Origin: Spirochaetia bacterium
Lineage (GTDB): Bacteria; Spirochaetota; UBA4802; UBA5550
Assembly: GCA_009885955.1 (NCBI GenBank)
Contig: VFJS01000031.1
Location: forward strand, 62,001 to 126,000
Reading direction: 5' to 3'
Length of the DNA: 64,000 nucleotides
Shown here: in pieces, positions 1 to 64,000 of the stretch
Layout: every line of letters starts with the position of its first letter
How positions within the stretch are numbered: the stretch's first letter is position 1
Translations under genes and position numbers: made by a program
The notes under the pieces: model-generated
Databases searched by the model: none
What the model saw: the letters and a program-made list of their open reading frames with translations, nothing else
What the model was told of the DNA's origin: nothing

Positions 1-679
1 GATCAAGGGAGGATATTTCAATATCCGCAGAGAGTTTCGGGAAACCGTAAGGCCACCTCTCTCCTCCGCGTAAATAACATACTGCCATATCCGCTGCCCG
101 GGCTGCTGCGACATCATTTCTGGAGTCCCCTACAAAGATGGTTTCTCCCGGTTCCATGCCTAATGACTTCAGCCCCTTTACAAGCCCTTCATGGTGCGGC
201 TTAAGCATTAAGACATCATTTCGAGTCACCATGTTTTCAAAACATCCATCCAGGCTGAACAAGGGAAGAGCCTTCTGAATGCAGATCCTCCCGACACTTG
301 TCACAAGTCCCATCCTGAATCCGCCGTCCAGGAGCATCCTCAGGGTATTGAGGGTCTCAGGGTAAAGGCTCCACCTTGTCAGGGCATCGGCATCATACCT
401 GTCATAGATCCTGTTGATAATCTCCATGGCGCTGGCGATTTCATGAGAACTCTTTCCATGCGCATGCATCCCCTGCGTCATGTTATAGATTGCCGCATAG
501 TCAGGAGAGTACCCATACCATTCTTTCAGGAAACCGATTTCCGAAATCAGGGCAAAAGTCTCATTCACCGCGTCATCAAGCTTCCATTGAAAATCAACAA
601 GGGTCCCCTCATAATCAAAAAGAACTCCCCTGATTTTACCAGGGGATATTTTCTCTGCATTTGAGTTAATGGAGGTCAA
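1..679 (-). CDS. HAD-superfamily hydrolase, C-terminus cut by window edge
   Basis: Translating the minus strand gives a HAD-like protein that runs off the left edge. Motif I reads GVLFDYEGTL, motif III contains KPHHEG, and motif IV reads FVGDSRNDV followed by AARAADM. The nucleophilic Asp is present, but the usual second Asp of DxD is Glu (DYE). I chose a TTG start overlapping the ubiX stop (TTGA) because AGGTGG lies just upstream; an internal start is possible. In Thauera-type phenol metabolism the phenylphosphate carboxylase delta subunit is a HAD phosphatase-like protein, and the position next to ubiX, ubiD and pps-like genes fits that role. The delta-subunit assignment is inference; the HAD family is clear. 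Confidence 0.75.
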   Translation of the reverse strand, partial: MTSINSNAEKISPGKIRGVLFDYEGTLVDFQWKLDDAVNETFALISEIGFLKEWYGYSPDYAAIYNMTQGMHAHGKSSHEIASAMEIINRIYDRYDADALTRWSLYPETLNTLRMLLDGGFRMGLVTSVGRICIQKALPLFSLDGCFENMVTRNDVLMLKPHHEGLVKGLKSLGMEPGETIFVGDSRNDVAAARAADMAVCYLRGGERWPYGFPKLSADIEISSLD

Positions 680-1236
680 CCATTCCACCTGGTGAAAAGA
701 TCATGGCTTATTTCCAGATAATCAAAAATCTTTCCAATTGTCTGATGTATAATATCTTCAATGGTCTTTGGATTGTGATAAAAAGAGGGGACTGGCGGCA
801 GTATGTGGGCACCCATGTCAGCAGCCTTGTACATTAATTTCAAATGGCCCTTATGCAGAGGGGTTTCCCTGACAACGAGGACAAGTTTTCTCTTCTCCTT
901 TAATGTCACATCTGCGGCCCGTACGAGTAGATTATCAGTGTAACAGTTGGCTATTCCCGATAAGGATTTTATTGTACACGGAATTACTACCATCGCATGC
1001 GTGAGAAAAGATCCGCTGGAAACCGGCGCTCCCATATTCCCATAGTCATGGTTAAAATCCGCCAGATTGATAACATCTTCAGCGCTCCAGTCTGTTTCTA
1101 TATGTATATTTTTTTTAGCCGAATCCGTAAGAATAAGATGGGTTTCAACATCACTCTTTTTCAACTGCCTGAGAAGTTCGATCCCGTATATAACACCGCT
1201 TGCGCCGGAAATACCTATAATTATCTTTTTTTTCAT
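676..1236 (-). CDS. ubiX: UbiX-type flavin prenyltransferase
   Basis: A 186-residue protein with the UbiX/Pad1 nucleotide-binding signature GISGASGVIYG at residues 8-18, then PVSSGSF, VIPCTIKSLSGIA and a PPVPSFYHNP segment near the C-terminus, all typical of the family. The family attaches a dimethylallyl group to FMN to make prenylated FMN, the cofactor of UbiD decarboxylases. Length is normal. It overlaps the HAD gene by 4 bases and follows the LpdD-like gene, so it is probably co-transcribed with the UbiD-family gene at 2500-3954 that needs its product. A GGAGAAG sequence precedes the ATG. Function of the family is established; the dedicated partnership is inferred from context. Confidence 0.9.
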   Translation of the reverse strand: MKKKIIIGISGASGVIYGIELLRQLKKSDVETHLILTDSAKKNIHIETDWSAEDVINLADFNHDYGNMGAPVSSGSFLTHAMVVIPCTIKSLSGIANCYTDNLLVRAADVTLKEKRKLVLVVRETPLHKGHLKLMYKAADMGAHILPPVPSFYHNPKTIEDIIHQTIGKIFDYLEISHDLFTRWNG

Positions 1237-1260
1237 TCAATCTTCTCCATAAAATTACTT

Positions 1261-1325
1261 GCCCTCACCCGCTTCGACAGGTGCTACACTGAGCTATGCC
1301 GAAGTGCTCAGAGCACCGTACTGAA
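1261..1325. repeat. Imperfect palindromic repeat between ubiX and lpdD-like gene
   Basis: The segment contains CTTCGACAGGTGCTACACTG on one arm and its imperfect reverse complement on the other (CAGAGCACCGTACTGAAGG). It resembles the CTTCGACAG...CTGAAG intergenic repeats scattered in many bacterial chromosomes. The outer arm extends into the end of the LpdD-like reading frame and supplies its last codons. No second copy was noticed in this window. Confidence 0.5.
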
Positions 1326-1700
1326 GGATAATTTTATTTTATCTATAATCAGCACAACAAGGTCCCTGCTGTTTATTCCGACTTTTTTCAAACCGTCTTC
1401 TGATATGCCGTCCCAGTGCATTCCGGCTGTCACTACGACATTTGTTTTGAATGCAGCCGAAATTGTTTCCGATGCGAGCTTGGCAATTTCATCCTCTTTA
1501 TGCGATAAAAAACAGAAAACCGATGCCGTTGAACTTGTGATATCAGGGTCCTTCAGGCTTGGCCTGGGCTGCGCAACTGCCACAGCTCCGATATGCGGCC
1601 TCTCCCCTCCATAGACGGCTATCAGCAAATCATCCCCAATCGACTTAATACTTGCTTCAAGATCATATTCGCCGCTGACTGTTCTTACAATGGCATCCAT
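1308..1700 (-). CDS. LpdD-like small protein (UbiD/prenylated-flavin accessory)
   Basis: A 130-residue protein. The central motifs HIGAVAVAQPRPSLKDP, then a SSTASVF/LSHKEDEIAKLA segment and VVVTAGMHWDGIS, match what I recall of the LpdD-like family, small proteins found next to UbiD-type decarboxylases such as gallate decarboxylase and proposed to help load prenylated FMN. The last residues (SFSTVL) come from a palindromic repeat at 1261-1325, so the native C-terminus may have been altered. It lies 9 bases after the CBS-domain gene and just before ubiX in the same operon. No catalytic function is claimed; the family call is from motif memory and moderately secure. Confidence 0.65.
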   Translation of the reverse strand: MDAIVRTVSGEYDLEASIKSIGDDLLIAVYGGERPHIGAVAVAQPRPSLKDPDITSSTASVFCFLSHKEDEIAKLASETISAAFKTNVVVTAGMHWDGISEDGLKKVGINSRDLVVLIIDKIKLSFSTVL

Positions 1701-1709
1701 AATAATCTG

Positions 1710-2354
1710 TCACTCGTCCTCAGTGGTTATATTATATCCGAGGTCTTCCAATTGTGTTATAATCTTATTCCTGTTGTCTGATTTAAGGCGTATGTAAAGC
1801 CTTCTTTTCCCGGAATCGGACTGTTTCAGGGTAAAAAGACTGTACAGGCTGCCGCCGGAATTATAGATACTCTGAATAATTTCATTCACATGAGTGCTTT
1901 CAATAACTTCACCCTCTATGCTGATCCCATGAACATCTTCATCAATCCCCAGGATCTGTGACAGTGAGTTATATATGTCAAGATCGGATACGGTACCGAC
2001 AACTTCCTCTCCATCCATGACAGGATAGTAACTCCTTCCGAACTTTTTTCCTTCTAAAAGGGCTTTCTTCACTGAATCACGTATCGACATGGTGATTGGA
2101 TTCCTGACCATGAGATCCTTGACCTTGAGCCTGTTATTAAAATAATCGAGTTCATGAATGCTTCCCGTGGCCGTCACATGATGCGCAGCTTTCATGAGAT
2201 CACGCCTTGCAAGTATTCCCCTCAGCCTGCCGTTGTCCACAACCGGAATAAACTGCAATTTATACTCGTCAAATATTTTCTTGGCCTCAAAGGTAAGCAT
2301 ATCGCTCTGGATCGTTAACGGCTTATCTTTCCTCATCCAGTTTTTAATAATCAT
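1710..2354 (-). CDS. ppsC: Phenylphosphate synthase subunit C-like, CBS-domain protein
   Basis: A 214-residue protein with two CBS domains (roughly residues 1-58 and 76-135, each with the pattern MRKDKPLTI.../MVRNPITMS... and V(V)G(T/I)(V/L)(S/A)RRDL-like ends) followed by an ACT-like C-terminal domain. In Thauera aromatica phenylphosphate synthase is built from a 70-kDa, a 40-kDa and a 24-kDa subunit; the smallest is a CBS-domain protein that stimulates the other two. This gene has the right size and domain type and sits in one operon with homologues of the two larger subunits, so PpsC is the likely role. CBS proteins also occur as general adenylate sensors, so the specific name rests on context. 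Confidence 0.7.
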   Translation of the reverse strand: MIIKNWMRKDKPLTIQSDMLTFEAKKIFDEYKLQFIPVVDNGRLRGILARRDLMKAAHHVTATGSIHELDYFNNRLKVKDLMVRNPITMSIRDSVKKALLEGKKFGRSYYPVMDGEEVVGTVSDLDIYNSLSQILGIDEDVHGISIEGEVIESTHVNEIIQSIYNSGGSLYSLFTLKQSDSGKRRLYIRLKSDNRNKIITQLEDLGYNITTEDE

Positions 2355-2404
2355 GATTAAGCCCCCGCTTTATTTTGAAATGTCATGGAGCTGAATAAAA
2401 AGCA

Positions 2405-2451
2405 GCCACAGAGGCGCAGAGTATTTCTCTGAGTCTCTGTGCCTCTGTGGC
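2405..2451. repeat. Small palindromic repeat (GCCACAGAGGCGCAGAG type)
   Basis: Two 17-base arms, GCCACAGAGGCGCAGAG at 2405-2421 and CTCTGTGCCTCTGTGGC at 2435-2451, are inverted with a single mismatch around a 13-base loop. It lies between ubiD and ppsC in the operon and would form a strong hairpin in the mRNA. It belongs to the same sequence family as the larger foldback at 15113-15246. Confidence 0.8.
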
Positions 2452-2499
2452 AAAATTCTCTTTAATTTTTTACATGCCCCCTGGCTTGTACTTAAATAG

Positions 2500-3954
2500 T
2501 TATATATACTTCATCTGGGTCGGAACTACGCCGAATTCCTCAAGGCCGAATTCCTTCCACCTGGAAAGTACCCTTGCAACCATATCCCTGTTCATCATGA
2601 TTTCCTGGGGCTTATCCTTTCCCCATTCATAGGGGGTTGTGGCATCCATAATTATTCTTGAAACAATATCCCTCTCCTTTATATGGAGGGCCGGGTCAAG
2701 AGGTGTTGAACGCCCGCGGTCGATAATCTGGGTATCCCTTTTCGGATCATATCGTACTGAGAGGGCCCACATTACCCTGTCCCAATCGTCTGCAGGAATA
2801 TCTTCATCAACAACGATGACGCCTTTCAGGCCATAGTGGCCGGTTGTTGATGCTATTACGGCGTTACCCGCATGGTTTCCATGGCCCGGATACATGGTCT
2901 TTACTGATACGATAGCCCAGAAACGTCCTGTTGAACTCGCAGGGATATAGACCGATTTAATGCCCGGGACTTTCATTGTCTCAAGATCGTACCACAGCGT
3001 GGCCGTCCTGTTCAAAGACTGGATCATGTGAATATCATTGATCGGCTTTCCGACAGAGGTTGCCCAGAAAATCGGCTTTTTCCGCTGCAGTATTCTTGTA
3101 ACCCTGAGCGCAGGTTTCGGAAAATCCTTCCCCCTGTTGCCGGAATAATACCCGGTATACTCACCAAAGGGCCCTTCATCGCGGAGCACTTTGGGGTCGA
3201 TCTCACCCTCAAGAATTATCTCTGCATGGGCCGGGAGCTTCAACCCGGTGTGATCACTCTCAAAAATTTCAACAGGCTCCCCTCTCAGGGCTCCAACTAC
3301 ATCATATTCGTCAACACCTGCCGGTACAAGGGTGCTACCAGCCAGAAACAGCAGTGGGTCGCATCCGATGACGAAGGCTGCCGGCATTTTTTTCCCCATG
3401 GCCTCATATTTTTTCATCATCATATCGCCATGTTTTCCCTTGATGATTTGTACGCCGACATGCTTGTCGTCAAGAATCTGCCCGCGGTAAGTCCCGAGGT
3501 TTGTCCAGCCCGTATCGGGGTCCTTTGTAACAAGATATGCCGAGGTGGCTATGAAACGTCCCCCATCCTCGGGATAAAACCACGGGGCCGGATAGTTATT
3601 TACATTAATCTTGTCTCCTTCGATTATTGTTTCCATGACAGGCGGATTTTTTACCATCTTCGGTTTTATGAGCTGTTTTGTCGTTGCCTCCATCCAGCCT
3701 TTTGAGAGCTCGCACATTGTCTTGTCAGAGCTCTGCCCGAGCATGATTGCCAGCTTCTGAGGGGTGGTGCATGCGCTGATGCAGACCGGCATGTCATATC
3801 CTTTCGGATTTTCAAAAATCAATACAGGGCCGTTGGCTTCCTCATTAATTTTAGCGGTATGGGACAATTCAAATTTTACATCAACTTCTGCTTTTATCCT
3901 GTGAAGAATCCCCTCCTCTTCGCATTTATCAATATAATCCCTGAGACTTTTCAT
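2500..3954 (-). CDS. UbiD-family (de)carboxylase, phenylphosphate carboxylase-like
   Basis: A 484-residue UbiD-family protein. The family's catalytic segment DEGPFGEYTGYYSG is at about residues 260-273, preceded by the N-terminal cofactor/metal region with GGRFIATSAYLVT and NLGTYRGQ. UbiD enzymes use prenylated FMN to add or remove CO2 on unsaturated or aromatic acids. The gene lies between the ppsB- and ppsC-like genes with ubiX and an lpdD-like gene downstream, which points to carboxylation of phenylphosphate to 4-hydroxybenzoate. The characterised phenylphosphate carboxylase has two UbiD-like subunits (alpha, beta) plus gamma and delta; only one UbiD gene is visible here, so the enzyme may be simpler or another subunit lies off the window. 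Substrate is inference. Confidence 0.8.
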   Translation of the reverse strand: MKSLRDYIDKCEEEGILHRIKAEVDVKFELSHTAKINEEANGPVLIFENPKGYDMPVCISACTTPQKLAIMLGQSSDKTMCELSKGWMEATTKQLIKPKMVKNPPVMETIIEGDKINVNNYPAPWFYPEDGGRFIATSAYLVTKDPDTGWTNLGTYRGQILDDKHVGVQIIKGKHGDMMMKKYEAMGKKMPAAFVIGCDPLLFLAGSTLVPAGVDEYDVVGALRGEPVEIFESDHTGLKLPAHAEIILEGEIDPKVLRDEGPFGEYTGYYSGNRGKDFPKPALRVTRILQRKKPIFWATSVGKPINDIHMIQSLNRTATLWYDLETMKVPGIKSVYIPASSTGRFWAIVSVKTMYPGHGNHAGNAVIASTTGHYGLKGVIVVDEDIPADDWDRVMWALSVRYDPKRDTQIIDRGRSTPLDPALHIKERDIVSRIIMDATTPYEWGKDKPQEIMMNRDMVARVLSRWKEFGLEEFGVVPTQMKYI

Positions 3955-4032
3955 TTTTAACCTCTCTCTATACTAAAATTTTATTTTTGTTCTCTACATA
4001 TGATGCAGTTGCTATTAACAGCTATAGTTTCA

Positions 4033-5124
4033 TTACGATAATTTTTTGCCGGCGATAAGGCTCGCGACAATATGGTCCATGGCCGATGATTTCGGCTGGT
4101 AGACCGGTTCGTTTTTTTTCTGGCTCCATACGGTTTCGGGCCTGCTCTGAAGAATCATTATCTGCCCGTTCTGCGGAAGGTCCTTGTCGATGGCCCATTC
4201 AATATCCATTGGCTTGCCGTAATGCTTTTCAATCAGTTTCCCGATCCTTGCCAGTTCTACGGCTTCCGTGTCAAGAATGCACTGATCATCCCTCTTCTCA
4301 AGGGGAATCTCCCTCTTCTCAACGGAATGAGTTTCCTGATTCAATGTGAACAGGCACTCCTTATGTGAAATATTTCTCTTGATTATTTCAAAGGTCACCT
4401 TGTTTATAATGAAATGGTCAGGGGTTGTTTCACCGCATACAACACTCTCGCCAAATCCCCAGTTCGCATCTATGGCAATTGTTGATATGTCCCCGGTAGC
4501 CGGGTTGATTGTAAACATCACTCCGGCAGTGAAAGACTTAACCATTTTCTGCACGGCAACTGAAATGCCGACCTGGTCATGGGAATATCCCATTTTATTC
4601 CTGTACGCTATCGCCCTTGAGGTATACAGGCTTGACCAGCATTGTTTTACCCTGGAAAGGATATCGTCGATACCCCGGATCCATAAAAAAGTATCCTGCT
4701 GCCCGGCAAAACTCGCGTCCGGCATATCCTCGGCTGTGGCGCTGGACCGGACAGCCGACGGGACTGCGGGAAAGTTGCAGTTATTCGACAAACATCTGTA
4801 ATACTCACCGATAAAGTCCTCAAGCTCAATGCTTATGGAGGCATTCTCTATAAACCCCCGTATTTTCGCGCTGGCATCCTCAGCCGCGTCCAGGTTATCA
4901 TTTTTAACACTATTCACAATCCGCAAGATGTCCCCTTTAATTCCTGCCTCTTCTATGAAGCGCCAATAAGAATCAGTTGTTATCGCATACCCGGGGGGGA
5001 CGGGTATTTCCGCCTTCAGCAGTTCGCCCAGGCTTGCGCACTTCCCTCCTACCCGCGGAACGGAATGTATGTCGCACTCCTCAAACCATAATACAAATTC
5101 AGCGCATCTACTCATTTTAAGCAC
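4033..5124 (-). CDS. ppsB: Phenylphosphate synthase subunit B-like (PEP-synthase ATP-binding domain)
   Basis: A 363-residue protein equivalent to the N-terminal ATP-binding part of phosphoenolpyruvate synthase: RVGGKCASLGELL near residue 24, PVPPGYAITTDSYWRF, PSAVRSSATAEDMPDASFAG with the conserved arginine around residue 125, and MDIEWAIDKDLPQNGQIMILQSRPET at the C-terminus. It lacks the swivelling phosphohistidine domain, which is in the neighbouring 616-residue protein. This split, and the size near 40 kDa, match PpsB of phenylphosphate synthase. It would use ATP to phosphorylate the histidine of the PpsA partner. Other split PEP-synthase-like enzymes exist, so the call depends on its neighbours. 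Confidence 0.75.
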   Translation of the reverse strand: MLKMSRCAEFVLWFEECDIHSVPRVGGKCASLGELLKAEIPVPPGYAITTDSYWRFIEEAGIKGDILRIVNSVKNDNLDAAEDASAKIRGFIENASISIELEDFIGEYYRCLSNNCNFPAVPSAVRSSATAEDMPDASFAGQQDTFLWIRGIDDILSRVKQCWSSLYTSRAIAYRNKMGYSHDQVGISVAVQKMVKSFTAGVMFTINPATGDISTIAIDANWGFGESVVCGETTPDHFIINKVTFEIIKRNISHKECLFTLNQETHSVEKREIPLEKRDDQCILDTEAVELARIGKLIEKHYGKPMDIEWAIDKDLPQNGQIMILQSRPETVWSQKKNEPVYQPKSSAMDHIVASLIAGKKLS

Positions 5125-5204
5125 CCTTTTCTTTTATTCCTGACCTCAACAGTGCCCTTCCCCCGGAATTTTATTGGCACATTGATATATCACCGGTTTT
5201 AATC

Positions 5205-5249
5205 ATTACATATGCAGGGCATATCTCTTTCATGTCCTGCATATGTAAT
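5205..5249 (-). promoter_or_regulatory. Strong intercistronic hairpin between ppsA and ppsB
   Basis: Positions 5205-5222 (ATTACATATGCAGGGCAT) and 5232-5249 (ATGTCCTGCATATGTAAT) are inverted repeats matching at 17 of 18 bases around a 9-base loop; the outer 14 pairs are perfect. It falls in the 142-base gap between the ppsA stop and ppsB start and has no T-run on the coding strand, so it does not look like a simple intrinsic terminator. It could stabilise the ppsA message, attenuate read-through, or be a protein site. Confidence 0.6.
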
Positions 5250-5266
5250 AGACATCAGAATTATGA

Positions 5267-7117
5267 TTAACGGAGGATATCAATCCTTCCGGTATCACCG
5301 TTAACCCTTATTTTCATCCCGGTCTTGATTATCTTCGTCGACTGGCCTGTCCCTACAACCGCCGGCATCCCATACTCGCGGCAGACAATGGCAGCATGGC
5401 TCATGATACCGCCGACGTCGGTGACGCAGGCCTTTATTTTTTGAAACACCGGAGCCCATGAAGGCGACGTTGTCGGGCTTACCAGAATCTCGCCGTCCTT
5501 CAGGCTGTTTATCTCCTGAACCGATCTGCAAACCCTGGCAATGCCTTCAGCAACTCCCGGCGAAGCGGCAAATCCTGTAATTTCGGTCACCTTGTCCGGA
5601 TCCCCGATCTCCCTGAGCTTCAGCCAGCCCCTCAGGCTCTCATTGGTAACGCCCCAGAGGACAATGGTGAAAGGCTCGGTAACTACTTCAGGCGGTGTCC
5701 CGAGGGCTTCCGGCGCTTTCCACTCCTTGAACTTTTTAAAAACACCTTTTCTCCATTCGATCTCCTTGGGCCAGTGTATTGCGCCGTAGGGCTTCACAAC
5801 GCTTGCCCATGCAGTCACAAGGTCCCACAAAGCTTCCTTTATCTCGCCGCGCTGCATGAACCATATGTCCTCTATATCCTTTATTATCCCATGGCTCTTC
5901 ATAATGGCAGCAACATCCCTCACCTTGTTCCAGAATATTGAATGGAACCAATGTTCGACAAAAAATAAATGGTTTTCAACATAGGGAAACACGAGTTTAG
6001 CAGTGCCCTGGAGCTGGTCAAAAGTTTTCCTGTCTTCATCGGTTTTCAGCAGACCCCGATATTCTTTTGTTATGCGCTCCCGGTCGGCCTGAACTTTTTC
6101 AAGGGGCCTGTCAATTGATTGCCCTTTCTGGAGCTTCTCAATATATATGCGCATTGAATTAAGCGGGATGTTCAGATCATCATTCCAGCAGCAGTCAGAA
6201 TGGTACCAGCCGGTCCCTGTTGAAATATAAAACCAGGGATACTTGGCTTTGTCCCATGCCTGGATCCATTTTTTCCCGCCTTCACTTTTCTGCAGTTTTG
6301 CCAGGACCGCATCAAGATTATCGCTGCCTCCGACATCTTTATCGATCTTTAATTCAATCGATAGCTTTGCAAGTTTCTTCAGTTCTTCATCGGGCCTGTA
6401 CATGATAACATCGATACCGCCTACCATCTGGGTAATCCTCTGCAGCGGTATGTCGGGGAATGCCTTGGTGCAGAAATCAACGAATGTTACGTAGGCGGCA
6501 TACCCGAGGTTGAGAAATTCAAAATGGTACTGCCAGCACCTGATGCCGAGGTCTATCAGCCTGTCATAATTGCTGAGGAGTTCATAACCGGTGGATATGC
6601 CGTCGCCCCTTTTAACCCTGGCGAGATCTTCAATATCCGGAAGCTGATCGAACTTCATCGCTTCAAGCTCTTTTATGATATCCTCCATCTTCTTTTTCCA
6701 CTTTTCCTCCAGGCTGTTCCAGTTCTCAAAATAATAACCTGCCCTTTCCATGAACAAGGGGACCCTGGCGCCAATTTCATTGGGGTCAGCAACGCCCACT
6801 GGCGATATATAGATATTTCCGTTTATGATCCTGTGGTCAACCCCGTTTGCAGGGGGTATTTTAAAATATTTTGAGCAGTATTGGGAAAGAGACAGGAACC
6901 AGGCTTCATCCCATATAACGTCAAAGGGGTGAAGTGGTTCAGGATAATGAAGCGCGTCATTGAACCAGAACGTGCTGTTTTCATACTCAGCCCTCTCCTT
7001 ATTCTCGGTTGTGAACTGGTAGTAATAGGGATACATCCTTTCCCATCCTTCAGTTCCGGGGATGGTCTTGATCTCGTGCGGACTTGGAAATTTTGATTTT
7101 GACATTTGACCCTCCAA
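5267..7117 (-). CDS. ppsA: Phenylphosphate synthase subunit A-like (PEP-utilising phosphohistidine subunit)
   Basis: A 616-residue, about 70-kDa protein whose C-terminus carries the PEP-utilising mobile domain: GGIMSHAAIVCREYGMPAVV, with the phosphorylatable histidine at residue 574 (usual TSH here MSH). The long N-terminal part is rich in aromatic residues and is not a pyruvate-binding TIM barrel. In phenylphosphate synthase, PpsA carries the transiently phosphorylated histidine and transfers the phosphoryl group to phenol. Size, domain content and the neighbouring ATP-domain and CBS-domain genes all match that enzyme. The symbol means phenylphosphate synthase A, not PEP synthase. Substrate may be phenol or a substituted phenol. 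An AGGGTC-type ribosome site precedes the ATG at 7117. Confidence 0.75.
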   Translation of the reverse strand: MEGQMSKSKFPSPHEIKTIPGTEGWERMYPYYYQFTTENKERAEYENSTFWFNDALHYPEPLHPFDVIWDEAWFLSLSQYCSKYFKIPPANGVDHRIINGNIYISPVGVADPNEIGARVPLFMERAGYYFENWNSLEEKWKKKMEDIIKELEAMKFDQLPDIEDLARVKRGDGISTGYELLSNYDRLIDLGIRCWQYHFEFLNLGYAAYVTFVDFCTKAFPDIPLQRITQMVGGIDVIMYRPDEELKKLAKLSIELKIDKDVGGSDNLDAVLAKLQKSEGGKKWIQAWDKAKYPWFYISTGTGWYHSDCCWNDDLNIPLNSMRIYIEKLQKGQSIDRPLEKVQADRERITKEYRGLLKTDEDRKTFDQLQGTAKLVFPYVENHLFFVEHWFHSIFWNKVRDVAAIMKSHGIIKDIEDIWFMQRGEIKEALWDLVTAWASVVKPYGAIHWPKEIEWRKGVFKKFKEWKAPEALGTPPEVVTEPFTIVLWGVTNESLRGWLKLREIGDPDKVTEITGFAASPGVAEGIARVCRSVQEINSLKDGEILVSPTTSPSWAPVFQKIKACVTDVGGIMSHAAIVCREYGMPAVVGTGQSTKIIKTGMKIRVNGDTGRIDILR

Positions 7118-7254
7118 TTTTAATTTAAAACAATTTATAAAACCAGAATATTATATTTTACAGAAATAAAATATAATATCAGGAATTCCCATTCAACATC
7201 TGATAAAGAACTTTATTTCACCCTGCTGAATACTCTCAAGAATGGTTGATTCAG

Positions 7255-8493
7255 CTAAATTTTCCAATCCTTGAGTTTCATAAACACATCCACCGCTTTT
7301 CCGGCAAATTCCGGTGTATATAGATGAAGGTCGACTTCCTCTATCATTTCCCTGTTTTTGATCTGCTTGTATAGTTCCGCCACAAAAGCTTTATCCGCTT
7401 CCGGGTCATAAAGGGGCCTCCCCTCCATATCCAGTGAAGACCATCCCTTTAAAGGAATCAGAAATTTCACCGGACCCTTTGCCCTGTTAAGTTTTTCCGC
7501 TATTACCACGGCTGCCTGCCGCAGCTCTTCGGCGGTGGTCCTCACCTGTACTCTGAGCTTGTCCATCACGTACTGTTTCCTGTTTTTTGTCTCTTCAAGC
7601 TTTTTGACATTTCCTCCATAACTTAAAAAGTCAAGGCCGCAGGGTGTTATAATAAGCGGTATGCCCCTTTGGCAGGCCGCGTCAAATCTGTTGGCTCCCG
7701 GATTTCTGTTCCCCCCGAAGAGGTTTTCTACAATTCCGCCCGAACAGATATCCATAACTCCGTCAAAAAAGCCATCGCCAATCATCTCCTCCATGGCCTT
7801 GTCGCCCTCCCCCTGGGCATGGCAGGGAACAACAATAAATCCCCGGTCTTCCAGGAACCCGATGGCAGCCTGAACGCACATCTCTCCAGGGCCGAAGGAT
7901 GTTATTGCGACAACCGGGCTGTCGAATTTCTGTACCTGCCCCTGTGTCATTTCAACCATACCGCAAATAGCACCGGTGGCATTTACAATCTGCAATTTCA
8001 GAAGAGGGTTCATCTTCACGATATCGAGTACGGTATGGTGCATCGTTATGTCCCTGGTGCCCACATACTGCCCGATGTATTTCGGATGCGCAGCCATGGG
8101 CGAAGCCATTAATTTCGGGACACCGAAAGGGAGCTCTCTCATGATGCTCGTAGCAACCAGGGTTGCCGTTGCGCCTCCTATCCCGAAGGCTCCATGAACC
8201 TCTCCGTTCCGGATCATCTCCCTGACAATAGCCACACCCCCTTTTATCTGGTTATCTGTGGCAATATCCCTGTTGGTTTTGTAATATTCCCTGACCTTTT
8301 CTATAGGCAGCCCGCCCCTCAGGGCCACCTCTTCGCATGTAATATCCCCTGAAAATGGAGGGGGCTCTTCCATGCTGAAGTCGAGCAGAATCCCGCGATG
8401 CCCCCTCTCTTCAATCATATCCTTTACAAATTTGATTTCTTTTCCCCTGGTATCCAGGTTGCAGATTATTAAAATTCCTTTCTTTTCCCCCAT
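7255..8493 (-). CDS. UPF0261 / Tm-1-like ATP-binding-domain protein
   Basis: A 412-residue protein matching the UPF0261 (Tm-1-like N-terminal domain) family: an opening Rossmann-like strand with ILIICNLDTRGKEIKFV, then GAFGIGGATATLVAT, VPKLMASPMA, YVGTRDITMHHTVLDI and a C-terminal half with GWSSLDMEGRPLYDPEAD. The family is related to the ATP-binding N-terminal part of the plant Tm-1 antiviral protein; its bacterial function is not established. It sits between the aryl-CoA ligase and ppsA, in the same direction, so it is probably part of the aromatic-activation operon. A role in that pathway is inferred only from position. Confidence 0.75.
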   Translation of the reverse strand: MGEKKGILIICNLDTRGKEIKFVKDMIEERGHRGILLDFSMEEPPPFSGDITCEEVALRGGLPIEKVREYYKTNRDIATDNQIKGGVAIVREMIRNGEVHGAFGIGGATATLVATSIMRELPFGVPKLMASPMAAHPKYIGQYVGTRDITMHHTVLDIVKMNPLLKLQIVNATGAICGMVEMTQGQVQKFDSPVVAITSFGPGEMCVQAAIGFLEDRGFIVVPCHAQGEGDKAMEEMIGDGFFDGVMDICSGGIVENLFGGNRNPGANRFDAACQRGIPLIITPCGLDFLSYGGNVKKLEETKNRKQYVMDKLRVQVRTTAEELRQAAVVIAEKLNRAKGPVKFLIPLKGWSSLDMEGRPLYDPEADKAFVAELYKQIKNREMIEEVDLHLYTPEFAGKAVDVFMKLKDWKI

Positions 8494-8605
8494 TCCCTAA
8501 TCTCCCAACACAATATTTTTATACTTATCAGTTTTATCCTTCCTAATCCGTGAGCACATTTCTTCTTCCTCAATGAGTTTTTGATTCCGCTGCATATAGT
8601 ATATT

Positions 8606-10201
8606 TTACATAGAGCCTTTCACAAAGTCCCTGAGCCTGAAGCGCTGAATCTTTCCAGTGGCAGTCTTGGGGAGTTCATCTACAAACCGGAACCACCTGG
8701 GATATTTATAGGGCGCCAGGCCGGTTTTGCAGAAAGACCTGAGGTCCTCCCCGGTTTCAGGATTATTATCCCTTTGATCCTTTAAAACCACAAATGCCAT
8801 GGGCTTCACAAGCCCGTTTTCATCAGCATGACCTATGACCGCGGCCTCCAGGACCTTCGGGTGCTCAAACAGCCTCGATTCTATCTCAAACGGGGAGCAC
8901 CAGATGCCTCCCACTTTCATCATATCATCATTCCTCCCGCAGTAAAAAAAATATCCATCCTTATCAAGGAGATAGGTATCGCCGGTTTGAAGCCAGCCGT
9001 CCCTCATTGTCTCAGCGGTTCTTTCCGGGTTATTCCAGTAGCGGTTTGCCGCTGAACGGCTCTTAATCAGGAGCTGCCCGCTCTCACCCTGCGGCACATC
9101 CCTCCCCTTTTCATCGACAATTCTTGAATAATAGTCAGGCAGGAGCCGTCCGCTGGAACCCGGCTTCACATCCCCGGGCCGGTTTGAAATGAAGCTGTGA
9201 AGGTTTTCAGTTGAGCCGATGCCGTCAAGGATTTCAATCCCTGTCAAATCCTTCCACCGCTTGAAAAGTTCCGGGGGGAGCGCTTCACCGGCCGAAGTGC
9301 AAATCTTCAGAAAGGAGAGGTTAACCTTATCCAACTCAAGCTCATTAAGCATTCTCGCATATAATGTGGGGACGCCGAAAAAATGTGTGGGCTTGAACAT
9401 TCCCATGGTTTCATTGACGGTTTCAGGTGTGGGCCGCCTGTCATCGAGTACCACTGCACCTCCGGTATACAGCGGAAAGGAAAGGCTGTTCCCCAGGCCG
9501 TAGGCAAAAAAAAGCCTGGCAGCGGAAAAATTGACCGTGTCCTTATTAATCCCGAATATTTCAACTCCGCTCCTCTGGCTGGTGATGATCATGTCCCTGT
9601 GGCTGTGTACAGCGCCTTTGGGGTTCCCGGTGGAACCGGAAGAGTAGAGAATAAAACAGTCGTCCCCTTCTTTCGCGGCTGCCGGAAGGAGTTCCGCACC
9701 ATGGCCCCGGGTAAAAGACCTGAAAGCCGCCCCGTCATCATCAAGACAAAGGGTAAAAGCAGGTTTATGAGCCGATTCATTTATTGCCGGCTCCAATTCA
9801 GGTGAAAATTCTGATGAATAAATCAGTGCGGAGCAGCTGCTGTCCTCCAGAAAAAAACTGTAATCTTTAGCCCGTAATATTGTATTAACCGGAACAGGGA
9901 TATATCCCCCCTTTATTGACCCGAGAAATGCATAGAAAAATTCCGGGCAATCCTTTACGACAATAAGAATTCTCCCTCCTTTTTCAAGGCCCCTGTCTTT
10001 CAGCGCATTCCCCAAGCGGTTCACATTCTCATAGAGCTCCCTGAAGGAGATATCTTCCCCCTTCATAGTCCTGATAATTATCCTGTCACCCATACCAGCT
10101 TCAATATGGCGATCAACAAGATAGGATGCAACGTTGAATATTTCAGAGAAGTTAATTCCAAAAGGGGTTTGGGAATAGTCGATGTATACGCTATTATTCA
10201 T
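8606..10201 (-). CDS. Benzoate-CoA ligase family AMP-forming ligase
   Basis: A 531-residue member of the acyl-adenylate-forming family. The P-loop-like motif YSSGSTGNPKGAVHSH is near residues 187-202, the hinge segment DGYFFYCGRNDDMMKVGG near 423, and the C-terminal PKTATGKIQR with the conserved catalytic lysine K517. The overall pattern resembles benzoate/4-hydroxybenzoate-CoA ligases more than long-chain acyl ligases. It would convert an aromatic acid, ATP and CoA into the aryl-CoA, AMP and pyrophosphate. It is the first gene of the minus-strand run that includes phenol-carboxylating enzymes, so 4-hydroxybenzoate is the natural substrate guess. Substrate specificity cannot be read from sequence here. 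Confidence 0.82.
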   Translation of the reverse strand: MNNSVYIDYSQTPFGINFSEIFNVASYLVDRHIEAGMGDRIIIRTMKGEDISFRELYENVNRLGNALKDRGLEKGGRILIVVKDCPEFFYAFLGSIKGGYIPVPVNTILRAKDYSFFLEDSSCSALIYSSEFSPELEPAINESAHKPAFTLCLDDDGAAFRSFTRGHGAELLPAAAKEGDDCFILYSSGSTGNPKGAVHSHRDMIITSQRSGVEIFGINKDTVNFSAARLFFAYGLGNSLSFPLYTGGAVVLDDRRPTPETVNETMGMFKPTHFFGVPTLYARMLNELELDKVNLSFLKICTSAGEALPPELFKRWKDLTGIEILDGIGSTENLHSFISNRPGDVKPGSSGRLLPDYYSRIVDEKGRDVPQGESGQLLIKSRSAANRYWNNPERTAETMRDGWLQTGDTYLLDKDGYFFYCGRNDDMMKVGGIWCSPFEIESRLFEHPKVLEAAVIGHADENGLVKPMAFVVLKDQRDNNPETGEDLRSFCKTGLAPYKYPRWFRFVDELPKTATGKIQRFRLRDFVKGSM

Positions 10202-10275
10202 AAAATTTAATTATCTGACAGTAAAAATTCTGTAAATAAAAAATGACTGATATTTATGTATGTGAAATTCTGTAT

Positions 10276-10302
10276 ACAATACAATATATTTTTTTGTATT
10301 GT
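10276..10302. promoter_or_regulatory. Inverted repeat in divergent promoter region, candidate operator
   Basis: The 309-base gap between the divergent ligase and crotonase genes (10202-10510) is very AT-rich. ACAATAC at 10276-10282 is mirrored by GTATTGT at 10296-10302 across 13 bases, which could be a regulator site shared by both transcripts. A weak plus-strand promoter-like pair is TTGACC at 10352 and TAAACT at 10373, with a short 15-base spacer. Nothing else coding was seen in the gap. Confidence 0.3.
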
Positions 10303-10510
10303 CAATTAAATAATGTTCAAACTATTATTTTTTTAAAATAAAAATTTTCTATTGACCTGAAGTTATATTGAATAAACTATTTATCTTTATCAGATTAAGG
10401 GGACTTCGAATAATTAAAACAGGATGAAAATTTTATTTTTGTTGATATATTTATAGGTAAAAATCCTTATACTTAATGTACTGGAATGTTTATAAATCAG
10501 GAGATTCGAT

Positions 10511-11275
10511 ATGTATAACACTTTCATTCTTGAAAATAAAGAACATGTTACCATTCTCACCCTGAACCGGCCCCCGGTGAATACGGTCAACCTGGAGATG
10601 CGGGAGGAGCTTGATAAAGCGCTCACTGAAATTGAGAATGACAAAAGCTCCAGGGTCCTTGTCATCACAGGCTCCGGGGAAAAAGCCTTCTGCGCCGGCA
10701 TGGACGTGAAGGATATTGCCAACCTGAGAAAGGGCCCCTGGGCCTCGGACCTCTGGACAAGGATAGACCGGTTTGCCAAGCCGGTCATAGCGGCAATAAA
10801 CGGCACTGCCCTGGGCGGAGGATGCGAACTGGCCCTGGCATGCCACATACGGATTATGGCTGATGGCCCGAAGGCATCCATAGGCCTCACTGAGCTGGAC
10901 CTGGGAATTATCCCCGGCTGGGGCGGGACCCAGCGAATGACCAGGATACTGGGCAGGTCAAAGGCCATGGACATGATCATGTTCAGCCGGAAAATGACTC
11001 CGGCCCAGGCCCTGGAAATCGGACTCATCGACAGGGTTTCCCCATCCGGCGAATCGCTGAAAGCTGCCATGGCCCTGGCAGGCGAGATAGCCGCCCGGCC
11101 GCCCATAGCCGTACAATCGGTACTGAAATGCATCATAACCGGCCTGGATCAGGGGATAGACAAGGGACTGGAGATGGAGAGGGAGTGCTCTCACACCGTT
11201 GCCGCATCGGAGGATGCCAGGGAGGGGCTGATGGCATTCATGGAAAAAAGAAAACCACAGTTCAAAGGTAAATAG
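10511..11275 (+). CDS. Enoyl-CoA hydratase/isomerase (crotonase) family protein
   Basis: A 254-residue crotonase-fold protein of normal length. The oxyanion/CoA segment AINGTALGGGCELALACH (about residues 95-112) and TELDLGIIPGWGGTQRM (about 124-140) are classic; both glutamates used in hydration (in CELA and in TELD) are present, so hydratase activity is plausible. It starts 40 bases of AT-rich leader after a GGAGATTC-like site and ends 16 bases before the acyl-CoA dehydrogenase gene, so the two are likely one transcript, diverging from the aromatic-activation operon. Possible roles are fatty-acid beta-oxidation or the lower steps of aromatic-ring degradation. Confidence 0.85.
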   Translation: MYNTFILENKEHVTILTLNRPPVNTVNLEMREELDKALTEIENDKSSRVLVITGSGEKAFCAGMDVKDIANLRKGPWASDLWTRIDRFAKPVIAAINGTALGGGCELALACHIRIMADGPKASIGLTELDLGIIPGWGGTQRMTRILGRSKAMDMIMFSRKMTPAQALEIGLIDRVSPSGESLKAAMALAGEIAARPPIAVQSVLKCIITGLDQGIDKGLEMERECSHTVAASEDAREGLMAFMEKRKPQFKGK

Positions 11276-11291
11276 CAATTCAACACAAGAG

Positions 11292-13172
11292 GTGATGATA
11301 ATGCCGTTAAATCCATTAGTAGATTCCAGGGACGTGAGATTTGTCCTGTTTGAGATGCTCCATGCTGAGACCCTGAACAGGTATGACCTATACGCCGATT
11401 TTGACAGGGAAATATTCGAATCCACCCTGGGCCTTGCCGAACAGATATCGGTAAACAGGATTCACCCTGCAAATATTGCCGGGGATAGGGAAAAAGCCCG
11501 GTTCAACCCGGAAACCGGAGACGTTACGGCACCGGCGCAATACAGGGAGGCAATGAAAATTTTCAGGGAGGCAGGGTTCCCGGGAATGATCTTTGAACAG
11601 GAACTGGGCGGCATGGGCCTCCCGATATTAATCTCCAGGGCTGCATTTGAATACTTCTTTGCCGGCAGCATAGCTTTCATGACCTACATGACCCTGGGCA
11701 TGGGGGCTGCCAATCTTGTCAAAAAGTTCATGCCTGATTCTTTGAAAAAAATATATCTTGAAAAGATGGTATCAGGAAAATGGGGAGGCACCATGTGCCT
11801 CACCGAGGCCGATGCCGGATCCGATGTCGGCGCATTGAAGACCAGGGCAGTGAAACAGCCCGACGGGACCTACCTGATTACGGGCCAGAAAATCTTCATC
11901 ACGGCAGGAGATAACGATCTCTACGAAAATATCATTCACCCGGTCCTTGCAAGAATTGAAGGGGACCCTGCAGGCACCAGGGGGATCTCAATTTTCCTGG
12001 TTCCGAAGTTCATACCAGAATCCGACGGATCCATCGGGGAAAGGAACGACATGGTCTGTTCCGGTATAGAGCACAAGATGGGATTAAACGGTTCTGCCAC
12101 GTGCACCCTTAACTTCGGCGACAACGGCAGGTGCGTGGGGTACCTCATGGGAGAAGAGCGGCAGGGGATGAAGATAATGTTCAACATGATGAACGAGGCC
12201 AGGATCGATGTTGCCCTCCAGGGACAGGCTGTTTCAAGCGCCGCGTACATGCACGCGGTGAAATATGCGAGGGGCAGAATACAGGGAAACGACATGCTTC
12301 AGAAGCAGGGGCCCTCTTCAAAACCGGTTACCATCATCACCCACCCCGATGTGAGGAGAATGCTCCTCTGGATGAAAACACATGTGGAGGCGATGAGGAT
12401 GCTGATGTCCTTCACCTGCCTGCAGATGGACCTGGCCCATGTGGAAAAGGGCGATGCCGCTGCCGAGGCCGTGGCGCTCCTGGATTTTCTTATCCCCATA
12501 CTCAAGGCCGGAAGCACGGATAATGCATGGCTCATCACTTCAGAGGCAATACAGATCCATGGAGGCTACGGCTACTGCAGCGACTACCCCGTGGAGCAGT
12601 ATGCCCGGGACTCAAAAATCCTCTCCATTTTCGAAGGCACTAACGGGATACAGGCAATGGATCTGACGATGAGAAAACTTCTCATGAACCCGGACATGTA
12701 CAACTACATGGTCTATAAAAAAAGAATTCTGGAAACTGTTGCAATGGCAGAGGGAATTGCAGACAAAAAATATATCAAAGCTGTGAGTGACGGCCTCGGA
12801 AAAATCGATGTGGCTGTAAATTTTCTGAACAGAAAAAAAGGGGAAGGCAATTTCAACCATATCCTGTCCACGGCAAAGCCCCTGCTCAATGCCTTTACCA
12901 TGCTGAGCTATGCCTGGATGCATCTGTGGACACTAAGCATTGCCCTTCCGGCTATGAAAAAAATATCCGGCGGGAAAGTCGGCAGAGACCTGGAAGACCT
13001 CATAAAAAATGATTCCGAAGCAGCTTATTACCACGGCAAAATACTCTCGTCCAGGTTTTACCTTGGCTCTGAGTTCATGAAATTTTTCAGCATTGTCGAT
13101 ATCATAACAAGCGAGGAAACGGCACTTCTTGAATCAGAGAGCATCATATTCACAGGCGCCCCTGATGAATAA
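11292..13172 (+). CDS. Long-form acyl-CoA dehydrogenase (about 600-residue class)
   Basis: A 626-residue acyl-CoA dehydrogenase. Recognisable parts are GGTMCLTEADAGSDVGALKTRA (flavin/substrate loop), the FAD-binding LVPKFIPE region, IQIHGGYGYCSDYPVEQYARD and FEGTNGIQAMDL. It is longer than the usual 380-residue enzymes because of an extra C-terminal helical domain, as in the DmdC (3-methylmercaptopropionyl-CoA dehydrogenase) type and very-long-chain type enzymes. It would oxidise an acyl-CoA to the 2-enoyl-CoA, the substrate of the preceding crotonase. Start codon choice: ATG at 11292 sits just after GAGGTGAT; an alternative in-frame ATG lies three codons later. Substrate unknown. Confidence 0.85.
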   Translation: MMIMPLNPLVDSRDVRFVLFEMLHAETLNRYDLYADFDREIFESTLGLAEQISVNRIHPANIAGDREKARFNPETGDVTAPAQYREAMKIFREAGFPGMIFEQELGGMGLPILISRAAFEYFFAGSIAFMTYMTLGMGAANLVKKFMPDSLKKIYLEKMVSGKWGGTMCLTEADAGSDVGALKTRAVKQPDGTYLITGQKIFITAGDNDLYENIIHPVLARIEGDPAGTRGISIFLVPKFIPESDGSIGERNDMVCSGIEHKMGLNGSATCTLNFGDNGRCVGYLMGEERQGMKIMFNMMNEARIDVALQGQAVSSAAYMHAVKYARGRIQGNDMLQKQGPSSKPVTIITHPDVRRMLLWMKTHVEAMRMLMSFTCLQMDLAHVEKGDAAAEAVALLDFLIPILKAGSTDNAWLITSEAIQIHGGYGYCSDYPVEQYARDSKILSIFEGTNGIQAMDLTMRKLLMNPDMYNYMVYKKRILETVAMAEGIADKKYIKAVSDGLGKIDVAVNFLNRKKGEGNFNHILSTAKPLLNAFTMLSYAWMHLWTLSIALPAMKKISGGKVGRDLEDLIKNDSEAAYYHGKILSSRFYLGSEFMKFFSIVDIITSEETALLESESIIFTGAPDE

Positions 13173-13390
13173 CCTGCACATTCAACAGGCCCCGGTGCTG
13201 ATTATTGAAACTCAGTTCATAAAAATTCCCTGCAGGCACCGGAAATTTTTAATTTTTAATTGACAATTATTAAAATCTCCCTTTAGCTGCAACTAAGTTA
13301 GCATACCTAACAATATACAATAGTATTCATGCCCCGGGATGATAGAAGAAAATGCATGAATATGACATTATTACACAATGGAGGGGCGGT

Positions 13391-15079
13391 ATGAAAAAGC
13401 CAAAATTACTGGCATTAATTTCTGCTTTAACATTCAGTTTGATTTTCTCATTTTTCTATACGAAAGCCGATGCGCAGAAGGACAAATCTTCAGGATCGGT
13501 AAAACCGGCAGGCCTTGAAACCCCGGTAAACGCAAAAACCTGCTATGAATGCCATGAGACGGTAAAGGATCTTCATGCAGCAGGAAAACATTCAACGGTC
13601 AACTGCGCCGCCTGCCACAGGGGCCTTAAAAAACACCTGGAAACGCAGACCCCCGAAACCCGGCCGGTAACCGACACCTCGTGGGAGGCATGTGCGAAGT
13701 GCCATGAAAATCAGTTTAAAAGTTTCATGGATGTGACATGGCACAGGCCGGCACGGGATGAAAAATCACAACTCACAAACAGGGCCCCCAACCCCTACTG
13801 GGACAAGCTCATGGCAGGACACGGATTTACAAAGGAACACAACCTTACACGAAGCCATAACTGGATGCTCATAGACCACATGGTGGTTGACAGGGCATAT
13901 GGAGGCAGGTTCCAGGGGAAAAACGGATGGCTCTATTTCCTTGAAAAGGGAAAGGTATGGGATGTTCTCGAGGACAGGTATCCCGATGCCAGGGAACATA
14001 AGCCCTTTATCACGCAGAGCGCGGCCGCGGCAAATCCTGTATGCATCCAGTGCAAGTCCCAGGACCACATTCTTAAATGGGCATACATGGGGGACCCGGT
14101 AGAGGGAGCCACATGGTCCAGGACATCAAAGGTTGTTGAAGTGGCCAAGGACATCCAGCACGGCCTGAACTGCTTCCAGTGTCATGACCCGCACGCGGCT
14201 AAACCGAGAATTGTCCGTGACGGCCTCATCGACGCCCTTACCAGGGCCGACGGCGACACCCTCTGGCATAAAGACCCGAAGAGGACCGGCATCAAGGTGA
14301 TAGAAATGGGAGTGCGGGGATTTACCAGAAAAATTGCCCTCCTGGAAAAGTATGATACCCGGCTCCTTTGCGGACAGTGCCACGTGGAGTACAACTGCAA
14401 CCCTGGATATGACCCAAAGATAGAGGATACTTCAAAATACACCGTTACGATGGCCGACAGGAGGACTAACCATTTCCCCTACAAGGATGTCTTTGAACTC
14501 TACAACCACTATGTAAACAAGGTAAGTTTCCTTGATTTCAAACATGCCCTCACCGGTGGCCTGTTGTGGAAAGGCCAGCACCCTGAATCAGAGACATACT
14601 ACAATTCAAAGCATGCCAAAGCCGGCGCAGGATGCGACAGCTGCCATACGCCTAAGGTAATAGATAAAAAAACAGGCAAAACATATACATCGCACTTTGC
14701 AGTGACGCCCAGGGTCCAACTCAAGGAGACATGCCTGAAATGCCATAAAAGCTGGACAGAGGAACAGGCCAGGTATGCCATTGATTCAATTAAGGCCCAC
14801 ATTAGGGGGAAGATGAGAAAAGCCGAATACTGGCTCTCGGCCCTGATAGACAGGATAGTTGGCGCCAAAAAGGCCGGATTAGAAGACAAAATTGTAAAAC
14901 AGGCGCAGGACCAGCACCTGAGGGCCCATATACTCTGGGAATTCTGGACAGCAGAAAACTCAGACGGGTTCCACAATCCTGACATGGCCAGGGAATCATT
15001 GACAAGGTCGGTTGATGAATCACAGAAAGGAATTAAACTGATTGATGAAGCACTGGCATCAAAAATCGGCACCAAATAA
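13391..15079 (+). CDS. Octaheme cytochrome c nitrite reductase (ammonia-forming type)
   Basis: From the ATG at 13391, preceded by GGAGGGGCGGT, this gives 562 residues with an N-terminal signal sequence ending near ADA/Q, so the product is periplasmic. It has seven CxxCH haem sites (CYECH, CAACH, CAKCH, CFQCH, CGQCH, CDSCH, CLKCH) and one CIQCK. A lysine-ligated CxxCK in fourth position is the hallmark of the octaheme ONR/TvNiR branch of NrfA-like enzymes; CGQCHVEYNC supplies the active-site tyrosine. The family reduces nitrite by six electrons to ammonium and can act on hydroxylamine and sulfite. No electron-donor quinol dehydrogenase gene is adjacent. Confidence 0.9.
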   Translation: MKKPKLLALISALTFSLIFSFFYTKADAQKDKSSGSVKPAGLETPVNAKTCYECHETVKDLHAAGKHSTVNCAACHRGLKKHLETQTPETRPVTDTSWEACAKCHENQFKSFMDVTWHRPARDEKSQLTNRAPNPYWDKLMAGHGFTKEHNLTRSHNWMLIDHMVVDRAYGGRFQGKNGWLYFLEKGKVWDVLEDRYPDAREHKPFITQSAAAANPVCIQCKSQDHILKWAYMGDPVEGATWSRTSKVVEVAKDIQHGLNCFQCHDPHAAKPRIVRDGLIDALTRADGDTLWHKDPKRTGIKVIEMGVRGFTRKIALLEKYDTRLLCGQCHVEYNCNPGYDPKIEDTSKYTVTMADRRTNHFPYKDVFELYNHYVNKVSFLDFKHALTGGLLWKGQHPESETYYNSKHAKAGAGCDSCHTPKVIDKKTGKTYTSHFAVTPRVQLKETCLKCHKSWTEEQARYAIDSIKAHIRGKMRKAEYWLSALIDRIVGAKKAGLEDKIVKQAQDQHLRAHILWEFWTAENSDGFHNPDMARESLTRSVDESQKGIKLIDEALASKIGTK

Positions 15080-15112
15080 TTAACCGATGTTATGAAATAC
15101 TGAATAAATATT

Positions 15113-15246
15113 GCCACGGAGGCTCAGAGGCACAGAGAGTTATTAATGAATGATATAGCAAAATAATGTTTTTATATAAATCAGAATAACTTTGCAGATA
15201 AATAATATAGAATATAATTTACTCCGTGCCTCTGTGCCTCCGTGGC
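15113..15246. repeat. Foldback repeat with 26-28 base arms
   Basis: GCCACGGAGGCTCAGAGGCA at 15113 onward is mirrored by a segment ending GTGCCTCCGTGGC at 15246; the arms agree except for a few bases and enclose about 80 bases of AT-rich DNA. It lies between the convergent nitrite reductase and msrA genes. The arm sequence is the same family as the small palindrome at 2405-2451. It could serve as a bidirectional terminator or be a non-autonomous mobile element. Confidence 0.8.
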
Positions 15247-15306
15247 TGACTTTTTTTTACGATTTTATCGAGCAGTTTGTAATTCTATAACGTAGATATG
15301 AGCGAA

Positions 15307-15948
15307 CTATTTCCCTGCACCCCAGACCTTTTTCAGAAAATCATCCCTCCCTGACCTTCCCCGGTAGAATTTATACCTGACTGGATTCTTGATATAATAA
15401 TCCTGGTGATATTCCTCGGCATGATAAAAAATACCGGCAGGAACAATTTCAGTAATTACGGGATTCGTGAATTTTCCCGATTTTCCCAGAGAATCCCTGG
15501 ACTTCTCAGCCTCAGATTTCTGCTTCTCATTATGATAGAATATACCTGACCTGTATTGCCTCCCGCGGTCAACAAACTGCCCGGCGGGATCGGTAGGATC
15601 AATATTATGCCAGAAAACATCGAGGAGCTTTTCATAGGACACTTTCACCGGGTCATAGAGTATTTCTACTGCCTCGGTATGGCCCGTTGATCCCGACGAT
15701 ACATCCTCATAGGCGGGGTCTTTCATCTCACCTCCGGTATATCCTGATGTTGTTGAAATAACCCCTTCGAGTTCATCAAAGGGTTTTTCCATGCACCAGA
15801 AACATCCGCCGGCAAATGTCGCCTTTTCATAAGCTGCTGTATTTTCCTTTGACATGATTAATTTCCTCTCTGATTGATGCAAAATTACAAATGCAGCAGT
15901 AATTAATGCAGCCGTTAATATGATAAATGATAATCTTTTTCTTCTCAT
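15307..15948 (-). CDS. msrA: Peptide methionine sulfoxide reductase A with N-terminal anchor
   Basis: A 213-residue MsrA. The catalytic segment AGGCFWCMEKPFDEL is followed by GYTGG, HTEAVEILYDP, and the HYHQDYYIKNP-like end (EYHQDYYIKNP), all characteristic. Residues 5-24 form a hydrophobic segment, so the enzyme is probably exported or membrane-anchored and repairs oxidised methionine-S-sulfoxide in envelope proteins, consuming thiol reductant. An internal ATG at residue 32 would give a cytoplasmic form of usual length; the hydrophobic leader makes me prefer the long form. It converges on the nitrite reductase gene across a foldback repeat. Confidence 0.9.
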   Translation of the reverse strand: MRRKRLSFIILTAALITAAFVILHQSERKLIMSKENTAAYEKATFAGGCFWCMEKPFDELEGVISTTSGYTGGEMKDPAYEDVSSGSTGHTEAVEILYDPVKVSYEKLLDVFWHNIDPTDPAGQFVDRGRQYRSGIFYHNEKQKSEAEKSRDSLGKSGKFTNPVITEIVPAGIFYHAEEYHQDYYIKNPVRYKFYRGRSGRDDFLKKVWGAGK

Positions 15949-16114
15949 CTGTTTATTCCTTTGTCACAGTGAAATTTTACAAATCATCCGCTTCTTCACC
16001 GTGCTTAACATTATGAACATATGTATTATTTTTGTTACAGCATTTCCAAAAATAATCTTGACAAAGACCGGGTTAATATTTTTCTTAATAAAAAAGGTTT
16101 TCAAGGAGAAATTA

Positions 16115-16870
16115 ATGTATCCCATTCTGTTTAACTATAAGATCATTACCATTGGAGGATACGGCCTCATGCTGGGCATAGGATTTTACGGGGCTTTTAT
16201 GCTTCTCGAAAGGGAACTCAAGCTCAACAGCATGAATCCCGAGCTTGCCTATAGAATACTTCTGGGAGCGATACCCAGCGGAATAATCGGATCAAAACTC
16301 TTTCATATTTTTGAACACATGGACCAGTTCCTCATAAGCCCCATGGAGATGATATTTTCAGGCGCCGGGCTCTCCGCCTACGGCGGTTTCATACTTGCCT
16401 TCATAGTATCATTCATAATAATCAAATACAGCAAAGAGAACGTTTTAAAAGTATTTGACCTGGCTGCAGTGCCCATGGCTTTCGGTTATGCCATGGGGCG
16501 TTTCGGCTGCCACGTGGCAGGTGACGGCGACTATGGCGTCATAACCACAACATTCTGGGGAACTGCATATCCAAACGGAATAGTCCCGACAACAGCTGAG
16601 GTATTTCCCACCCCTCTGTTTGAAGTTTTCTTCTCATTCCTTGTGCTGGCATTCCTCCTTCACATGAGAAAAAGGATAGCACCAGACGGGCGGATTTTTT
16701 TCATATACCTCATTCTCAGCGGAATTCCGAGATTCCTTGTAGAATTTATCAGGCTTAATCCGAAAGCGGCCCTGAACATGACCCAGGCCCAGATAATTTC
16801 CATCCTTTTCATACTGACAGGAATTATCGGCATCGTACTGATAAATATGAAAAACAGGAAGACTGCATAA
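16115..16870 (+). CDS. lgt: Prolipoprotein diacylglyceryl transferase
   Basis: From the ATG at 16115 (AAGGAGAA eight bases upstream) this gives a 251-residue polytopic membrane protein. The reading frame stays open further upstream to 15920, overlapping msrA, but that extension looks non-coding. Family features are GRFGCHVAGDGDYG (usual GRxGNFxNxExxG region, somewhat divergent), AYGGF-like segment GLSAYGGFI, PTPLFEVFFS and a late LVEFIR with the conserved arginine. Lgt attaches diacylglycerol from phosphatidylglycerol to the lipobox cysteine of prelipoproteins in the inner membrane. Divergent Lgt-like proteins exist, so activity is likely but not certain. Confidence 0.8.
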   Translation: MYPILFNYKIITIGGYGLMLGIGFYGAFMLLERELKLNSMNPELAYRILLGAIPSGIIGSKLFHIFEHMDQFLISPMEMIFSGAGLSAYGGFILAFIVSFIIIKYSKENVLKVFDLAAVPMAFGYAMGRFGCHVAGDGDYGVITTTFWGTAYPNGIVPTTAEVFPTPLFEVFFSFLVLAFLLHMRKRIAPDGRIFFIYLILSGIPRFLVEFIRLNPKAALNMTQAQIISILFILTGIIGIVLINMKNRKTA

Positions 16871-16930
16871 ACTGAACTTTAGAATCCATTTTAGTAATGC
16901 CGTTTTAGCTTCAGGCTTTATTCATTAATA

Positions 16931-16960
16931 AAAAAATCCCCTACACAGGGGATTTTTTTA
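16931..16960 (+). terminator. Intrinsic terminator after lgt
   Basis: AAAAAATCCCCTA, a short CACA loop and GGGGATTTTTTTA form a GC-centred stem with flanking A and T runs, 60 bases after the lgt stop. It can act in both directions. Confidence 0.85.
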
Positions 16961-17220
16961 TAGCATCCGGCCGGGTATTTGTATAAAAATATTTGTTGAA
17001 TTTTATCATGTTTGATACTTGTAGTATTTTGAAAATAAATGAATGATGTGTTCACGAATCAGCCCGGGATATGGGCATCAGTAACGCTTGCATGATTATG
17101 AGAGATTTAATGTTTGAACAACTAAATTTACAAATATTTACAGAAAGAAAAATAATTTAATACTATTATGAAATTTATAAAATATAATTTTCTTTAATGA
17201 TGCAAACAGGAGTTGTCGTT
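16961..17220. other. AT-rich gap before nucleoside phosphorylase gene
   Basis: Between the lgt terminator and the next start codon there is about 260 bases of AT-rich DNA. I see no coding sequence or convincing -35/-10 pair; the run AATAATTTAATACTATTATGAA near 17150 could hold a promoter. Composition changes here from the preceding genes to the AT-rich genes that follow. Confidence 0.3.
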
Positions 17221-18006
17221 ATGTTATACAGAAATGATTTTATGGAGCCGGCTATTTTTACACCTGAAAATTTATTGCGTGAAGCAAGACGGCAAAAAAA
17301 ATTGTCTGAGGGCAATGTCCCGGAAATATGTATTCTTGACCCCGATGGCGATATTGTAAAATATTTACTGAAAACAAATCAGGCTGAATTAAATGTATAC
17401 TGGGCCTGTTATCATACAATTCTTTATGAGTTTAATTTTAATAAATTCAAATTAGGCATAATTGGAAACGCTGTCGGCGCGCCTTTTGCCGTTCTCATAG
17501 CTGAGCAATTATTTGTATCCGGCTGCAAATTGCTTATCAGTATGACATCGGCAGGTATTATCAACAAACCAAAAAACAATTCGAGGTTTATTCTCATAGA
17601 ATCTTCAATACGGGATGAAGGTACAAGCTATCATTATTTATCGCCGGATATACAATCTGAAATTCATGTTGATTTATTTAATAGAATATCGCCGCTATTT
17701 AACAAACCTCATTTTTCACTTGAACCAGGGATAAGCTGGACCACTGATGCCCCATATCGTGAAACCGTATCAGCCATAGAAAGCGCTAAACAGAAAGGTG
17801 CAATTTCTGTTGAAATGGAATCATCAGCTTTATACGCATATGCAACCGCTAAGCAAAAAGATATCATATGCTTTGCTCATTTAACAAATTCAATGGCCCA
17901 GAATGAAATTGATTTTGAGAAAGGGATTGAAAACGGCAGTATTGATTCACTAAATATCATATATGAAACTATAAAAAACTTTTCAGCAATAGAATACGCA
18001 ATATAA
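17221..18006 (+). CDS. Nucleoside phosphorylase (PNP/UDP family)
   Basis: The ATG at 17221 has AGGAG nine bases upstream and gives 261 residues; an in-frame ATG at 17197 has no ribosome site. The family pattern is visible: KLGIIGNAVGAPFAVLIAEQL (usual GxGxPxAxxxxEEL), a SMTSAGII strand, ISWTTDAPYRET and SVEMESSALYAYA, the ribose-binding glutamate segment. Such enzymes cleave purine nucleosides or uridine with phosphate to a base and ribose-1-phosphate. It is followed at once by a methyltransferase and a broken DsrE-like gene, a small AT-rich operon. Base use is more AT-rich than flanking housekeeping genes, so acquisition by transfer is possible. Substrate unknown. Confidence 0.75.
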   Translation: MLYRNDFMEPAIFTPENLLREARRQKKLSEGNVPEICILDPDGDIVKYLLKTNQAELNVYWACYHTILYEFNFNKFKLGIIGNAVGAPFAVLIAEQLFVSGCKLLISMTSAGIINKPKNNSRFILIESSIRDEGTSYHYLSPDIQSEIHVDLFNRISPLFNKPHFSLEPGISWTTDAPYRETVSAIESAKQKGAISVEMESSALYAYATAKQKDIICFAHLTNSMAQNEIDFEKGIENGSIDSLNIIYETIKNFSAIEYAI

Positions 18007-18010
18007 GGTA

Positions 18011-18607
18011 TTGAAAAAAAATATGAAATACAGAGAATCTGGAATGCCTGATGAAAATTTGTGGAATACATTTTTTCATCCGGTAGAAATTCTAAACTTA
18101 ATGGAAATCAATGAAGAAGTAAATCTATTACTCGATATCGGCTGTGGATACGGTACTTTTTTATTTCCGGCTTCAAAAATCGTCAAAAAAACCATTGGAA
18201 TTGACATCGAGAATCAAATGATAGACTACTGCAAAAATCAAATTAATAAAAATGGCTATGAAAATATAGAATTGATTGCAGGCGATATTTCTCAGGATAA
18301 AACAGTGGAAGTATTAAAACCGGTTTTAAACCAGATTGATTATATAACACTGTTTAACATTCTTCATTGTGAAGAACCTGTGAAGCTTTTAGAGTCTGTT
18401 TATAAAATTCTTAACATTTATGGTAAAATTGGAGTTATTCACTGGAAATTTGAGAATACTCCAAGAGGCCCTTCAATGGAAATCAGGCCAAAACCCGAGG
18501 AAATTATAGAATGGGCGAAAATTGCCGGGTTTGTTCTAAACAAGCAGATTGACTTACCACCGCATCATTACGGACTAACTTTTATAAAACAAAGGAGAAT
18601 GGCATGA
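18011..18607 (+). CDS. Class I SAM-dependent methyltransferase
   Basis: A 198-residue methyltransferase with motif I LLLDIGCGYGTFLFPASK (about residues 44-61), the acidic ribose-binding IGIDIENQM at the end of strand 2, and a motif IV-like ITLFNILHCEEPVKLL. It starts at TTG 18011 after ATAAGG, or at ATG 18023; the TTG has better spacing. It begins 4 bases after the phosphorylase stop and its own stop overlaps the next ATG. It resembles small-molecule methyltransferases that use ubiE-like folds; the substrate is not evident. The combination with a nucleoside phosphorylase has no role I recognise. Confidence 0.75.
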   Translation: MKKNMKYRESGMPDENLWNTFFHPVEILNLMEINEEVNLLLDIGCGYGTFLFPASKIVKKTIGIDIENQMIDYCKNQINKNGYENIELIAGDISQDKTVEVLKPVLNQIDYITLFNILHCEEPVKLLESVYKILNIYGKIGVIHWKFENTPRGPSMEIRPKPEEIIEWAKIAGFVLNKQIDLPPHHYGLTFIKQRRMA

Positions 18608-18690
18608 AAATTGGAATAATCCTGGAAACCAAAGAATATGAAAAGGCATGGAATGCTTTTCGTTCCGCATCAGCTTCAAAAAAAAATAAT
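18604..18690 (+). pseudogene. Truncated DsrE-like gene, first about 25 codons only
   Basis: The ATG overlaps the stop of the methyltransferase (ATGA) as in an intact operon. The first 20 residues, MKIGIILETKEYEKAWNAFR, look like the start of DsrE/DsrF-like sulfur-relay or small thiol proteins, which normally run to about 110-120 residues. After an A-rich tract the frame degenerates into sequence antisense to rpmE and stops at 18786. The remainder of the gene appears to have been lost by deletion. Confidence 0.55.
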
Positions 18691-18701
18691 AGAAAAATTT
18701 T

Positions 18702-18911
18702 TTACTTCTTCCTTTCCAGGCCGTACTTCCTGTTGAATTTCTCTACACGCCCTGCGGTGTCTATGAGTTTCTGCTTTTTAGTGTAAAAAGGGTGGCAGTT
18801 TGAGCAAATCTCAACATGCAGGTTTTTCGCCGTGGATTTAGTTTTAATCTCACTCCCACAGGCGCATTTAATTATTGTATCATTATAATCAGGATGGATT
18901 CCCGGTTTCAT
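18702..18911 (-). CDS. rpmE: 50S ribosomal protein L31
   Basis: A 69-residue protein starting [19 protein letters not shown] and ending in the VEKFNRKYG pattern of bacterial L31. Cysteines in CAC and CSNCHPFY form the zinc-binding type (C+ form), though the first pair is CAC rather than the usual CxxC spacing. It contributes to the inter-subunit bridge of the ribosome. It lies downstream of rho in the same orientation, the common rho-rpmE arrangement, and a GGAGAAAA site precedes the start. Confidence 0.93.
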
Positions 18912-18980
18912 TGTTTTTTCTCCTTAAAATTCTCTTCACTGGCTGCCGATCACAAACAATCGCCGGCCTGAATAATTCAA

Positions 18981-20480
18981 TTATGAATTCATCAATTTAA
19001 AGAAAGCCTTGTTATTCTTAGTGGCTTTCATCTTATCTATCATGAGCTCCATGGCTTCCGTGGAGCTCATGGATGCCAGTGCTTTTCTTAAAACCCATAA
19101 TTTATTAAGCTCTTCTTCGTCAAGCAGTAATTCTTCCTTTCTTGTCCCTGATTTATTTATTTCTATTGAAGGGAATATTCTCCTGTCCGACAATTTTCTG
19201 TCAAGGACTATCTCGCTGTTTCCCGTACCCTTGAATTCCTCGAAAATTACCTCGTCCATTCTGCTGCCGGTGTCTATCAGCGCGGTGGAAAGAATGGTCA
19301 GGCTTCCGCCCTCTTCAATATTCCTGGCCGCTCCAAAAAACCTCTTGGGCTTATGCAACGCGTTGGAATCCACGCCGCCGGAGAGTATTTTCCCGCTGGC
19401 AGGGACAACCTGGTTATAAGCCCTTGCAAGCCTGGTTATGGAATCCAGCAGGATTACCACGTCCATTTTTCTTTCCACAAGCCTTCTCGCCTTCTGGATT
19501 ACCATCTCTGCCACCTGGACATGCCGTGTTGCCGGCTCGTCAAAAGTGGATGAAATTACCTCTCCCTTAACAGAGCGCTGCATATCGGTAACCTCCTCCG
19601 GCCTCTCATCTATCAGGAGGACAATCAGGTATACATCGGGATGATTGGTGGTAATGGAATTTGCAATTTTCTGGAGTAAAATGGTCTTACCGGTCCTGGG
19701 AGGAGCGACAATAAGCGCCCTCTGCCCCTTGCCTATGGGGGTAATGATGTTTATTATCCTCATCTCAATACCTTTTGAATCAACTTCAAGGTCGAGCCTC
19801 TGATTGGGATAGAGGGGAGTCAGGTTATCAAAATGCACCCTCCTTCTCAGGTTGTCGGGATTTTCAAAATTCACGGCTTCAATCCTGAGCAGGGCAAAAA
19901 ATCTCTCATTATCTTTTGGAGGCCTTATCTGGCCGGTGATTGTATCACCGGTCTTTAAACCGAAAAGCCTTATCTGAGAAGGGGAGACATATATGTCATC
20001 GGGACCGGGAAGATAATTATAGTTCGGCGATCTTAAGAAACCATACCCGTCATTCAATATCTCAAGTACGCCGCTGGAAAAGATCAGGCCGTTTCTTTCT
20101 GTCTGAGTTTTTAATATCTCGAAAATAAGGTCCTGTTTCTTCAGGCCTGAAAAACGTTCAATGCCGAGTTCCTTGCAAATGGAAAAAAGTTCATTTACGG
20201 TCTTTACTTTAAGCTCAGCCAGGTCGAGTTTGTTGCCGTTTCCGTTTTTACTGCCATTCCTGATGATGGCCTGTTCCTCGGTCAGGGCCTCTTCCTTATC
20301 AACGGCCTGGCTTTTTTCTTCACTTACAATTACCGTGTCATTAAAACTTTCACTTATTACTGCATCTTCCGGCAGTTCAGATATGTTTACCTGAACAGAA
20401 TTCTGATCAGCATCGCCCTGCTGTTCAAAGTCGTTTTTAAGCCTTTGATTAGACTTTTTTGAATCTACTGGTTTTGCCAT
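18981..20480 (-). CDS. rho: Transcription termination factor Rho
   Basis: A 499-residue Rho. After an acidic, low-complexity N-terminal extension of about 85 residues come the Rho N-domain ([25 protein letters not shown]), the cold-shock-like RNA-binding fold ([14 protein letters not shown]...[10 protein letters not shown]), Walker [12 protein letters not shown] and Walker [17 protein letters not shown], and the hexamer Q/R-loop regions ending in [12 protein letters not shown]. It is an ATP-driven RNA helicase that ends transcription. The extended N-terminus is longer than in E. coli (419 residues) but such insertions are common in other phyla. Confidence 0.97.
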
Positions 20481-20538
20481 GGGTAACCTTTAATTATTAA
20501 AATTTTTATTCAATTTTCTTGAGGGTCTTATTAATGCT

Positions 20539-20599
20539 AATAACTAAGTTATTTCTGCTGATACTTTCGACAAGGGTTACAAATACCAAATGAGGTATT
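20539..20599. promoter_or_regulatory. Two small palindromes upstream of rho
   Basis: AATAACTAAGTTATT (20539-20553) is a perfect 7-base-arm palindrome, and AATACC/GGTATT (20582-20587, 20594-20599) is a second dyad, both in the 268-base gap between rho and the CBS-PAS-Fis regulator gene. They could be part of the rho leader or a regulator site; the evidence is only symmetry. Confidence 0.2.
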
Positions 20600-20748
20600 G
20601 AGGTGCACTAATAATTTATAAAATTCCACACATTAATACAGATGAATGATTGATTATGATGTAAATACAATATTATGTCATTATCAATAATTAATAAAAG
20701 ATGTCAAGATAAAATATTGATTTTCTCCCGGCATAATAAAAAAAAATT

Positions 20749-21690
20749 TCAGCTTTTCAAGGATATTCCAAACCTCTTTGCCTTGCTGATTAATGCCTGC
20801 CTGCTGATCTTAAGCGCGCGGGCAGCAGCGTTCATATCCCTGTTCTGATTGATAGCATCGGCAATGATCTGCCTCTCTATGGATGCGAGCATTTTATTCA
20901 GGGGCATTCCCCTCACGTCAACACCGTTTATCATGGATGGCGATGAGAGGCTTCTGTTCATGTCGCTGTAGATCAGGTAGCCGACTTTTTTATCCTTGCT
21001 CATCATGGGCACCTTCTCGTAGTACATCTCCAGGTCTTTGTTAAAAAAATAGAGCTCCTCGTCATTGTTTCCTGAAATCAGATCATTTTTGCTCTCGTCA
21101 TTGAATGATTTTTCGATAAAACCGGTATCGACCTCGCTTTTTTTCAATTTTTTCAGGCAGATATCTTCGAAGTGGCTGTTATAAAAAATTGTGCTCCCCT
21201 TTTCATTTACCGCATAAAGGGGGCGGGGAATAAATTCCAGGATGAGATATATGATCCACTCCATTATCTGCTCATCCTTATTCTCTTCAATCTCGTTCAC
21301 AGGAAGCAGGTTATTGTTCTCGCAAGCGGCAAAGAGCTTTGCCCTGGGCCACTTGCACTGGACATCGCCGAAGATATTTATTACGACAAACTCACGGATC
21401 TTCCCGTGGGGCAATAGCTCATCAAAGGTCATTTTTACAGCCAGCTTGGTTATGAACTTGTCAATCTTGAGCTTTTCAACCCGTTCAATGTCGCTCAGCT
21501 CCGATATAACGTCCCTTTTCCTTATTATTCCTATGAGCATGCCTCGCTTTGATATAACAGGAATTACCGGCACATTGTGTGTATAAAAAAGCCGCACGAT
21601 GTCCTCAGGTCTTCTCCTTTCCGGGTCAAAGGGATTTTCATTGAACTCCTTTAATTCATCCCTGTCTTTATCAATCATATCATCCTTCAT
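20749..21690 (-). CDS. CBS-PAS-Fis-type DNA-binding regulator
   Basis: A 313-residue protein with a CBS-like N-terminal part (VIPVISKRGMLIGIIRKRDVISEL, about residues 34-62), a central PAS-like region (FIPRPLYAVNEKGSTIFYNSHFEDI, about 152-176) and a C-terminal Fis-type helix-turn-helix (IERQIIADAINQNRDMNAAARALKISRQALISKAKRFGI). It lacks the AAA+ domain of sigma-54 activators. It probably senses a nucleotide and/or another ligand and binds DNA. Its ATG overlaps the dapB stop (ATGA), so it is made together with the lysine/diaminopimelate enzymes. Targets are unknown; a role in controlling dap genes is only a guess. Confidence 0.7.
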   Translation of the reverse strand: MKDDMIDKDRDELKEFNENPFDPERRRPEDIVRLFYTHNVPVIPVISKRGMLIGIIRKRDVISELSDIERVEKLKIDKFITKLAVKMTFDELLPHGKIREFVVINIFGDVQCKWPRAKLFAACENNNLLPVNEIEENKDEQIMEWIIYLILEFIPRPLYAVNEKGSTIFYNSHFEDICLKKLKKSEVDTGFIEKSFNDESKNDLISGNNDEELYFFNKDLEMYYEKVPMMSKDKKVGYLIYSDMNRSLSSPSMINGVDVRGMPLNKMLASIERQIIADAINQNRDMNAAARALKISRQALISKAKRFGISLKS

Positions 21691-22484
21691 TTTAATCCGA
21701 GCACGTCATACATGGAATAAAGGCCCGGCTCTTTCCCGGTAATGAACTCCAGCCCTAATACCGCGCCGGCAGCAAAGGTGTCCCTGCTCGTGGCCCTGTG
21801 TGTCAGTTCGATGCGTTCGCCCATGCCCACAAAAAAAACCGTATGCTCACCCACGATGTCGCCGCCCCTCATGGCGAATATACCGATCTCATTATCTGAC
21901 CTCTCGCCGGTGATTCCCTCCCTTCCGGAGACTTCACGGCTGCTGCCGAGTTCCTTCACCGATGACTTTATCACTTCAGCCAGCTTTTTGGCCGTGCCTG
22001 AAGGGGCGTCCTTTTTGAATCTATGGTGGGATTCGAATATTTCAATGTCAAAGTTGTTTCCCAGGGCCCCGGCAGCCATTTCCGTAAGCTTGAAAAGAAG
22101 ATTTACGCCCAGGGACATGTTCGGCGAGATGAGAACCGGTATCTTTTCAGAAGCTTTCTCTACAGATTTCATCTCATCAGCGGATAAACCCGTAGTACCG
22201 ATGACCACCGGTTTGCCGGTTTTCACAGCGATGTTCAAAAGGGACAGGGTGGATTTCGGCGATGAGAAGTCTATCATGCCGTCAACACCGGCCATGTCCG
22301 CAGCATTAATTGAAGAGATCTTCACATTCATCAGTGGCGAGTGAATGATATGGCTCGCGTCATTCCCGAAACAGGGGGCAGAGCTCACATCAAACCCTGC
22401 GCCGAGGCGGTGTCCCCGCTCCAGCACTTTTTTCAACACCATAGTCCCCATCCTGCCGTTTATGCCGCAAATTCCAACGATCAT
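21687..22484 (-). CDS. dapB: 4-hydroxy-tetrahydrodipicolinate reductase
   Basis: A 265-residue DapB: the nucleotide-binding start VGICGINGRMGTMVLK, IDFSSPKSTLSLL, PVVIGTTGLSADEM, SPNMSLGVNLLFKL and the substrate segment ESHHRFKKDAPSGTA, with GERIELTHRATSRDTFA near the end. It reduces the DapA product with NAD(P)H in the diaminopimelate/lysine pathway. It overlaps dapA by 4 bases (ATGA), indicating translational coupling, and the regulator gene by another 4. Confidence 0.96.
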   Translation of the reverse strand: MIVGICGINGRMGTMVLKKVLERGHRLGAGFDVSSAPCFGNDASHIIHSPLMNVKISSINAADMAGVDGMIDFSSPKSTLSLLNIAVKTGKPVVIGTTGLSADEMKSVEKASEKIPVLISPNMSLGVNLLFKLTEMAAGALGNNFDIEIFESHHRFKKDAPSGTAKKLAEVIKSSVKELGSSREVSGREGITGERSDNEIGIFAMRGGDIVGEHTVFFVGMGERIELTHRATSRDTFAAGAVLGLEFITGKEPGLYSMYDVLGLK

Positions 22485-23362
22485 TTCAATTTTACTCCAT
22501 ACGCCCTGAGTTCAGATCTCACTACCTCCCTCAGCTCTTTGCCCAGGGGCGTCATCGGCAACCTCATCTCAGACGTGCAATACCCTGCCATCTCCATGGC
22601 TGCCTTGACCGGGATGGGGTTGGTCTCAAGAAACATGGCCCTGCAGAGGGGCAGAAGCCTGTAAAACTGTTCCCTGGACTCCGTTATTCTGCCTTCATTA
22701 TAAAAAGTTATTACTTTTTTCACATCGGCAGGGAGTATATTCCCGAGTACGGAAATAACGCCGGCCCCTCCGATGGACAGAACGGGGAGAAGAAGATTAT
22801 CATCTCCGGAAAGAAGGGCTATCCTTTCGCCGCAGAGTTCAATGAGGTTCATCATCTGGGCAATGTCTCCCGATGCCTCCTTCATGGCCGCAATGTTGCC
22901 GACCCTGTTAAGAAGCTCCTTCACGCTCTCCGGTTTGAAGTTAACGCCTGTGCGGCCGGGAATATTGTAGAGTATAACAGGTACTTTTACCGATTTTGCA
23001 ACATGCTCAAAGTGCAGGATCAGCCCCATCTGGGTAGGCTTATTATAGTAGGGGTTAACGGATAAAATCCCGTCCACGCCTGCATCTTCCGCCGATTTCG
23101 ACAGGCATATTGCCTCTTCCGTGGCGTTTGCCCCTGTGCCGGCAATTACCATCACCCGCTTGTTTACAATCTGTACGACCTTTTTCACGAACTGCTTGTG
23201 CTCATCAAATGAAACCGTCGGCGATTCCCCTGTTGTACCCATGGGGATGATCCCGTCAACGCCGCTTTTCACCTGCATCTCAATGATTTTTTCAAGGGAA
23301 GAATAATCTATCTTCCCATCCCTGAACGGAGTAATTATCGCGGTGTACATTCCTTTAAACAT
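22481..23362 (-). CDS. dapA: 4-hydroxy-tetrahydrodipicolinate synthase
   Basis: A 293-residue DapA of standard length. GTTGESPTVSFDEH (pyruvate-site threonines), YNIPGRTGVN with the catalytic tyrosine and arginine region, and AAMKEASGDI with the Schiff-base lysine near residue 161 are all present. It condenses pyruvate with aspartate semialdehyde as the first committed step to diaminopimelate and lysine. First gene of the dapA-dapB-regulator operon. Confidence 0.96.
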   Translation of the reverse strand: MFKGMYTAIITPFRDGKIDYSSLEKIIEMQVKSGVDGIIPMGTTGESPTVSFDEHKQFVKKVVQIVNKRVMVIAGTGANATEEAICLSKSAEDAGVDGILSVNPYYNKPTQMGLILHFEHVAKSVKVPVILYNIPGRTGVNFKPESVKELLNRVGNIAAMKEASGDIAQMMNLIELCGERIALLSGDDNLLLPVLSIGGAGVISVLGNILPADVKKVITFYNEGRITESREQFYRLLPLCRAMFLETNPIPVKAAMEMAGYCTSEMRLPMTPLGKELREVVRSELRAYGVKLK

Positions 23363-23394
23363 AATCCCTACCCTGATTTTTTTTCATCATGCCC

Positions 23395-23742
23395 CTATTT
23401 TGCAATAATCAATGCAAAGAGCTTTTTTTTAAAAAATTCTATATCAAATTTTTTGTCCGGAAAATCCTCATCAAAAATATACATCAGCCTTACCCTTTCG
23501 GCCTTCAGGCGATCCACATTTGAAAGATACCCTACAACCTTAATCCATTCATCTCCCTTTGAAATTATGATTTTTATCCTGTCATTTTTTTTTAATGATT
23601 TCTCGCCGATTGTCACATCTTCAATGACTGTATATTCGCTTTTTTCAAACTCCTTTATCTTGAGGAACTGCTCCTCAAGAAGGAGTGTTTTGCAGCCTGT
23701 TGCTGCTGAAAAAACAATGATAAAAAATAAAAACTTTCTCAT
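23395..23742 (-). CDS. Small predicted lipoprotein
   Basis: From an internal ATG at 23742 (AGGA upstream) this encodes 115 residues with a signal peptide MRKFLFFIIVFSAATGC, whose SAATGC looks like a lipobox. The longer frame to 23865 would put the hydrophobic segment in the middle, so the shorter start is favoured. The remaining sequence is charged and lysine-rich with no domain I recognise; a pattern of short beta strands (KKNDRIKIIISKGDEWIKVVGYL) suggests a small beta fold. It is 33 bases upstream of dapA in the same direction. Function unknown. Confidence 0.55.
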   Translation of the reverse strand: MRKFLFFIIVFSAATGCKTLLLEEQFLKIKEFEKSEYTVIEDVTIGEKSLKKNDRIKIIISKGDEWIKVVGYLSNVDRLKAERVRLMYIFDEDFPDKKFDIEFFKKKLFALIIAK

Positions 23743-23925
23743 GGCATTCCTGTTAACTAACATAGCATTATTCAATTTCACCAGGGGTGGGAGCATCTTC
23801 ATTATCGCCCGACGTTCCCGTAATTTACTTACTATCCTAAAAACAGATATCGTGAAATCCATCAATAAAGGGCTGTCAAGAATTAATTTATTTTAATGAA
23901 AATATAGGAAAAATCAGAGGCCCTA

Positions 23926-24540
23926 TCATAATGTATAAATCTCCCTGATGTCCGTTTCAGGAACTATATAATTACCCTTATCATCAAGAAGCTTATTCCT
24001 GTATTTCTGAACGGAAATCACTTCCATGGTCTCAATATGATGAATTGTGCTGATATTTTTCACCTTTTTCAAAAATTCCCTGTAGTCATCATATGTACCG
24101 GTTATGATTTCAATGGTATAGGATGCCTCACCCTGCACATGGAGTACCGAATAAACTATGGAACTTTCCATGAGAATCTTAAGCACTGCCTCGTCATGAT
24201 GAGGGTTGTCAATTTCTACAAAAAAATGATGCCTCTTGTTCATTTTCAGATAATCGTCCAGAGAAAAATTATCCTTCTGCTTGTGGACATCAATAACCCT
24301 CTGGGTCTTCAGCGAAAGAACCGCCGGAATCTGCCCGTTCATTTTTACCGATTTCATCAGGGTTATCCATGAGCCCAGCTGTTCCATGGTGTCAAAGTTT
24401 ACGTCTATGAGATAGCTGTGCCTCCCCATGACATGGAAGATGGATATGATATGCCTGTTGTTTTTCATAACATTCAATATTTCCGCGTCATCGCCCCAGT
24501 TGTGAATAAGAACAATCGCATGAATGACTTCTTTTGCCAT
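23926..24540 (-). CDS. Tandem Lrp/AsnC effector-domain protein without DNA-binding domain
   Basis: A 204-residue protein that seems to contain two RAM/Lrp-type ligand-binding folds, residues about 4-75 and 105-180. Each has the beta-alpha-beta pattern with a histidine/valine hairpin (IISIFHVMGRHSYLIDV and IVYSVLHVQGEASYTIEI). There is no helix-turn-helix. Stand-alone RAM domains bind amino acids or other small ligands and may modulate other regulators. It precedes the small lipoprotein and dap genes, so an amino-acid-sensing role is conceivable but unproven. The repeat assignment is by eye. Confidence 0.5.
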   Translation of the reverse strand: MAKEVIHAIVLIHNWGDDAEILNVMKNNRHIISIFHVMGRHSYLIDVNFDTMEQLGSWITLMKSVKMNGQIPAVLSLKTQRVIDVHKQKDNFSLDDYLKMNKRHHFFVEIDNPHHDEAVLKILMESSIVYSVLHVQGEASYTIEIITGTYDDYREFLKKVKNISTIHHIETMEVISVQKYRNKLLDDKGNYIVPETDIREIYTL

Positions 24541-24599
24541 AAGCCCCTCCGGAATAAATTGTTAAAATACAATGTATTTATTATTTCATAAAGTCAAGA

Positions 24600-25886
24600 T
24601 TATTTCTTCAGGGGAGGATTATAATAGCCCAGTTTCATTAAAGGGCGCTTCTCCCGTAATATTTCAAGGAGCCTGATAATTCCAACAGGGTCCGATTCCT
24701 CAAATCCTATGGAATCCAGGTAGCTGTCGGGATCAATGTTCAGGTTCCTTGTCTGTATCATGTTCACCGGAAATTTCTCAAGAAATTTCAGCAGCGATTC
24801 CACCTCGCTCTCCATGTCGGTGAATCCCGGCATGAAAAAAAGGTTCAGGGAGACAAAAATACCCGATTCCAGGGCGGTATCCAGGGACCTCTTTACATCA
24901 TCGAAGGTGAAATTCACCCCGCGGAAATATCTCTCATAATATTTTTCAGTGGGGGAATTAAGGCTTATCCTGATAGAATCGAGTCCCGAATCTATCAGGA
25001 GCTTCACCGCTGCGGGCAGGGAGCCGTTTGTATTGAGGTTGATGGTCCCGGCGCCGGTTTTACCCCTCACCATGGACAGCGCCCTGGAGAGGTCATCCGC
25101 CCTGAGCAGAGGCTCCCCTTCACACCCCTGGCCGAAGCTGACCACTGAATGTTCAACCCCTGATATATGGTGGAGCATCACCTGGGCAATCTCCTCCGGC
25201 GTGGGGAGAAAGGTGAGGCGATCCTGTGACCCCACGGTTCCGGATTCGGCCTCCTGATATGAAAGGCACCCGGGGCACCGGGCATTGCAGGCAACCGAGG
25301 TGGGGACAGGGGCTTCGTATCTCCCGAGAAAAAAATTCCTTGAGCAGAGGCAGTTGTATTCCGTTGAGCACCGGGACAACTGACTCACAAGCCTGTTTTC
25401 CGGATAACGTTCCAGCATCGCTGCGATTGCCCGCTTCAGTTCCTTCCTGTTCCGGTGGATCCCTGGATCAGACCTGGGGTCATCATCAATCCGGATTGCC
25501 GGAACAACGAACTCACTGTCCATGACCGCTAGGCCGGTGTAGGCCCACAGGGGGAGGACGGGGGCCTCTTCATTCCTGAAAAAGGCCGGCAGGTAGGTCC
25601 TGAGGTATCCCGACGAGAGGAAAGCTGATGCCGCGGTGATGTCGTCTCCGTCAGGAGAGATGGACATATAGTTAAAATCATTGTTTTTGCCGTTGTAAAA
25701 TACCGGATATCTCCCGGGAAGGGTATAGAGAAGGCTGCCGTAGGGGAGTTTGATGAGACTGTCCGGTGAAAGCCGCACGGACCGCTTCCCTGTCCTGAAC
25801 GCCGGTTCCATGCCGGGTACATCATAGACATTACCACTGCTGTCGGCATAGGCAAGGCTGTATTCACTCAATTTCTTGGCCTTCAT
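24600..25886 (-). CDS. Radical SAM protein of unknown substrate
   Basis: A 428-residue protein. The central radical SAM core starts with ACNARCPGC (CxxxCxxC for the 4Fe-4S cluster, about residue 200), followed by VVSFGQGCEGEPLLR (the GGE-like SAM site) and INLNTNGSLPAAVKLLIDSGLDSIRISLNS. The N-terminal 190 residues are not a standard domain to me. Homologues occur as uncharacterised radical SAM proteins of the MoaA/NifB/PqqE-like type. It is monocistronic, with an AT-rich leader marking the border of the decayed island that follows. Confidence 0.75.
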   Translation of the reverse strand: MKAKKLSEYSLAYADSSGNVYDVPGMEPAFRTGKRSVRLSPDSLIKLPYGSLLYTLPGRYPVFYNGKNNDFNYMSISPDGDDITAASAFLSSGYLRTYLPAFFRNEEAPVLPLWAYTGLAVMDSEFVVPAIRIDDDPRSDPGIHRNRKELKRAIAAMLERYPENRLVSQLSRCSTEYNCLCSRNFFLGRYEAPVPTSVACNARCPGCLSYQEAESGTVGSQDRLTFLPTPEEIAQVMLHHISGVEHSVVSFGQGCEGEPLLRADDLSRALSMVRGKTGAGTINLNTNGSLPAAVKLLIDSGLDSIRISLNSPTEKYYERYFRGVNFTFDDVKRSLDTALESGIFVSLNLFFMPGFTDMESEVESLLKFLEKFPVNMIQTRNLNIDPDSYLDSIGFEESDPVGIIRLLEILREKRPLMKLGYYNPPLKK

Positions 25887-26105
25887 TTACAGGTGCCTCT
25901 AAAAATTAAAATTTTATTATTTGGAGTTTTCTAACTTGTAATGAATTGATAAAACTGTTCTGCAAGTTTCCATCAACTTTTTAAATTATAGATAATCATA
26001 GTATATCAGGTGTCAATTGATTTTTAGTTTATCCTATGCACCGATACGCGGGACGCTCTTTCACCGGCTGGTTATTTATACCCTTGTGGTGCACTGGAAG
26101 AAACA

Positions 26106-26229
26106 ATAAAAAAAATACTTCACGCAGAGGGCGCAGAGAGCGCGGAGATGAAGAAAGAAAGATTAACCACGAAATATAAAATCTTCCCTTTTCGTGGGGT
26201 TCGTGCCTTTCGTGGTTATTCTTCTTATT
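26106..26229. repeat. Dispersed repeat, copy 1 (CACGAAA type)
   Basis: An A-run, then CACGCAGAGGGCGCAGAG, GATTAACCACGAAATATAAA, and CGTGCCTTTCGTGGTTATTC. AACCACGAAA and TTTCGTGGTT are inverted. Similar copies lie at 26491-26680 and 29946-30131, with a partial tail at 29016-29078 and a fragment at 53458-53485. It is part of a non-coding gap 25887-26371 that holds nothing else I can name. Confidence 0.75.
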
Positions 26230-26371
26230 AAAATTAAGGAACAAATTTTCAATCATATATACCATGCAATCTTATTGTACATATAATGAGCCCAAAAAAT
26301 TGAACACGAATTTTAATAAAATATAGTGGATTTCTCCTTGAAATAAAATATAATGAGAAACATAAATAGTA

Positions 26372-26487
26372 ATGAAAAAGAGTTATAGCAAAAAATTTAA
26401 AGCCAAGGTAGCCAATGAAACCCTTCGAGGTGAGAAGACAATTTAGGAGCTTGCCCAGAAGTATAAAGTGCATCCCAAACTGGAAGG
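26372..26487 (+). pseudogene. IS3-type transposase OrfA remnant
   Basis: Starting at ATG 26372 the frame reads MKKSYSKKFKAKVANETLRG, then EKTI, a TAG stop and ELAQKYKVHPK. Except for the stop (probably CAG to TAG, Q in related OrfA proteins) this is the N-terminal helix-turn-helix of an IS3-family OrfA. After VHPK the sequence passes directly into a copy of the dispersed repeat, so only about 38 codons remain and no OrfB is present. A dead element. Confidence 0.65.
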
Positions 26488-26490
26488 CAC

Positions 26491-26680
26491 AATAAAAAAA
26501 ATATCTCACGCGGAGGGCGCGGAGATGAATAAAAAAAGATTAACCACGAAAATATCGAAAAACATGAAATATAAAACCTTCCTTTTTCGTGGGGTCCGTG
26601 CCTTTCGTGGTTATTCTTTTTACGATTTCCGGGTTCTGCTTTCCCATTTATACGCGGAAATTTCTGGAAAGAGAAAAAAA
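26491..26680. repeat. Dispersed repeat, copy 2, with extended tail
   Basis: Same order of blocks as copy 1: A-run, CTCACGCGGAGGGCGCGGAG, GATTAACCACGAAAATATCG, CGTGCCTTTCGTGGTTATTC, then a tail with ACGATTTCCGGGTTCTGCTT and CCCATTTATACGCGGAAATT. The tail also occurs alone at 29016-29078 and in copy 3. It joins the IS3 remnant to the HsdM remnant. Confidence 0.8.
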
Positions 26681-26682
26681 AA

Positions 26683-26961
26683 TCAACCACACTTGATGAA
26701 ATCCGCCAGAAAGACTACGTGCTCTCCCCTGGCAGATATATCGGGCTTCCCGATGATGAAGATGATTTTGATTTTGTTGAAAGATTCGGAACACTTAAAG
26801 AAGAGCTTGAAGATCAGATGAGAGAGGAAGTCCGGCTCAACAAGCTGATTATGGAGAATCTTGCGAAATTGGAAATGAACGCGAAATTGCATATATTAAT
26901 CTTAAAAAAAGAGATGTTAAAAGTAAAATATAGTTGCATATATTATACTTTCGGTCTATAA
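26683..26961 (+). pseudogene. C-terminal remnant of type I methyltransferase HsdM
   Basis: The frame reading through GTG 26719 contains LDEIRQKDYVLSPGRYIGLP, then an acidic stretch and a helix ending ENLAKLEMN. This closely resembles the C-terminus of type I restriction-modification HsdM proteins, where EEI...LSPGRYVG is followed by an E/D-rich helix. No catalytic DPPY or AdoMet motif remains; the rest of the gene has been replaced by a repeat. After about 26885 the frame runs into the fic leader and is not HsdM-like. Confidence 0.65.
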
Positions 26962-26991
26962 AGTAAAATATGGTTTATTATATTATACTTT
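26920..26991. promoter_or_regulatory. Two tandem 32-bp palindromes upstream of fic
   Basis: AAAGTAAAATAT-N8-ATATTATACTTT occurs at 26920-26951 and again at 26960-26991, exactly 40 bases apart. The half-sites are reverse complements except for one base. The second copy ends 9 bases before the fic start codon and contains its ribosome site region border (TTTGAGG). The layout resembles paired operators for a dimeric repressor, possibly the winged-helix C-terminus of the Fic protein itself. Confidence 0.7.
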
Positions 26992-27000
26992 GAGGATTTA

Positions 27001-28134
27001 ATGAATATTGATGAGTTTAACGCTGGTATATGGCAGAGAGGGCATCAATACCAGTATTTTTTTCCTGAAATGATCAACCATACTTTTGTCTGGACAGATG
27101 AGTCTATTAATGAACTCCTTGAAAAAGCATCCCTGAAACTCGGTGAGCTCAACACCTTCTCCCGTTTTGTTCCTGATACAGATATGTTTATTATTATGCA
27201 CATTTTCAAAGAAGCGGTTGTATCCAGCCGTATCGAAGGAACAAGAACCAGTATTGATGAAGCTCTCATTGAAGAGAAAGAGCTTAATCCTGTAAAGCGT
27301 GACGACTGGCAGGAAGTAAACAATTACGTTACAGCTATGAATAATGCAATTGAAGAGTTAAGTGCTCTCCCTCTTTCAAACAGGCTTATTAAAAATACCC
27401 ATAAGACACTTCTTTCAAGCGTAAGAGGAGAAATGAAAACACCCGGGAAATTCAGAACATCCCAGAACTGGATCGGCGGCGCAAGTATAAAAGATGCTGT
27501 ATTTATACCAGTCTCGCATATAGAGTTACCTGAGCTGATGTCAGATCTTGAACTTTTTCTTCATAATGATAATATAAAGGTACCTCATCTTATACGGATC
27601 GCCATTGCCCATTATCAGTTTGAAACCATACACCCGTTTCTTGATGGGAACGGCCGGATAGGCAGGCTCCTGATTACGCTTTACCTGGTAAGCGCTGGGG
27701 TTCTTGAAAAGCCCCTGCTCTATCTTTCAGAATTTTTTGAAAAAAATAAGTCGCTTTATTATGACAACCTTACGCTTGTAAGAACAAAAAATGACCTGGG
27801 GCAGTGGCTTAAGTATTTTCTAGTAGGTGTTGTACAGACTTCAGAGAAAGCGGTTTCAACATTAAAGAGTATTATTGATCTAAAGGCGGATATTGAAGAA
27901 AACAGAATAACAAAGCTTGGCAAAAGATCAAAGCAGGGACGGCTGCTTTTAAATAGACTTTTTTCAAAGCCTGTTCTTAATGTGAAGGATGTTCAGGAGA
28001 TTACAGGTCTTTCACCTAAAGCCTCTTATAATCTGGTAGAGGCTTTCATTGAAGCAGAGATACTTAAAGAGACAACTGGTTACCAGAGGAACAGGGTTTT
28101 TATATTTGAAGATTATGTTAAGAAGTTCAGGTAA
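27001..28134 (+). CDS. Fic-family protein with C-terminal winged helix
   Basis: A 377-residue protein: Fic_N-like start, the class II inhibitory motif SSRIEG near residues 77-82, and the catalytic loop HPFLDGNGRIGR near 212-223 with all canonical residues, so AMP transfer from ATP to a target hydroxyl is expected when inhibition is lifted. The C-terminal 70 residues (VKDVQEITGLSPKASYNLVEAF) form a winged helix-turn-helix that could bind the tandem palindromes just upstream. This architecture is common and generally of unknown target. GAGGATTT provides a ribosome site. No separate antitoxin is visible. Confidence 0.9.
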   Translation: MNIDEFNAGIWQRGHQYQYFFPEMINHTFVWTDESINELLEKASLKLGELNTFSRFVPDTDMFIIMHIFKEAVVSSRIEGTRTSIDEALIEEKELNPVKRDDWQEVNNYVTAMNNAIEELSALPLSNRLIKNTHKTLLSSVRGEMKTPGKFRTSQNWIGGASIKDAVFIPVSHIELPELMSDLELFLHNDNIKVPHLIRIAIAHYQFETIHPFLDGNGRIGRLLITLYLVSAGVLEKPLLYLSEFFEKNKSLYYDNLTLVRTKNDLGQWLKYFLVGVVQTSEKAVSTLKSIIDLKADIEENRITKLGKRSKQGRLLLNRLFSKPVLNVKDVQEITGLSPKASYNLVEAFIEAEILKETTGYQRNRVFIFEDYVKKFR

Positions 28135-28484
28135 AGGGGCAACAGCTTATCGTCTATTTAGGCAAATATTTGCGAAAAAGGCTGTTTGGCAAATTGAGAG
28201 CGTTATTAAAAAGCAAATATCATTTGAATCTTGTATCATCTCCTATGAAGTAAAGGATAAAATTGTAGTTTTAGGTCGATATGAAGGTGATTATTGTATC
28301 CTTATGGATAAAAAGGGTTGTCTATAGTTAAAATAGAGAAAGCTGGAGCTAATCCGGCTAGTTGAAGGTTTCCGACAATGCAGAAATTATATATATGATT
28401 GAGAAAGAGGGTATTATAGCAGAGATTTTTTAATGCGTCAATATACTAATTAGAGAATAGGGAAAAGATAAATGATAAAAGATA
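28135..28484. other. Gap between fic and small membrane protein, possible decayed gene
   Basis: This 350-base AT-rich gap contains an open stretch in frame with 28049-28327 whose later part (VWQIESVIKKQISFESCIIS) looks protein-like, but it begins inside fic and has no start signal. A short later stretch, EIIYMIEKEGIIAEIF, also ends in a stop. I think these are fragments of lost genes but cannot name them. Confidence 0.25.
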
Positions 28485-28883
28485 ATGATGAGCAAAAAAA
28501 TATTTCATGCTAATGCAGCCGACCATAGCATCTCAAATATTCATTTTATTGTTCATTCAATAATTATCGCATCTATTAGTGTTTTATCATCGAAACAAAG
28601 TCCTGACCATATAATTATTTTTTTAATTTCAATAATTGGTATTTTAATAGCAATAGTTACAGCTTTTACATTAATAAGAGCTAAACTTTATAGATTATAT
28701 TGGGAAAGTAAAACAAAATTCAGAGAAAATTACAATAAGTTTTTAGAAAAAGAATTTAATAATAAATGTAAAAAGTGTTTATCAGATTGTATAGGAAATA
28801 ATTCACGTGAATTCATTGTACTTTTTATTTCAATTATCTATTTGATATTTATTTTTCATAATATCAAATGTACCAACATATAA
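28485..28883 (+). CDS. Small hypothetical membrane protein
   Basis: A 132-residue AT-rich gene. Hydrophobic segments lie near residues 20-37, 43-64 and 108-125, with a basic central region containing CKKCLSDC. No family recognised. There is no clear ribosome site, and codon use is more AT-rich than neighbours, in keeping with the variable island. It may resemble the small membrane subunits of phage-defence or toxin cassettes only in size and topology; no function is claimed. Confidence 0.4.
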   Translation: MMSKKIFHANAADHSISNIHFIVHSIIIASISVLSSKQSPDHIIIFLISIIGILIAIVTAFTLIRAKLYRLYWESKTKFRENYNKFLEKEFNNKCKKCLSDCIGNNSREFIVLFISIIYLIFIFHNIKCTNI

Positions 28884-29015
28884 TTTTTGTTAAAAAATTT
28901 TAAGGCAGTGTGCATAAATCTTTTCATTTGCCAATGAAAATTGATTCCAGTAAAATTTTTATGCCCCATAACATAAATGGAGGCTGTATGAAATACTTTG
29001 CAGTGAACTTTCTGG

Positions 29016-29078
29016 TTTTTTAACGATTTCCGGGGATTTTATTTCCCATTTATACACAGAAATTCCGGGAAAGAAAAG
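29016..29078. repeat. Tail fragment of the dispersed repeat
   Basis: TTTTTAACGATTTCCGGGGA...CCCATTTATACACAGAAATT matches the tail of repeat copies 2 and 3 without the preceding CACGAAA block. It directly precedes the second fic gene. Confidence 0.7.
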
Positions 29079-29093
29079 AGTAATAAGGGGGAT

Positions 29094-29879
29094 ATGATGG
29101 CTTTTGACAATAAAATAAAGAATGTAGACAAAATACAAAAGGAGATTAACAATTATCGTCCATTGGGTCCTCATACAGTTAAACAGCTTAAAGAATATTA
29201 TAGAATAGGCTTAACCTATTCAAGTAACGCCATTGAAGGCAATTCATTAACTGAGACGGAGACAAAAATCATATTAGAAGACGGTATTACCATAGGGGGT
29301 AAAAGTATCCGGGAACATCAAGAAGCACTTGGACATAGTGAGGCCTATGATTTACTATATACCCTTTATCAATCAAAAGAAATAACTGAAAAGGAAATCA
29401 AGGAACTGCACAGGCTTTTTTTCCGCAGGATAGATGAAACAAATGCCGGTAAATACAGGACAGAGCAGGTCATAGTATCGGGTTCGGAATTTGAACCGCC
29501 TACGCCGAACAAAGTATCGGCTTTAATGAAAAAGCTTGTCAAGTCTATTCCTTCTATGCGTGAAAACTATCATCCGATAGAATTTGCGGCGTTATTACAT
29601 AAAGATTTTGTAGAAATACACCCTTTTATAGATGGAAACGGCAGGACTGCCAGGCTGTTAATGAACCTTGCATTATTACAGGATAGTTATATTATAACAC
29701 TTATACCGCCCACATTGAGAGGTGAATATATTAGTTGTTTGGAGTTATCTCATAAGGGGGATAGTAAACCTTTTATAAATTTTATTTCAGCGATGGTTTA
29801 TGAGACACAGAAAGATTATTTAAGATTATTAAAATCTCTTGAAGACTGGAAGAAGCCAAAAAACGGAAATAAAAAATAA
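29094..29879 (+). CDS. Fic-family protein, short single-domain form
   Basis: A 261-residue Fic protein. SSNAIEGNSL near residues 43-52 is an N-terminal inhibitory-type (S/T)xxxE(G/N) motif, and HPFIDGNGRTARLL near 183-196 is the complete catalytic loop. There is no C-terminal DNA-binding domain. Sequence differs from the other Fic gene 1 kb upstream, so it is not a recent duplicate. GGGGGATATG supplies the ribosome site. Expected to AMPylate a target protein; the target is unknown. Confidence 0.88.
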   Translation: MMAFDNKIKNVDKIQKEINNYRPLGPHTVKQLKEYYRIGLTYSSNAIEGNSLTETETKIILEDGITIGGKSIREHQEALGHSEAYDLLYTLYQSKEITEKEIKELHRLFFRRIDETNAGKYRTEQVIVSGSEFEPPTPNKVSALMKKLVKSIPSMRENYHPIEFAALLHKDFVEIHPFIDGNGRTARLLMNLALLQDSYIITLIPPTLRGEYISCLELSHKGDSKPFINFISAMVYETQKDYLRLLKSLEDWKKPKNGNKK

Positions 29880-29945
29880 CTGGTTATTTGATGATTTTTT
29901 GATGATTTTCCTGAACGGATATTTTAATAATCGACGGGTATTGCA

Positions 29946-30131
29946 TAAAATAAAAAAAAATATCTCACGCGGAGGTCGCGGAGATGAAGAAAGAAAGATT
30001 AACCACGAAAATATCGAAAAACACGAAATATAAAATATTCCTTTTCGTGGGGTTTGTGCCTTTCGTGGTTATTCTTTTTACGATTTCCGGGGTCTGTGTT
30101 TCCCATTTTACATGGAAATTCCTGGGAAGAT
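29946..30131. repeat. Dispersed repeat, copy 3
   Basis: Blocks in the same order as copy 2: CTCACGCGGAGGTCGCGGAG, GATTAACCACGAAAATATCG, CGTGCCTTTCGTGGTTATTC, CGATTTCCGGGGTCTGTGTT and CCCATTTTACATGGAAATTC. It fills most of the gap between fic and the thi operon; 30132-30237 shows nothing else. Confidence 0.8.
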
Positions 30132-30237
30132 AATTTCCATATTACTATTTCTTATCCCCCTATCTCGACCATCCCCTCATCCCCATTTCTTACACCCCTA
30201 TGGATAAAAGGAAACCCATGTCTCATCATAATTGAGA

Positions 30238-31287
30238 TCATCTCAGCGATGCCGCACTCATGAAATCGGCCATATTCTTTTCAATCTCTCCGTTCCTGAA
30301 AAGAAATGAGATAAGGGCATAGCAGGTACATCCCGCATCCCTCACCTCCTTCACGTTACCGGAATTAATCCCTCCGATGGCCACTATGGGAATTTTCACC
30401 TCGCTGCAGATTTTAGACAGGACCCCGGTACCGATGCCCTCCATGAGAGCGCCGTTTTTGCTCACGGTATCAAAAACAGGTCCCACAGCTATGTAGTCAG
30501 GGTTCTCCTTGGCGCCAAGAACGGCCTGTTCGTAGGAGTGAGTTGACAGTCCTATGATGATATCCTCCGACAGCAGCTTCCTCGCCTCGCTCACCGGCAG
30601 GTCGTCCTGGCCGAGATGAACTCCCCCGGCGCCGGACAGATAGGCGATATGGGGGTGGTCATTGACAATGAAAAGTATATCCCGCTCTTTGCAGTAAGGC
30701 GCCAGCATGGAGGCTGCTCTGAAAATTTCCCCTTCCTGCGCGCCCTTCATCCTGAGCTGGATCACCTTTGCGCCGCAATCTGCAAACCTCCCCGCAGTCA
30801 AAAGATAATCCTCTTTCTTCACATGCGCCGAATCGATTATTGCATAGACCGAACCGGTGAATGAATTCAGATTCCCGGCCTTTGCAGCACCGAGGACCAT
30901 ATCCTTCCAGAGATCGTATATTTTAAATCTGGCAGCCTGGAGCCCTGCATGGTGATCGCCTCCCAGCATTTTTGAGAATTCCTCCAGGGCCCTGACCGCT
31001 TCAGCAGCTCGTCCCATATTTGAAGAAAGGAGGTCGGGCAGGGAGTTCCTCCTCTTCTCACCTTCGGTGTCCACAAACTTCTGGCTGTCCCCGCCCACAT
31101 CGCGGCTGCTCAGAAGGAACCTTTCCGGTATAGCCTTCGAGAACAGGGAAATTTCGTGCCGCAGCTCTTTAAGAATAGCGGACCTCCCGGAATTGAAAAC
31201 AAACCTCTCCAGATCCTCGCATACCCTGAGCCCCTCAAGAGCCCGGTTTATATTCGCATCGATGGCTCTGTAAATCCTTCTATCCAT
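30238..31287 (-). CDS. thiE: ThiD2-ThiE fusion, thiamine phosphate synthase
   Basis: A 349-residue protein. Residues 1-130 (RAIDANINRALEGLRVCEDL, DVGGDS, NMGRAAEAVRALEEF) resemble the ThiD2 domain, proposed to phosphorylate hydroxymethylpyrimidine phosphate. Residues 145-349 are ThiE: VIQLRMKG, FIVNDHPHIAYLSGAGGVHLGQDDLP, IIGLSTHS, YIAVGPVFDT and VAIGGI. The fusion would take HMP-P through HMP-PP to thiamine phosphate in one polypeptide. It ends the aroA-to-thi operon. Its carrier protein gene thiS is immediately upstream and thiC is 4.4 kb away on the other strand; thiG and thiF were not seen. Confidence 0.88.
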   Translation of the reverse strand: MDRRIYRAIDANINRALEGLRVCEDLERFVFNSGRSAILKELRHEISLFSKAIPERFLLSSRDVGGDSQKFVDTEGEKRRNSLPDLLSSNMGRAAEAVRALEEFSKMLGGDHHAGLQAARFKIYDLWKDMVLGAAKAGNLNSFTGSVYAIIDSAHVKKEDYLLTAGRFADCGAKVIQLRMKGAQEGEIFRAASMLAPYCKERDILFIVNDHPHIAYLSGAGGVHLGQDDLPVSEARKLLSEDIIIGLSTHSYEQAVLGAKENPDYIAVGPVFDTVSKNGALMEGIGTGVLSKICSEVKIPIVAIGGINSGNVKEVRDAGCTCYALISFLFRNGEIEKNMADFMSAASLR

Positions 31288-31325
31288 ATATTTCCTGATA
31301 AAATAAAATGAGCCGGCGTGAGTTC

Positions 31326-31523
31326 CTATCCCCCTCCCACGAAGGTGACAATTTCAATCCGGTCGCCTTCATGTATCATCTCCTCCCGATATGCCTGGCG
31401 GTGTGTGATCATGCTGTTCTTTTCCACTGCAACGATGTCGGGGTTAAGGCCGTAGTTCATGATTAAGTCAAAGAGGGTCCCGCCGCTGAAGTCCACATCC
31501 TTTCCGTTTACCATGATCCTCAC
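31326..31523 (-). CDS. thiS: Sulfur carrier protein ThiS
   Basis: A 65-residue ubiquitin-like protein ending in the functional Gly-Gly (EIVTFVGGG) and containing VAVEKNSMITHR and GDRIEIV, as in ThiS. I place the start at GTG 31523, overlapping the rsmE stop (GTGA) with GGAGG upstream, because MRIMVNGKDV then aligns with the usual ThiS start; ATG 31514 is the alternative. ThiS thiocarboxylate supplies sulfur for the thiazole ring. Confidence 0.88.
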   Translation of the reverse strand: MRIMVNGKDVDFSGGTLFDLIMNYGLNPDIVAVEKNSMITHRQAYREEMIHEGDRIEIVTFVGGG

Positions 31524-32263
31524 CTCTTCCCTCCAAGCTCGTATATGATGATGGATGATAAAATAATGGATGCCGTCTCGGCCCTGAGCTGGCTGAATCC
31601 GAAATTGATGCCGGCCCATCCCTCCGAGGCTGCATCACTCAGCTCCCTCTCGGAAAATCCCCCTTCAGGGCCTACCATTAAACTGGCTGCCGGCCGGTCA
31701 GCGGCACCCCTCTCTATTTCTTTACGCAGATAGTCCTTCATATCGAGCCCGGCTCCCGGATGGGCGATGATTTTAAGGCCGCTGGTCTTAACTTTAATCA
31801 ACTCGCTGAATGATACAACCTCATCAACCTGCGGAACTGCCGGCCTCATCGACTGCTTTGACGCCTCCAGAGCAATCTTCCTCCACCGCTCCGCTTTCCG
31901 GTTCCCCTTATCGCCCGGGTCTGCGACAACCCTTTCAGATATGAATGGAATGATTCGGGATACGCCTGCCTCAGTGCATTTCTGTACAACAAGATCAAAA
32001 TTCTTCCCTTTTAAAACGGCTGCGCAGAGGCAGACGCTGACAGGTTCAAATGTTTCGGGCCCGGCCTCAATCTCTTCAGCTTCTATACAGCTTCCCGTTA
32101 CTGTTAATATCCTTGAAGTAATGCGCCTTCCCGTGGCGTCGCGGAGAAGGATAATGTCATTTACCCTGACGCGTTTAACATTAGCCAGGTGGTGATAATC
32201 CTCGCCCCTGATCAAAATCGTGCCGCTGCTATTTTGCTCACGGTTGATGAAAATCTGGGTCAC
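31520..32263 (-). CDS. rsmE: 16S rRNA (uracil-1498-N3)-methyltransferase
   Basis: A 247-residue RsmE: N-terminal PUA-like part (DYHHLANVKRVRVNDIILLRDATG), the SPOUT signature ALEASKQSMRPAVPQV, then LMVGPEGGFSERELS and the knot segment FGFSQLRAETASII (usual LGxxxLRxETA). It methylates U1498 in the decoding region of 16S rRNA. It sits inside the aro/thi operon, 3 bases after the preceding gene. Confidence 0.93.
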   Translation of the reverse strand: MTQIFINREQNSSGTILIRGEDYHHLANVKRVRVNDIILLRDATGRRITSRILTVTGSCIEAEEIEAGPETFEPVSVCLCAAVLKGKNFDLVVQKCTEAGVSRIIPFISERVVADPGDKGNRKAERWRKIALEASKQSMRPAVPQVDEVVSFSELIKVKTSGLKIIAHPGAGLDMKDYLRKEIERGAADRPAASLMVGPEGGFSERELSDAASEGWAGINFGFSQLRAETASIILSSIIIYELGGKR

Positions 32264-32266
32264 TGC

Positions 32267-33034
32267 CTATTCCCCCAGCTTTTCCGACCTGAAAATCTGC
32301 TTGTCGAACCTCACACTCTCGTCAAAACTGAAAAAATTCAGGATTGAGATGGTGCCGGATCGTATATCCATCATGTCATATCGCACAGGGATTACCCTGC
32401 CGTTCTGTTCCATGACCTTCGAGACGGTGAGAAACTTGAATATGGCATTGTCCCGGTCGTGATAGTCAATCCTGAGGGGAATGAATTCATCAATGGTAAC
32501 ATACAGGGTGAGCTGTCCATAGGTCCCTGCCTTGTAAATAGGCTTTAATATGAGCTTATAGGCATCATATCCTTTGATAATTGATCTCCCCTGTATTGAC
32601 GCGGAATAATTGCTCTGCAGCGGGGCATTGGACATGTCAATGTAAAAAAAGTTGGACAGCAGGATGGAATCATATTTATCGATGCCCATCTTGTGGTACA
32701 GGCGCACGGAATGGAGGTTGTAGACCCATATGTCCTCCCCGCCGAAATTGTAGAGTACCTTGAGCTGGTCCCCCCTCTCCTTGCTGCTGAAGATGAAAAG
32801 ATAATCATCCCTGTCTATGTAACCGGTGAAGTTTACATCAAAGGAGACTCCATTGGGCTTCACATGCTGAAGTCTCCCCCTCATCTGGCCTGGCGGATAG
32901 CTCAGAATCCTGTCCACCCTGGCGAGAATCGCCTGGGCATTTACCTCAATCCTTCTTTCACTCTGGGAATATGACGGGGTGCTTATCCATACCATGAGGA
33001 TGAGCATAATAATTATATGATATCTGTCTCTCAT
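32267..33034 (-). CDS. Outer-membrane lipoprotein-sorting (LolA-like) protein
   Basis: From ATG 33034 this gives 255 residues with a signal sequence (IIIMLILMVWISTPSYSQ). The body has the LolA/LolB-type half-barrel pattern: FLFIFSSKERGDQLKVLYNF, DIWVYNLHSVRLYHKMGIDKY, a YKLILKP strand and a DEFIPLRIDYHDRDN segment. It resembles the outer-membrane lipoprotein-sorting protein family (about 250 residues). It would carry hydrophobic cargo in the periplasm. The longer frame to 33100 overlaps aroH and is not favoured. Confidence 0.65.
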   Translation of the reverse strand: MRDRYHIIIMLILMVWISTPSYSQSERRIEVNAQAILARVDRILSYPPGQMRGRLQHVKPNGVSFDVNFTGYIDRDDYLFIFSSKERGDQLKVLYNFGGEDIWVYNLHSVRLYHKMGIDKYDSILLSNFFYIDMSNAPLQSNYSASIQGRSIIKGYDAYKLILKPIYKAGTYGQLTLYVTIDEFIPLRIDYHDRDNAIFKFLTVSKVMEQNGRVIPVRYDMMDIRSGTISILNFFSFDESVRFDKQIFRSEKLGE

Positions 33035-33050
33035 TTTTACATTCACTGAA

Positions 33051-33452
33051 TTACTCACCGGTCTCAGATATATAATATTTATTATCTTCTCCGGAGTCAA
33101 GATCAGGCCTCAATTTTTTTGCTTCATAAAGATAAATATGCTTTATCTCGTCTTGCCTGAGCGATGAATTTACATGAAGAAGGACCCGTATACACCCCTG
33201 CAGGCCCCCTTTTACCGGTATTTCCCTTGTGCAGAGCAGGGGGGTATAGATCCAGCCGAGTTTTCGCGCAGCCACAGCCGGAAACTCGGCATTAACATCG
33301 TCGGTCACTGAAAATATGGCTGAAGCGATATCCTCAACATTAATGCTGTTTTTCTTCAGCATTACCCTGATCAGCTCTTCAGTCCTGGATACTATCTCAT
33401 CCTTCGTGTTCTCTGTTACAGAGGTTGCCCCTCTGACGCCCCTTGTTGACAT
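33051..33452 (-). CDS. aroH: Chorismate mutase, AroH class
   Basis: A 133-residue monofunctional chorismate mutase with the start RGVRGATSV, the pattern AIFSVTDDVNAEFPAVAAR and GWIYTPLLCTREIPVKGGLQGCIRVLLH, matching the trimeric AroH class of Bacillus subtilis type. It converts chorismate to prephenate for phenylalanine and tyrosine. It starts right after aroA, so the two steps around chorismate are co-expressed. Confidence 0.92.
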   Translation of the reverse strand: MSTRGVRGATSVTENTKDEIVSRTEELIRVMLKKNSINVEDIASAIFSVTDDVNAEFPAVAARKLGWIYTPLLCTREIPVKGGLQGCIRVLLHVNSSLRQDEIKHIYLYEAKKLRPDLDSGEDNKYYISETGE

Positions 33453-33453
33453 C

Positions 33454-34731
33454 TTACGACTCCCTGTTTTCTATTATATCAGCCCCGATATTCCGCATGA
33501 GCCCTGCGAATCCAGGGAACGTCACAGCCGCCGATTCAGCCGTGGTGATTACCAGGTCCCCGCCTGTACGAAGTCCGGCCACAGCCAGGGCCATGACCGC
33601 CCGGTGGTCCCCATGGCCCTCGACAATGCCGCCTGAAAGCCTGCTCTTCCGTATAATGAGCCCGTCCTCCAGCTCCTCTATATCCGCGCCGAGCTTTTTC
33701 AGCTCATCGTGCATAACCTTAATCCTGTCGGTCTCCTTCAGCCTGGCCTGGGGCACATTCACAAGCCTTGTTTCGCCCTCGGCAAAGCATGCAGCCACTG
33801 CAAGCGCGGGAAGGGAATCGGGAATAGCATTCAGGTCAAAAACACCCCCCCTGAGGCTGCCGCCCTTTATCCTTATATTTCTTCTGCCGATCTGAACCAT
33901 GGCCCCCATCTTTTCCAGAATTTTCACCACCTCCCGGTCCCCCTGGGTATCTGTGAAATCGAGTCCAAGGAGGTTCAGCTGCGAGCCTGTTATTGCCGCT
34001 GCCACAAGAAAAAAGGCTGCCGAAGAGAAATCGGCCGCAATCCTCTCCCTGAATGATGGGTAGGACTGGCCCCCTGATACATTGAACTCCCGGTAGTCAC
34101 TATTGACGTATCTGATGCCGAGCCTGTTCAGCCAGGCAAGGGTCATGGTCACATAGGGTTTTTCATTGAGCAGCGGCACAGTAATCTTCGTATCCCCCTT
34201 AAAAAGCGGCGTGGAGATGAGGAGGGAGGTGAGATACTGCGATGTAACAGATTCAATGGAGGTATTCCCGCCGCGGCCCGGCCCGGATATCACCAGCGGG
34301 GGCTTATCATTCCCCGATTTTGATGCCGCGCTCCCTCCCAGGTCCCTTATCGATTTCATCAGGGCCCCGGCTGGTCTTCCCTGTATCTGGCTGTCCCCGG
34401 TAAACGTGGTCTCCCCTTTCATCAGCGATGCGATTCCCATTCCAATGTAGAGCGACGTACCGGAATTCCCCACATCGATAACGTCTCCCGGTACCACAGG
34501 CCTGCCTCCCGTACCGGTAACCGTCCAGAGGTTTTTATCCTCATCAACCTTTGCTCCGAAACTTTTAATCATGTGCAGGCATGAACGCGTGTCAGCCGAT
34601 TCAAGGGGATGCTCTATGAACGAAGTCCCCTTTGCAAGCAGGGCAAAGGCAAGGGCCCTGATTGTATGGGACTTGGATCCCGGGATGTTCACATCACCGC
34701 TTATTTCCGATTTTTTAACAATAAATTGCAT
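33454..34731 (-). CDS. aroA: 3-phosphoshikimate 1-carboxyvinyltransferase (EPSP synthase)
   Basis: A 425-residue AroA. IPGSKSHTIRALAFALLAKG (substrate lysine loop), VGNSGTSLY, FTGDSQIQGRPAGALMKSI, SSAAFFLVAAA, RLKETDRIKVMHDELKKLGADIEE and HGDHRAVMALAVAG are diagnostic. It makes EPSP from shikimate-3-phosphate and PEP. First gene of the operon aroA-aroH-LolA-like-rsmE-thiS-thiE. Confidence 0.97.
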   Translation of the reverse strand: MQFIVKKSEISGDVNIPGSKSHTIRALAFALLAKGTSFIEHPLESADTRSCLHMIKSFGAKVDEDKNLWTVTGTGGRPVVPGDVIDVGNSGTSLYIGMGIASLMKGETTFTGDSQIQGRPAGALMKSIRDLGGSAASKSGNDKPPLVISGPGRGGNTSIESVTSQYLTSLLISTPLFKGDTKITVPLLNEKPYVTMTLAWLNRLGIRYVNSDYREFNVSGGQSYPSFRERIAADFSSAAFFLVAAAITGSQLNLLGLDFTDTQGDREVVKILEKMGAMVQIGRRNIRIKGGSLRGGVFDLNAIPDSLPALAVAACFAEGETRLVNVPQARLKETDRIKVMHDELKKLGADIEELEDGLIIRKSRLSGGIVEGHGDHRAVMALAVAGLRTGGDLVITTAESAAVTFPGFAGLMRNIGADIIENRES

Positions 34732-34801
34732 ATTTTTTTATGATGAAAGCGACAAATCCGGTTGCATTGAATGATACAACCTTTCTGCTGTCAAGAAAAG
34801 A

Positions 34802-35578
34802 TTATATTGAATCGGGCATCTTCCTCTTATACACGCCAATGCTGTAGGGGATTACCCCCTTCGAACCGGAAAGCTTGTATAAGTCACTGAAAACAGCCGC
34901 ATTCTCATTGAGGAACTGCTCAGCTTCACTCCCCGTCTTCCCGAATATCTCACGGTAATAGGATATCAGCTCAATGAAGTCCACCTCAAGCCCGGCAACA
35001 TGATTCTTCACAGGCTTCAGTTCATTCAGGGTGCAGAATGTCAAAAGGTCATTTTGTAAATAGTAATCATTGTGCAGGGGAGAGACAATCTTCATGAAAT
35101 CATCGAGTACGCCTTCAATATCCCCCCCGTCCAGGATAAAGCATGACAGGAACATGAGGGAGCCGAACTCAATGGAATTTCTGAACTCGTCTATAACCCT
35201 CCCGGTTGAAATAAAATCAAAATAGTCAATGGATATGAGGAGGTCGGCAATCCGCATCTCTATGGGAAAATTCTCAATGTCGCCGTTAATGAATCTGATC
35301 CTGTCATCCTTCCCGCTCCCTTTGTATTTGTTTATATAGCTCATGATATTTTTAAATGACGGCTCAACCACGGTAATATAGGAATCGGAATTCAAAGCAA
35401 TTTCATGGAGGAGTTCATGGTTTCCCAGTCCGGCCTTTACAATGACCCTGGGATTATTAAGGGATATGATATCAAGAAGCTCTTTCTTTAAAATGCCGAT
35501 CCTGCTTTCCGGTTCAATAATCACATTTTTTTCAAAATCATACTCAACAAAACGGGCAATTTCCCTGAATCTGTTCAT
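34802..35578 (-). CDS. Putative methyltransferase-fold protein
   Basis: A 258-residue protein. Residues 40-105 (NPRVIVKAGLGNHELLHEIA, YITVVEPS, IRFINGDIENFPIEMRIADLLISI) show the order of a class I methyltransferase Rossmann fold, but the glycine-rich loop is AGLGNH rather than GxGxG, so AdoMet binding is plausible, not assured. The C-terminal half is aromatic-rich. It diverges from thiC across an AT-rich gap without a visible TPP riboswitch. Substrate unknown. Confidence 0.5.
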   Translation of the reverse strand: MNRFREIARFVEYDFEKNVIIEPESRIGILKKELLDIISLNNPRVIVKAGLGNHELLHEIALNSDSYITVVEPSFKNIMSYINKYKGSGKDDRIRFINGDIENFPIEMRIADLLISIDYFDFISTGRVIDEFRNSIEFGSLMFLSCFILDGGDIEGVLDDFMKIVSPLHNDYYLQNDLLTFCTLNELKPVKNHVAGLEVDFIELISYYREIFGKTGSEAEQFLNENAAVFSDLYKLSGSKGVIPYSIGVYKRKMPDSI

Positions 35579-35739
35579 AAAAAATTTCCTCTTATTTCAA
35601 TTCATGCGATGAATTATTATTGACACATATTAATTGCAATCTAAATGATATATCTGTAAGAAAGTTTAATGCCCTTACATCAAATATTATTTTCAAAAAA
35701 AAAACAACAAATAAAAATTTTATAAAGAAATAAAATTCA

Positions 35740-37005
35740 ATGAATATTTTTATTAACGCAAAAAAGGGGATAACCTCACCTGAAGTGGAATTTATTTCAC
35801 GCAGGGAGGATGTTGCCGCAGCCGATCTTCTTGCCGATTTTTCCGCCGGAAGAGTGGCAATTCTAAAAAATTCCATAAGAAATATTGAGCCCGTAGCTGT
35901 GGGCAAGGGCCTGACAACGAAAGTCAATGCCAATATCGGATCATCCCCCGACCTCTTCAACCTGGAGACTGAGCTCGAGAAACTCCAGGTGGCAGTGAAT
36001 GCCGGAGCAGATACAATCATGGATCTCAGCATCGGCGGAAACATACGGGACTTCAGGCGCAGGATCACGGAGAGATCCCCTCTTCCCCTGGGAACGGTCC
36101 CCCTGTACGAGACCGCAGTTGAAATGCAGCGCGCGGGAAAGTCTATCATGGAAATGACCATAAACGACTTTCTTAAGATAATCACTATTCAGGCAGAAGA
36201 GGGCGTCGACTTCATGACGATCCACTCGGGAATCACCATTCAGTCCCTTGAATCACTGAGGTCCCAGAAGCGGATTATCGGCATTACAAGCCGTGGGGGC
36301 TCTATCCTGGCGGAGTGGATGGCGCTGAATAAAAAAGAGAACCCCCTGTATGAATTCTATGATGAAATCCTGGACATTCTTGCAGAATACAATATTACCA
36401 TAAGCCTGGGCGACAGCCTCAGGCCCGGCGCCATCAGCGATGCCAGCGACCGCGGGCAGATCCATGAGATGATACTCCTCGGAGAACTGGCGCGGAGGGC
36501 CCGGGAAAAGGGGGTCCAGGCCATCATCGAAGGGCCGGGGCATATGCCCCTTGACCAGATTGCCGACAATATAAGGCTTGAAAAATCACTCTGCGACGGC
36601 GCGCCCTATTATGTTCTCGGGCCCCTGGTAACCGATGTAGCCCCGGGGTACGATCACATAACCTCGGCCATCGGAGGCGCCGTTGCCGCTTCCAGCGGGG
36701 CCGATTTCCTCTGCTATGTCACCCCTGCCGAGCACCTGAGGCTCCCTGCGGTAGATGACGTGAGGGAGGGGGTCATTGCCTCAAAAATCGCCGCCCATGC
36801 CGGCGACATCGTAAAGCTCGGCAGCAAGGCGAGGAAATGGGACAACGAAATGTCCACGGCAAGAAAAAAGCTCGACTGGGAAAACATGTTCCGTCTGTCA
36901 ATTGATAGGGAAAAGGCTGAAAGATTCAGGGCCGAGCTGCCGTCGGGGCTCGAAGACCAGTGCTCTATGTGCGGCGATTTCTGCGCGATTAAAAAAAAGA
37001 TTTAG
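35740..37005 (+). CDS. thiC: Phosphomethylpyrimidine synthase
   Basis: A 421-residue ThiC of the shorter class. VNANIGSSPDLF, ADTIMDLSIGGNI, EGVDFMTIHSGIT, SLGDSLRPGAISDASDRGQ, QAIIEGPGHMPLDQI and LGPLVTDVAPGYDHITSAIGGA are hallmark segments; the C-terminal cluster motif is CSMCGDFC (CxxCxxxC), a spacing found in short-form ThiC. This radical SAM enzyme turns aminoimidazole ribotide into hydroxymethylpyrimidine phosphate, the substrate of the ThiD2 part of the fusion protein nearby. It is followed after 6 bases by a WecG-like gene. Confidence 0.96.
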   Translation: MNIFINAKKGITSPEVEFISRREDVAAADLLADFSAGRVAILKNSIRNIEPVAVGKGLTTKVNANIGSSPDLFNLETELEKLQVAVNAGADTIMDLSIGGNIRDFRRRITERSPLPLGTVPLYETAVEMQRAGKSIMEMTINDFLKIITIQAEEGVDFMTIHSGITIQSLESLRSQKRIIGITSRGGSILAEWMALNKKENPLYEFYDEILDILAEYNITISLGDSLRPGAISDASDRGQIHEMILLGELARRAREKGVQAIIEGPGHMPLDQIADNIRLEKSLCDGAPYYVLGPLVTDVAPGYDHITSAIGGAVAASSGADFLCYVTPAEHLRLPAVDDVREGVIASKIAAHAGDIVKLGSKARKWDNEMSTARKKLDWENMFRLSIDREKAERFRAELPSGLEDQCSMCGDFCAIKKKI

Positions 37006-37011
37006 GAGATA

Positions 37012-37830
37012 TTGATGCCTGAAGATATCAGCCGCTATGAATCATACAAGGAGAGGGATCTTCTTCTCGATTACACTGAAGTTGATGTGGAGAATATCCC
37101 CATAATAAATATACAGGAAACCGGTATAGAAAACATCACCAGGATACAGGCGGTAGCCAGAGTGATGAAGATGATAAATGAAAAAAGGGTGCACCACATC
37201 ATGTGCCTTAACCCATACAAACTTATGAGGATAAAATCAAACAATGATCTGAACATCATTTCTAAAAAGGCCGATATGCACCTTGCCTGCGGCGCCGGTA
37301 TCGGCTGGGCATCAAGGATGCTCAGGACACCGCTTAAGGAGATGATATCCTCCCTCAGTTTCATGATGGACATTATACGGATTGCCGAGCTGAAGGAGTA
37401 TACGATATTTCTGGTAGGCGGGAAGCCTGAGATAGTTGAAAAGGCCTTTTCCAATATACGGAAATCCTTTCCCAGAATAAGAATCGTAGGGAGGCATGGC
37501 GGCTTTTTTAATCCTGAAAGGGAAAAGTCTGTTATTGAGGCCATACGGAAATCCGAGGCTAATATCATCTTCGTCGGCCTGGGGTTTCCCAGGGAGGATG
37601 AATGGATCTACAGGAACAGAAAGGAATTCTCCAATTCGGTGATAATATCCATAGGCGGCAATATAGATATCATTTCAGGAGAAGTGAAAAAAGCGCCTGC
37701 TTTTTTCATGGCCAGGGGGCTTGATTGGTTTTACCGGATCCTGGCAAGGCCGTGGAGAATCGGAAGGCTCCTGAGAATCGCCTTATTCGTGCTCCAGATA
37801 TTATTCAAACGGATAACAATGAAAAAATAG
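37012..37830 (+). CDS. WecG/TagA/CpsF-family protein, divergent
   Basis: A 272-residue protein (ATG 37015 also possible) with the WecG/TagA order: IQAVARVMKMINEKRVHHIMCLNP, an ACGAGIGWASRML segment, IFLVGGKPEIVEKAF, GGFFNPE, NIIFVGLGFPREDEWI, SIGGNIDIISGEVKKAP and a C-terminal basic amphipathic tail (GLDWFYRILARPWRIGRLLR). In active members the segment is xDGxGVV with a catalytic Asp; here it is ACG, a Cys replacing Asp. It may therefore have altered or no N-acetylmannosaminyl-transferase activity. Coupled to thiC by distance only. Confidence 0.75.
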   Translation: MMPEDISRYESYKERDLLLDYTEVDVENIPIINIQETGIENITRIQAVARVMKMINEKRVHHIMCLNPYKLMRIKSNNDLNIISKKADMHLACGAGIGWASRMLRTPLKEMISSLSFMMDIIRIAELKEYTIFLVGGKPEIVEKAFSNIRKSFPRIRIVGRHGGFFNPEREKSVIEAIRKSEANIIFVGLGFPREDEWIYRNRKEFSNSVIISIGGNIDIISGEVKKAPAFFMARGLDWFYRILARPWRIGRLLRIALFVLQILFKRITMKK

Positions 37831-37842
37831 GTTTTCTGGGTG

Positions 37843-38061
37843 CTACCGTTCATACTTTTTGCTGCGGGCTGAGGACTCCCTGGCATTTCCCAACTCACTG
37901 TTTGAGACCATGCAGCGCCCCAGGGTAAATTTACCCATATCCTCACTGGCACCGCAAGTTCTACAATGAATTATGGCCCTGCTGTTTTCAGACCATTCTG
38001 ATATCTCAACATATCGGGAGTAGCAGTTTCTGCAGAATATTACCGATACATAATTACTCAT
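37843..38061 (-). CDS. Small zinc-ribbon-like protein
   Basis: A 72-residue protein with VIFCRNCYSRYVE and IIHCRTCG, i.e. two CxxC pairs about 22 residues apart, the pattern of a zinc ribbon. It ends in a basic tail. It lies 3 bases after the SpoIIE-like gene in the same direction and may be co-translated with it. No function assigned. Confidence 0.55.
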   Translation of the reverse strand: MSNYVSVIFCRNCYSRYVEISEWSENSRAIIHCRTCGASEDMGKFTLGRCMVSNSELGNARESSARSKKYER

Positions 38062-38064
38062 TTT

Positions 38065-39375
38065 TCATACCGCCTTCCTGTCGGCCATAAAAGCCAGCAT
38101 GGAGACATCCTCCCTTCTTTCAAGCCCTTCTGAAAATTCCTGTGCAAATTTTGCGAGAGACTCTATGAGGTGCCAGGGGCTGGAAAAAGTTCCGCTAAGA
38201 AAACCCATAATTCTCTTCAGGCCGAGATCGTGCCCGCTCCTGTTTTTAAAATTCATAAGGCTGTCGGATATCACAAGAAAAATATCACCATCCCTCAATT
38301 TCAGCCTCACCTGCTTAAGATTCTCCTTATCACCGCCATAAACCGTATGTTTGAACTTGAAGAGCCTGGCTATCCCGTCCCTAATAAGTATGGGATAGGC
38401 AGCGCCTATATTAATAAACCTGATCTCCATATTATGCACATCAATGAAACCGTAAAATAGAGATAAATTCCTGAAATCCCCCAGATCTTCTCCAATTGTT
38501 TCATAGAGACGTTTCAGCACTGCAACTGGCCTGTCACCCATAACCTTTGAGAAGGCCTTAAGCGAACCGCTCACCAGTGCGGCGGTGAGCCCGCCGGGGA
38601 TTCCCCTCTTGTGGAGGTCGCACAGGGCTGCAGCAATATTATCTCCTATCCGGTAGAGAGAGTGGAACTCCCCGCCCACCTCCCTTGCGGCTATGGATTT
38701 CGCAGCCATGTGGATGCTGGTGAAACTCTCCCTGATCTCGGGGATAAGGGAATCCTGGAAAGACTTCGCGGATTCAAGCTCCACGTTAATCCTTTCCTCT
38801 TCGATGGCTTTCTGAAAATAAACCGCATTCTGTACTGCCAGCGATGCCTGATTGGCAAAAACATTAAAGAGCTCCATGTCATCATCGGTAAAACCGGGCC
38901 TGTTCAGAGGATTCACTGCCTGAATGACGCCCAGGAGTTTCCCCTTGTAGAGGAGAGGCGTGCATGCCAACGATTTTGTGATGAAACCGGTTTCCCGGTC
39001 GAACTTGGGATCAAAGCGTTTGTCCCTGTACACATCGTTCACATAGATAAATTTCCTTGTCTCCGCAACCCATCCAGCTATGCCCTGGCCCATGTGTACC
39101 CTGTACTTTTCCACGAGTTCCTTCCCGCTCTCTCCCAGGGCAACCTTGAATACCAGGTTGTTTTCAGCATGGTCGTAGAGCAAAAGGGTACTTGCTTCTG
39201 ATTCCATGATGTCCTTGATTATCTCCATGATTATGGTGAGGAGTTTCCCCATGTCGAGCGTGGAGTTGATTATACCATTAATATAAACGAGCTTTGACAG
39301 GTTGTTAACCTTTCTCTCAAGGTCTGCAAGATCTCCAATATCTTTACTATTGATACTTTTATCCATTTGTCCCAC
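38065..39375 (-). CDS. GAF-domain protein with SpoIIE-like phosphatase domain
   Basis: A 436-residue protein. After a short coiled region, a GAF domain spans about residues 30-180 (EASTLLLYDHAENNLVFKVA, GIAGWVAETRKFIYVNDV, SLACTPLLYKGKLLGVIQAVN). The C-terminal half is a PP2C/SpoIIE-like fold, but its motifs are eroded: VGGEFH for VGGDFY, CDLHKRGIPG for GDVSGKGxPA, GAAYPILI for AGHxPPLL and ISDSLMN for TDGLxE. One metal-binding Asp (in CDL) is kept. It could be a weak phosphatase or a binding-only partner of an anti-sigma-factor system. No anti-sigma or antagonist gene is adjacent. Confidence 0.75.
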   Translation of the reverse strand: MGQMDKSINSKDIGDLADLERKVNNLSKLVYINGIINSTLDMGKLLTIIMEIIKDIMESEASTLLLYDHAENNLVFKVALGESGKELVEKYRVHMGQGIAGWVAETRKFIYVNDVYRDKRFDPKFDRETGFITKSLACTPLLYKGKLLGVIQAVNPLNRPGFTDDDMELFNVFANQASLAVQNAVYFQKAIEEERINVELESAKSFQDSLIPEIRESFTSIHMAAKSIAAREVGGEFHSLYRIGDNIAAALCDLHKRGIPGGLTAALVSGSLKAFSKVMGDRPVAVLKRLYETIGEDLGDFRNLSLFYGFIDVHNMEIRFINIGAAYPILIRDGIARLFKFKHTVYGGDKENLKQVRLKLRDGDIFLVISDSLMNFKNRSGHDLGLKRIMGFLSGTFSSPWHLIESLAKFAQEFSEGLERREDVSMLAFMADRKAV

Positions 39376-39547
39376 CTGCTGGTCTTACCTGTCCGCTGCA
39401 GAATTTTCTGTCTTTGAAAAACATCCCCTGCTGAAAATTACAACTGATTATGCATCACTTATTAAAATAAGTCAATAATAAATTATCCCCATACTTCGAA
39501 TTTGCCATTAACAATCCATGGTCATCAATACTAATGTAAAAGGCAAA

Positions 39548-41197
<1,650 letters not shown>

Positions 41198-41441
41198 TTA
41201 TACTGATAAAAAAAATTGGTTACGCCCCCAGAGACTGACGGGGCAGCCCTTTACCGGTTCTCATGCCTCACCTGGTGTAATAATTAATATCTCACCGCCC
41301 GAAGTCAATAAATTTAATGAGGTAAAAAACAAGACTTGACATAATTTGAATATTTTTTACTCTTCAATAGAATTTGTATCAGGACAGGCATTAGTAATTT
41401 TTTTTGAGATTATCCCCTTTTATAAAAATACTGAGGTAATT

Positions 41442-41825
41442 ATGGATGAACATAGAAAATATCCCCGGTTTGAATGCAGCATAAAGGCCGCCTTCAATTA
41501 TTATGAAGGAAACCCGGATCAAATCGGCAATGAGCCGGTTACTACAAAAAAAGGGAAGGGCCTGATAATAGATTTAAGTATCGGGGGTTTGCTCATTGCC
41601 ACCAGGGAAAGGGTCCAGGTGAACATGCCCGTTAAAGTATCCTTTACCTATAAAAAGGAGTCCCACCTTGTTACCGGTGAAATTGTCAGGACAGGACTTC
41701 TCAGGGATAACCCATCGGAAGGAGTGCAGAAATTTTCCAGGACACCGGTCCGGGAGGATGCATATATTGCAGTGAGATTCGACAGCCCCATAGAGGAATT
41801 CTGGACCTCAGATGACCAAAATTGA
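41442..41825 (+). CDS. PilZ-domain protein
   Basis: From ATG 41442 (GAGG upstream) this gives 127 residues with both PilZ motifs: RKYPR (RxxxR, residues about 5-9) and IDLSIGGLL (DxSxxG, about 43-51). PilZ domains bind cyclic di-GMP. The longer frame to 41346 is AT-rich leader. It is 3 bases before a helical protein gene and likely acts with it. Confidence 0.82.
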   Translation: MDEHRKYPRFECSIKAAFNYYEGNPDQIGNEPVTTKKGKGLIIDLSIGGLLIATRERVQVNMPVKVSFTYKKESHLVTGEIVRTGLLRDNPSEGVQKFSRTPVREDAYIAVRFDSPIEEFWTSDDQN

Positions 41826-41828
41826 TGT

Positions 41829-42698
41829 ATGAAAAATAAATTTATAAGAATCACATCCATCACCGATATAGACAAATCAAAAATATCCGTGTACGACCTG
41901 AACAACAGGTATATCGACGCCACGGGGAACCTTTTCGGCCTGAAATACAACAAAATGGAGAAAAAGGTTGAAATAATAAAACTCCTGAGGACACATGCTG
42001 AAAATGCCGGGCAGATACAGCATGATATGATTGTGAAGAAGATATCCAATAACCGGTATCCAGGCCCGGGCACCGGCCCGGACACAATAAACGATCTGTT
42101 TGATGAAGATCATCTTATCATTGATGAGGATGATTCCAAAAACCCTGTAGCCTTTATAAACAGGACCCTGGCAGCCATGAAGACCCATGCGCAGAGATTC
42201 AGGGGCATTATCAACAACATTACCAATTCAAATGTCTTTCCAAGGGAAAACAAGGCCGACAGCATTGAGCTCCAGGACATCTTCAGGAGCTTTGAAATCG
42301 ACGGAATACAAAAAATTGATAAAATTGTCACCTACCATGACGAACTTAAAAGTTATCCGAGGTCAGTATCATATTACCAGTCAAAACTTGACAAGAGAGG
42401 CAGGGATATCATCGATGAACTCGAGGGGAACAATGAGAAGATAATACTTTTCATATTTCAATACGAGATGCTGATCTCCATCAATGAGCTCTACCAGAAT
42501 TTAAAAAATTTGATAGGAAACCTTATGGCCTTTATTGACAGGAAAGAGTCACTGATTAAAAAGAATATACCCACGGCAGAAAAAAAGCTTTTCCAGGATG
42601 CCGTCACCACCATCGAAACAACCATCACTGAAATAGACGGGATAATTGAAAAAATAGAACCCTTCATGGAAATCGTAACCAATCTGGATGAAATCTGA
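41829..42698 (+). CDS. Hypothetical helical protein downstream of PilZ gene
   Basis: A 289-residue, mostly alpha-helical, charged protein without signal peptide or membrane segments. Residues about 170-280 have heptad-like hydrophobic spacing (LYQNLKNLIGNLMAFIDRKE, AVTTIETTITEIDGIIEKIE), suggesting a coiled coil. No family recognised. Close coupling to the PilZ gene suggests a cyclic di-GMP-responsive partner, but that is inference. It ends one base before the convergent barrel gene. Confidence 0.6.
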   Translation: MKNKFIRITSITDIDKSKISVYDLNNRYIDATGNLFGLKYNKMEKKVEIIKLLRTHAENAGQIQHDMIVKKISNNRYPGPGTGPDTINDLFDEDHLIIDEDDSKNPVAFINRTLAAMKTHAQRFRGIINNITNSNVFPRENKADSIELQDIFRSFEIDGIQKIDKIVTYHDELKSYPRSVSYYQSKLDKRGRDIIDELEGNNEKIILFIFQYEMLISINELYQNLKNLIGNLMAFIDRKESLIKKNIPTAEKKLFQDAVTTIETTITEIDGIIEKIEPFMEIVTNLDEI

Positions 42699-44096
42699 TC
42701 AGACTCTCCCTGAAATAGAAAAAATAACGCCCCCGTTTTTCGGTGTATCCCTGATGTCCCATGCGTAAAATATTATGATGTCTAACTTTTCATATCTGAC
42801 AATGCACTTTATCCCGGTCCCTGTCCTGAACCGCCGCTTACCGGCCTCATCGAGGAAATATCCTGAATTGATAAACGGGCCCATATACATGAACGACCTT
42901 GAAAGCTCAGCCTCTGCATCGAGCCCGGCAGTGCTTTTCCATCTTGACGCAGTAAAATCATTGAAAAATCCTATGAGGCTGCTGTCATACACATAGCTCC
43001 AGAAAAACCTCTCCCCCGATGTTGTGAACCAAAAACCGGCGCGCGGAACAATCCTGATCTCCCTGACCGGAAATAGAGAGGCCTCGCCCTTAATCAATGA
43101 TCTAATATAGGGTTTACCTGAAAGGCTCTCCCTGCCGCCGGAGAAATGGATATCCAGCGATTTTGCCTCCCTGGGCTCCAGGATAAAATCTCTTGAGCTG
43201 AAGCGCAGGTCCATGTTAATCCTGGAGTCGTAGAATCGGCCAGACGGGCCGTAATCATGGAGATGAATGATCCTCTGGCTGAAATAAAAATCTCCGCGAA
43301 AATAACCATCCCTGAATGTGAGGCCCAGTGACGGGGTAACCGTGACCGAGGTATATTCAAAATCCCTTGTCTCCCACCGGTCGATATACCGTGCAGTATT
43401 GAACTCGGCAAAATAGAAAAGGCCGGAGCCGCCGACGGGAATGATGAGTTTTGCATCACCCTCAGTTCTACGGAATTTTCCGTCCCTGTACCCGGCAATT
43501 GCCTGGATGTCAGCTGCTGCGTATTCAAAGGGGATGATATACCCTGCCATGGGTGTGATGCCGTAGATCATATCCATCCACGCCCTTCCATAGAATGTCC
43601 CGGCTCTCTCTGTAACCATCACATTCAGGATAATATCACCGTCACCGCTTCTCTCGGGCTTGATGGACAGGGCAGAGAGGCTGAACCTTTTTTTTGCCGC
43701 TTCAACCCTTTCGGCAAGAACCTTCTCATTATAGATATCCCCGGGACTGCCAAGGAGAAGCTTTTCTAATTCAGCAGCCGCTGCCCTCCTGTTCCCTTTT
43801 ATTATTGCGCCGGCCACCCTCCCTTCCCGGACATGGATCTCCAGGAGGCCCTCCTTTTTTATGACAAAATTGTTTACAAAAGCGGCAGTATACCCTGCAG
43901 CGTGATAGATGTCTGTTACGGATGTGGCAATGAAACGGATATCTGTTTCACTCAGGCCGGCATCCTTAAATGAGAGGACCGATGAAAAATCGAGCTGAAC
44001 AGTGACGCCAACGAGTTCAATGGAAATGATCCTGTATGTGACAGCCGCCTGAATAAAAATAAGGGAAGAGAGTACGATGATAAATCTATTTTTCAT
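42699..44096 (-). CDS. POTRA plus beta-barrel outer-membrane protein (ShlB/BamA-like)
   Basis: From ATG 44096, overlapping the stop of the LolA-like gene, this gives 465 residues: a signal peptide (FIIVLSSLIFIQAAVTY), one POTRA-like domain (about residues 30-160; AGYTAAFVNNFVIKKEGLLEIHVREG, GDIYNEKVLAERVEAAKK), then a barrel of alternating strands with aromatic girdles. It resembles two-partner secretion or Omp85-type transporters but is short, with fewer POTRA repeats. It may move or assemble an envelope protein, with the LolA-like protein just upstream as a partner. No TpsA-like substrate is adjacent. Confidence 0.65.
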   Translation of the reverse strand: MKNRFIIVLSSLIFIQAAVTYRIISIELVGVTVQLDFSSVLSFKDAGLSETDIRFIATSVTDIYHAAGYTAAFVNNFVIKKEGLLEIHVREGRVAGAIIKGNRRAAAAELEKLLLGSPGDIYNEKVLAERVEAAKKRFSLSALSIKPERSGDGDIILNVMVTERAGTFYGRAWMDMIYGITPMAGYIIPFEYAAADIQAIAGYRDGKFRRTEGDAKLIIPVGGSGLFYFAEFNTARYIDRWETRDFEYTSVTVTPSLGLTFRDGYFRGDFYFSQRIIHLHDYGPSGRFYDSRINMDLRFSSRDFILEPREAKSLDIHFSGGRESLSGKPYIRSLIKGEASLFPVREIRIVPRAGFWFTTSGERFFWSYVYDSSLIGFFNDFTASRWKSTAGLDAEAELSRSFMYMGPFINSGYFLDEAGKRRFRTGTGIKCIVRYEKLDIIIFYAWDIRDTPKNGGVIFSISGRV

Positions 44097-44850
44097 CAAG
44101 GTACTTTTTCTTAACATCCGGCGGAAACTGCATGTTAAAAATCCTTTCATCCATGGGGATGTTGAGGCGGACCCTTCTGTATATTGTGGAATTCCCGGTT
44201 ACACCTCCCGGTGTCCGCACAAGAACCTCCACCCTGGAGGGGAAATATATTCCCTCGATAGATTCATATCCTTCATAGGTCTCCCGTATAATCTCCACGC
44301 CGTCCCTGCCGGTTACAACTTTCCTGTTCACAAGGCCCCTGAAAGAATCTATCCACAGATGTATGGTTACTCCACTCTGCTTATCTATGAGGAGGTAAAG
44401 GTCTGATATGGAGAAAAATCCGTATACAGTCCTGCCCATGTTTGAAACCCTGTACCTCACCTCCAGCCCCTTTGAATATTCCTCCAGCGGATTCAGCTTC
44501 GGGGCCCCGCTGTCCCGGTGCGATGCGATTTCATACAGGAGCCTGTCCGCCGGATAGTACCAGTAGAGTTTTTTCCCGTCATTGATCACGACCTGGTTTT
44601 CCGGCATTGAATAGTCTATGCGGAACCTCCCCCTGCTGTCGGCCCTGAATAATCCTGAAAATTTTTCAGGAGGATTATCACCGTTCCATATTTCCTGGTC
44701 TATGTGTGATTCTATGGATGTCACCTTTGAATTATGCTCAACGATCATCTGAAACAGGGAATAGTCGGTAACCGGTGTGCCGACCCCTGCAACTCCATAA
44801 AGAAACAACAGGCAGAATAGGATTATTTTTCTATTTAACATTATCATCAT
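44086..44850 (-). CDS. LolA-like periplasmic lipoprotein carrier
   Basis: A 254-residue protein with a signal peptide (IILFCLLFLYGVAGVGTPV) and the LolA pattern: VTSIESHIDQEIWN, FSGLFRADSRGRFRIDYSMPENQVVINDGKKLYWYYPADRLLYEI, then later strands. It would shuttle lipidated or hydrophobic cargo across the periplasm. Its last codons overlap the start of the POTRA-barrel gene (10 bases), so the two are translationally coupled, which suggests shared cargo. Confidence 0.75.
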   Translation of the reverse strand: MMIMLNRKIILFCLLFLYGVAGVGTPVTDYSLFQMIVEHNSKVTSIESHIDQEIWNGDNPPEKFSGLFRADSRGRFRIDYSMPENQVVINDGKKLYWYYPADRLLYEIASHRDSGAPKLNPLEEYSKGLEVRYRVSNMGRTVYGFFSISDLYLLIDKQSGVTIHLWIDSFRGLVNRKVVTGRDGVEIIRETYEGYESIEGIYFPSRVEVLVRTPGGVTGNSTIYRRVRLNIPMDERIFNMQFPPDVKKKYLDEK

Positions 44851-44929
44851 AAATAAAAATTAATATTTTTTTATTTTCAGGAACAGGCCATAAAAATATA
44901 TGGACTAAAAATACCGGCTATAATATATG

Positions 44930-45153
44930 TAATTATCGTAACTACTTAGCTATAAATAATAGCTCACGGATTCACGCGGATATTCACGGATTTTTTTTAA
45001 TATCATTATTAGAAACTTATTCTCATTTTAGGTTTATTTTTTTAATGAGATAATAAATTTCCATTATTATCTCATTTTTATCAGTGTTTATCCGTGCTAA
45101 TCCGTGAGCAAAATTTTTTTCCTATTTTCTGGCTGAGTAGTTACTAATTATCA
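44930..45153. repeat. MITE-like foldback element, copy 1
   Basis: Outer inverted repeats GTAACTACTTAGC (44938-44950) and GCTGAGTAGTTAC (45132-45144) enclose a second inverted pair, GCTCACGGATTCACGCGGAT (44962) and ATCCGTGCTAATCCGTGAGC (45090-45109), around an AT-rich core. The element fills the gap between the divergent LolA-like and flippase-like genes. A related element lies at 48089-48335. Confidence 0.75.
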
Positions 45154-45181
45154 ATAAATCAAAATTTATCCAATTAAATCA

Positions 45182-46186
45182 ATGAAAAAAATTAAAATCA
45201 TATTCCTCATAACGGGTTTCATCATACTGGCAGTCCTTTTTCAGTCCTTCGGCGTTGAGGCCACATTTTCCAGAATCAGGGCCATCGGGTGGAGGTTTTT
45301 TCTCATAACCGGGATATTCTTTTTTACAAACATGTTTCTCACCATGGCATGGTGGATAATTATCCCCTATGATCTGAAAAAATCGGTATTCTGGAAGTTC
45401 ATGATGGCCAGGCTCGCCGGAGACGCCACCACATCAATAAATGCAATCAGCGCCTTTGCAGGCGAGCCGCTGAAGGCGCTCTACGTCAGGGACATCCTCC
45501 CTTTAGAGATAGGGCTCGCGTCGGTGATCCTCGACAGAATGATACGGATTACCGCAGGCATACTCACATCAATGACCGGCATCTTCGTTGCGCTTTTCAT
45601 CGCGAAGATCCCCTATTACCTTTCCATTGGTATGCTCCTGGCATGCATAATCATGCTCTTCGCCTTCTTCCATACGGCAAAAAACCACAGCGCCGGATTC
45701 TTTGAATACCTGCTCAGGTTCGCTCCCGGCAGGCTTCTGAATAAATTCATGGACACCGGGAGATGGGAAAAAATAAAGGCCATCGACCAGGAGATAAACC
45801 GGATATTCACCGGCAGGGAGAACCTGAACCACTTTTATATCTCACTGGCCCTCCACTACTTCGCTATCATCATCTCATGCACCCTGGAGATCTATCTCAT
45901 CGCAGGATTCCTGGAGATCGGCGCAGGCTTCACAATGCTCGATGCCGCGTTTGTCTACATCTTCGGCCTTATCCTCACCAGCATCATCTTCTTCATGCCG
46001 GCTAATATCGGGACCAGCGAAGGGTCCTATTCCCTTGCGCTCAGCCTCCTCGGTTTTGACCCCGTGTTCGGACTTTCAATTGGAATAATCAGGAGGCTCA
46101 GGACACTGGTATGGTCTGCCGTGGGGATAATAATCCTGTTCCATGCCGGGCTGATGAAAAAGGATAAGGATAAAACGGCCGGCTGA
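45182..46186 (+). CDS. Flippase-like / lysylphosphatidylglycerol synthase TM-region protein
   Basis: A 334-residue polytopic protein matching the UPF0104 (AglD/YbhN/MprF N-domain) family: about eight hydrophobic segments, the motif SINAISAFAGEPLKALYVRD, ASVILDRMIR and late MPANIGTSEGSYSLALSLLG with PANIGTxEG typical. Members are proposed to flip lipid-linked molecules. It is next to a GT39-like glycosyltransferase in convergent orientation, which suits cell-surface glycolipid work. No aminoacyl-transferase domain, so not an MprF. Confidence 0.8.
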   Translation: MKKIKIIFLITGFIILAVLFQSFGVEATFSRIRAIGWRFFLITGIFFFTNMFLTMAWWIIIPYDLKKSVFWKFMMARLAGDATTSINAISAFAGEPLKALYVRDILPLEIGLASVILDRMIRITAGILTSMTGIFVALFIAKIPYYLSIGMLLACIIMLFAFFHTAKNHSAGFFEYLLRFAPGRLLNKFMDTGRWEKIKAIDQEINRIFTGRENLNHFYISLALHYFAIIISCTLEIYLIAGFLEIGAGFTMLDAAFVYIFGLILTSIIFFMPANIGTSEGSYSLALSLLGFDPVFGLSIGIIRRLRTLVWSAVGIIILFHAGLMKKDKDKTAG

Positions 46187-46201
46187 TAAGGCACCGGGGC
46201 G

Positions 46202-47923
46202 TTAGTTATTTTTCCCGCCGGTGGTTCTTCCCGGGGGCTGTCCCCTGTTATCCTTTCTCAGGTAGATCCTGATATTATTGACTTCTTTTGCGAACTCATA
46301 GTTACTTAGAATATATGGATAAAAATCTTTGGCTGCAGTGAGGGGCACCTTGAAAAGCGCCTGGTCAATAATCCGGGTCTGGAATATCTGCATCCCCCTG
46401 CTCCCTGAAGTATCGATGATGGCGGCAGGCTGCTTTTTTTCAGCAAAGATGATAAACGTCCCTTCAAGGGCCCGGGCATAATTTACCGAGGCTTCGTCCC
46501 CTTTTTTATAGAGCTCGTCAATAAGGTAAATTGAATTTTTCGGGAAGAGTGTATATCCCCCCATGCGCCTGTTTGAAAAATAGTAGAGGTCCGGGCCGTC
46601 GCCCCATACAAAGATGCGGTCCCCTTTTTTAGTAAGCCTCGCAATCTCTGCAGCAGCATCGGCATACACAGGATTGGGAAGAAGATAATTGTTGTAGGTT
46701 CCGGCAAGCACAGCCCTTGCCCAGAAAAGGACAGGGCCTTCATTGTAGAACGCACCGGGAAAAAAATTCCGTATCACCGCGTCCTTCACATTCCATGTGA
46801 AAAAAAAGAGCCCGGGAACCAGGAGCAGGACACCGGCTTTCCTGGCGATGAATCCCGGCAATTGTATCTTTCCGCCCAGGATGGCCGATGCCGATACAAT
46901 TGCCAGCGCCGGATATGCAGCCATGAAATAATGATAGTAAAGCCTGGCCCCTCCCCCGAATACCATGAGATAGGTGATTATGGAGTATAGCGCCAGCGCG
47001 GACTCTGAGATGGAAGGGAGCCTGCATTTATTTTTCATAAACCTGTAAAAGAAAATTCCTGCCGGCACCCAGAGGACCATGTGCCAGAGGGCAAAAAGCG
47101 ATTGCCTGTGAAAAAATCTTGAAAAAAAATGAAGCGGGGTAAATCCCCTCCCCTGCGCTATTGCATAATCCAGTTTGAGCTTGAGATCGAATAATATATT
47201 TCCCGAATATTTTTTTATAAAAAAATAATCCCAAAAAAAAACTCCGATAACGAACAGGATGCATGCGCCATACGCAGCCGCTATTTTCCATCCCAGCTTT
47301 CCCTTGTAAAAGGGCTGATATATTGCGAAAAAAAAGGTCATATAGACAAGGAGTATGATACCATGAAATTTTACCATATAGGCGCCCCAGCACATGAGCA
47401 GAGAGAGGAGAAAAAAGACCGGCCTCCAGGCCGGCTTGGACAGAAAGCATATAAAAAAATAAAATCCCGCGGCAAGGGGGAGATTGTAGATTATTTCGCC
47501 GTTGGTTGCCATGAACTCGGTGTTAAAGGATGAAATGAGCGCGGCATAGAATAACGATGCCAGCATTCCGGTCCTGGCATTGAATATCTCCCTCCCGGTG
47601 AGATATATGAACATCGAGGTTAAAAAAACAATGAGGATCGTGATGAAATGGACGTAGACCCATCCAAGGTCTTCGCTCAAGGAATAAGAGGCCTTGAAGA
47701 TGAGGTGATACAATGGCTTCTTGCTTTCATGAAAATCCTTCCACGGGACTTCCCCTGCCAGGTATTCCTTGGCCTGTACTATGGCAGCAAGCTCATCGGA
47801 TGCGTAGAAGTCATTGAACAGGGTTGGTGACCTGAAAAAAAATGCTGTTATGAAAAGAAAGAGGAGAAAGAGCCCTTTGCGGTTCTCAAAACGGTTCAGT
47901 ATTCTTTCATGGAGAGGCTGCAT
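46202..47923 (-). CDS. Glycosyltransferase family 39-like membrane protein
   Basis: A 573-residue protein with around ten membrane spans and the ArnT/PMT-like start SPTLFNDFYASDELAAIVQAKEYLAGEVPW, where the acidic loop residues (DE) after the first span are the expected catalytic site. The C-terminal 150 residues are extracytoplasmic. Such enzymes move sugars from polyprenyl phosphates to lipids or proteins on the periplasmic side. Substrate unknown. Confidence 0.75.
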   Translation of the reverse strand: MQPLHERILNRFENRKGLFLLFLFITAFFFRSPTLFNDFYASDELAAIVQAKEYLAGEVPWKDFHESKKPLYHLIFKASYSLSEDLGWVYVHFITILIVFLTSMFIYLTGREIFNARTGMLASLFYAALISSFNTEFMATNGEIIYNLPLAAGFYFFICFLSKPAWRPVFFLLSLLMCWGAYMVKFHGIILLVYMTFFFAIYQPFYKGKLGWKIAAAYGACILFVIGVFFWDYFFIKKYSGNILFDLKLKLDYAIAQGRGFTPLHFFSRFFHRQSLFALWHMVLWVPAGIFFYRFMKNKCRLPSISESALALYSIITYLMVFGGGARLYYHYFMAAYPALAIVSASAILGGKIQLPGFIARKAGVLLLVPGLFFFTWNVKDAVIRNFFPGAFYNEGPVLFWARAVLAGTYNNYLLPNPVYADAAAEIARLTKKGDRIFVWGDGPDLYYFSNRRMGGYTLFPKNSIYLIDELYKKGDEASVNYARALEGTFIIFAEKKQPAAIIDTSGSRGMQIFQTRIIDQALFKVPLTAAKDFYPYILSNYEFAKEVNNIRIYLRKDNRGQPPGRTTGGKNN

Positions 47924-48088
47924 ATAATTTAATCATCCTTCAATACTTCAGCTGCTGGTTGAATTGATGTAAACTGGATAAGGTTATTCCCGGTTGCAAT
48001 CCTGTTTCACAGAATAAATTTGATTTACCCAATCCTGTCAAGAATAAATCAGATTTAAACCGGTTTGAATTATAGTTAACGTATAATA

Positions 48089-48335
48089 ATTGATAATCAG
48101 TTAACTATCAATATTTGTTCACGGGTAAACACGGATATTCACGGATTTTTTTGTATTCTCAGGTATATTACAAAAACCGGCAAAAAACAAAATTCCAATT
48201 ATTTATCTTTCATAATAGCAATAGACATTTCTTAGAAATTTATTAATCCTTTTAACAGCAATTCTTCTTTTCAGTTATTATCCGTCCATATCCGTGAGCA
48301 AATTTTTTTTTCAATATAGTTACAATAATTGACAA
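48089..48335. repeat. MITE-like foldback element, copy 2
   Basis: Outer arms GATAATCAGTTAACTATCAA and TTGATATA-like reverse arm (ending TAGTTACAATAATTGAC) enclose TTCACGGGTAAACACGGATA (48117) and TTATCCGTCCATATCCGTGA (48277-48297). The inner arms match those of copy 1. It occupies most of the 418-base gap between the GT39 and MFS genes and ends just before the MFS start; 47924-48088 has nothing recognisable. Confidence 0.65.
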
Positions 48336-48341
48336 TAAAAA

Positions 48342-49607
48342 TTGAATTCTGATATTTGCAAACTTATGGAATTCAACTTAAACAGCAAGGATGCCTATGC
48401 CGTACTCCGTATAAGGGACTTCAGGCGGTTTCTTTCCGCCAGGTTTCTGCTTACCTTTGCGGTACAGATGCAGTCGGTCATTATCGGATGGCAGGTGTAT
48501 GCCCTCACCGGCGATCCCCTGTCTCTGGGCCTCATAGGCCTGTCTGAAGTTGTACCCTTTTTAAGCATAGCCCTCTATGCCGGCCATATGGCTGATAAAT
48601 TCAACCGGAAAAAAATTATTTTAATCTCTGAATCTGTTTATTTTTTCTGTGCCGTTGCCCTGCTAGTCATATCTGTTTTTTATACTGATTTGATGAAACA
48701 ATCAGGCCCATGGCCCATATACCTGACAATAATGATTACAGGCTTTGCGCGCGGTTTTATTTTTCCTGCCATGAACGCCTTCGGGACGCAGCTTGTTAAC
48801 AAAGAATTGTTCGGCAATGCCTCCACCTGGGGGAGCATCACCTGGCATACGGCCGCGGTGAGCGGGCCTGCCATCGGCGGCCTTGTCTATGGTTTCCTGG
48901 GAATGGAATCCGCTTACTTCACAGTAATAGCATTTACCGCCTTCAGTTTCATTTATTTTTCCTTGATTAAAAACAGGGTGTTCACCCGGTCAAATATTGA
49001 GGAGAGTGTCTGGCAGAGCCTTACTGCCGGTGTCCGCTTCGTATTCAACAACCGGATCCTCCTATCGGCAATTTCGCTGGACATGTTTGCAGTGCTCTTC
49101 GGCGGCGCAGTTGCGGTGCTGCCGGTATTTGCAGCTGAAGTATTCCATGTGGGCGCTGAGGGCCTTGGAATTCTCAGGGCCGCGCCTGCGGCCGGTTCCA
49201 TTATCATGTCCTTTATACTGGTATATAATCCGCCCTTTGATGCGGCCGGGCGGAACCTTTTACTCTGCGTCTTCGGTTTCGGCCTGACAATCATCGCCTT
49301 TGCCCTGGCGGAAAACTTTTACCTTGCTGTCATCATCCTTGCCTTCAGCGGATTATTCGATAACGTGAGTGTAATCATACGGGGCACCATCATCCAGATC
49401 TACACTCCCGACGAAATGCGCGGCAGGGTCTCTTCGGTTAACAGCATATTCATCGGTTCCTCCAATGAACTGGGCTCCTTTGAATCGGGCGTCGCTGCAA
49501 GGCTGATGGGGCTCATCCCCTCGGTCATATTCGGAGGCACCATGACCCTGGCAGTGGTATTCATGGTGAACAGGATTGCACCGGGGCTCCGGAGGCTCAG
49601 GTTGTAG
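48342..49607 (+). CDS. Major facilitator superfamily transporter (EntS-like)
   Basis: A 421-residue protein with about twelve membrane spans. GHMADKFNRKKIILISESVYF is the typical MFS loop 2-3 motif, and PDEMRGRVSSVNSIFIGSSNELG is the loop signature of the enterobactin-exporter (EntS)-like MFS group. Likely exports a small molecule with proton exchange. Start is TTG 48342 or ATG 48366; neither has a strong ribosome site, and the upstream region is a foldback element. Confidence 0.85.
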   Translation: MNSDICKLMEFNLNSKDAYAVLRIRDFRRFLSARFLLTFAVQMQSVIIGWQVYALTGDPLSLGLIGLSEVVPFLSIALYAGHMADKFNRKKIILISESVYFFCAVALLVISVFYTDLMKQSGPWPIYLTIMITGFARGFIFPAMNAFGTQLVNKELFGNASTWGSITWHTAAVSGPAIGGLVYGFLGMESAYFTVIAFTAFSFIYFSLIKNRVFTRSNIEESVWQSLTAGVRFVFNNRILLSAISLDMFAVLFGGAVAVLPVFAAEVFHVGAEGLGILRAAPAAGSIIMSFILVYNPPFDAAGRNLLLCVFGFGLTIIAFALAENFYLAVIILAFSGLFDNVSVIIRGTIIQIYTPDEMRGRVSSVNSIFIGSSNELGSFESGVAARLMGLIPSVIFGGTMTLAVVFMVNRIAPGLRRLRL

Positions 49608-49627
49608 GGCCCCGGGGCCGGAGATGA

Positions 49628-49656
49628 TTCACGCGGAGACGCGGAGGCGCAGTGAC
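49628..49656. repeat. Half-copy of CACGCGGAG repeat
   Basis: TTCACGCGGAGACGCGGAGG followed by CGCAGTGAC resembles the first block of the dispersed repeat seen at 26491 and 29946, but without an inverted partner. Confidence 0.4.
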
Positions 49657-49824
49657 AATTTCTTTGTAAAGCGGAATTTCCCATCCCTGTTTTCTGGTAA
49701 TTAATTTAAAAAAATTCTTGTGATAAATTCCGCATCGGTATATTATCTCCTAACCGGATACGTAATCCTTATCTTAAAAACTGATAATGCTGAAGATCAG
49801 TACCCCTTTTTCCAGGAGGATAAT

Positions 49825-50628
49825 ATGAGGCTATTGAAGGCTATTCCCTTTTTTTTGATTCTTCTTTATTTTCTGCCCATTGCTGCTGCGGCTGATTATG
49901 ATTCCCGGGCATACCTCAATGAATTGACTGCATTAATCAAAATCACGGGCAACGCAAAGGAGGGCCAGGCTCTCCACACCCGGGCCATGGAGAGCCACGG
50001 GAAAAAAAAGTATGAGGACTCGGAAAAACTGTGGTATCTGGCTGCCAAGGCAGATCCCGGATGGGTGGAGGCCTACTTCAACCTAGCCTGCTCCACAACC
50101 CTGCAGGGGAAGATTATTGTCGCCCTGGGGTACGTGGAATTAGCCCTGGCAATGGACAGTGCGAAGACCCTCCCCTGGGTGATGAACGACCCGGACCTTG
50201 CAGGTTTGAGAACATATGCAAAATACTTCCAGCTTGTGGAAACCTATTCAGCCAAAAACCGGGCTTCCGGCAGCAATGCGACCCCCGGCGGCAGTCACTG
50301 GATTGCCGAAGTCCTGGGCAAGACATTCACCTACCGGTTCCGCGGCCCCGATTATACACGGGAAATGGAGATCACCCTGAAGCCCGAAGGGCAGATGAGC
50401 GTCACCGGGGAGAGTACCGACAGCATGCCCAGCCGCTGCCGGGTGACCGGGGGAAACTGGTCTATACAGAATGAAGGCCTGAGAATAGTAATTTACCTTG
50501 AAGGAAGATGCTACGTCGATTCATCCGTGTATATTCCACGGTCAAAAGACGATTTCATGGAGATGTTTTCCGGTGATCATGGCCCGTCCAATCCCGGCAG
50601 GTATTACAACTGGGGGAAGTATGAATAA
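49825..50628 (+). CDS. Exported TPR-containing hypothetical protein
   Basis: From ATG 49825 (AGGAGGA upstream) this gives 267 residues with a signal peptide (FFLILLYFLPIAAAADYD), then a TPR-like pair (KKYEDSEKLWYLAAKADPGWVEAYFNLACSTTLQGKIIVALGYVELALAMDS) and a C-terminal beta-rich region (YTREMEITLKPEGQMSVTGEST...CRVTGGNWSIQNEGLRIVIYLEG) resembling a lipocalin-like or DUF-type domain that could bind a ligand. Periplasmic role unknown. Confidence 0.6.
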   Translation: MRLLKAIPFFLILLYFLPIAAAADYDSRAYLNELTALIKITGNAKEGQALHTRAMESHGKKKYEDSEKLWYLAAKADPGWVEAYFNLACSTTLQGKIIVALGYVELALAMDSAKTLPWVMNDPDLAGLRTYAKYFQLVETYSAKNRASGSNATPGGSHWIAEVLGKTFTYRFRGPDYTREMEITLKPEGQMSVTGESTDSMPSRCRVTGGNWSIQNEGLRIVIYLEGRCYVDSSVYIPRSKDDFMEMFSGDHGPSNPGRYYNWGKYE

Positions 50629-50839
50629 ATGACCCCGATAAAAAAGTCTAACATTTAATTCCAGAAAATATTCATGGAATTTATAAAAAACGACGGGCAG
50701 CAGCATGAATATTCTGAAAAAAGGAATTGACAACGTTTCAAAGAATATCAAATAAACGATTCAGTGCTGTAAGCACGCAATAAAAAAGCATGGCCATACA
50801 TGGAATGAAAGGCATGCCGGCTTTTTTTTGAGGAGGATC

Positions 50840-52021
50840 ATGTTGATAAAAATAGTAATAACAGTTCTGGCCATTACATGTTCCATGCTCTCACTGCAGG
50901 CACAGAACATCGTTACCCCGGGAGACGTGAAGACAAAACCACTGGTTTCCATTAACCCCGAGGAGGATGCCGTAATCAATGCCTTTGTCTCCCTTGGTTA
51001 CTACCGGTGGATGATGATCAGCGAATCGGATTACATGGGACTCTTCACAGGGAAAGCGGCGGGAGCCGGGTTTTCTCATGACGCCGAACCCATTGTCCTG
51101 AAACGGTACGGGGTCAAGACAAATGTTTTATTCATGAAATTCGGCATGGATTATTTTTCCGACAAGCTCTCACTCCCCCAGGCAAAGACGGGCAGCGAAG
51201 ATGTGGATGCATCAAGGGATGAAAAGGCACGGCAGCTCAAGCTTCTGGGCGGTGTAAAGCTCGGCCCCTTCGTCATCGAGACCAATGTTATTTTCCGGGA
51301 GTTCAACAGCACCATCACTTCCAAGGGGTACCGGGACTACAACGGGACCGTGACCCCGCTCATCTACTATCCCAAAGACGGAAACCCCGTCTCCCTTGCC
51401 CCCGGGGACAAGGCATCGTGGTATACAAAATACCGGGAGTATGACATCCGGCTTGTTATGCCATCAAGATATTTCTCCGCGTATGCGGGGGTGAAGTACA
51501 TGGTGTTTGATGCTCCGTCGAGCATGTCAATCAATTACGATTCATGGACCCCGCCCTATACTTTCGTATACGGCTCAGGAGACGTTCTTGCATTTACCAG
51601 GAACAGGATAGCAAATGCCTTTATCGGATTTGACTCTGATATACCTGTGGGGCCAAATCTTTTCTGGCATATGGGCTTTCCGATTTCTTTCGCGCTTCCC
51701 GGCGGATACAGCGTAAAAAGCGGGCTCTTCAAATCGCAAAAACCCCCACTTCTCGACTACAGCAGCATCTCGGTTTCCTCCCTGGGCGACCTGTCCCTCC
51801 AGTTCCGGACCGCTTTTTTCAGCATGAAAGCCGGGGCGGAATACGGATTCTACTATTCTCATGTAACTCCCCGGAATCCGATTCTTAAACAGAATGTCTC
51901 TTTTTACGATACGTTAACTCATACAACCATGAATGTACCGGCAGGTGAAAAGGTGGATATAACTATCAGCAGGATAGAGCTCTTCTGGGGACTCTACTTC
52001 TCCGCGAGCCTTTACTTTTAA
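50840..52021 (+). CDS. Predicted outer-membrane beta-barrel protein
   Basis: From ATG 50840 (AGGAGGATC upstream; TTG 50828 also in frame) this gives 393 residues with a signal peptide (VITVLAITCSMLSLQAQ). The rest is a run of amphipathic strands with aromatic borders ending in the terminal strand LYFSASLYF, whose final Phe is the mark of many outer-membrane barrels. Family not recognised. A hairpin-like region (AAAAAAGCATGGCC ... GGCATGCCGGCTTTTTT) sits in the leader at 50784-50830. Confidence 0.6.
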   Translation: MLIKIVITVLAITCSMLSLQAQNIVTPGDVKTKPLVSINPEEDAVINAFVSLGYYRWMMISESDYMGLFTGKAAGAGFSHDAEPIVLKRYGVKTNVLFMKFGMDYFSDKLSLPQAKTGSEDVDASRDEKARQLKLLGGVKLGPFVIETNVIFREFNSTITSKGYRDYNGTVTPLIYYPKDGNPVSLAPGDKASWYTKYREYDIRLVMPSRYFSAYAGVKYMVFDAPSSMSINYDSWTPPYTFVYGSGDVLAFTRNRIANAFIGFDSDIPVGPNLFWHMGFPISFALPGGYSVKSGLFKSQKPPLLDYSSISVSSLGDLSLQFRTAFFSMKAGAEYGFYYSHVTPRNPILKQNVSFYDTLTHTTMNVPAGEKVDITISRIELFWGLYFSASLYF

Positions 52022-52345
52022 AGGGGATCAACCGGGGCGATACGACAATTACCAGCTCCTGTTCAACCAGCGCCGGAATTTTGTTGGGCAGTGTGCAACA
52101 GGGAACCATACTTTCATTAAAGAAACATTGGAGTCTGATAGTCATTCTTTTCTCCAAGAGTTATTTTAATTTTTATGAGAAGATAAACCGCACATCACAT
52201 CAAATAACAGGAACTATTTGAGAGTCTTACCTTGCTTTGTCAATAAAAATAATTCCTTCAGGAATACCTGGAACAAAAAAAATTCAGTGAAAATCAATTA
52301 AAATGGGATATTTCTAATTTTTAACCGCTATTTGTGTTTTTCATT

Positions 52346-52523
52346 ATGGAAACCGCTATTTTATGCCTTGTATATGACCTTTCCGCTCTTCAATATGCTC
52401 TCAAGAAATCCGCTCCTGTTATTATTACTTACAATAATTTTTGATTTAATATTGAGCGATATTAATATATTTGCCAACCGATCATCCATTAAATCCTCGA
52501 AGGAAATGATAGAGGAAAGATAA
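52346..52523 (+). pseudogene. Frameshifted gene remnant
   Basis: ATG 52346 opens METAILCLVYDLSALQYALK then KSAPVIITYNNF and stops at TGA; skipping one T in the AATTTTTGA run continues as DLILSDINIFANRSSIKSSK EMIEER to a stop at 52521. The joined sequence looks like one 58-residue protein or the C-terminal part of a PIN-like (VapC-type) toxin, which often has an ADxIIT(Y/R)N strand. Family is uncertain. The rest of 52022-52688 is AT-rich and shows nothing else. Confidence 0.4.
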
Positions 52524-52688
52524 AAAATTATTTATCCTCACATTCTCTGGGGAGCAATCTGATAAAAAATTCAATTTTATTGAATTTTGAAAAACCATGT
52601 ATACAAAAAATAACAATAAAATGAAATAACAATTGACTAATATTTCTTTACCATTACAATTTAATTGAAACAATTTAAGGATATAATT

Positions 52689-53006
52689 ATGAATGCCGTT
52701 GATGAAAAAATCGCACTGGAATTTAAAGGGGAATTATTAAAAAAAATCCCGATTAAAGATTTCAAGATCTTTGGTTCACGGGCATTTGGAAACAATTATG
52801 AAGATTCCGACATGGATATCTACATCAAGGTACAAACATTAACCAGAGATATTAAGCGATTAATATTCGATATAGCATGGAGAGTCGGATATGATAATAA
52901 CATCGTAATCTCTCCATTAATTTATTCTACGGATGAAATTGAAAATTCTCCTCTAAGATCATCTCAAATTATAAAAAACATAAATCAGAATGGAATTACC
53001 TTATGA
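52689..53006 (+). CDS. MNT-type nucleotidyltransferase (antitoxin-like)
   Basis: From ATG 52689 (AAGGA upstream) this gives 105 residues with the minimal nucleotidyltransferase motif IFGSRAFGNNYEDSDMDIYI (GSxxxG...DxD) near residues 24-43. In MNT/HEPN pairs this is the antitoxin, which can AMPylate the HEPN toxin. Its stop overlaps the start of the HEPN gene (ATGA). Confidence 0.82.
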   Translation: MNAVDEKIALEFKGELLKKIPIKDFKIFGSRAFGNNYEDSDMDIYIKVQTLTRDIKRLIFDIAWRVGYDNNIVISPLIYSTDEIENSPLRSSQIIKNINQNGITL

Positions 53007-53395
53007 CCGATAATGAAGCATTATATCTTTATCGTCTGACTCAGGCTGCAGAGACCCTTGATGACATCCAGAGAATGATTGTTGATAATTACTCCCCCCG
53101 TTCAATAATAAACAGATCCTATTATGTCATGTTCTATTCCATCCTTGCATTATGTATCAAAGCAGAGACAAATATTAAAAGTTCAAAGCATTCAGGAATA
53201 ATTTCTCTTTTTGATAAAGAATTCATAAACAAAGGAATTTTTGAGAAAAAGTATTCAAAAATGCTTCATATAATTTTTGACCTCAGACACGAATCTGACT
53301 ACAAAGAACTATCTGATGCTACAGTAGAAGATGCCAGAGATTGCGTGAATATGGCGGGTGAATTTTATCAAGCAATTAATGATTATATTGTTTAA
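53003..53395 (+). CDS. HEPN-domain protein (toxin-like)
   Basis: A 130-residue all-helical HEPN protein: YRLTQAAETLDDIQRMIVD, SPRSIINRSYYVMFYSILAL and DLRHESDYKEL, matching the HEPN/UPF0332-type pattern with helices 2-4. In this class the HEPN partner is often an RNase toxin; the usual RxxxxH-type catalytic motif is not obvious here, so activity is uncertain. Overlaps the MNT gene by 4 bases. Confidence 0.8.
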   Translation: MTDNEALYLYRLTQAAETLDDIQRMIVDNYSPRSIINRSYYVMFYSILALCIKAETNIKSSKHSGIISLFDKEFINKGIFEKKYSKMLHIIFDLRHESDYKELSDATVEDARDCVNMAGEFYQAINDYIV

Positions 53396-53457
53396 CCATT
53401 GAACTTTTAAATGGTTTATACTCTACTGTCACAGGAGAACACAAGTCAGAAAAAAAT

Positions 53458-53485
53458 TTTCGTGCCTTTCGTGGTTATTCTTCCA
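53458..53485. repeat. Fragment of the CACGAAA dispersed repeat
   Basis: TTCGTGCCTTTCGTGGTTAT at 53458 onward is identical to the end block of the island repeats at 26106, 26491 and 29946. It lies between the HEPN gene and mfd. Confidence 0.7.
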
Positions 53486-53543
53486 AATAAATATACTCCC
53501 TCCAATTCCTTGACAAAACCATTGAAACATTAATAATGTACCC

Positions 53544-56500
53544 ATGATACTGAAACATGTGGCAGAATGCTTCCGGAATTCCGATGAATTCACCCCCCTG
53601 CGCCGTTGGAGCAACGGGCCCCTGTCAATAGAAGGGGTCCCTCCATCCTCGGGCCCCATCATCGCATCGTCCCTCTTCCTGGAAAAGGAATGCCAGGTGG
53701 TGGTGGTGACTGAAAATTCCCAGAAAATGAATGACACCTATCTCGATATCACCTGTTTTATCGATGAATCCCTTGTCACCATGCTCCCTTCATGGGAAAC
53801 ACTCCCCTACGAATTTGTCTCCCCGCCGCTCCAGACCGAACGGGAAAGGATAACGGCACTGTATAAAATTCTTTCAGGATCGCCATGCATCATAGTAACG
53901 ACCGTGGAATCTCTCATGAGAAAGCTGCCGGACAAAAGCTATTTTATCAAACGGGGAGTGACGCTTAAAAAAGACGACGAATATCCCTTTGATGACCTGG
54001 CTGAAATGCTCGTTTCCTACGGGTACCGGAGGGAGCCCCGTGTCGACTCCTACGGCCAGTTCTCGGTTAAAGGTGGGATAATAGACATTTTCCTGCCGTC
54101 CATGGAAAACCCGGTGAGGCTCGACTTCTTCGGCGACACGCTGGAATCGATACGGGAATTTGACCTGAACTCACAGATATCCCAATCAAGGCTCGATTCA
54201 ATAACCATTTATCCTGAAAAGGAGCTCGTCCTCTTTGAAAAGGAAAAAAAGAAATTATATGATATATTAAAAGATGCCGTTTCAAAGGGGCTGGATTTGG
54301 GTGATGAAATCGACAGCCTCCTTGAAAAATGCAGCGCCTCAGGGGGCCTGGAACCGCTTCAATCAGTCAGGGGCCTGGAGGACCTGTTCCCCATGCTCAT
54401 ACAGAGCGCGACACTGGATTCCTATCTGAATGACGGAAGCTTATTTGTCTTTATTGAAACCCCGGAACTCCTGTCAAAAAAAAGGCTCCTGGAAAAGTAC
54501 TTCAACGAGCTCTATGAAAAGAAAAAATCTCATACCCTGGCACTCCCCCCTGTGGAACTCCTGACTCCCGAAGCCTTTGAGAGCGCATTGAACAGGGGGA
54601 TCTCCATACAGGCCTTTCTGACTTCAAATGATTCCGCCTGGATCAATATCAAGAGCATCCCGAGCTTCAGCGGCAGGATCAATGAAGTGAGAAGTGAAAT
54701 CTCCGACCGCGTCCTCGGCGGCTGGAGAGTGATAGTCACAACAAGCTTTGAAGGGCAGGCGCGGAGGCTCTATGATCTCCTGGCCGAATTCAGGCCGGGA
54801 AGCGATTTTGAAAACATGGACCCCGGTCTCGGCCTCAACATCCTGATCATGCCTCTCAGGGAAGGGATTGAAATCAATCATCTTAAAATACTCATCATCA
54901 CAGACCATGAGATCTTCGGCAAGAGCTACAGAAAAAAGAAGCAGTTCAAAAAAAAGAAGTCCAGGCCTATAGACTCCTTCCTCGATCTGGAACTTGGCGA
55001 CTACGTGGTCCACATAAACCAGGGGATAGGGATATTCAGGGGGATTGAGAGGATGTCGGCAGGCGGTGTCTTCAGGGACTTCCTCCACATTGAATACGCC
55101 GGGAGCGACAAGCTCTATGTATCCCTGGACCAGATATCCATGGTGCAGAAGTATATCGGCATGGAAGGGAGGAAGCCCAAGGTTGACTCTCTCGGGAAGA
55201 AGTCCGCATGGAACAGGATCAAGCAGAAGGTGCAGGAGACCGTCGACGAGATCGCGCGTGAGCTCATGGATATCTATTCAAGGAGGAGCGCGTTGAAGGG
55301 ATACCAGTACCCGCCCGACACGGTGTGGCAGGAGGAGTTCGAATCAAAGTTCGAGTACGAGGAGACCCCGGACCAGATATCGGCGATTGAGGACGTCAAG
55401 GACGACATGGAAAGCCCCAAGCCCATGGACAGGCTCATATGCGGCGACGTGGGGTTCGGAAAGACCGAGGTTGCCATACGGGCTTCATTCAAGGCGGTCA
55501 TGGCAGGAAGGCAGGTGGCCATCCTCGCGCCGACAACTATCCTAGTCATGCAGCACTTTCTCACATTCACGAAAAGATTCCGCGACTATCCCATTGAAGT
55601 TGACATGATCTCCAGGTTCAGGTCCAGGGGCGAAATCAGCGAAATAGGAAAGAAGCTGGCCGCGGGCCGCATCGATATCATCATCGGCACCCATGCCCTC
55701 CTCTCAAAGGAGATCAGCATAAAAAATCTCGGACTTCTCATAATCGACGAGGAGCAGAAATTCGGAGTCCGCCACAAAGAACAGATGAAAAAACTGAGGT
55801 CCACCCTCGATGTACTAACCCTCTCGGCAACCCCCATCCCGCGCACGCTCCACATGTCCGTTGCCGGTATACGGGACCTGTCGGTCATATCCACCCCTCC
55901 CGAAAACCGGCAGTCAATTAACGCATACGTACTCGAAGAGAACCCTGACATACTCAGGGAGGCAATCCTGACCGAGATCAAAAGGGAGGGACAGGTATTC
56001 TTTGTTCACAACAGGGTCTCCACGATTGATTCGATCCACTCAGCCCTGAAAAAACTTGTCCCCGAAGCAACCTGCTGCGTAGCGCACGGCCAGATGGATG
56101 CCGATGAGCTCGAGGGGGTGATGATTGATTTCATAAACAGGGAGTACGACGTTCTCATTTGCACGGCCATTATAGAATCGGGCCTTGACATGCCGAACGT
56201 GAATACAATAATCGTGAACAGGGCCGACACCTTCGGCCTCTCTCAGCTCTACCAGCTGAAAGGGCGAGTCGGCAGGTCAGAGAGAAAAGCCTATTCCTAC
56301 ATGTTTTACCCCAGGCACATGAACATGACCGAGGAGGCCCAGAAGAGGCTCCAGGTGATATCGGAATACACGGAGCTGGGAAGCGGATTTAAAATCGCGA
56401 TGAAGGACCTGGAGATCAGGGGCGCCGGGAATATCCTGGGCAGAGAGCAGTCCGGGTGCATCATGGACGTGGGGTTCGACCTCTACTGCCAGATGCTTGA

Positions 56501-56981
56501 CAATACCATGAGGCATCTGAAAGGGGAGAAAACATCCATCAATTTCAGAACACCGGTATTCATAAAATCGGACTTTTATATCCCCTCGGAATACATAAAC
56601 GATGAAAAGCAGAAGATAGAATTCTACAAGAGGTTTGAGGCCTGCGAATCCCCTGACGAAGTTGACCAGCTCGCACTGGAAATGAAGGACCGGTTCGGGG
56701 AGCCGCCACAGCAGGTGTACATTCTGATAGAAACGGAAAAAATAAGGGCCCTGGCCACGGCGCTGTTGATCGATGAAATCATCGAAGAGACCGGGTCCAT
56801 CAGGATCAAAATTACCGGCCAGTCCCGGGTGGAAAGATCCAGGATCCTCCCCATGATCACAACGGACATCCGGTTTACCATAGACCCCGTTGACAATGAA
56901 AAGCTTAATTTTCATCCGGAATCCGCGGCTCCGGAAAAAAAACTCATGGAGCTAAAAAAATGGTTGCAACAAATATCCTGA
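53544..56981 (+). CDS. mfd: Transcription-repair coupling factor
   Basis: A 1145-residue Mfd. The N-terminal UvrB-like part has a SYGYRREPRVDSYGQFSVKGGIIDIF segment; the RNA-polymerase-interacting domain has LGDYVVHINQGIGIFRGIE and DKLYVSLDQISMVQKY; the translocase has GDVGFGKTEVAIRASF, APTTILVMQH, IIGTHALLS, IIDEEQKFGVRHKE, LSATPIPRTLHMS, GRVGRSERKAYSY; the C-terminal domain ends the protein. It removes stalled RNA polymerase and recruits UvrA. Length is standard. Confidence 0.97.
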   Translation: MILKHVAECFRNSDEFTPLRRWSNGPLSIEGVPPSSGPIIASSLFLEKECQVVVVTENSQKMNDTYLDITCFIDESLVTMLPSWETLPYEFVSPPLQTERERITALYKILSGSPCIIVTTVESLMRKLPDKSYFIKRGVTLKKDDEYPFDDLAEMLVSYGYRREPRVDSYGQFSVKGGIIDIFLPSMENPVRLDFFGDTLESIREFDLNSQISQSRLDSITIYPEKELVLFEKEKKKLYDILKDAVSKGLDLGDEIDSLLEKCSASGGLEPLQSVRGLEDLFPMLIQSATLDSYLNDGSLFVFIETPELLSKKRLLEKYFNELYEKKKSHTLALPPVELLTPEAFESALNRGISIQAFLTSNDSAWINIKSIPSFSGRINEVRSEISDRVLGGWRVIVTTSFEGQARRLYDLLAEFRPGSDFENMDPGLGLNILIMPLREGIEINHLKILIITDHEIFGKSYRKKKQFKKKKSRPIDSFLDLELGDYVVHINQGIGIFRGIERMSAGGVFRDFLHIEYAGSDKLYVSLDQISMVQKYIGMEGRKPKVDSLGKKSAWNRIKQKVQETVDEIARELMDIYSRRSALKGYQYPPDTVWQEEFESKFEYEETPDQISAIEDVKDDMESPKPMDRLICGDVGFGKTEVAIRASFKAVMAGRQVAILAPTTILVMQHFLTFTKRFRDYPIEVDMISRFRSRGEISEIGKKLAAGRIDIIIGTHALLSKEISIKNLGLLIIDEEQKFGVRHKEQMKKLRSTLDVLTLSATPIPRTLHMSVAGIRDLSVISTPPENRQSINAYVLEENPDILREAILTEIKREGQVFFVHNRVSTIDSIHSALKKLVPEATCCVAHGQMDADELEGVMIDFINREYDVLICTAIIESGLDMPNVNTIIVNRADTFGLSQLYQLKGRVGRSERKAYSYMFYPRHMNMTEEAQKRLQVISEYTELGSGFKIAMKDLEIRGAGNILGREQSGCIMDVGFDLYCQMLDNTMRHLKGEKTSINFRTPVFIKSDFYIPSEYINDEKQKIEFYKRFEACESPDEVDQLALEMKDRFGEPPQQVYILIETEKIRALATALLIDEIIEETGSIRIKITGQSRVERSRILPMITTDIRFTIDPVDNEKLNFHPESAAPEKKLMELKKWLQQIS

Positions 56982-57101
56982 GCCGGGAATGTTGAAAAAT
57001 ACACTATAGGCTCTCTAATAATCTTGAATATGCCGTACTGAACAAAAAAACAATAAAAATATTCATTAAAAACTTTAAAATAATTACGAGGACAACAGAC
57101 T

Positions 57102-57818
57102 ATGAAATCATATCTTAAAACCGCATTCATTTTTGCTATACAAGCAATGATCATCTCCCTGGTCATGTGCTCGGGAGGAAATAAAGAGTGGGCTGCCAAA
57201 GTAAATGAACAGGATATATCCATTGAGGAATTGAACAGGTATTACTATACGCACCACAAACTTCTGCTGAATGTCGAAACCAATGCCGACGTAGATAAAA
57301 TCGCTGCTGACCCCTCGGGCCTGCGGCCGGAAATCCAGCAGTCTGTCATGGTATCTATACAAAAAAAGAATTATCTGGACAGCCTCATTGCGCAAAAACT
57401 GCTTTATAACAAAGCCATGAAAGACAGCAAAATCGACAAACTCGAGCTTGAAACAATTCTCGAAGTGCAGAAACTGCAGTTTGTCGGGAATTATTATCTG
57501 AATAAAATACTGAAAGACGAAATTAATGTTACCCAGGATGAGATTGATAAATTCTATGAAGCGAATAGGGAAAGGTTGAGGCAGGTACCCATACTGGAAG
57601 CAAATGAAAGGATCAAAAGCCACCTTTTGAGCCAGAAATTTGCAAAAAAATCGGGAGACTATGTGAAAAGCCTGGTTGACGGCAGCAATATAACAAAAAA
57701 GGGCTTTGTGGAATATGAGGAAAAAGCCCTCAAAGACTCTGAAAAGGCGAAAGATGATAAAAAACAGGATAAAGTAAAATCCTCAGTGGAAAAAACAAAG
57801 GAGCCTGAGAAAAAATAG
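57102..57818 (+). CDS. SurA N-terminal-like lipoprotein
   Basis: A 238-residue protein with a signal sequence ending SLVMC, a loose lipobox, then AAKVNEQDISIEELNRYYYTHH, the typical start of SurA/PrsA-type chaperone domains, and IQKKNYLDSLIAQKLLYNKAMKD. There is no parvulin isomerase domain; the tail is a lysine-rich coiled segment. Likely a periplasmic chaperone-like lipoprotein. It follows mfd at 120 bases. Confidence 0.7.
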   Translation: MKSYLKTAFIFAIQAMIISLVMCSGGNKEWAAKVNEQDISIEELNRYYYTHHKLLLNVETNADVDKIAADPSGLRPEIQQSVMVSIQKKNYLDSLIAQKLLYNKAMKDSKIDKLELETILEVQKLQFVGNYYLNKILKDEINVTQDEIDKFYEANRERLRQVPILEANERIKSHLLSQKFAKKSGDYVKSLVDGSNITKKGFVEYEEKALKDSEKAKDDKKQDKVKSSVEKTKEPEKK

Positions 57819-57960
57819 TAAGTAAAAAATTATTGATTTTATTATCCATTTTTTGTATTATATAATGGAATCTGGGGAAATTAGATTTTACGGTTTCCGC
57901 ATATGGCACAGATATTAGAAAAAAGCATCAATATTTCTATTTTTTAAAGAGGTAAATCCT

Positions 57961-58536
57961 ATGATACATCCCGGCAGGTTTGGCAGAATTATACTTATAA
58001 TCCTCTTACCGGTATTTCTATATTCAGCATGCAGCACAAAAAAATCGGTTAAATTCATGAAAACCCCGGTAGCACCCGGAACAAATATCGCTGTCATGAT
58101 TGATGCAAAAAATGACCACAAGAATGTTGTCCTGGAAAAATTCATGACCAGAGGATACACCGTAATAGCCATAAACGCTTCGGACTATTACAATATTGAC
58201 AGCATTTTCGACATTCACGATTTAAAAAAACTGTCCTACAGGGGTACAGTCGGCGATTCCCTTGTAAACATGGAGAGGACATATAATAACATTTACAAGC
58301 TCCATATCTATAACTACGAAGTGAACAAGGCTGAATTCATCAACGAACTTAAAACCAAACTCAAAGTCCAGTACCTGATACTTCTGGACCTCAAGGACTG
58401 GCAGGATATAAGCTGGGCCAGGGCAATCAACCTGAATAACTATGAAGTAGTATGGGTTGAAAATTATCCCAACAAATTCAGGGATCAGATCCCTGATGTA
58501 ATAGAACATTTCATAAACAGCATGTCCGGGAAATAA
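57961..58536 (+). CDS. Predicted lipoprotein, paralogue of C-terminal half of next gene
   Basis: A 191-residue protein with signal peptide and lipobox LYSAC near residue 21. Body features are NIAVMIDAKND, FMTRGYTVIAINASDYYNI and QYLILLDLKDWQDISWARAINLNNYEVVWVENYPN. The order of segments matches the second half of the following 354-residue protein (IAIITNLDHDD, FMEKGYAVSGLQGN, EYILIIGFNTGRNRAWIRCID...DLIWMQEN), so the two arose from a common domain. The stop and the next start overlap (TAATG). Function unknown. Confidence 0.6.
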   Translation: MIHPGRFGRIILIILLPVFLYSACSTKKSVKFMKTPVAPGTNIAVMIDAKNDHKNVVLEKFMTRGYTVIAINASDYYNIDSIFDIHDLKKLSYRGTVGDSLVNMERTYNNIYKLHIYNYEVNKAEFINELKTKLKVQYLILLDLKDWQDISWARAINLNNYEVVWVENYPNKFRDQIPDVIEHFINSMSGK

Positions 58537-59600
58537 TGAAGATATTCCTTGCCGCAGCGGCTTTTATCCTTATCCTCCCCTTCTTTGCGGAAAAGGAGGC
58601 CCATGCAAAGCAGACCATGGCCTTCGGATATCTTGCCAATAAATCCACTGACGTCAATTTCAACTATCTGGAGACCATTTTTCCTAATTCCTTTGCCACA
58701 TCTCTCATGAACATCTTTGATGTAAATGTCATAAAGCCCCATGCCGTTAACGAAATCCTTACAAAGCACAATCTGACGCTGAAAAAGGATTATGCCCCCT
58801 ATGAGCTGAGCGAAGTAACCGGTAAAATAAGGGCTGATATCTTTGTATACGGCGACTTTATCCCGCTTTCCAACAACAGGCTGAAAATAGTCCTTAATTT
58901 TTATACTGCAGGGTCAGACAGGCTGTTCACCTTCACCAACATTGGAAAGATGGAGACTGAAATTTTCAAACTCGTTGACAGAATAGCCGGCATCATTATT
59001 AATTACATGGATAAGGGAAAAAGTTACAAGATAAAAGAGCCCGGCCCCGGCGCAAAAATTGCAATAATAACAAACCTTGACCATGATGACCTGAACCTCC
59101 TGTACATACCGTTCATGGAAAAAGGATATGCCGTTTCCGGGCTGCAGGGAAATACCCTTCACAACCTTGTTGATGATAACCTGATAAACAATCTTCAAAC
59201 GATTTACACAAAAGACAATTCCTTTAATATCATAACAGATATAAAAAACGTGATGTTCAAAGAAGGGACATGGGGAAATGAAAAATACAGCCGGATTGTA
59301 AACGAGCAGAAGGGCATTTACCGGAAGTATGACCTGGAATATGAAAAGACAAAAACAGATCTCCTGAACAGGCTCAAGGCTGCATCAAACGGCAATATTG
59401 AATACATCCTGATCATCGGATTCAACACCGGAAGGAACAGGGCATGGATCAGATGCATTGATGTCAACAGCCAGGACCTGATATGGATGCAGGAAAACAT
59501 TAAAAGCGGCGGGATCATGGACATGGGCAATAAAATCATCGAAGAGATGGTAAGGCCTGTTTCTTTTACTTCCATTGAGAAAGGAGTGAAAAAGAAATAA
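58536..59600 (+). CDS. Two-domain exported protein, CsgG/FlgO-like N-terminus
   Basis: A 354-residue protein with a signal peptide. Residues about 25-160 (LETIFPNSFATSLMNIF, VNEILTKHNLTLKKDYAPYE, ADIFVYGDFIPLSNNRLKIVLNF) resemble the TolB-N/FlgO/CsgG-type fold used in envelope proteins. Residues about 170-354 are a domain homologous to the preceding lipoprotein. The two genes overlap and probably act together at the envelope. Assignment of the N-terminal fold is by pattern only. Confidence 0.5.
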   Translation: MKIFLAAAAFILILPFFAEKEAHAKQTMAFGYLANKSTDVNFNYLETIFPNSFATSLMNIFDVNVIKPHAVNEILTKHNLTLKKDYAPYELSEVTGKIRADIFVYGDFIPLSNNRLKIVLNFYTAGSDRLFTFTNIGKMETEIFKLVDRIAGIIINYMDKGKSYKIKEPGPGAKIAIITNLDHDDLNLLYIPFMEKGYAVSGLQGNTLHNLVDDNLINNLQTIYTKDNSFNIITDIKNVMFKEGTWGNEKYSRIVNEQKGIYRKYDLEYEKTKTDLLNRLKAASNGNIEYILIIGFNTGRNRAWIRCIDVNSQDLIWMQENIKSGGIMDMGNKIIEEMVRPVSFTSIEKGVKKK

Positions 59601-59612
59601 CATTACACCATT

Positions 59613-60344
59613 TCACTGGCTGTTTCTCAGGAGCCAGTCAGCCTCTTTAAACATACCCCTCTTACGGTACATTTTTATAAGTTTCTCATTAATTGCCCTG
59701 GACCCGGGCTTCAAGTTCCGCGCCATGGTATAATATTTCAGCCCCATGGTCATGTCTCCGGTATTCTCAAAGGCCGTACCGAGATGAAAATAGAGATCAT
59801 AGAGCCTGTCCCTGGGAAAAGCCGCTTCACCCGGTTTCAATGCACGGGAGAGAACACCAAGTGATTCCCGATCCCTCCCGGTCTTAACCAGCGATACACC
59901 GTAAATAAAAAGGAGATCGGGATTTGTCCCGGGCCCGAATTTTTTCATGAGGCCGCAGATGTCTCCGAAGCTGCCGTGACTGAACATCAGTTCGGATATG
60001 TCCCTGAAAAGAACAGGTGTTATATTTTTTTCATTCACTGACGCGAGGAAGAGTTCCATCCCCCGTATCTCATTGCCCAGTTTTATCAATGCAAGGGCCT
60101 GGAGAAATCTGACATCCCTACTCTCATCGAAGACCTGCGATACCCTTCCCAGATAATCATTGAGCTCCCTGTATTTTCCAGCAGTATAAAGCTCCCCAGC
60201 TGTTCTTATCATATCATCATATTTCAGTTTTATTACTTCACGGTAATATATGTTCAGGTAGGCTTTGTAAAAGTCCTTGCTGTAGAAAAAAGAGAGGGCT
60301 GTTACTATTACTAAAAATAAAATGGCTATTTTTTTTAATTTCAT
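59613..60344 (-). CDS. Membrane-anchored TPR protein
   Basis: A 243-residue protein with an N-terminal membrane segment (IAILFLVIVTALSFFYS) and several TPR-like helices: DDMIRTAGELYTAGKYRELNDYLGR, DRLYDLYFHLGTAFENTGDMTMGLKYYTMARNLKPGS and RAINEKLIKMYRKRGM. A scaffold or assembly protein on the periplasmic side is likely. Convergent with the previous gene. Confidence 0.65.
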   Translation of the reverse strand: MKLKKIAILFLVIVTALSFFYSKDFYKAYLNIYYREVIKLKYDDMIRTAGELYTAGKYRELNDYLGRVSQVFDESRDVRFLQALALIKLGNEIRGMELFLASVNEKNITPVLFRDISELMFSHGSFGDICGLMKKFGPGTNPDLLFIYGVSLVKTGRDRESLGVLSRALKPGEAAFPRDRLYDLYFHLGTAFENTGDMTMGLKYYTMARNLKPGSRAINEKLIKMYRKRGMFKEADWLLRNSQ

Positions 60345-60524
60345 ATGATTTTCCGAATAAAGAGTTTATCATTGACACTATATTTTTTGAAAAATAATTT
60401 GTCTCCAATAAATTTATCAGATTTAGCAATTATTTCTTGATATATTTTGATTATTGATAATATATGTAAATAATAATTTTTAACTCTTTTCCTTTCAGTT
60501 CAGTATATATAATATGAGGGCGAG

Positions 60525-61142
60525 ATGAAATACAGATTTTTTCTAATATTTGCATTAATACCGGTGATTTTTCTTTCACCTTCATCGGAGCTCTACTCCA
60601 TGACCGGGAATGAGGCGCTTGAAAGTTTCCAGAACAGGATGGACGGCATCCCGAAAATGACCGGTATTATATCATGGACTGCAGGTTCAGGGCAGAACTA
60701 CACTGCAAGTTTTAAATATATGAGCCCGGGGAAAATCTACGTAAAGTTCAACAGCCCCAGGGGAAAAACAATAGTATCAAATGGAAAAAAACTCTGGATA
60801 TACGATTCAAACAGCAACATATGCGGGATACAGGAACTTGGCGCCGGTAACTCGGGCGGCATATCAGCGCTTACCAGGGGGTACCTTGCCATAGTATCGC
60901 AGCAGGGTTCCAAGGGATACACAATTAAGCTTAAAAATAATGACCGCAACTTCAGCCAGATAACACTCATGCTGGATTCGACATTCCTATTAAAAAAAGC
61001 CGTTTTGAAAGACAAACAGGGATCTTCCTTAAGCTTCTCCCTGTCGAATATAAGCACCTCGGCTGCAGTGATGAAAAACCTTTTCGATTTCTCCGTTCCG
61101 GCCAATGCCCAGACGGTTATAAATCCTTTGAATACAAGGTAG
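60525..61142 (+). CDS. lolA: LolA-like outer-membrane lipoprotein carrier
   Basis: A 205-residue protein of normal LolA length with a signal peptide (FLIFALIPVIFLSPSSELYS) and the LolA pattern: FQNRMDGIPKMTGIISWTAG, FKYMSPGKIYVKFNSPRGKTIVSNGKKLWIYD (usual GxxxxxxPGxxxxxxxPxxxxxxSxGxxxWxYD) and a FDFSVPANAQTVI end. It would carry mature lipoproteins from the LolCDE transporter to the outer membrane. The nearest of the three LolA-like genes to a true LolA. Confidence 0.75.
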   Translation: MKYRFFLIFALIPVIFLSPSSELYSMTGNEALESFQNRMDGIPKMTGIISWTAGSGQNYTASFKYMSPGKIYVKFNSPRGKTIVSNGKKLWIYDSNSNICGIQELGAGNSGGISALTRGYLAIVSQQGSKGYTIKLKNNDRNFSQITLMLDSTFLLKKAVLKDKQGSSLSFSLSNISTSAAVMKNLFDFSVPANAQTVINPLNTR

Positions 61143-61147
61143 GCTGA

Positions 61148-61729
61148 TTGAAAAAACAGGTCGGTTCATGCATAACTGTTATTCTCCTGATTATCTCCAT
61201 TCAATCGGCCCATGCTGCCAAGGAGGATTCAAGGGAGCTGTACTACACCTATGTGGGGCCGGTTGCCGGCTTCGGAATGAATCAGATTACTGTCAATGAC
61301 TGGTTCGGAGACAGGACCAAAACAAAAAAAGTTTCGGGAACCTATGTGGACGGCGGCGCCCTCTTTAAAATAATCGTCAACAGGCTGGCAGGTGATTTCA
61401 CCGTACAATATATGTACAATTCCGACGGCAGCTACTCTATTCAGCACATGTATTACTCATCCGCTGCAAGATATATACACAATTTCACAGATACCTTTGC
61501 CCTTTCTCCCGGCATAGGTCTCTATTTTGAATCCCATCCAGCCAGTAAAAAATACAATGGGAGCACTGGTTTCTACATCCCTATGGGAATAAGCTACAAA
61601 ATTAATGATGATACAAAATTAATCACAGATTTAAAAATGGCTATGGGGTCCTTCGGTATCGGAGAGGGTTCCGGAAAAATTTCCTTCGGCATAGAAGTGG
61701 GAGTCATTTTTAAAAGTGGAAGATTATAA
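61148..61729 (+). CDS. Small predicted outer-membrane barrel
   Basis: A 193-residue protein from TTG 61148, 5 bases after the lolA stop, with a signal peptide (ITVILLIISIQSAHA) and eight amphipathic strands (YYTYVGPVAGFGMNQITV, KIIVNRLAGDFTVQYMYN, FALSPGIGLYFESH, KISFGIEVGVIFKSG). Looks like an OmpA/OmpW-type eight-stranded barrel. Overlaps comEC by 14 bases. Confidence 0.55.
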   Translation: MKKQVGSCITVILLIISIQSAHAAKEDSRELYYTYVGPVAGFGMNQITVNDWFGDRTKTKKVSGTYVDGGALFKIIVNRLAGDFTVQYMYNSDGSYSIQHMYYSSAARYIHNFTDTFALSPGIGLYFESHPASKKYNGSTGFYIPMGISYKINDDTKLITDLKMAMGSFGIGEGSGKISFGIEVGVIFKSGRL

Positions 61730-63791
61730 AAATATATTTCGCCAGATAGTTGTCCCCTCCCTCTTCATTCTGCTTGCCATTACTGCATCTATTCACGAAT
61801 CCTATAATTCTGCGCTGAGCAGACAGCCGGGTTATTTCACTATTGCCCTGGCTATAATTTCAATCATTCTGTTCCCCATAATATGCCTAAACTCTTTCCC
61901 CGGACCCGGCAAAATCATGCATGCAGTAAGAACCCCCAGGGCCATGGGCCTTATTTTATTGACAGCCGCATCGGCAGCATGTATACAAATGACAGTGAGT
62001 TCACTCATGGATAGAAAAAATCTCCCTGTCATAGAAAAAAACAGAAATATCTTTCACGGGGTCATCGGGAACGTCACAGCTACCAGGTATAACCGGCTGG
62101 GTGAAATAAAAATAATTCATACCGATGGGGATAGCAGCCATGATGATATCGGGGGTGCGCCGCGCATTCTCGGTTTTTTTCCGGGAAATTCAAAGATCAG
62201 GCCCGGCGATGAAATTGTCTTCTTTTCAAAAATACGGGATCTCCATGGAGAACCGCCGTCTCCCCAGTCCTTGCAGGAAATGAGAAAAGGGATACGCTAT
62301 ACCATATCCCTTATGGAAAAGGATTATGATATTGTACGGCCTGAACAAGCGCGGGGGCTTGAGGATATTAAAGATATGATATCCCGGATGATAGACGCCT
62401 GTTTCTCCCATGACACCGGCGGTCTTGTAAAGGCGCTCTTCTACGGGAATAAGGACACCGTAAGCAAGGAAGAGATACGGGCATACAGGAGAGCCGGTGT
62501 AATGCACATCCTGGCTGCAAGCGGATTCAACGTTGGCATTGTCTCAGCAATTCCTTTCTTTATACTTGGCCTGGCGGGAATAAATAAAAAAATAATATTT
62601 ATCGTTGCAATAGCCGCTGTTGGATTCTACCTGGCGCTCACAGGCATACAGGTATCCCTCCTCAGGGCATGCCTTATGTTTTCCATATTTTCGCTCTGTG
62701 CGGCGCTGGATCTCGACAGAAATATTTTTAATGCTCTCTTTATATCCGCCGCAGTCATACTATTATTGTACCCTTATGAACTTTACAGTATCGGGTTCCA
62801 GCTCAGTTTCGGAGCCACTTTCGGGATACTGCTCTTCCATAAATTTTATAAAATTTCACTTGCCGGCCTGCCCGGGCCTGTCGCAAATTCTCTTGCTTTG
62901 ACCCTTTCGGCGCAGATATTTGTCATCCCGGTAATTTTAATTGAAATGAGCGAATTAAATCTGTCGGGCATAATTTCAAATATGATCATAGTCCCCCTGA
63001 CATCGGCAATAATGGTACTGTCCATAATCACGCTGGTTTTATCAGTCCTGTCCATGAATCTTGCCATGGTGCCGGGCTATGCCACCGATATGTTATACAG
63101 ACTGAATTCATTTGCAGTTGAAAATATCTCAGGAATAAACGGGCATTTTTATATCGATAAACTGCAGCCATTACTCATTATCCCGTTCATCCTTCTCCTT
63201 ATTCCGCTGCTGCCGGTAAAGAAAAAAAAATTTATATCCCTGTCCATTGCCGCTTCACTGGCACTATCATGGGCCGTACTTGCTTCCGGCACGGAACCGC
63301 CGCGTTCAATAAATCTTTTTACCCATGCCGCCGGAAGGGTGATGATGATAAAAGTAAATGACCGGGCATATTTGACCGGCAGCATTCCGGGGATAAGGGA
63401 AAGCGGAGAAATCTCGAAATTCATTGAAAAAAGCGGGGTCATACACATGGAGATCATGATAAACCGGCCGGATTTCAGCAATATCCGCTCATATATCCAT
63501 GTAATAAAAAAAGGAATAATAAAAAAAATCTATCTCTCATCAAAATACAGGTTTGATGATACATTAAAAGAACTCTTCAAGCTGATAGATGATGAGAAAA
63601 TAGCCCTCGAGATTTTTGACGAGAGGGGCCTCCATTTCAACCCGGAGTTTGAGAGGTTCTGCTTTGGCGGGACAAATTCATGCAATGCTGATGAAACTAT
63701 TCCAGTTTATCAGGTCATAGAAGGGGAATGGCACATGGAAAAGATAAGACAAACGGCCCCATCATTTTCAATCAGGGAATTTTTTATCTGA
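61716..63791 (+). CDS. comEC: ComEC/Rec2-family DNA-uptake channel, degenerate C-terminal domain
   Basis: A 691-residue protein from GTG 61716: membrane segments with a DUF4131-like soluble loop (about 100-210), then the competence core RAYRRAGVMHILAASGFNVGIV-type segment (SGFNVGIVSAIPFF) and GFQLSFGATFGILLF. After about residue 530 the metallo-beta-lactamase-like part has FTHAAGRVMMIKVNDRAYLTGSIPG but no HxHxDH zinc motif. It would be an inner-membrane channel for single-stranded DNA; nuclease activity of the C-terminal part is unlikely. Confidence 0.82.
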   Translation: MEDYKNIFRQIVVPSLFILLAITASIHESYNSALSRQPGYFTIALAIISIILFPIICLNSFPGPGKIMHAVRTPRAMGLILLTAASAACIQMTVSSLMDRKNLPVIEKNRNIFHGVIGNVTATRYNRLGEIKIIHTDGDSSHDDIGGAPRILGFFPGNSKIRPGDEIVFFSKIRDLHGEPPSPQSLQEMRKGIRYTISLMEKDYDIVRPEQARGLEDIKDMISRMIDACFSHDTGGLVKALFYGNKDTVSKEEIRAYRRAGVMHILAASGFNVGIVSAIPFFILGLAGINKKIIFIVAIAAVGFYLALTGIQVSLLRACLMFSIFSLCAALDLDRNIFNALFISAAVILLLYPYELYSIGFQLSFGATFGILLFHKFYKISLAGLPGPVANSLALTLSAQIFVIPVILIEMSELNLSGIISNMIIVPLTSAIMVLSIITLVLSVLSMNLAMVPGYATDMLYRLNSFAVENISGINGHFYIDKLQPLLIIPFILLLIPLLPVKKKKFISLSIAASLALSWAVLASGTEPPRSINLFTHAAGRVMMIKVNDRAYLTGSIPGIRESGEISKFIEKSGVIHMEIMINRPDFSNIRSYIHVIKKGIIKKIYLSSKYRFDDTLKELFKLIDDEKIALEIFDERGLHFNPEFERFCFGGTNSCNADETIPVYQVIEGEWHMEKIRQTAPSFSIREFFI

Positions 63792-63842
63792 CCCGATCCA
63801 CGGAAAATAAAAATATCCAGGCCCGGATCAGGGCTGATGGTC

Positions 63843-64000
63843 TTATACACCAGGCGCATTCCTTATACCTGTTATGATAGGGATTACATTCTCACTGGCA
63901 AGGAATTCAAATCCGAAGTTATTAGGTTCCAGCATGGATGCAGGAAATATTTTCCCATCCCTTACATTCATGTTGAAAAGAAGATCGAGATCTATTACCA
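63843..64000 (-). CDS. C-terminal fragment of unidentified gene (window edge)
   Basis: The minus strand reads VIDLDLLFNMNVRDGKIFPA then a segment with NNFGFEFLASENVIPIITG and ends NAPGV and a TAA stop at 63843. About 52 codons are inside the window. No family recognised. Convergent with comEC. Confidence 0.5.
   Translation of the reverse strand, partial: VIDLDLLFNMNVRDGKIFPASMLEPNNFGFEFLASENVIPIITGIRNAPGV

Follow-up and report, generated by a model that had tools for sequence, protein, structure and literature searches.

In many bacterial operons that carry genes for a phenylphosphate synthase, a gene of the UPF0261 family appears to take the place of three carboxylase subunits. Comparisons of many genomes show, at the level of sequence, a module swap in which UPF0261 is present where PpcA, PpcC and PpcD are missing, together with co-inheritance of UPF0261 and one lineage of the UbiD-family protein PpcB. 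UPF0261 very probably belongs to the carboxylase module of these operons. A more specific account, in which the operon would convert phenol to 4-hydroxybenzoate through a two-component carboxylase, with UPF0261 handling the aryl phosphate and PpcB adding CO2, has in our judgement an even chance of being right. The comparison puts a name to the gene that fills the position of these subunits in many bacteria, for example Geotalea toluenoxydans (L052) and a Geobacter sp. (L045). The family, so far familiar chiefly through the tomato virus-resistance protein Tm-1, would gain a second biochemical setting beside acetovanillone kinase, and the carboxylase question can now be tested with two proteins.

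The operon around UPF0261

The gene lies in a 64,000-nucleotide stretch of a Spirochaetia bacterium genome, the whole of which we call the window. An earlier note on this DNA had placed a UPF0261/Tm-1-like gene between an aryl-CoA ligase and ppsA in matching orientation, and reading frame, domains and neighbours all bear this out (Table 1). The open reading frame is complete and encodes a full-length protein, with PF06792 matching residues 6-184 (E 3.5e-46, 157.8 bits) and PF23189 matching residues 193-407 (E 9.8e-66, 221.5 bits; Pfam cut-off 27 for both). The protein exceeds the cut-off of the NCBIfam subfamily model NF002674 (350.8 bits against 335) and falls short of that of the equivalog NF002676 (490.3 bits against 556). 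A search of the window genome at E 0.001 returned no other UPF0261. The note's description of the family as being of unknown bacterial function is outdated, since a structure with a bound aromatic ligand is on record and a kinase assignment, the latter inferred, goes with it.

Table 1. Genes of the operon in the window, from upstream to downstream
Feature	Position in window	Strand	Model match or remark
Benzoate-CoA-ligase-family enzyme	8606..10201	-	TIGR02262, 560.8 bits (cut-off 375.25)
UPF0261/Tm-1-like protein	7255..8493	-	412 aa, ATG start; proposed PpcB partner
PpsA-like phenylphosphate synthase subunit, PEP-utilizers mobile domain	5267..7117	-	NF006152, 1032.1 bits (cut-off 723)
PpsB-like ATP-binding (PPDK_N) phenylphosphate synthase subunit	4033..5124	-	PF01326, E 2.5e-113
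PpcB-like UbiD carboxylase	2500..3954	-	TIGR02724, 577 bits (cut-off 468.95)
CBS-domain protein, PpsC-like (phenylphosphate synthase gamma)	1710..2354	-	
PAC_bac (proteasome-assembly-chaperone-like) protein	1308..1700	-	found in some related clusters
UbiX flavin prenyltransferase	676..1236	-	NF004685, 255.3 bits (cut-off 188)
HAD-superfamily hydrolase, 237 aa	1..688	-	cut by window left edge

All nine genes are read from the same strand in the order benzoate-CoA-ligase-family gene, UPF0261, PpsA, PpsB, PpcB, CBS, PAC_bac, UbiX and HAD. A PpsA above the NF006152 cut-off with an adjacent PpsB identifies a phenylphosphate synthase. The PpcB carries the motifs EGPFGE and NLGTYR and is a member of the UPF0261-associated lineage described below, and UbiX is the source of the prenyl-FMN used by UbiD enzymes. 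As in Thauera aromatica, which has PpcABCD, the PpcB, PpsAB, CBS protein and UbiX are encoded in one operon and the same reaction is expected. Unlike the Thauera operon, that of the window has UPF0261 and lacks the other three Ppc subunits: PpcA (TIGR02723) had no match in the window genome at E 1e-90, and no PpcC or PpcD was found when the operon was read by eye.

The HAD hydrolase gene, whole at G000:C99:61975-62688, overlaps the stop of ubiX and may encode the phosphatase of this operon. Farther out, past divergent enoyl-CoA hydratase and acyl-CoA dehydrogenase genes, stands a multihaem cytochrome c552 gene (window 13352-15079; PF02335, E 1.4e-51).

UPF0261 in place of PpcA, PpcC and PpcD

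PpsA was found over its cut-off in three of 59 genomes around the window's own, itself included (G000, G006 and G033). The cluster recurs in G006, from the window's family and evidently the genome of locus L002, where its proteins are 62-90% identical; a more distant version, with UPF0261 at 41% identity, occurs in G033, from the window's order. Searching species-representative genomes for patterns taken from the window UPF0261 yielded 76 loci, a set biased to close relatives by the use of exact peptide patterns. Hosts include a spirochaete, alpha-, beta- and gammaproteobacteria, Geobacter and Geotalea. We refer to the first 69 loci (L002-L070), with UPF0261 at 62-79% identity, as window-type loci.

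PpcB is present on 60 of the 69 window-type loci, PpsA or PpsB on 56, the CBS gene on 64 and UbiX on 56, and PpcA, PpcC and PpcD are on none of the 69 (tblastn at 1e-8, over half of the query). PpcB lies upstream of UPF0261 on the same strand in 57/69 (median gap 53 nt) and the CBS gene downstream in 64/69 (median gap 25 nt, with a few far outliers). In eight of the nine loci without PpcB, UPF0261 is less than 800 bases from a contig end. Seven of the nine, all among those eight, come from assemblies that returned no PpcB at E 1e-100; the other two are a locus in G085, a genome whose PpcB sits in a different cluster, and L004, for which PpcB is on a separate contig. No PpcA exceeded the cut-off of 564.6 bits in 53 genomes (50 from the 76 loci plus three; 52 may be distinct, as G006 and G059 look like one genome), four of which have a UbiD at 343-355 bits.

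The earlier note had proposed that linkage, if recurrent, might point to aromatic or acyl phosphate metabolism. The neighbourhood survey supports this, as the linkage recurs across phyla. Its partner needs restating: UPF0261 is linked to one PpcB lineage, much more than to PpsA, and not to the benzoate-CoA-ligase-family gene. We rejected the latter as a fixed neighbour, with any match in 8/69 window-type loci and just one above 31% identity. We likewise rejected the idea that PpcD is regularly replaced by an HAD phosphatase, which the window operon encodes but which has a match in only 5/69.

Because sampling on UPF0261 was to be avoided, we searched 395 genomes of the family of G063, a Rhodocyclaceae bacterium that itself carries UPF0261, by PpsA. 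PpsA was present in 58, in 54 of them over cut-off. Ten of the 58 have UPF0261 (68-70% identity) without PpcA, 46 have PpcA without an operon-type UPF0261 (in G496 as two fragments below cut-off), and none of the 58 has both (Fisher p 2.8e-11, for genomes that are related and so not independent). The remaining two lack both: G491 has PpsA at only 42% and PpsB at only 39% identity to their window counterparts, and in G604 a window-like PpcB (68%) lies at a contig end. G584 (L065), with PpcB and UPF0261 on a 4-kb contig, stands outside the 58 as it has no PpsA at 1e-150. More distant UPF0261 paralogs, at 26-29% identity, occur in 12 of the 46 PpcA genomes and in G191 and G422, and on no contig does such a paralog lie less than 80 kb from PpsA or PpcA. 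All 22 PpcA-type operons that were fetched, which we also call Thauera-type, share the order ppsA ppsB ppsC ppcB ppcD ppcA ppcC ubiD ubiX, and UPF0261 is absent from all 22.

A second sample was drawn from the phylum to which G094 (Geotalea toluenoxydans, L052) belongs, 395 genomes of which were searched for PpcB. There were 71 loci over cut-off in 65 genomes; a 72nd match, at 455.6 bits, fell below it and was excluded. UPF0261 lies less than 10 kb from PpcB in 46 of the 71, on the same strand in 44. We examined all 71 on stretches of 3 to 18 kb; 24 of these carry PpcA and 47 lack it. UPF0261 is within reach in 40 of the 47 loci without PpcA, compared with 6 of the 24 with it (p 9e-7). These last, L257-L262, carry PpcA and PpcD plus a UPF0261 gene 1.5-7.1 kb from PpcB, so the exclusion of UPF0261 and PpcA is not absolute. 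Three of the four mixed loci placed on the UPF0261 tree (L257, L258 and L260) fall in its carboxylase-associated clade. Seven loci have neither module: L222, L287 and L289 are contigs of less than 4 kb; in the genomes of L283, L285 and L289 a UPF0261 is on another contig (L284, L286 and L290); and the lack of both modules in L228 and L288 stays unexplained.

Of the 40 UPF0261-only loci of this phylum, 32 also have an AMP-ligase-like gene on the stretch, often between PpcB and UPF0261; clusters L241 and L276 run PpcB, AMP ligase, UPF0261, UbiX. The layout resembles the phenol cluster of Desulfatiglans anilini (ppc-beta 02059, AMP ligase 02058, ubiX 02056), as given in the accessible part of its published description. 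A second, divergent UPF0261 near the PpcB cluster was seen in L243, L249, L252, L269, L270, L272, L275, L277 and L278, and such copies form a clade of their own on the tree. Genes similar to PAC_bac, which in the window stands beside ubiX, occur on 4/69 window-type loci and on 13/45 UPF0261-only, 2/18 PpcA-only and 2/6 mixed stretches of the second phylum.

Inheritance of UPF0261 with PpcB and with PpsA

Trees of PpcB and PpsA separate the enzyme with which UPF0261 travels. The rows offered came from 24 of the 69 window-type loci, from L072, L121, L194 and L204, from 22 Thauera-type loci and from 76 second-phylum stretches. We removed rows that were short or contained stops; a few loci entered twice under two identifiers (for example L052/L282), loci with both modules were labelled PpcA-type, and the trees were quick LG+G4 reconstructions.

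On the PpcB tree a single change between PpcA-type and UPF0261-only accounts for all 105 labelled rows, against a mean of 34 and a minimum of 27 changes in 200 label shuffles, and the branch splitting the two types has an SH-aLRT of 99. Among five unlabelled PpcB rows from loci with neither module, four group with the UPF0261 type and one, L222 on a 3.9-kb contig, with the PpcA type. The PpsA tree needs 8 changes (shuffles: mean 23.6, minimum 18), or 5 if rows of at least 54% are kept, and a single clade of PpcA-type rows is rejected on it (p-AU 3.2e-7 and 2.0e-5); for the same 63 loci, PpcB gives one change only.

Pairwise identities, with 22 UPF0261-type rows sampled, give the same picture. 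PpsA is 79.8% identical between types (up to 93.8%) and 79.0% within the UPF0261 type, and PpsB 70.5% between and 71.6% within. Window-type PpcB is a sister lineage to Thauera-type PpcB, at an average of 53.6% identity between types (maximum 55.9%) compared with 91.1% and 86.0% within, the 86.0% being the UPF0261 type. UbiX is intermediate, at 57.2% between types (up to 87.8%) and 71.9% within the UPF0261 type.

Loss of a catalytic motif in PpcB, considered as a reason for the new partner, was rejected, as the motif region is kept in both types: EGPFGE is found in 61/61 PpcB rows of UPF0261-type clusters and is replaced by EGPFAE in 21 PpcA-type rows. Fixed differences between the two PpcB types number three, too few for mapping an interface.

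By these trees, the two kinds of operon have swapped PpsA several times, while UPF0261 has remained with its PpcB lineage. PpsA is also linked to the split, showing fewer changes than the shuffles, but it follows the split less well than PpcB does. Since the split is tracked exactly by PpcB and loosely by PpsA, we assign UPF0261 to the carboxylase and not to the phosphorylating step, and this contrast between the trees is the strongest argument for counting UPF0261 as a carboxylase component.

Structure, relatives and possible role of UPF0261

An AlphaFold2 model of the window UPF0261 (mean pLDDT 88.8, pTM 0.77) has the fold of Tm-1, its best structural match (Z 41.8, rmsd 3.0 over 387 residues). 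It also matches PDB 9mpy over its whole length (Z 33.0, rmsd 7.0 over 396 residues, 29% identity), and the two proteins have the same two UPF0261 domains. According to its title, that entry is Saro_1862, a UPF0261 domain protein of Novosphingobium aromaticivorans, with bound acetovanillone. Judging from the title and from PMC13101465, the 9mpy protein is probably MarK, an aryl kinase that the accessible portion of that paper describes as single-component and as initiating the breakdown of acetovanillone. UDP-GlcNAc 2-epimerases and other folds, with Z of 12 or less and mostly over the N-terminal domain, were set aside as sharing a Rossmann-like arrangement. A PEP-hydrolase-family TIM-barrel partner such as accompanies Tm-1-like proteins was rejected: tblastn at 1e-5 with two queries found none in 152 related loci or the window, and matched the positive control, haloarchaeal locus L125.

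Plant Tm-1 acts by binding another protein (PMC5028733, as far as its available text goes), and 9mpy holds an aromatic ligand. A UPF0261 that senses phenol or phenylphosphate and regulates without catalysis could share these properties. We hold such a sensor highly improbable, since replacement of PpcA, PpcC and PpcD would not be expected of one, and since a divergent gene resembling a sigma-54-type activator, recognised by eye, already stands upstream of the operon in three of four loci inspected.

A quick tree of 84 UPF0261 proteins contains a carboxylase-linked clade of 62 (SH-aLRT 99), a few members of which are not beside PpcB. The clade includes the window protein and excludes 9mpy, Tm-1 and TIM-barrel-linked proteins, with a warning from the program of long branches around 9mpy and Tm-1. 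We compared 49 phenol-operon rows of the 62 with eight outside sequences. D14, T15, D38, G106, G107, K127, S131, D148, D248, R269, R305 and D355, and also G228, P347 and G350, are common to the 49 rows (at least 94%) and 9mpy. D231 (G outside), D311 (N outside), R314, H153, R263, G252 and E256 are present in 96-100% of the 49 and absent from all eight, with D231, D311 and R314 invariant in the 49; where these have D231, D311, R314, H153, R263 and E256, 9mpy has G, N, L, N, A and D. The kept core residues together with the group-specific changes point to a related but altered active site.

These comparisons bear on a different role, in which UPF0261 would be a second, MarK-like phenol kinase beside PpsAB, recapturing, for example, phenol lost through hydrolysis or decarboxylation, and PpcB alone would carboxylate. 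The acetovanillone in 9mpy, the single-component nature of MarK (PMC13101465, in its accessible portion) and the first twelve shared residues listed above speak for such a kinase. We nevertheless regard it as rather unlikely: the gene tracks the PpcB lineage more than PpsA, most window-type loci already have PpsA or PpsB, all eight outside relatives differ from the 49 rows at D231, D311 and R314, and the phenol-operon group stands apart from 9mpy on the tree. The MarK route, as far as its description is available, is similar in passing through an aryl phosphate and a carboxylation. The window operon differs from it in having PpsAB for phenol phosphorylation and a carboxylase of the UbiD type, not a biotin-dependent one.

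We propose instead a PpcB-UPF0261 carboxylase, because these operons have a PpcB with the UbiD motifs and lack PpcA, PpcC and PpcD, which leaves UPF0261, a relative of which binds a phenolic ketone, as the candidate phosphate-handling protein. PpsAB, with the CBS protein, would convert phenol and ATP to phenylphosphate. PpcB, with prenyl-FMN as in the UbiD family, would be the carboxylase, and UPF0261 would replace Thauera PpcA, PpcC and PpcD. Most likely UPF0261 would bind phenylphosphate and part the phosphoryl group from phenol in step with CO2 addition by PpcB; contact between the two proteins, the phosphoryl-handling role and any involvement of a nucleotide are what we infer. In Thauera, the HAD-type subunit PpcD is credited with the phosphoryl step and is needed for net conversion of phenylphosphate, and the PpcD-like protein of a PpcA-type operon indeed matches HAD models. 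Against the proposal stand the fold, which is that of a kinase relative, and the failure to identify in UPF0261 any residue that would catalyse phosphoryl removal. Other points that weigh against it are the six mixed loci of the second phylum, the looser tracking of the split by PpsA, the difference in UbiX between the types, the AMP-ligase-like gene in most UPF0261-only loci of that phylum and the seven window-type loci whose assemblies returned no PpcB.

A variant in which UPF0261 would act as a phosphotransferase, moving the phosphoryl group from phenylphosphate to ADP or a different acceptor and not to water, we consider very improbable. If it were true, anaerobes living on little energy would recover part of the ATP spent by PpsAB; rough energetics speak against full recovery by this route.

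Published work touches on the proposed PpcB-UPF0261 pair from several sides. In the accessible parts of PMC6114531, the Geobacter metallireducens phenol cluster has a ppc-beta homologue only, as does that of D. anilini, whose genome lacks ppc-gamma; its authors took the carboxylase mechanism to be a different one and suggested carbonylation with CO as a possibility. There, too, three Thauera subunits catalyse CO2 exchange with 4-hydroxybenzoate, and attempts to show phenylphosphate carboxylase activity in extracts of D. anilini failed. That failure fits our proposal, although such failures have other causes too. Two refolded D. anilini UbiD subunits gave no conversion of phenylphosphate (PMC7500099, available part), which fits as well, although this pair is the one that serves for aniline. 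Counting against the proposal, the same two-subunit study reports carboxylation of phenylphosphoamidate in vitro by two D. anilini UbiD subunits with FMN (PMC7500099, available part), and ppc-alpha and ppc-delta homologues have been proposed elsewhere in the D. anilini genome, the ppc-alpha candidate being induced on phenol (PMC6114531, accessible parts).

The UPF0261 family with its recent aromatic-binding structure, and phenylphosphate carboxylase as an enzyme, were known already. We found no literature linking UPF0261 to phenylphosphate among open-licence papers, a set that leaves the MarK paper, which may mention phenol clusters, outside. The available text of PMC5946492 compares operons across groups with PpsAB, PpcB and UbiD- and UbiX-like genes and does not name UPF0261, and the terms Tm-1 and UPF are absent from the accessible parts of two benzene papers (PMC13101534 and PMC13416013).

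The genes that accompany UPF0261 relatives elsewhere also bear on whether it might use a nucleotide to assemble or activate the UbiD enzyme, for instance in prenyl-FMN loading or oxidation. Its presence on the same locus as ubiX and ppcB, in 56/69 and 60/69 window-type loci, would suit such a role. We find this improbable, as the 22 Thauera-type operons, with the same UbiX and three UbiD-family proteins, do without UPF0261, and as the relative most like 9mpy adjoins biotin carboxylase genes, with no UbiD or UbiX in the regions read. In the acetovanillone pathways of the aryl dikinase type (HpeHI or AcvAB), the phenolic OH is likewise phosphorylated before carboxylation and the phosphate then removed (PMC9618137 and PMC13101465, accessible parts). 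A hydroxyphenylethanone is there carboxylated by a three-component biotin-dependent enzyme, with a separate phosphatase, and no UbiD is named in those parts.

On plasmids of Sphingobium yanoikuyae (L126) and Sphingomonas bisphenolicum (L206), a UPF0261 with 67% identity to 9mpy is flanked by a 3-keto-5-aminohexanoate-cleavage-type gene on one side and by biotin-carboxylase genes with an HAD gene on the other. The same plasmids carry pobA, no dikinase gene is in the stretches read, and the arrangement looks like a kinase-started hydroxyacetophenone pathway. On a Thermomicrobium roseum plasmid (L127), UPF0261 and a TIM-barrel partner stand in one row with genes for a PEP/pyruvate-binding and a PEP-utilizing enzyme, a pair that looks like a split dikinase.
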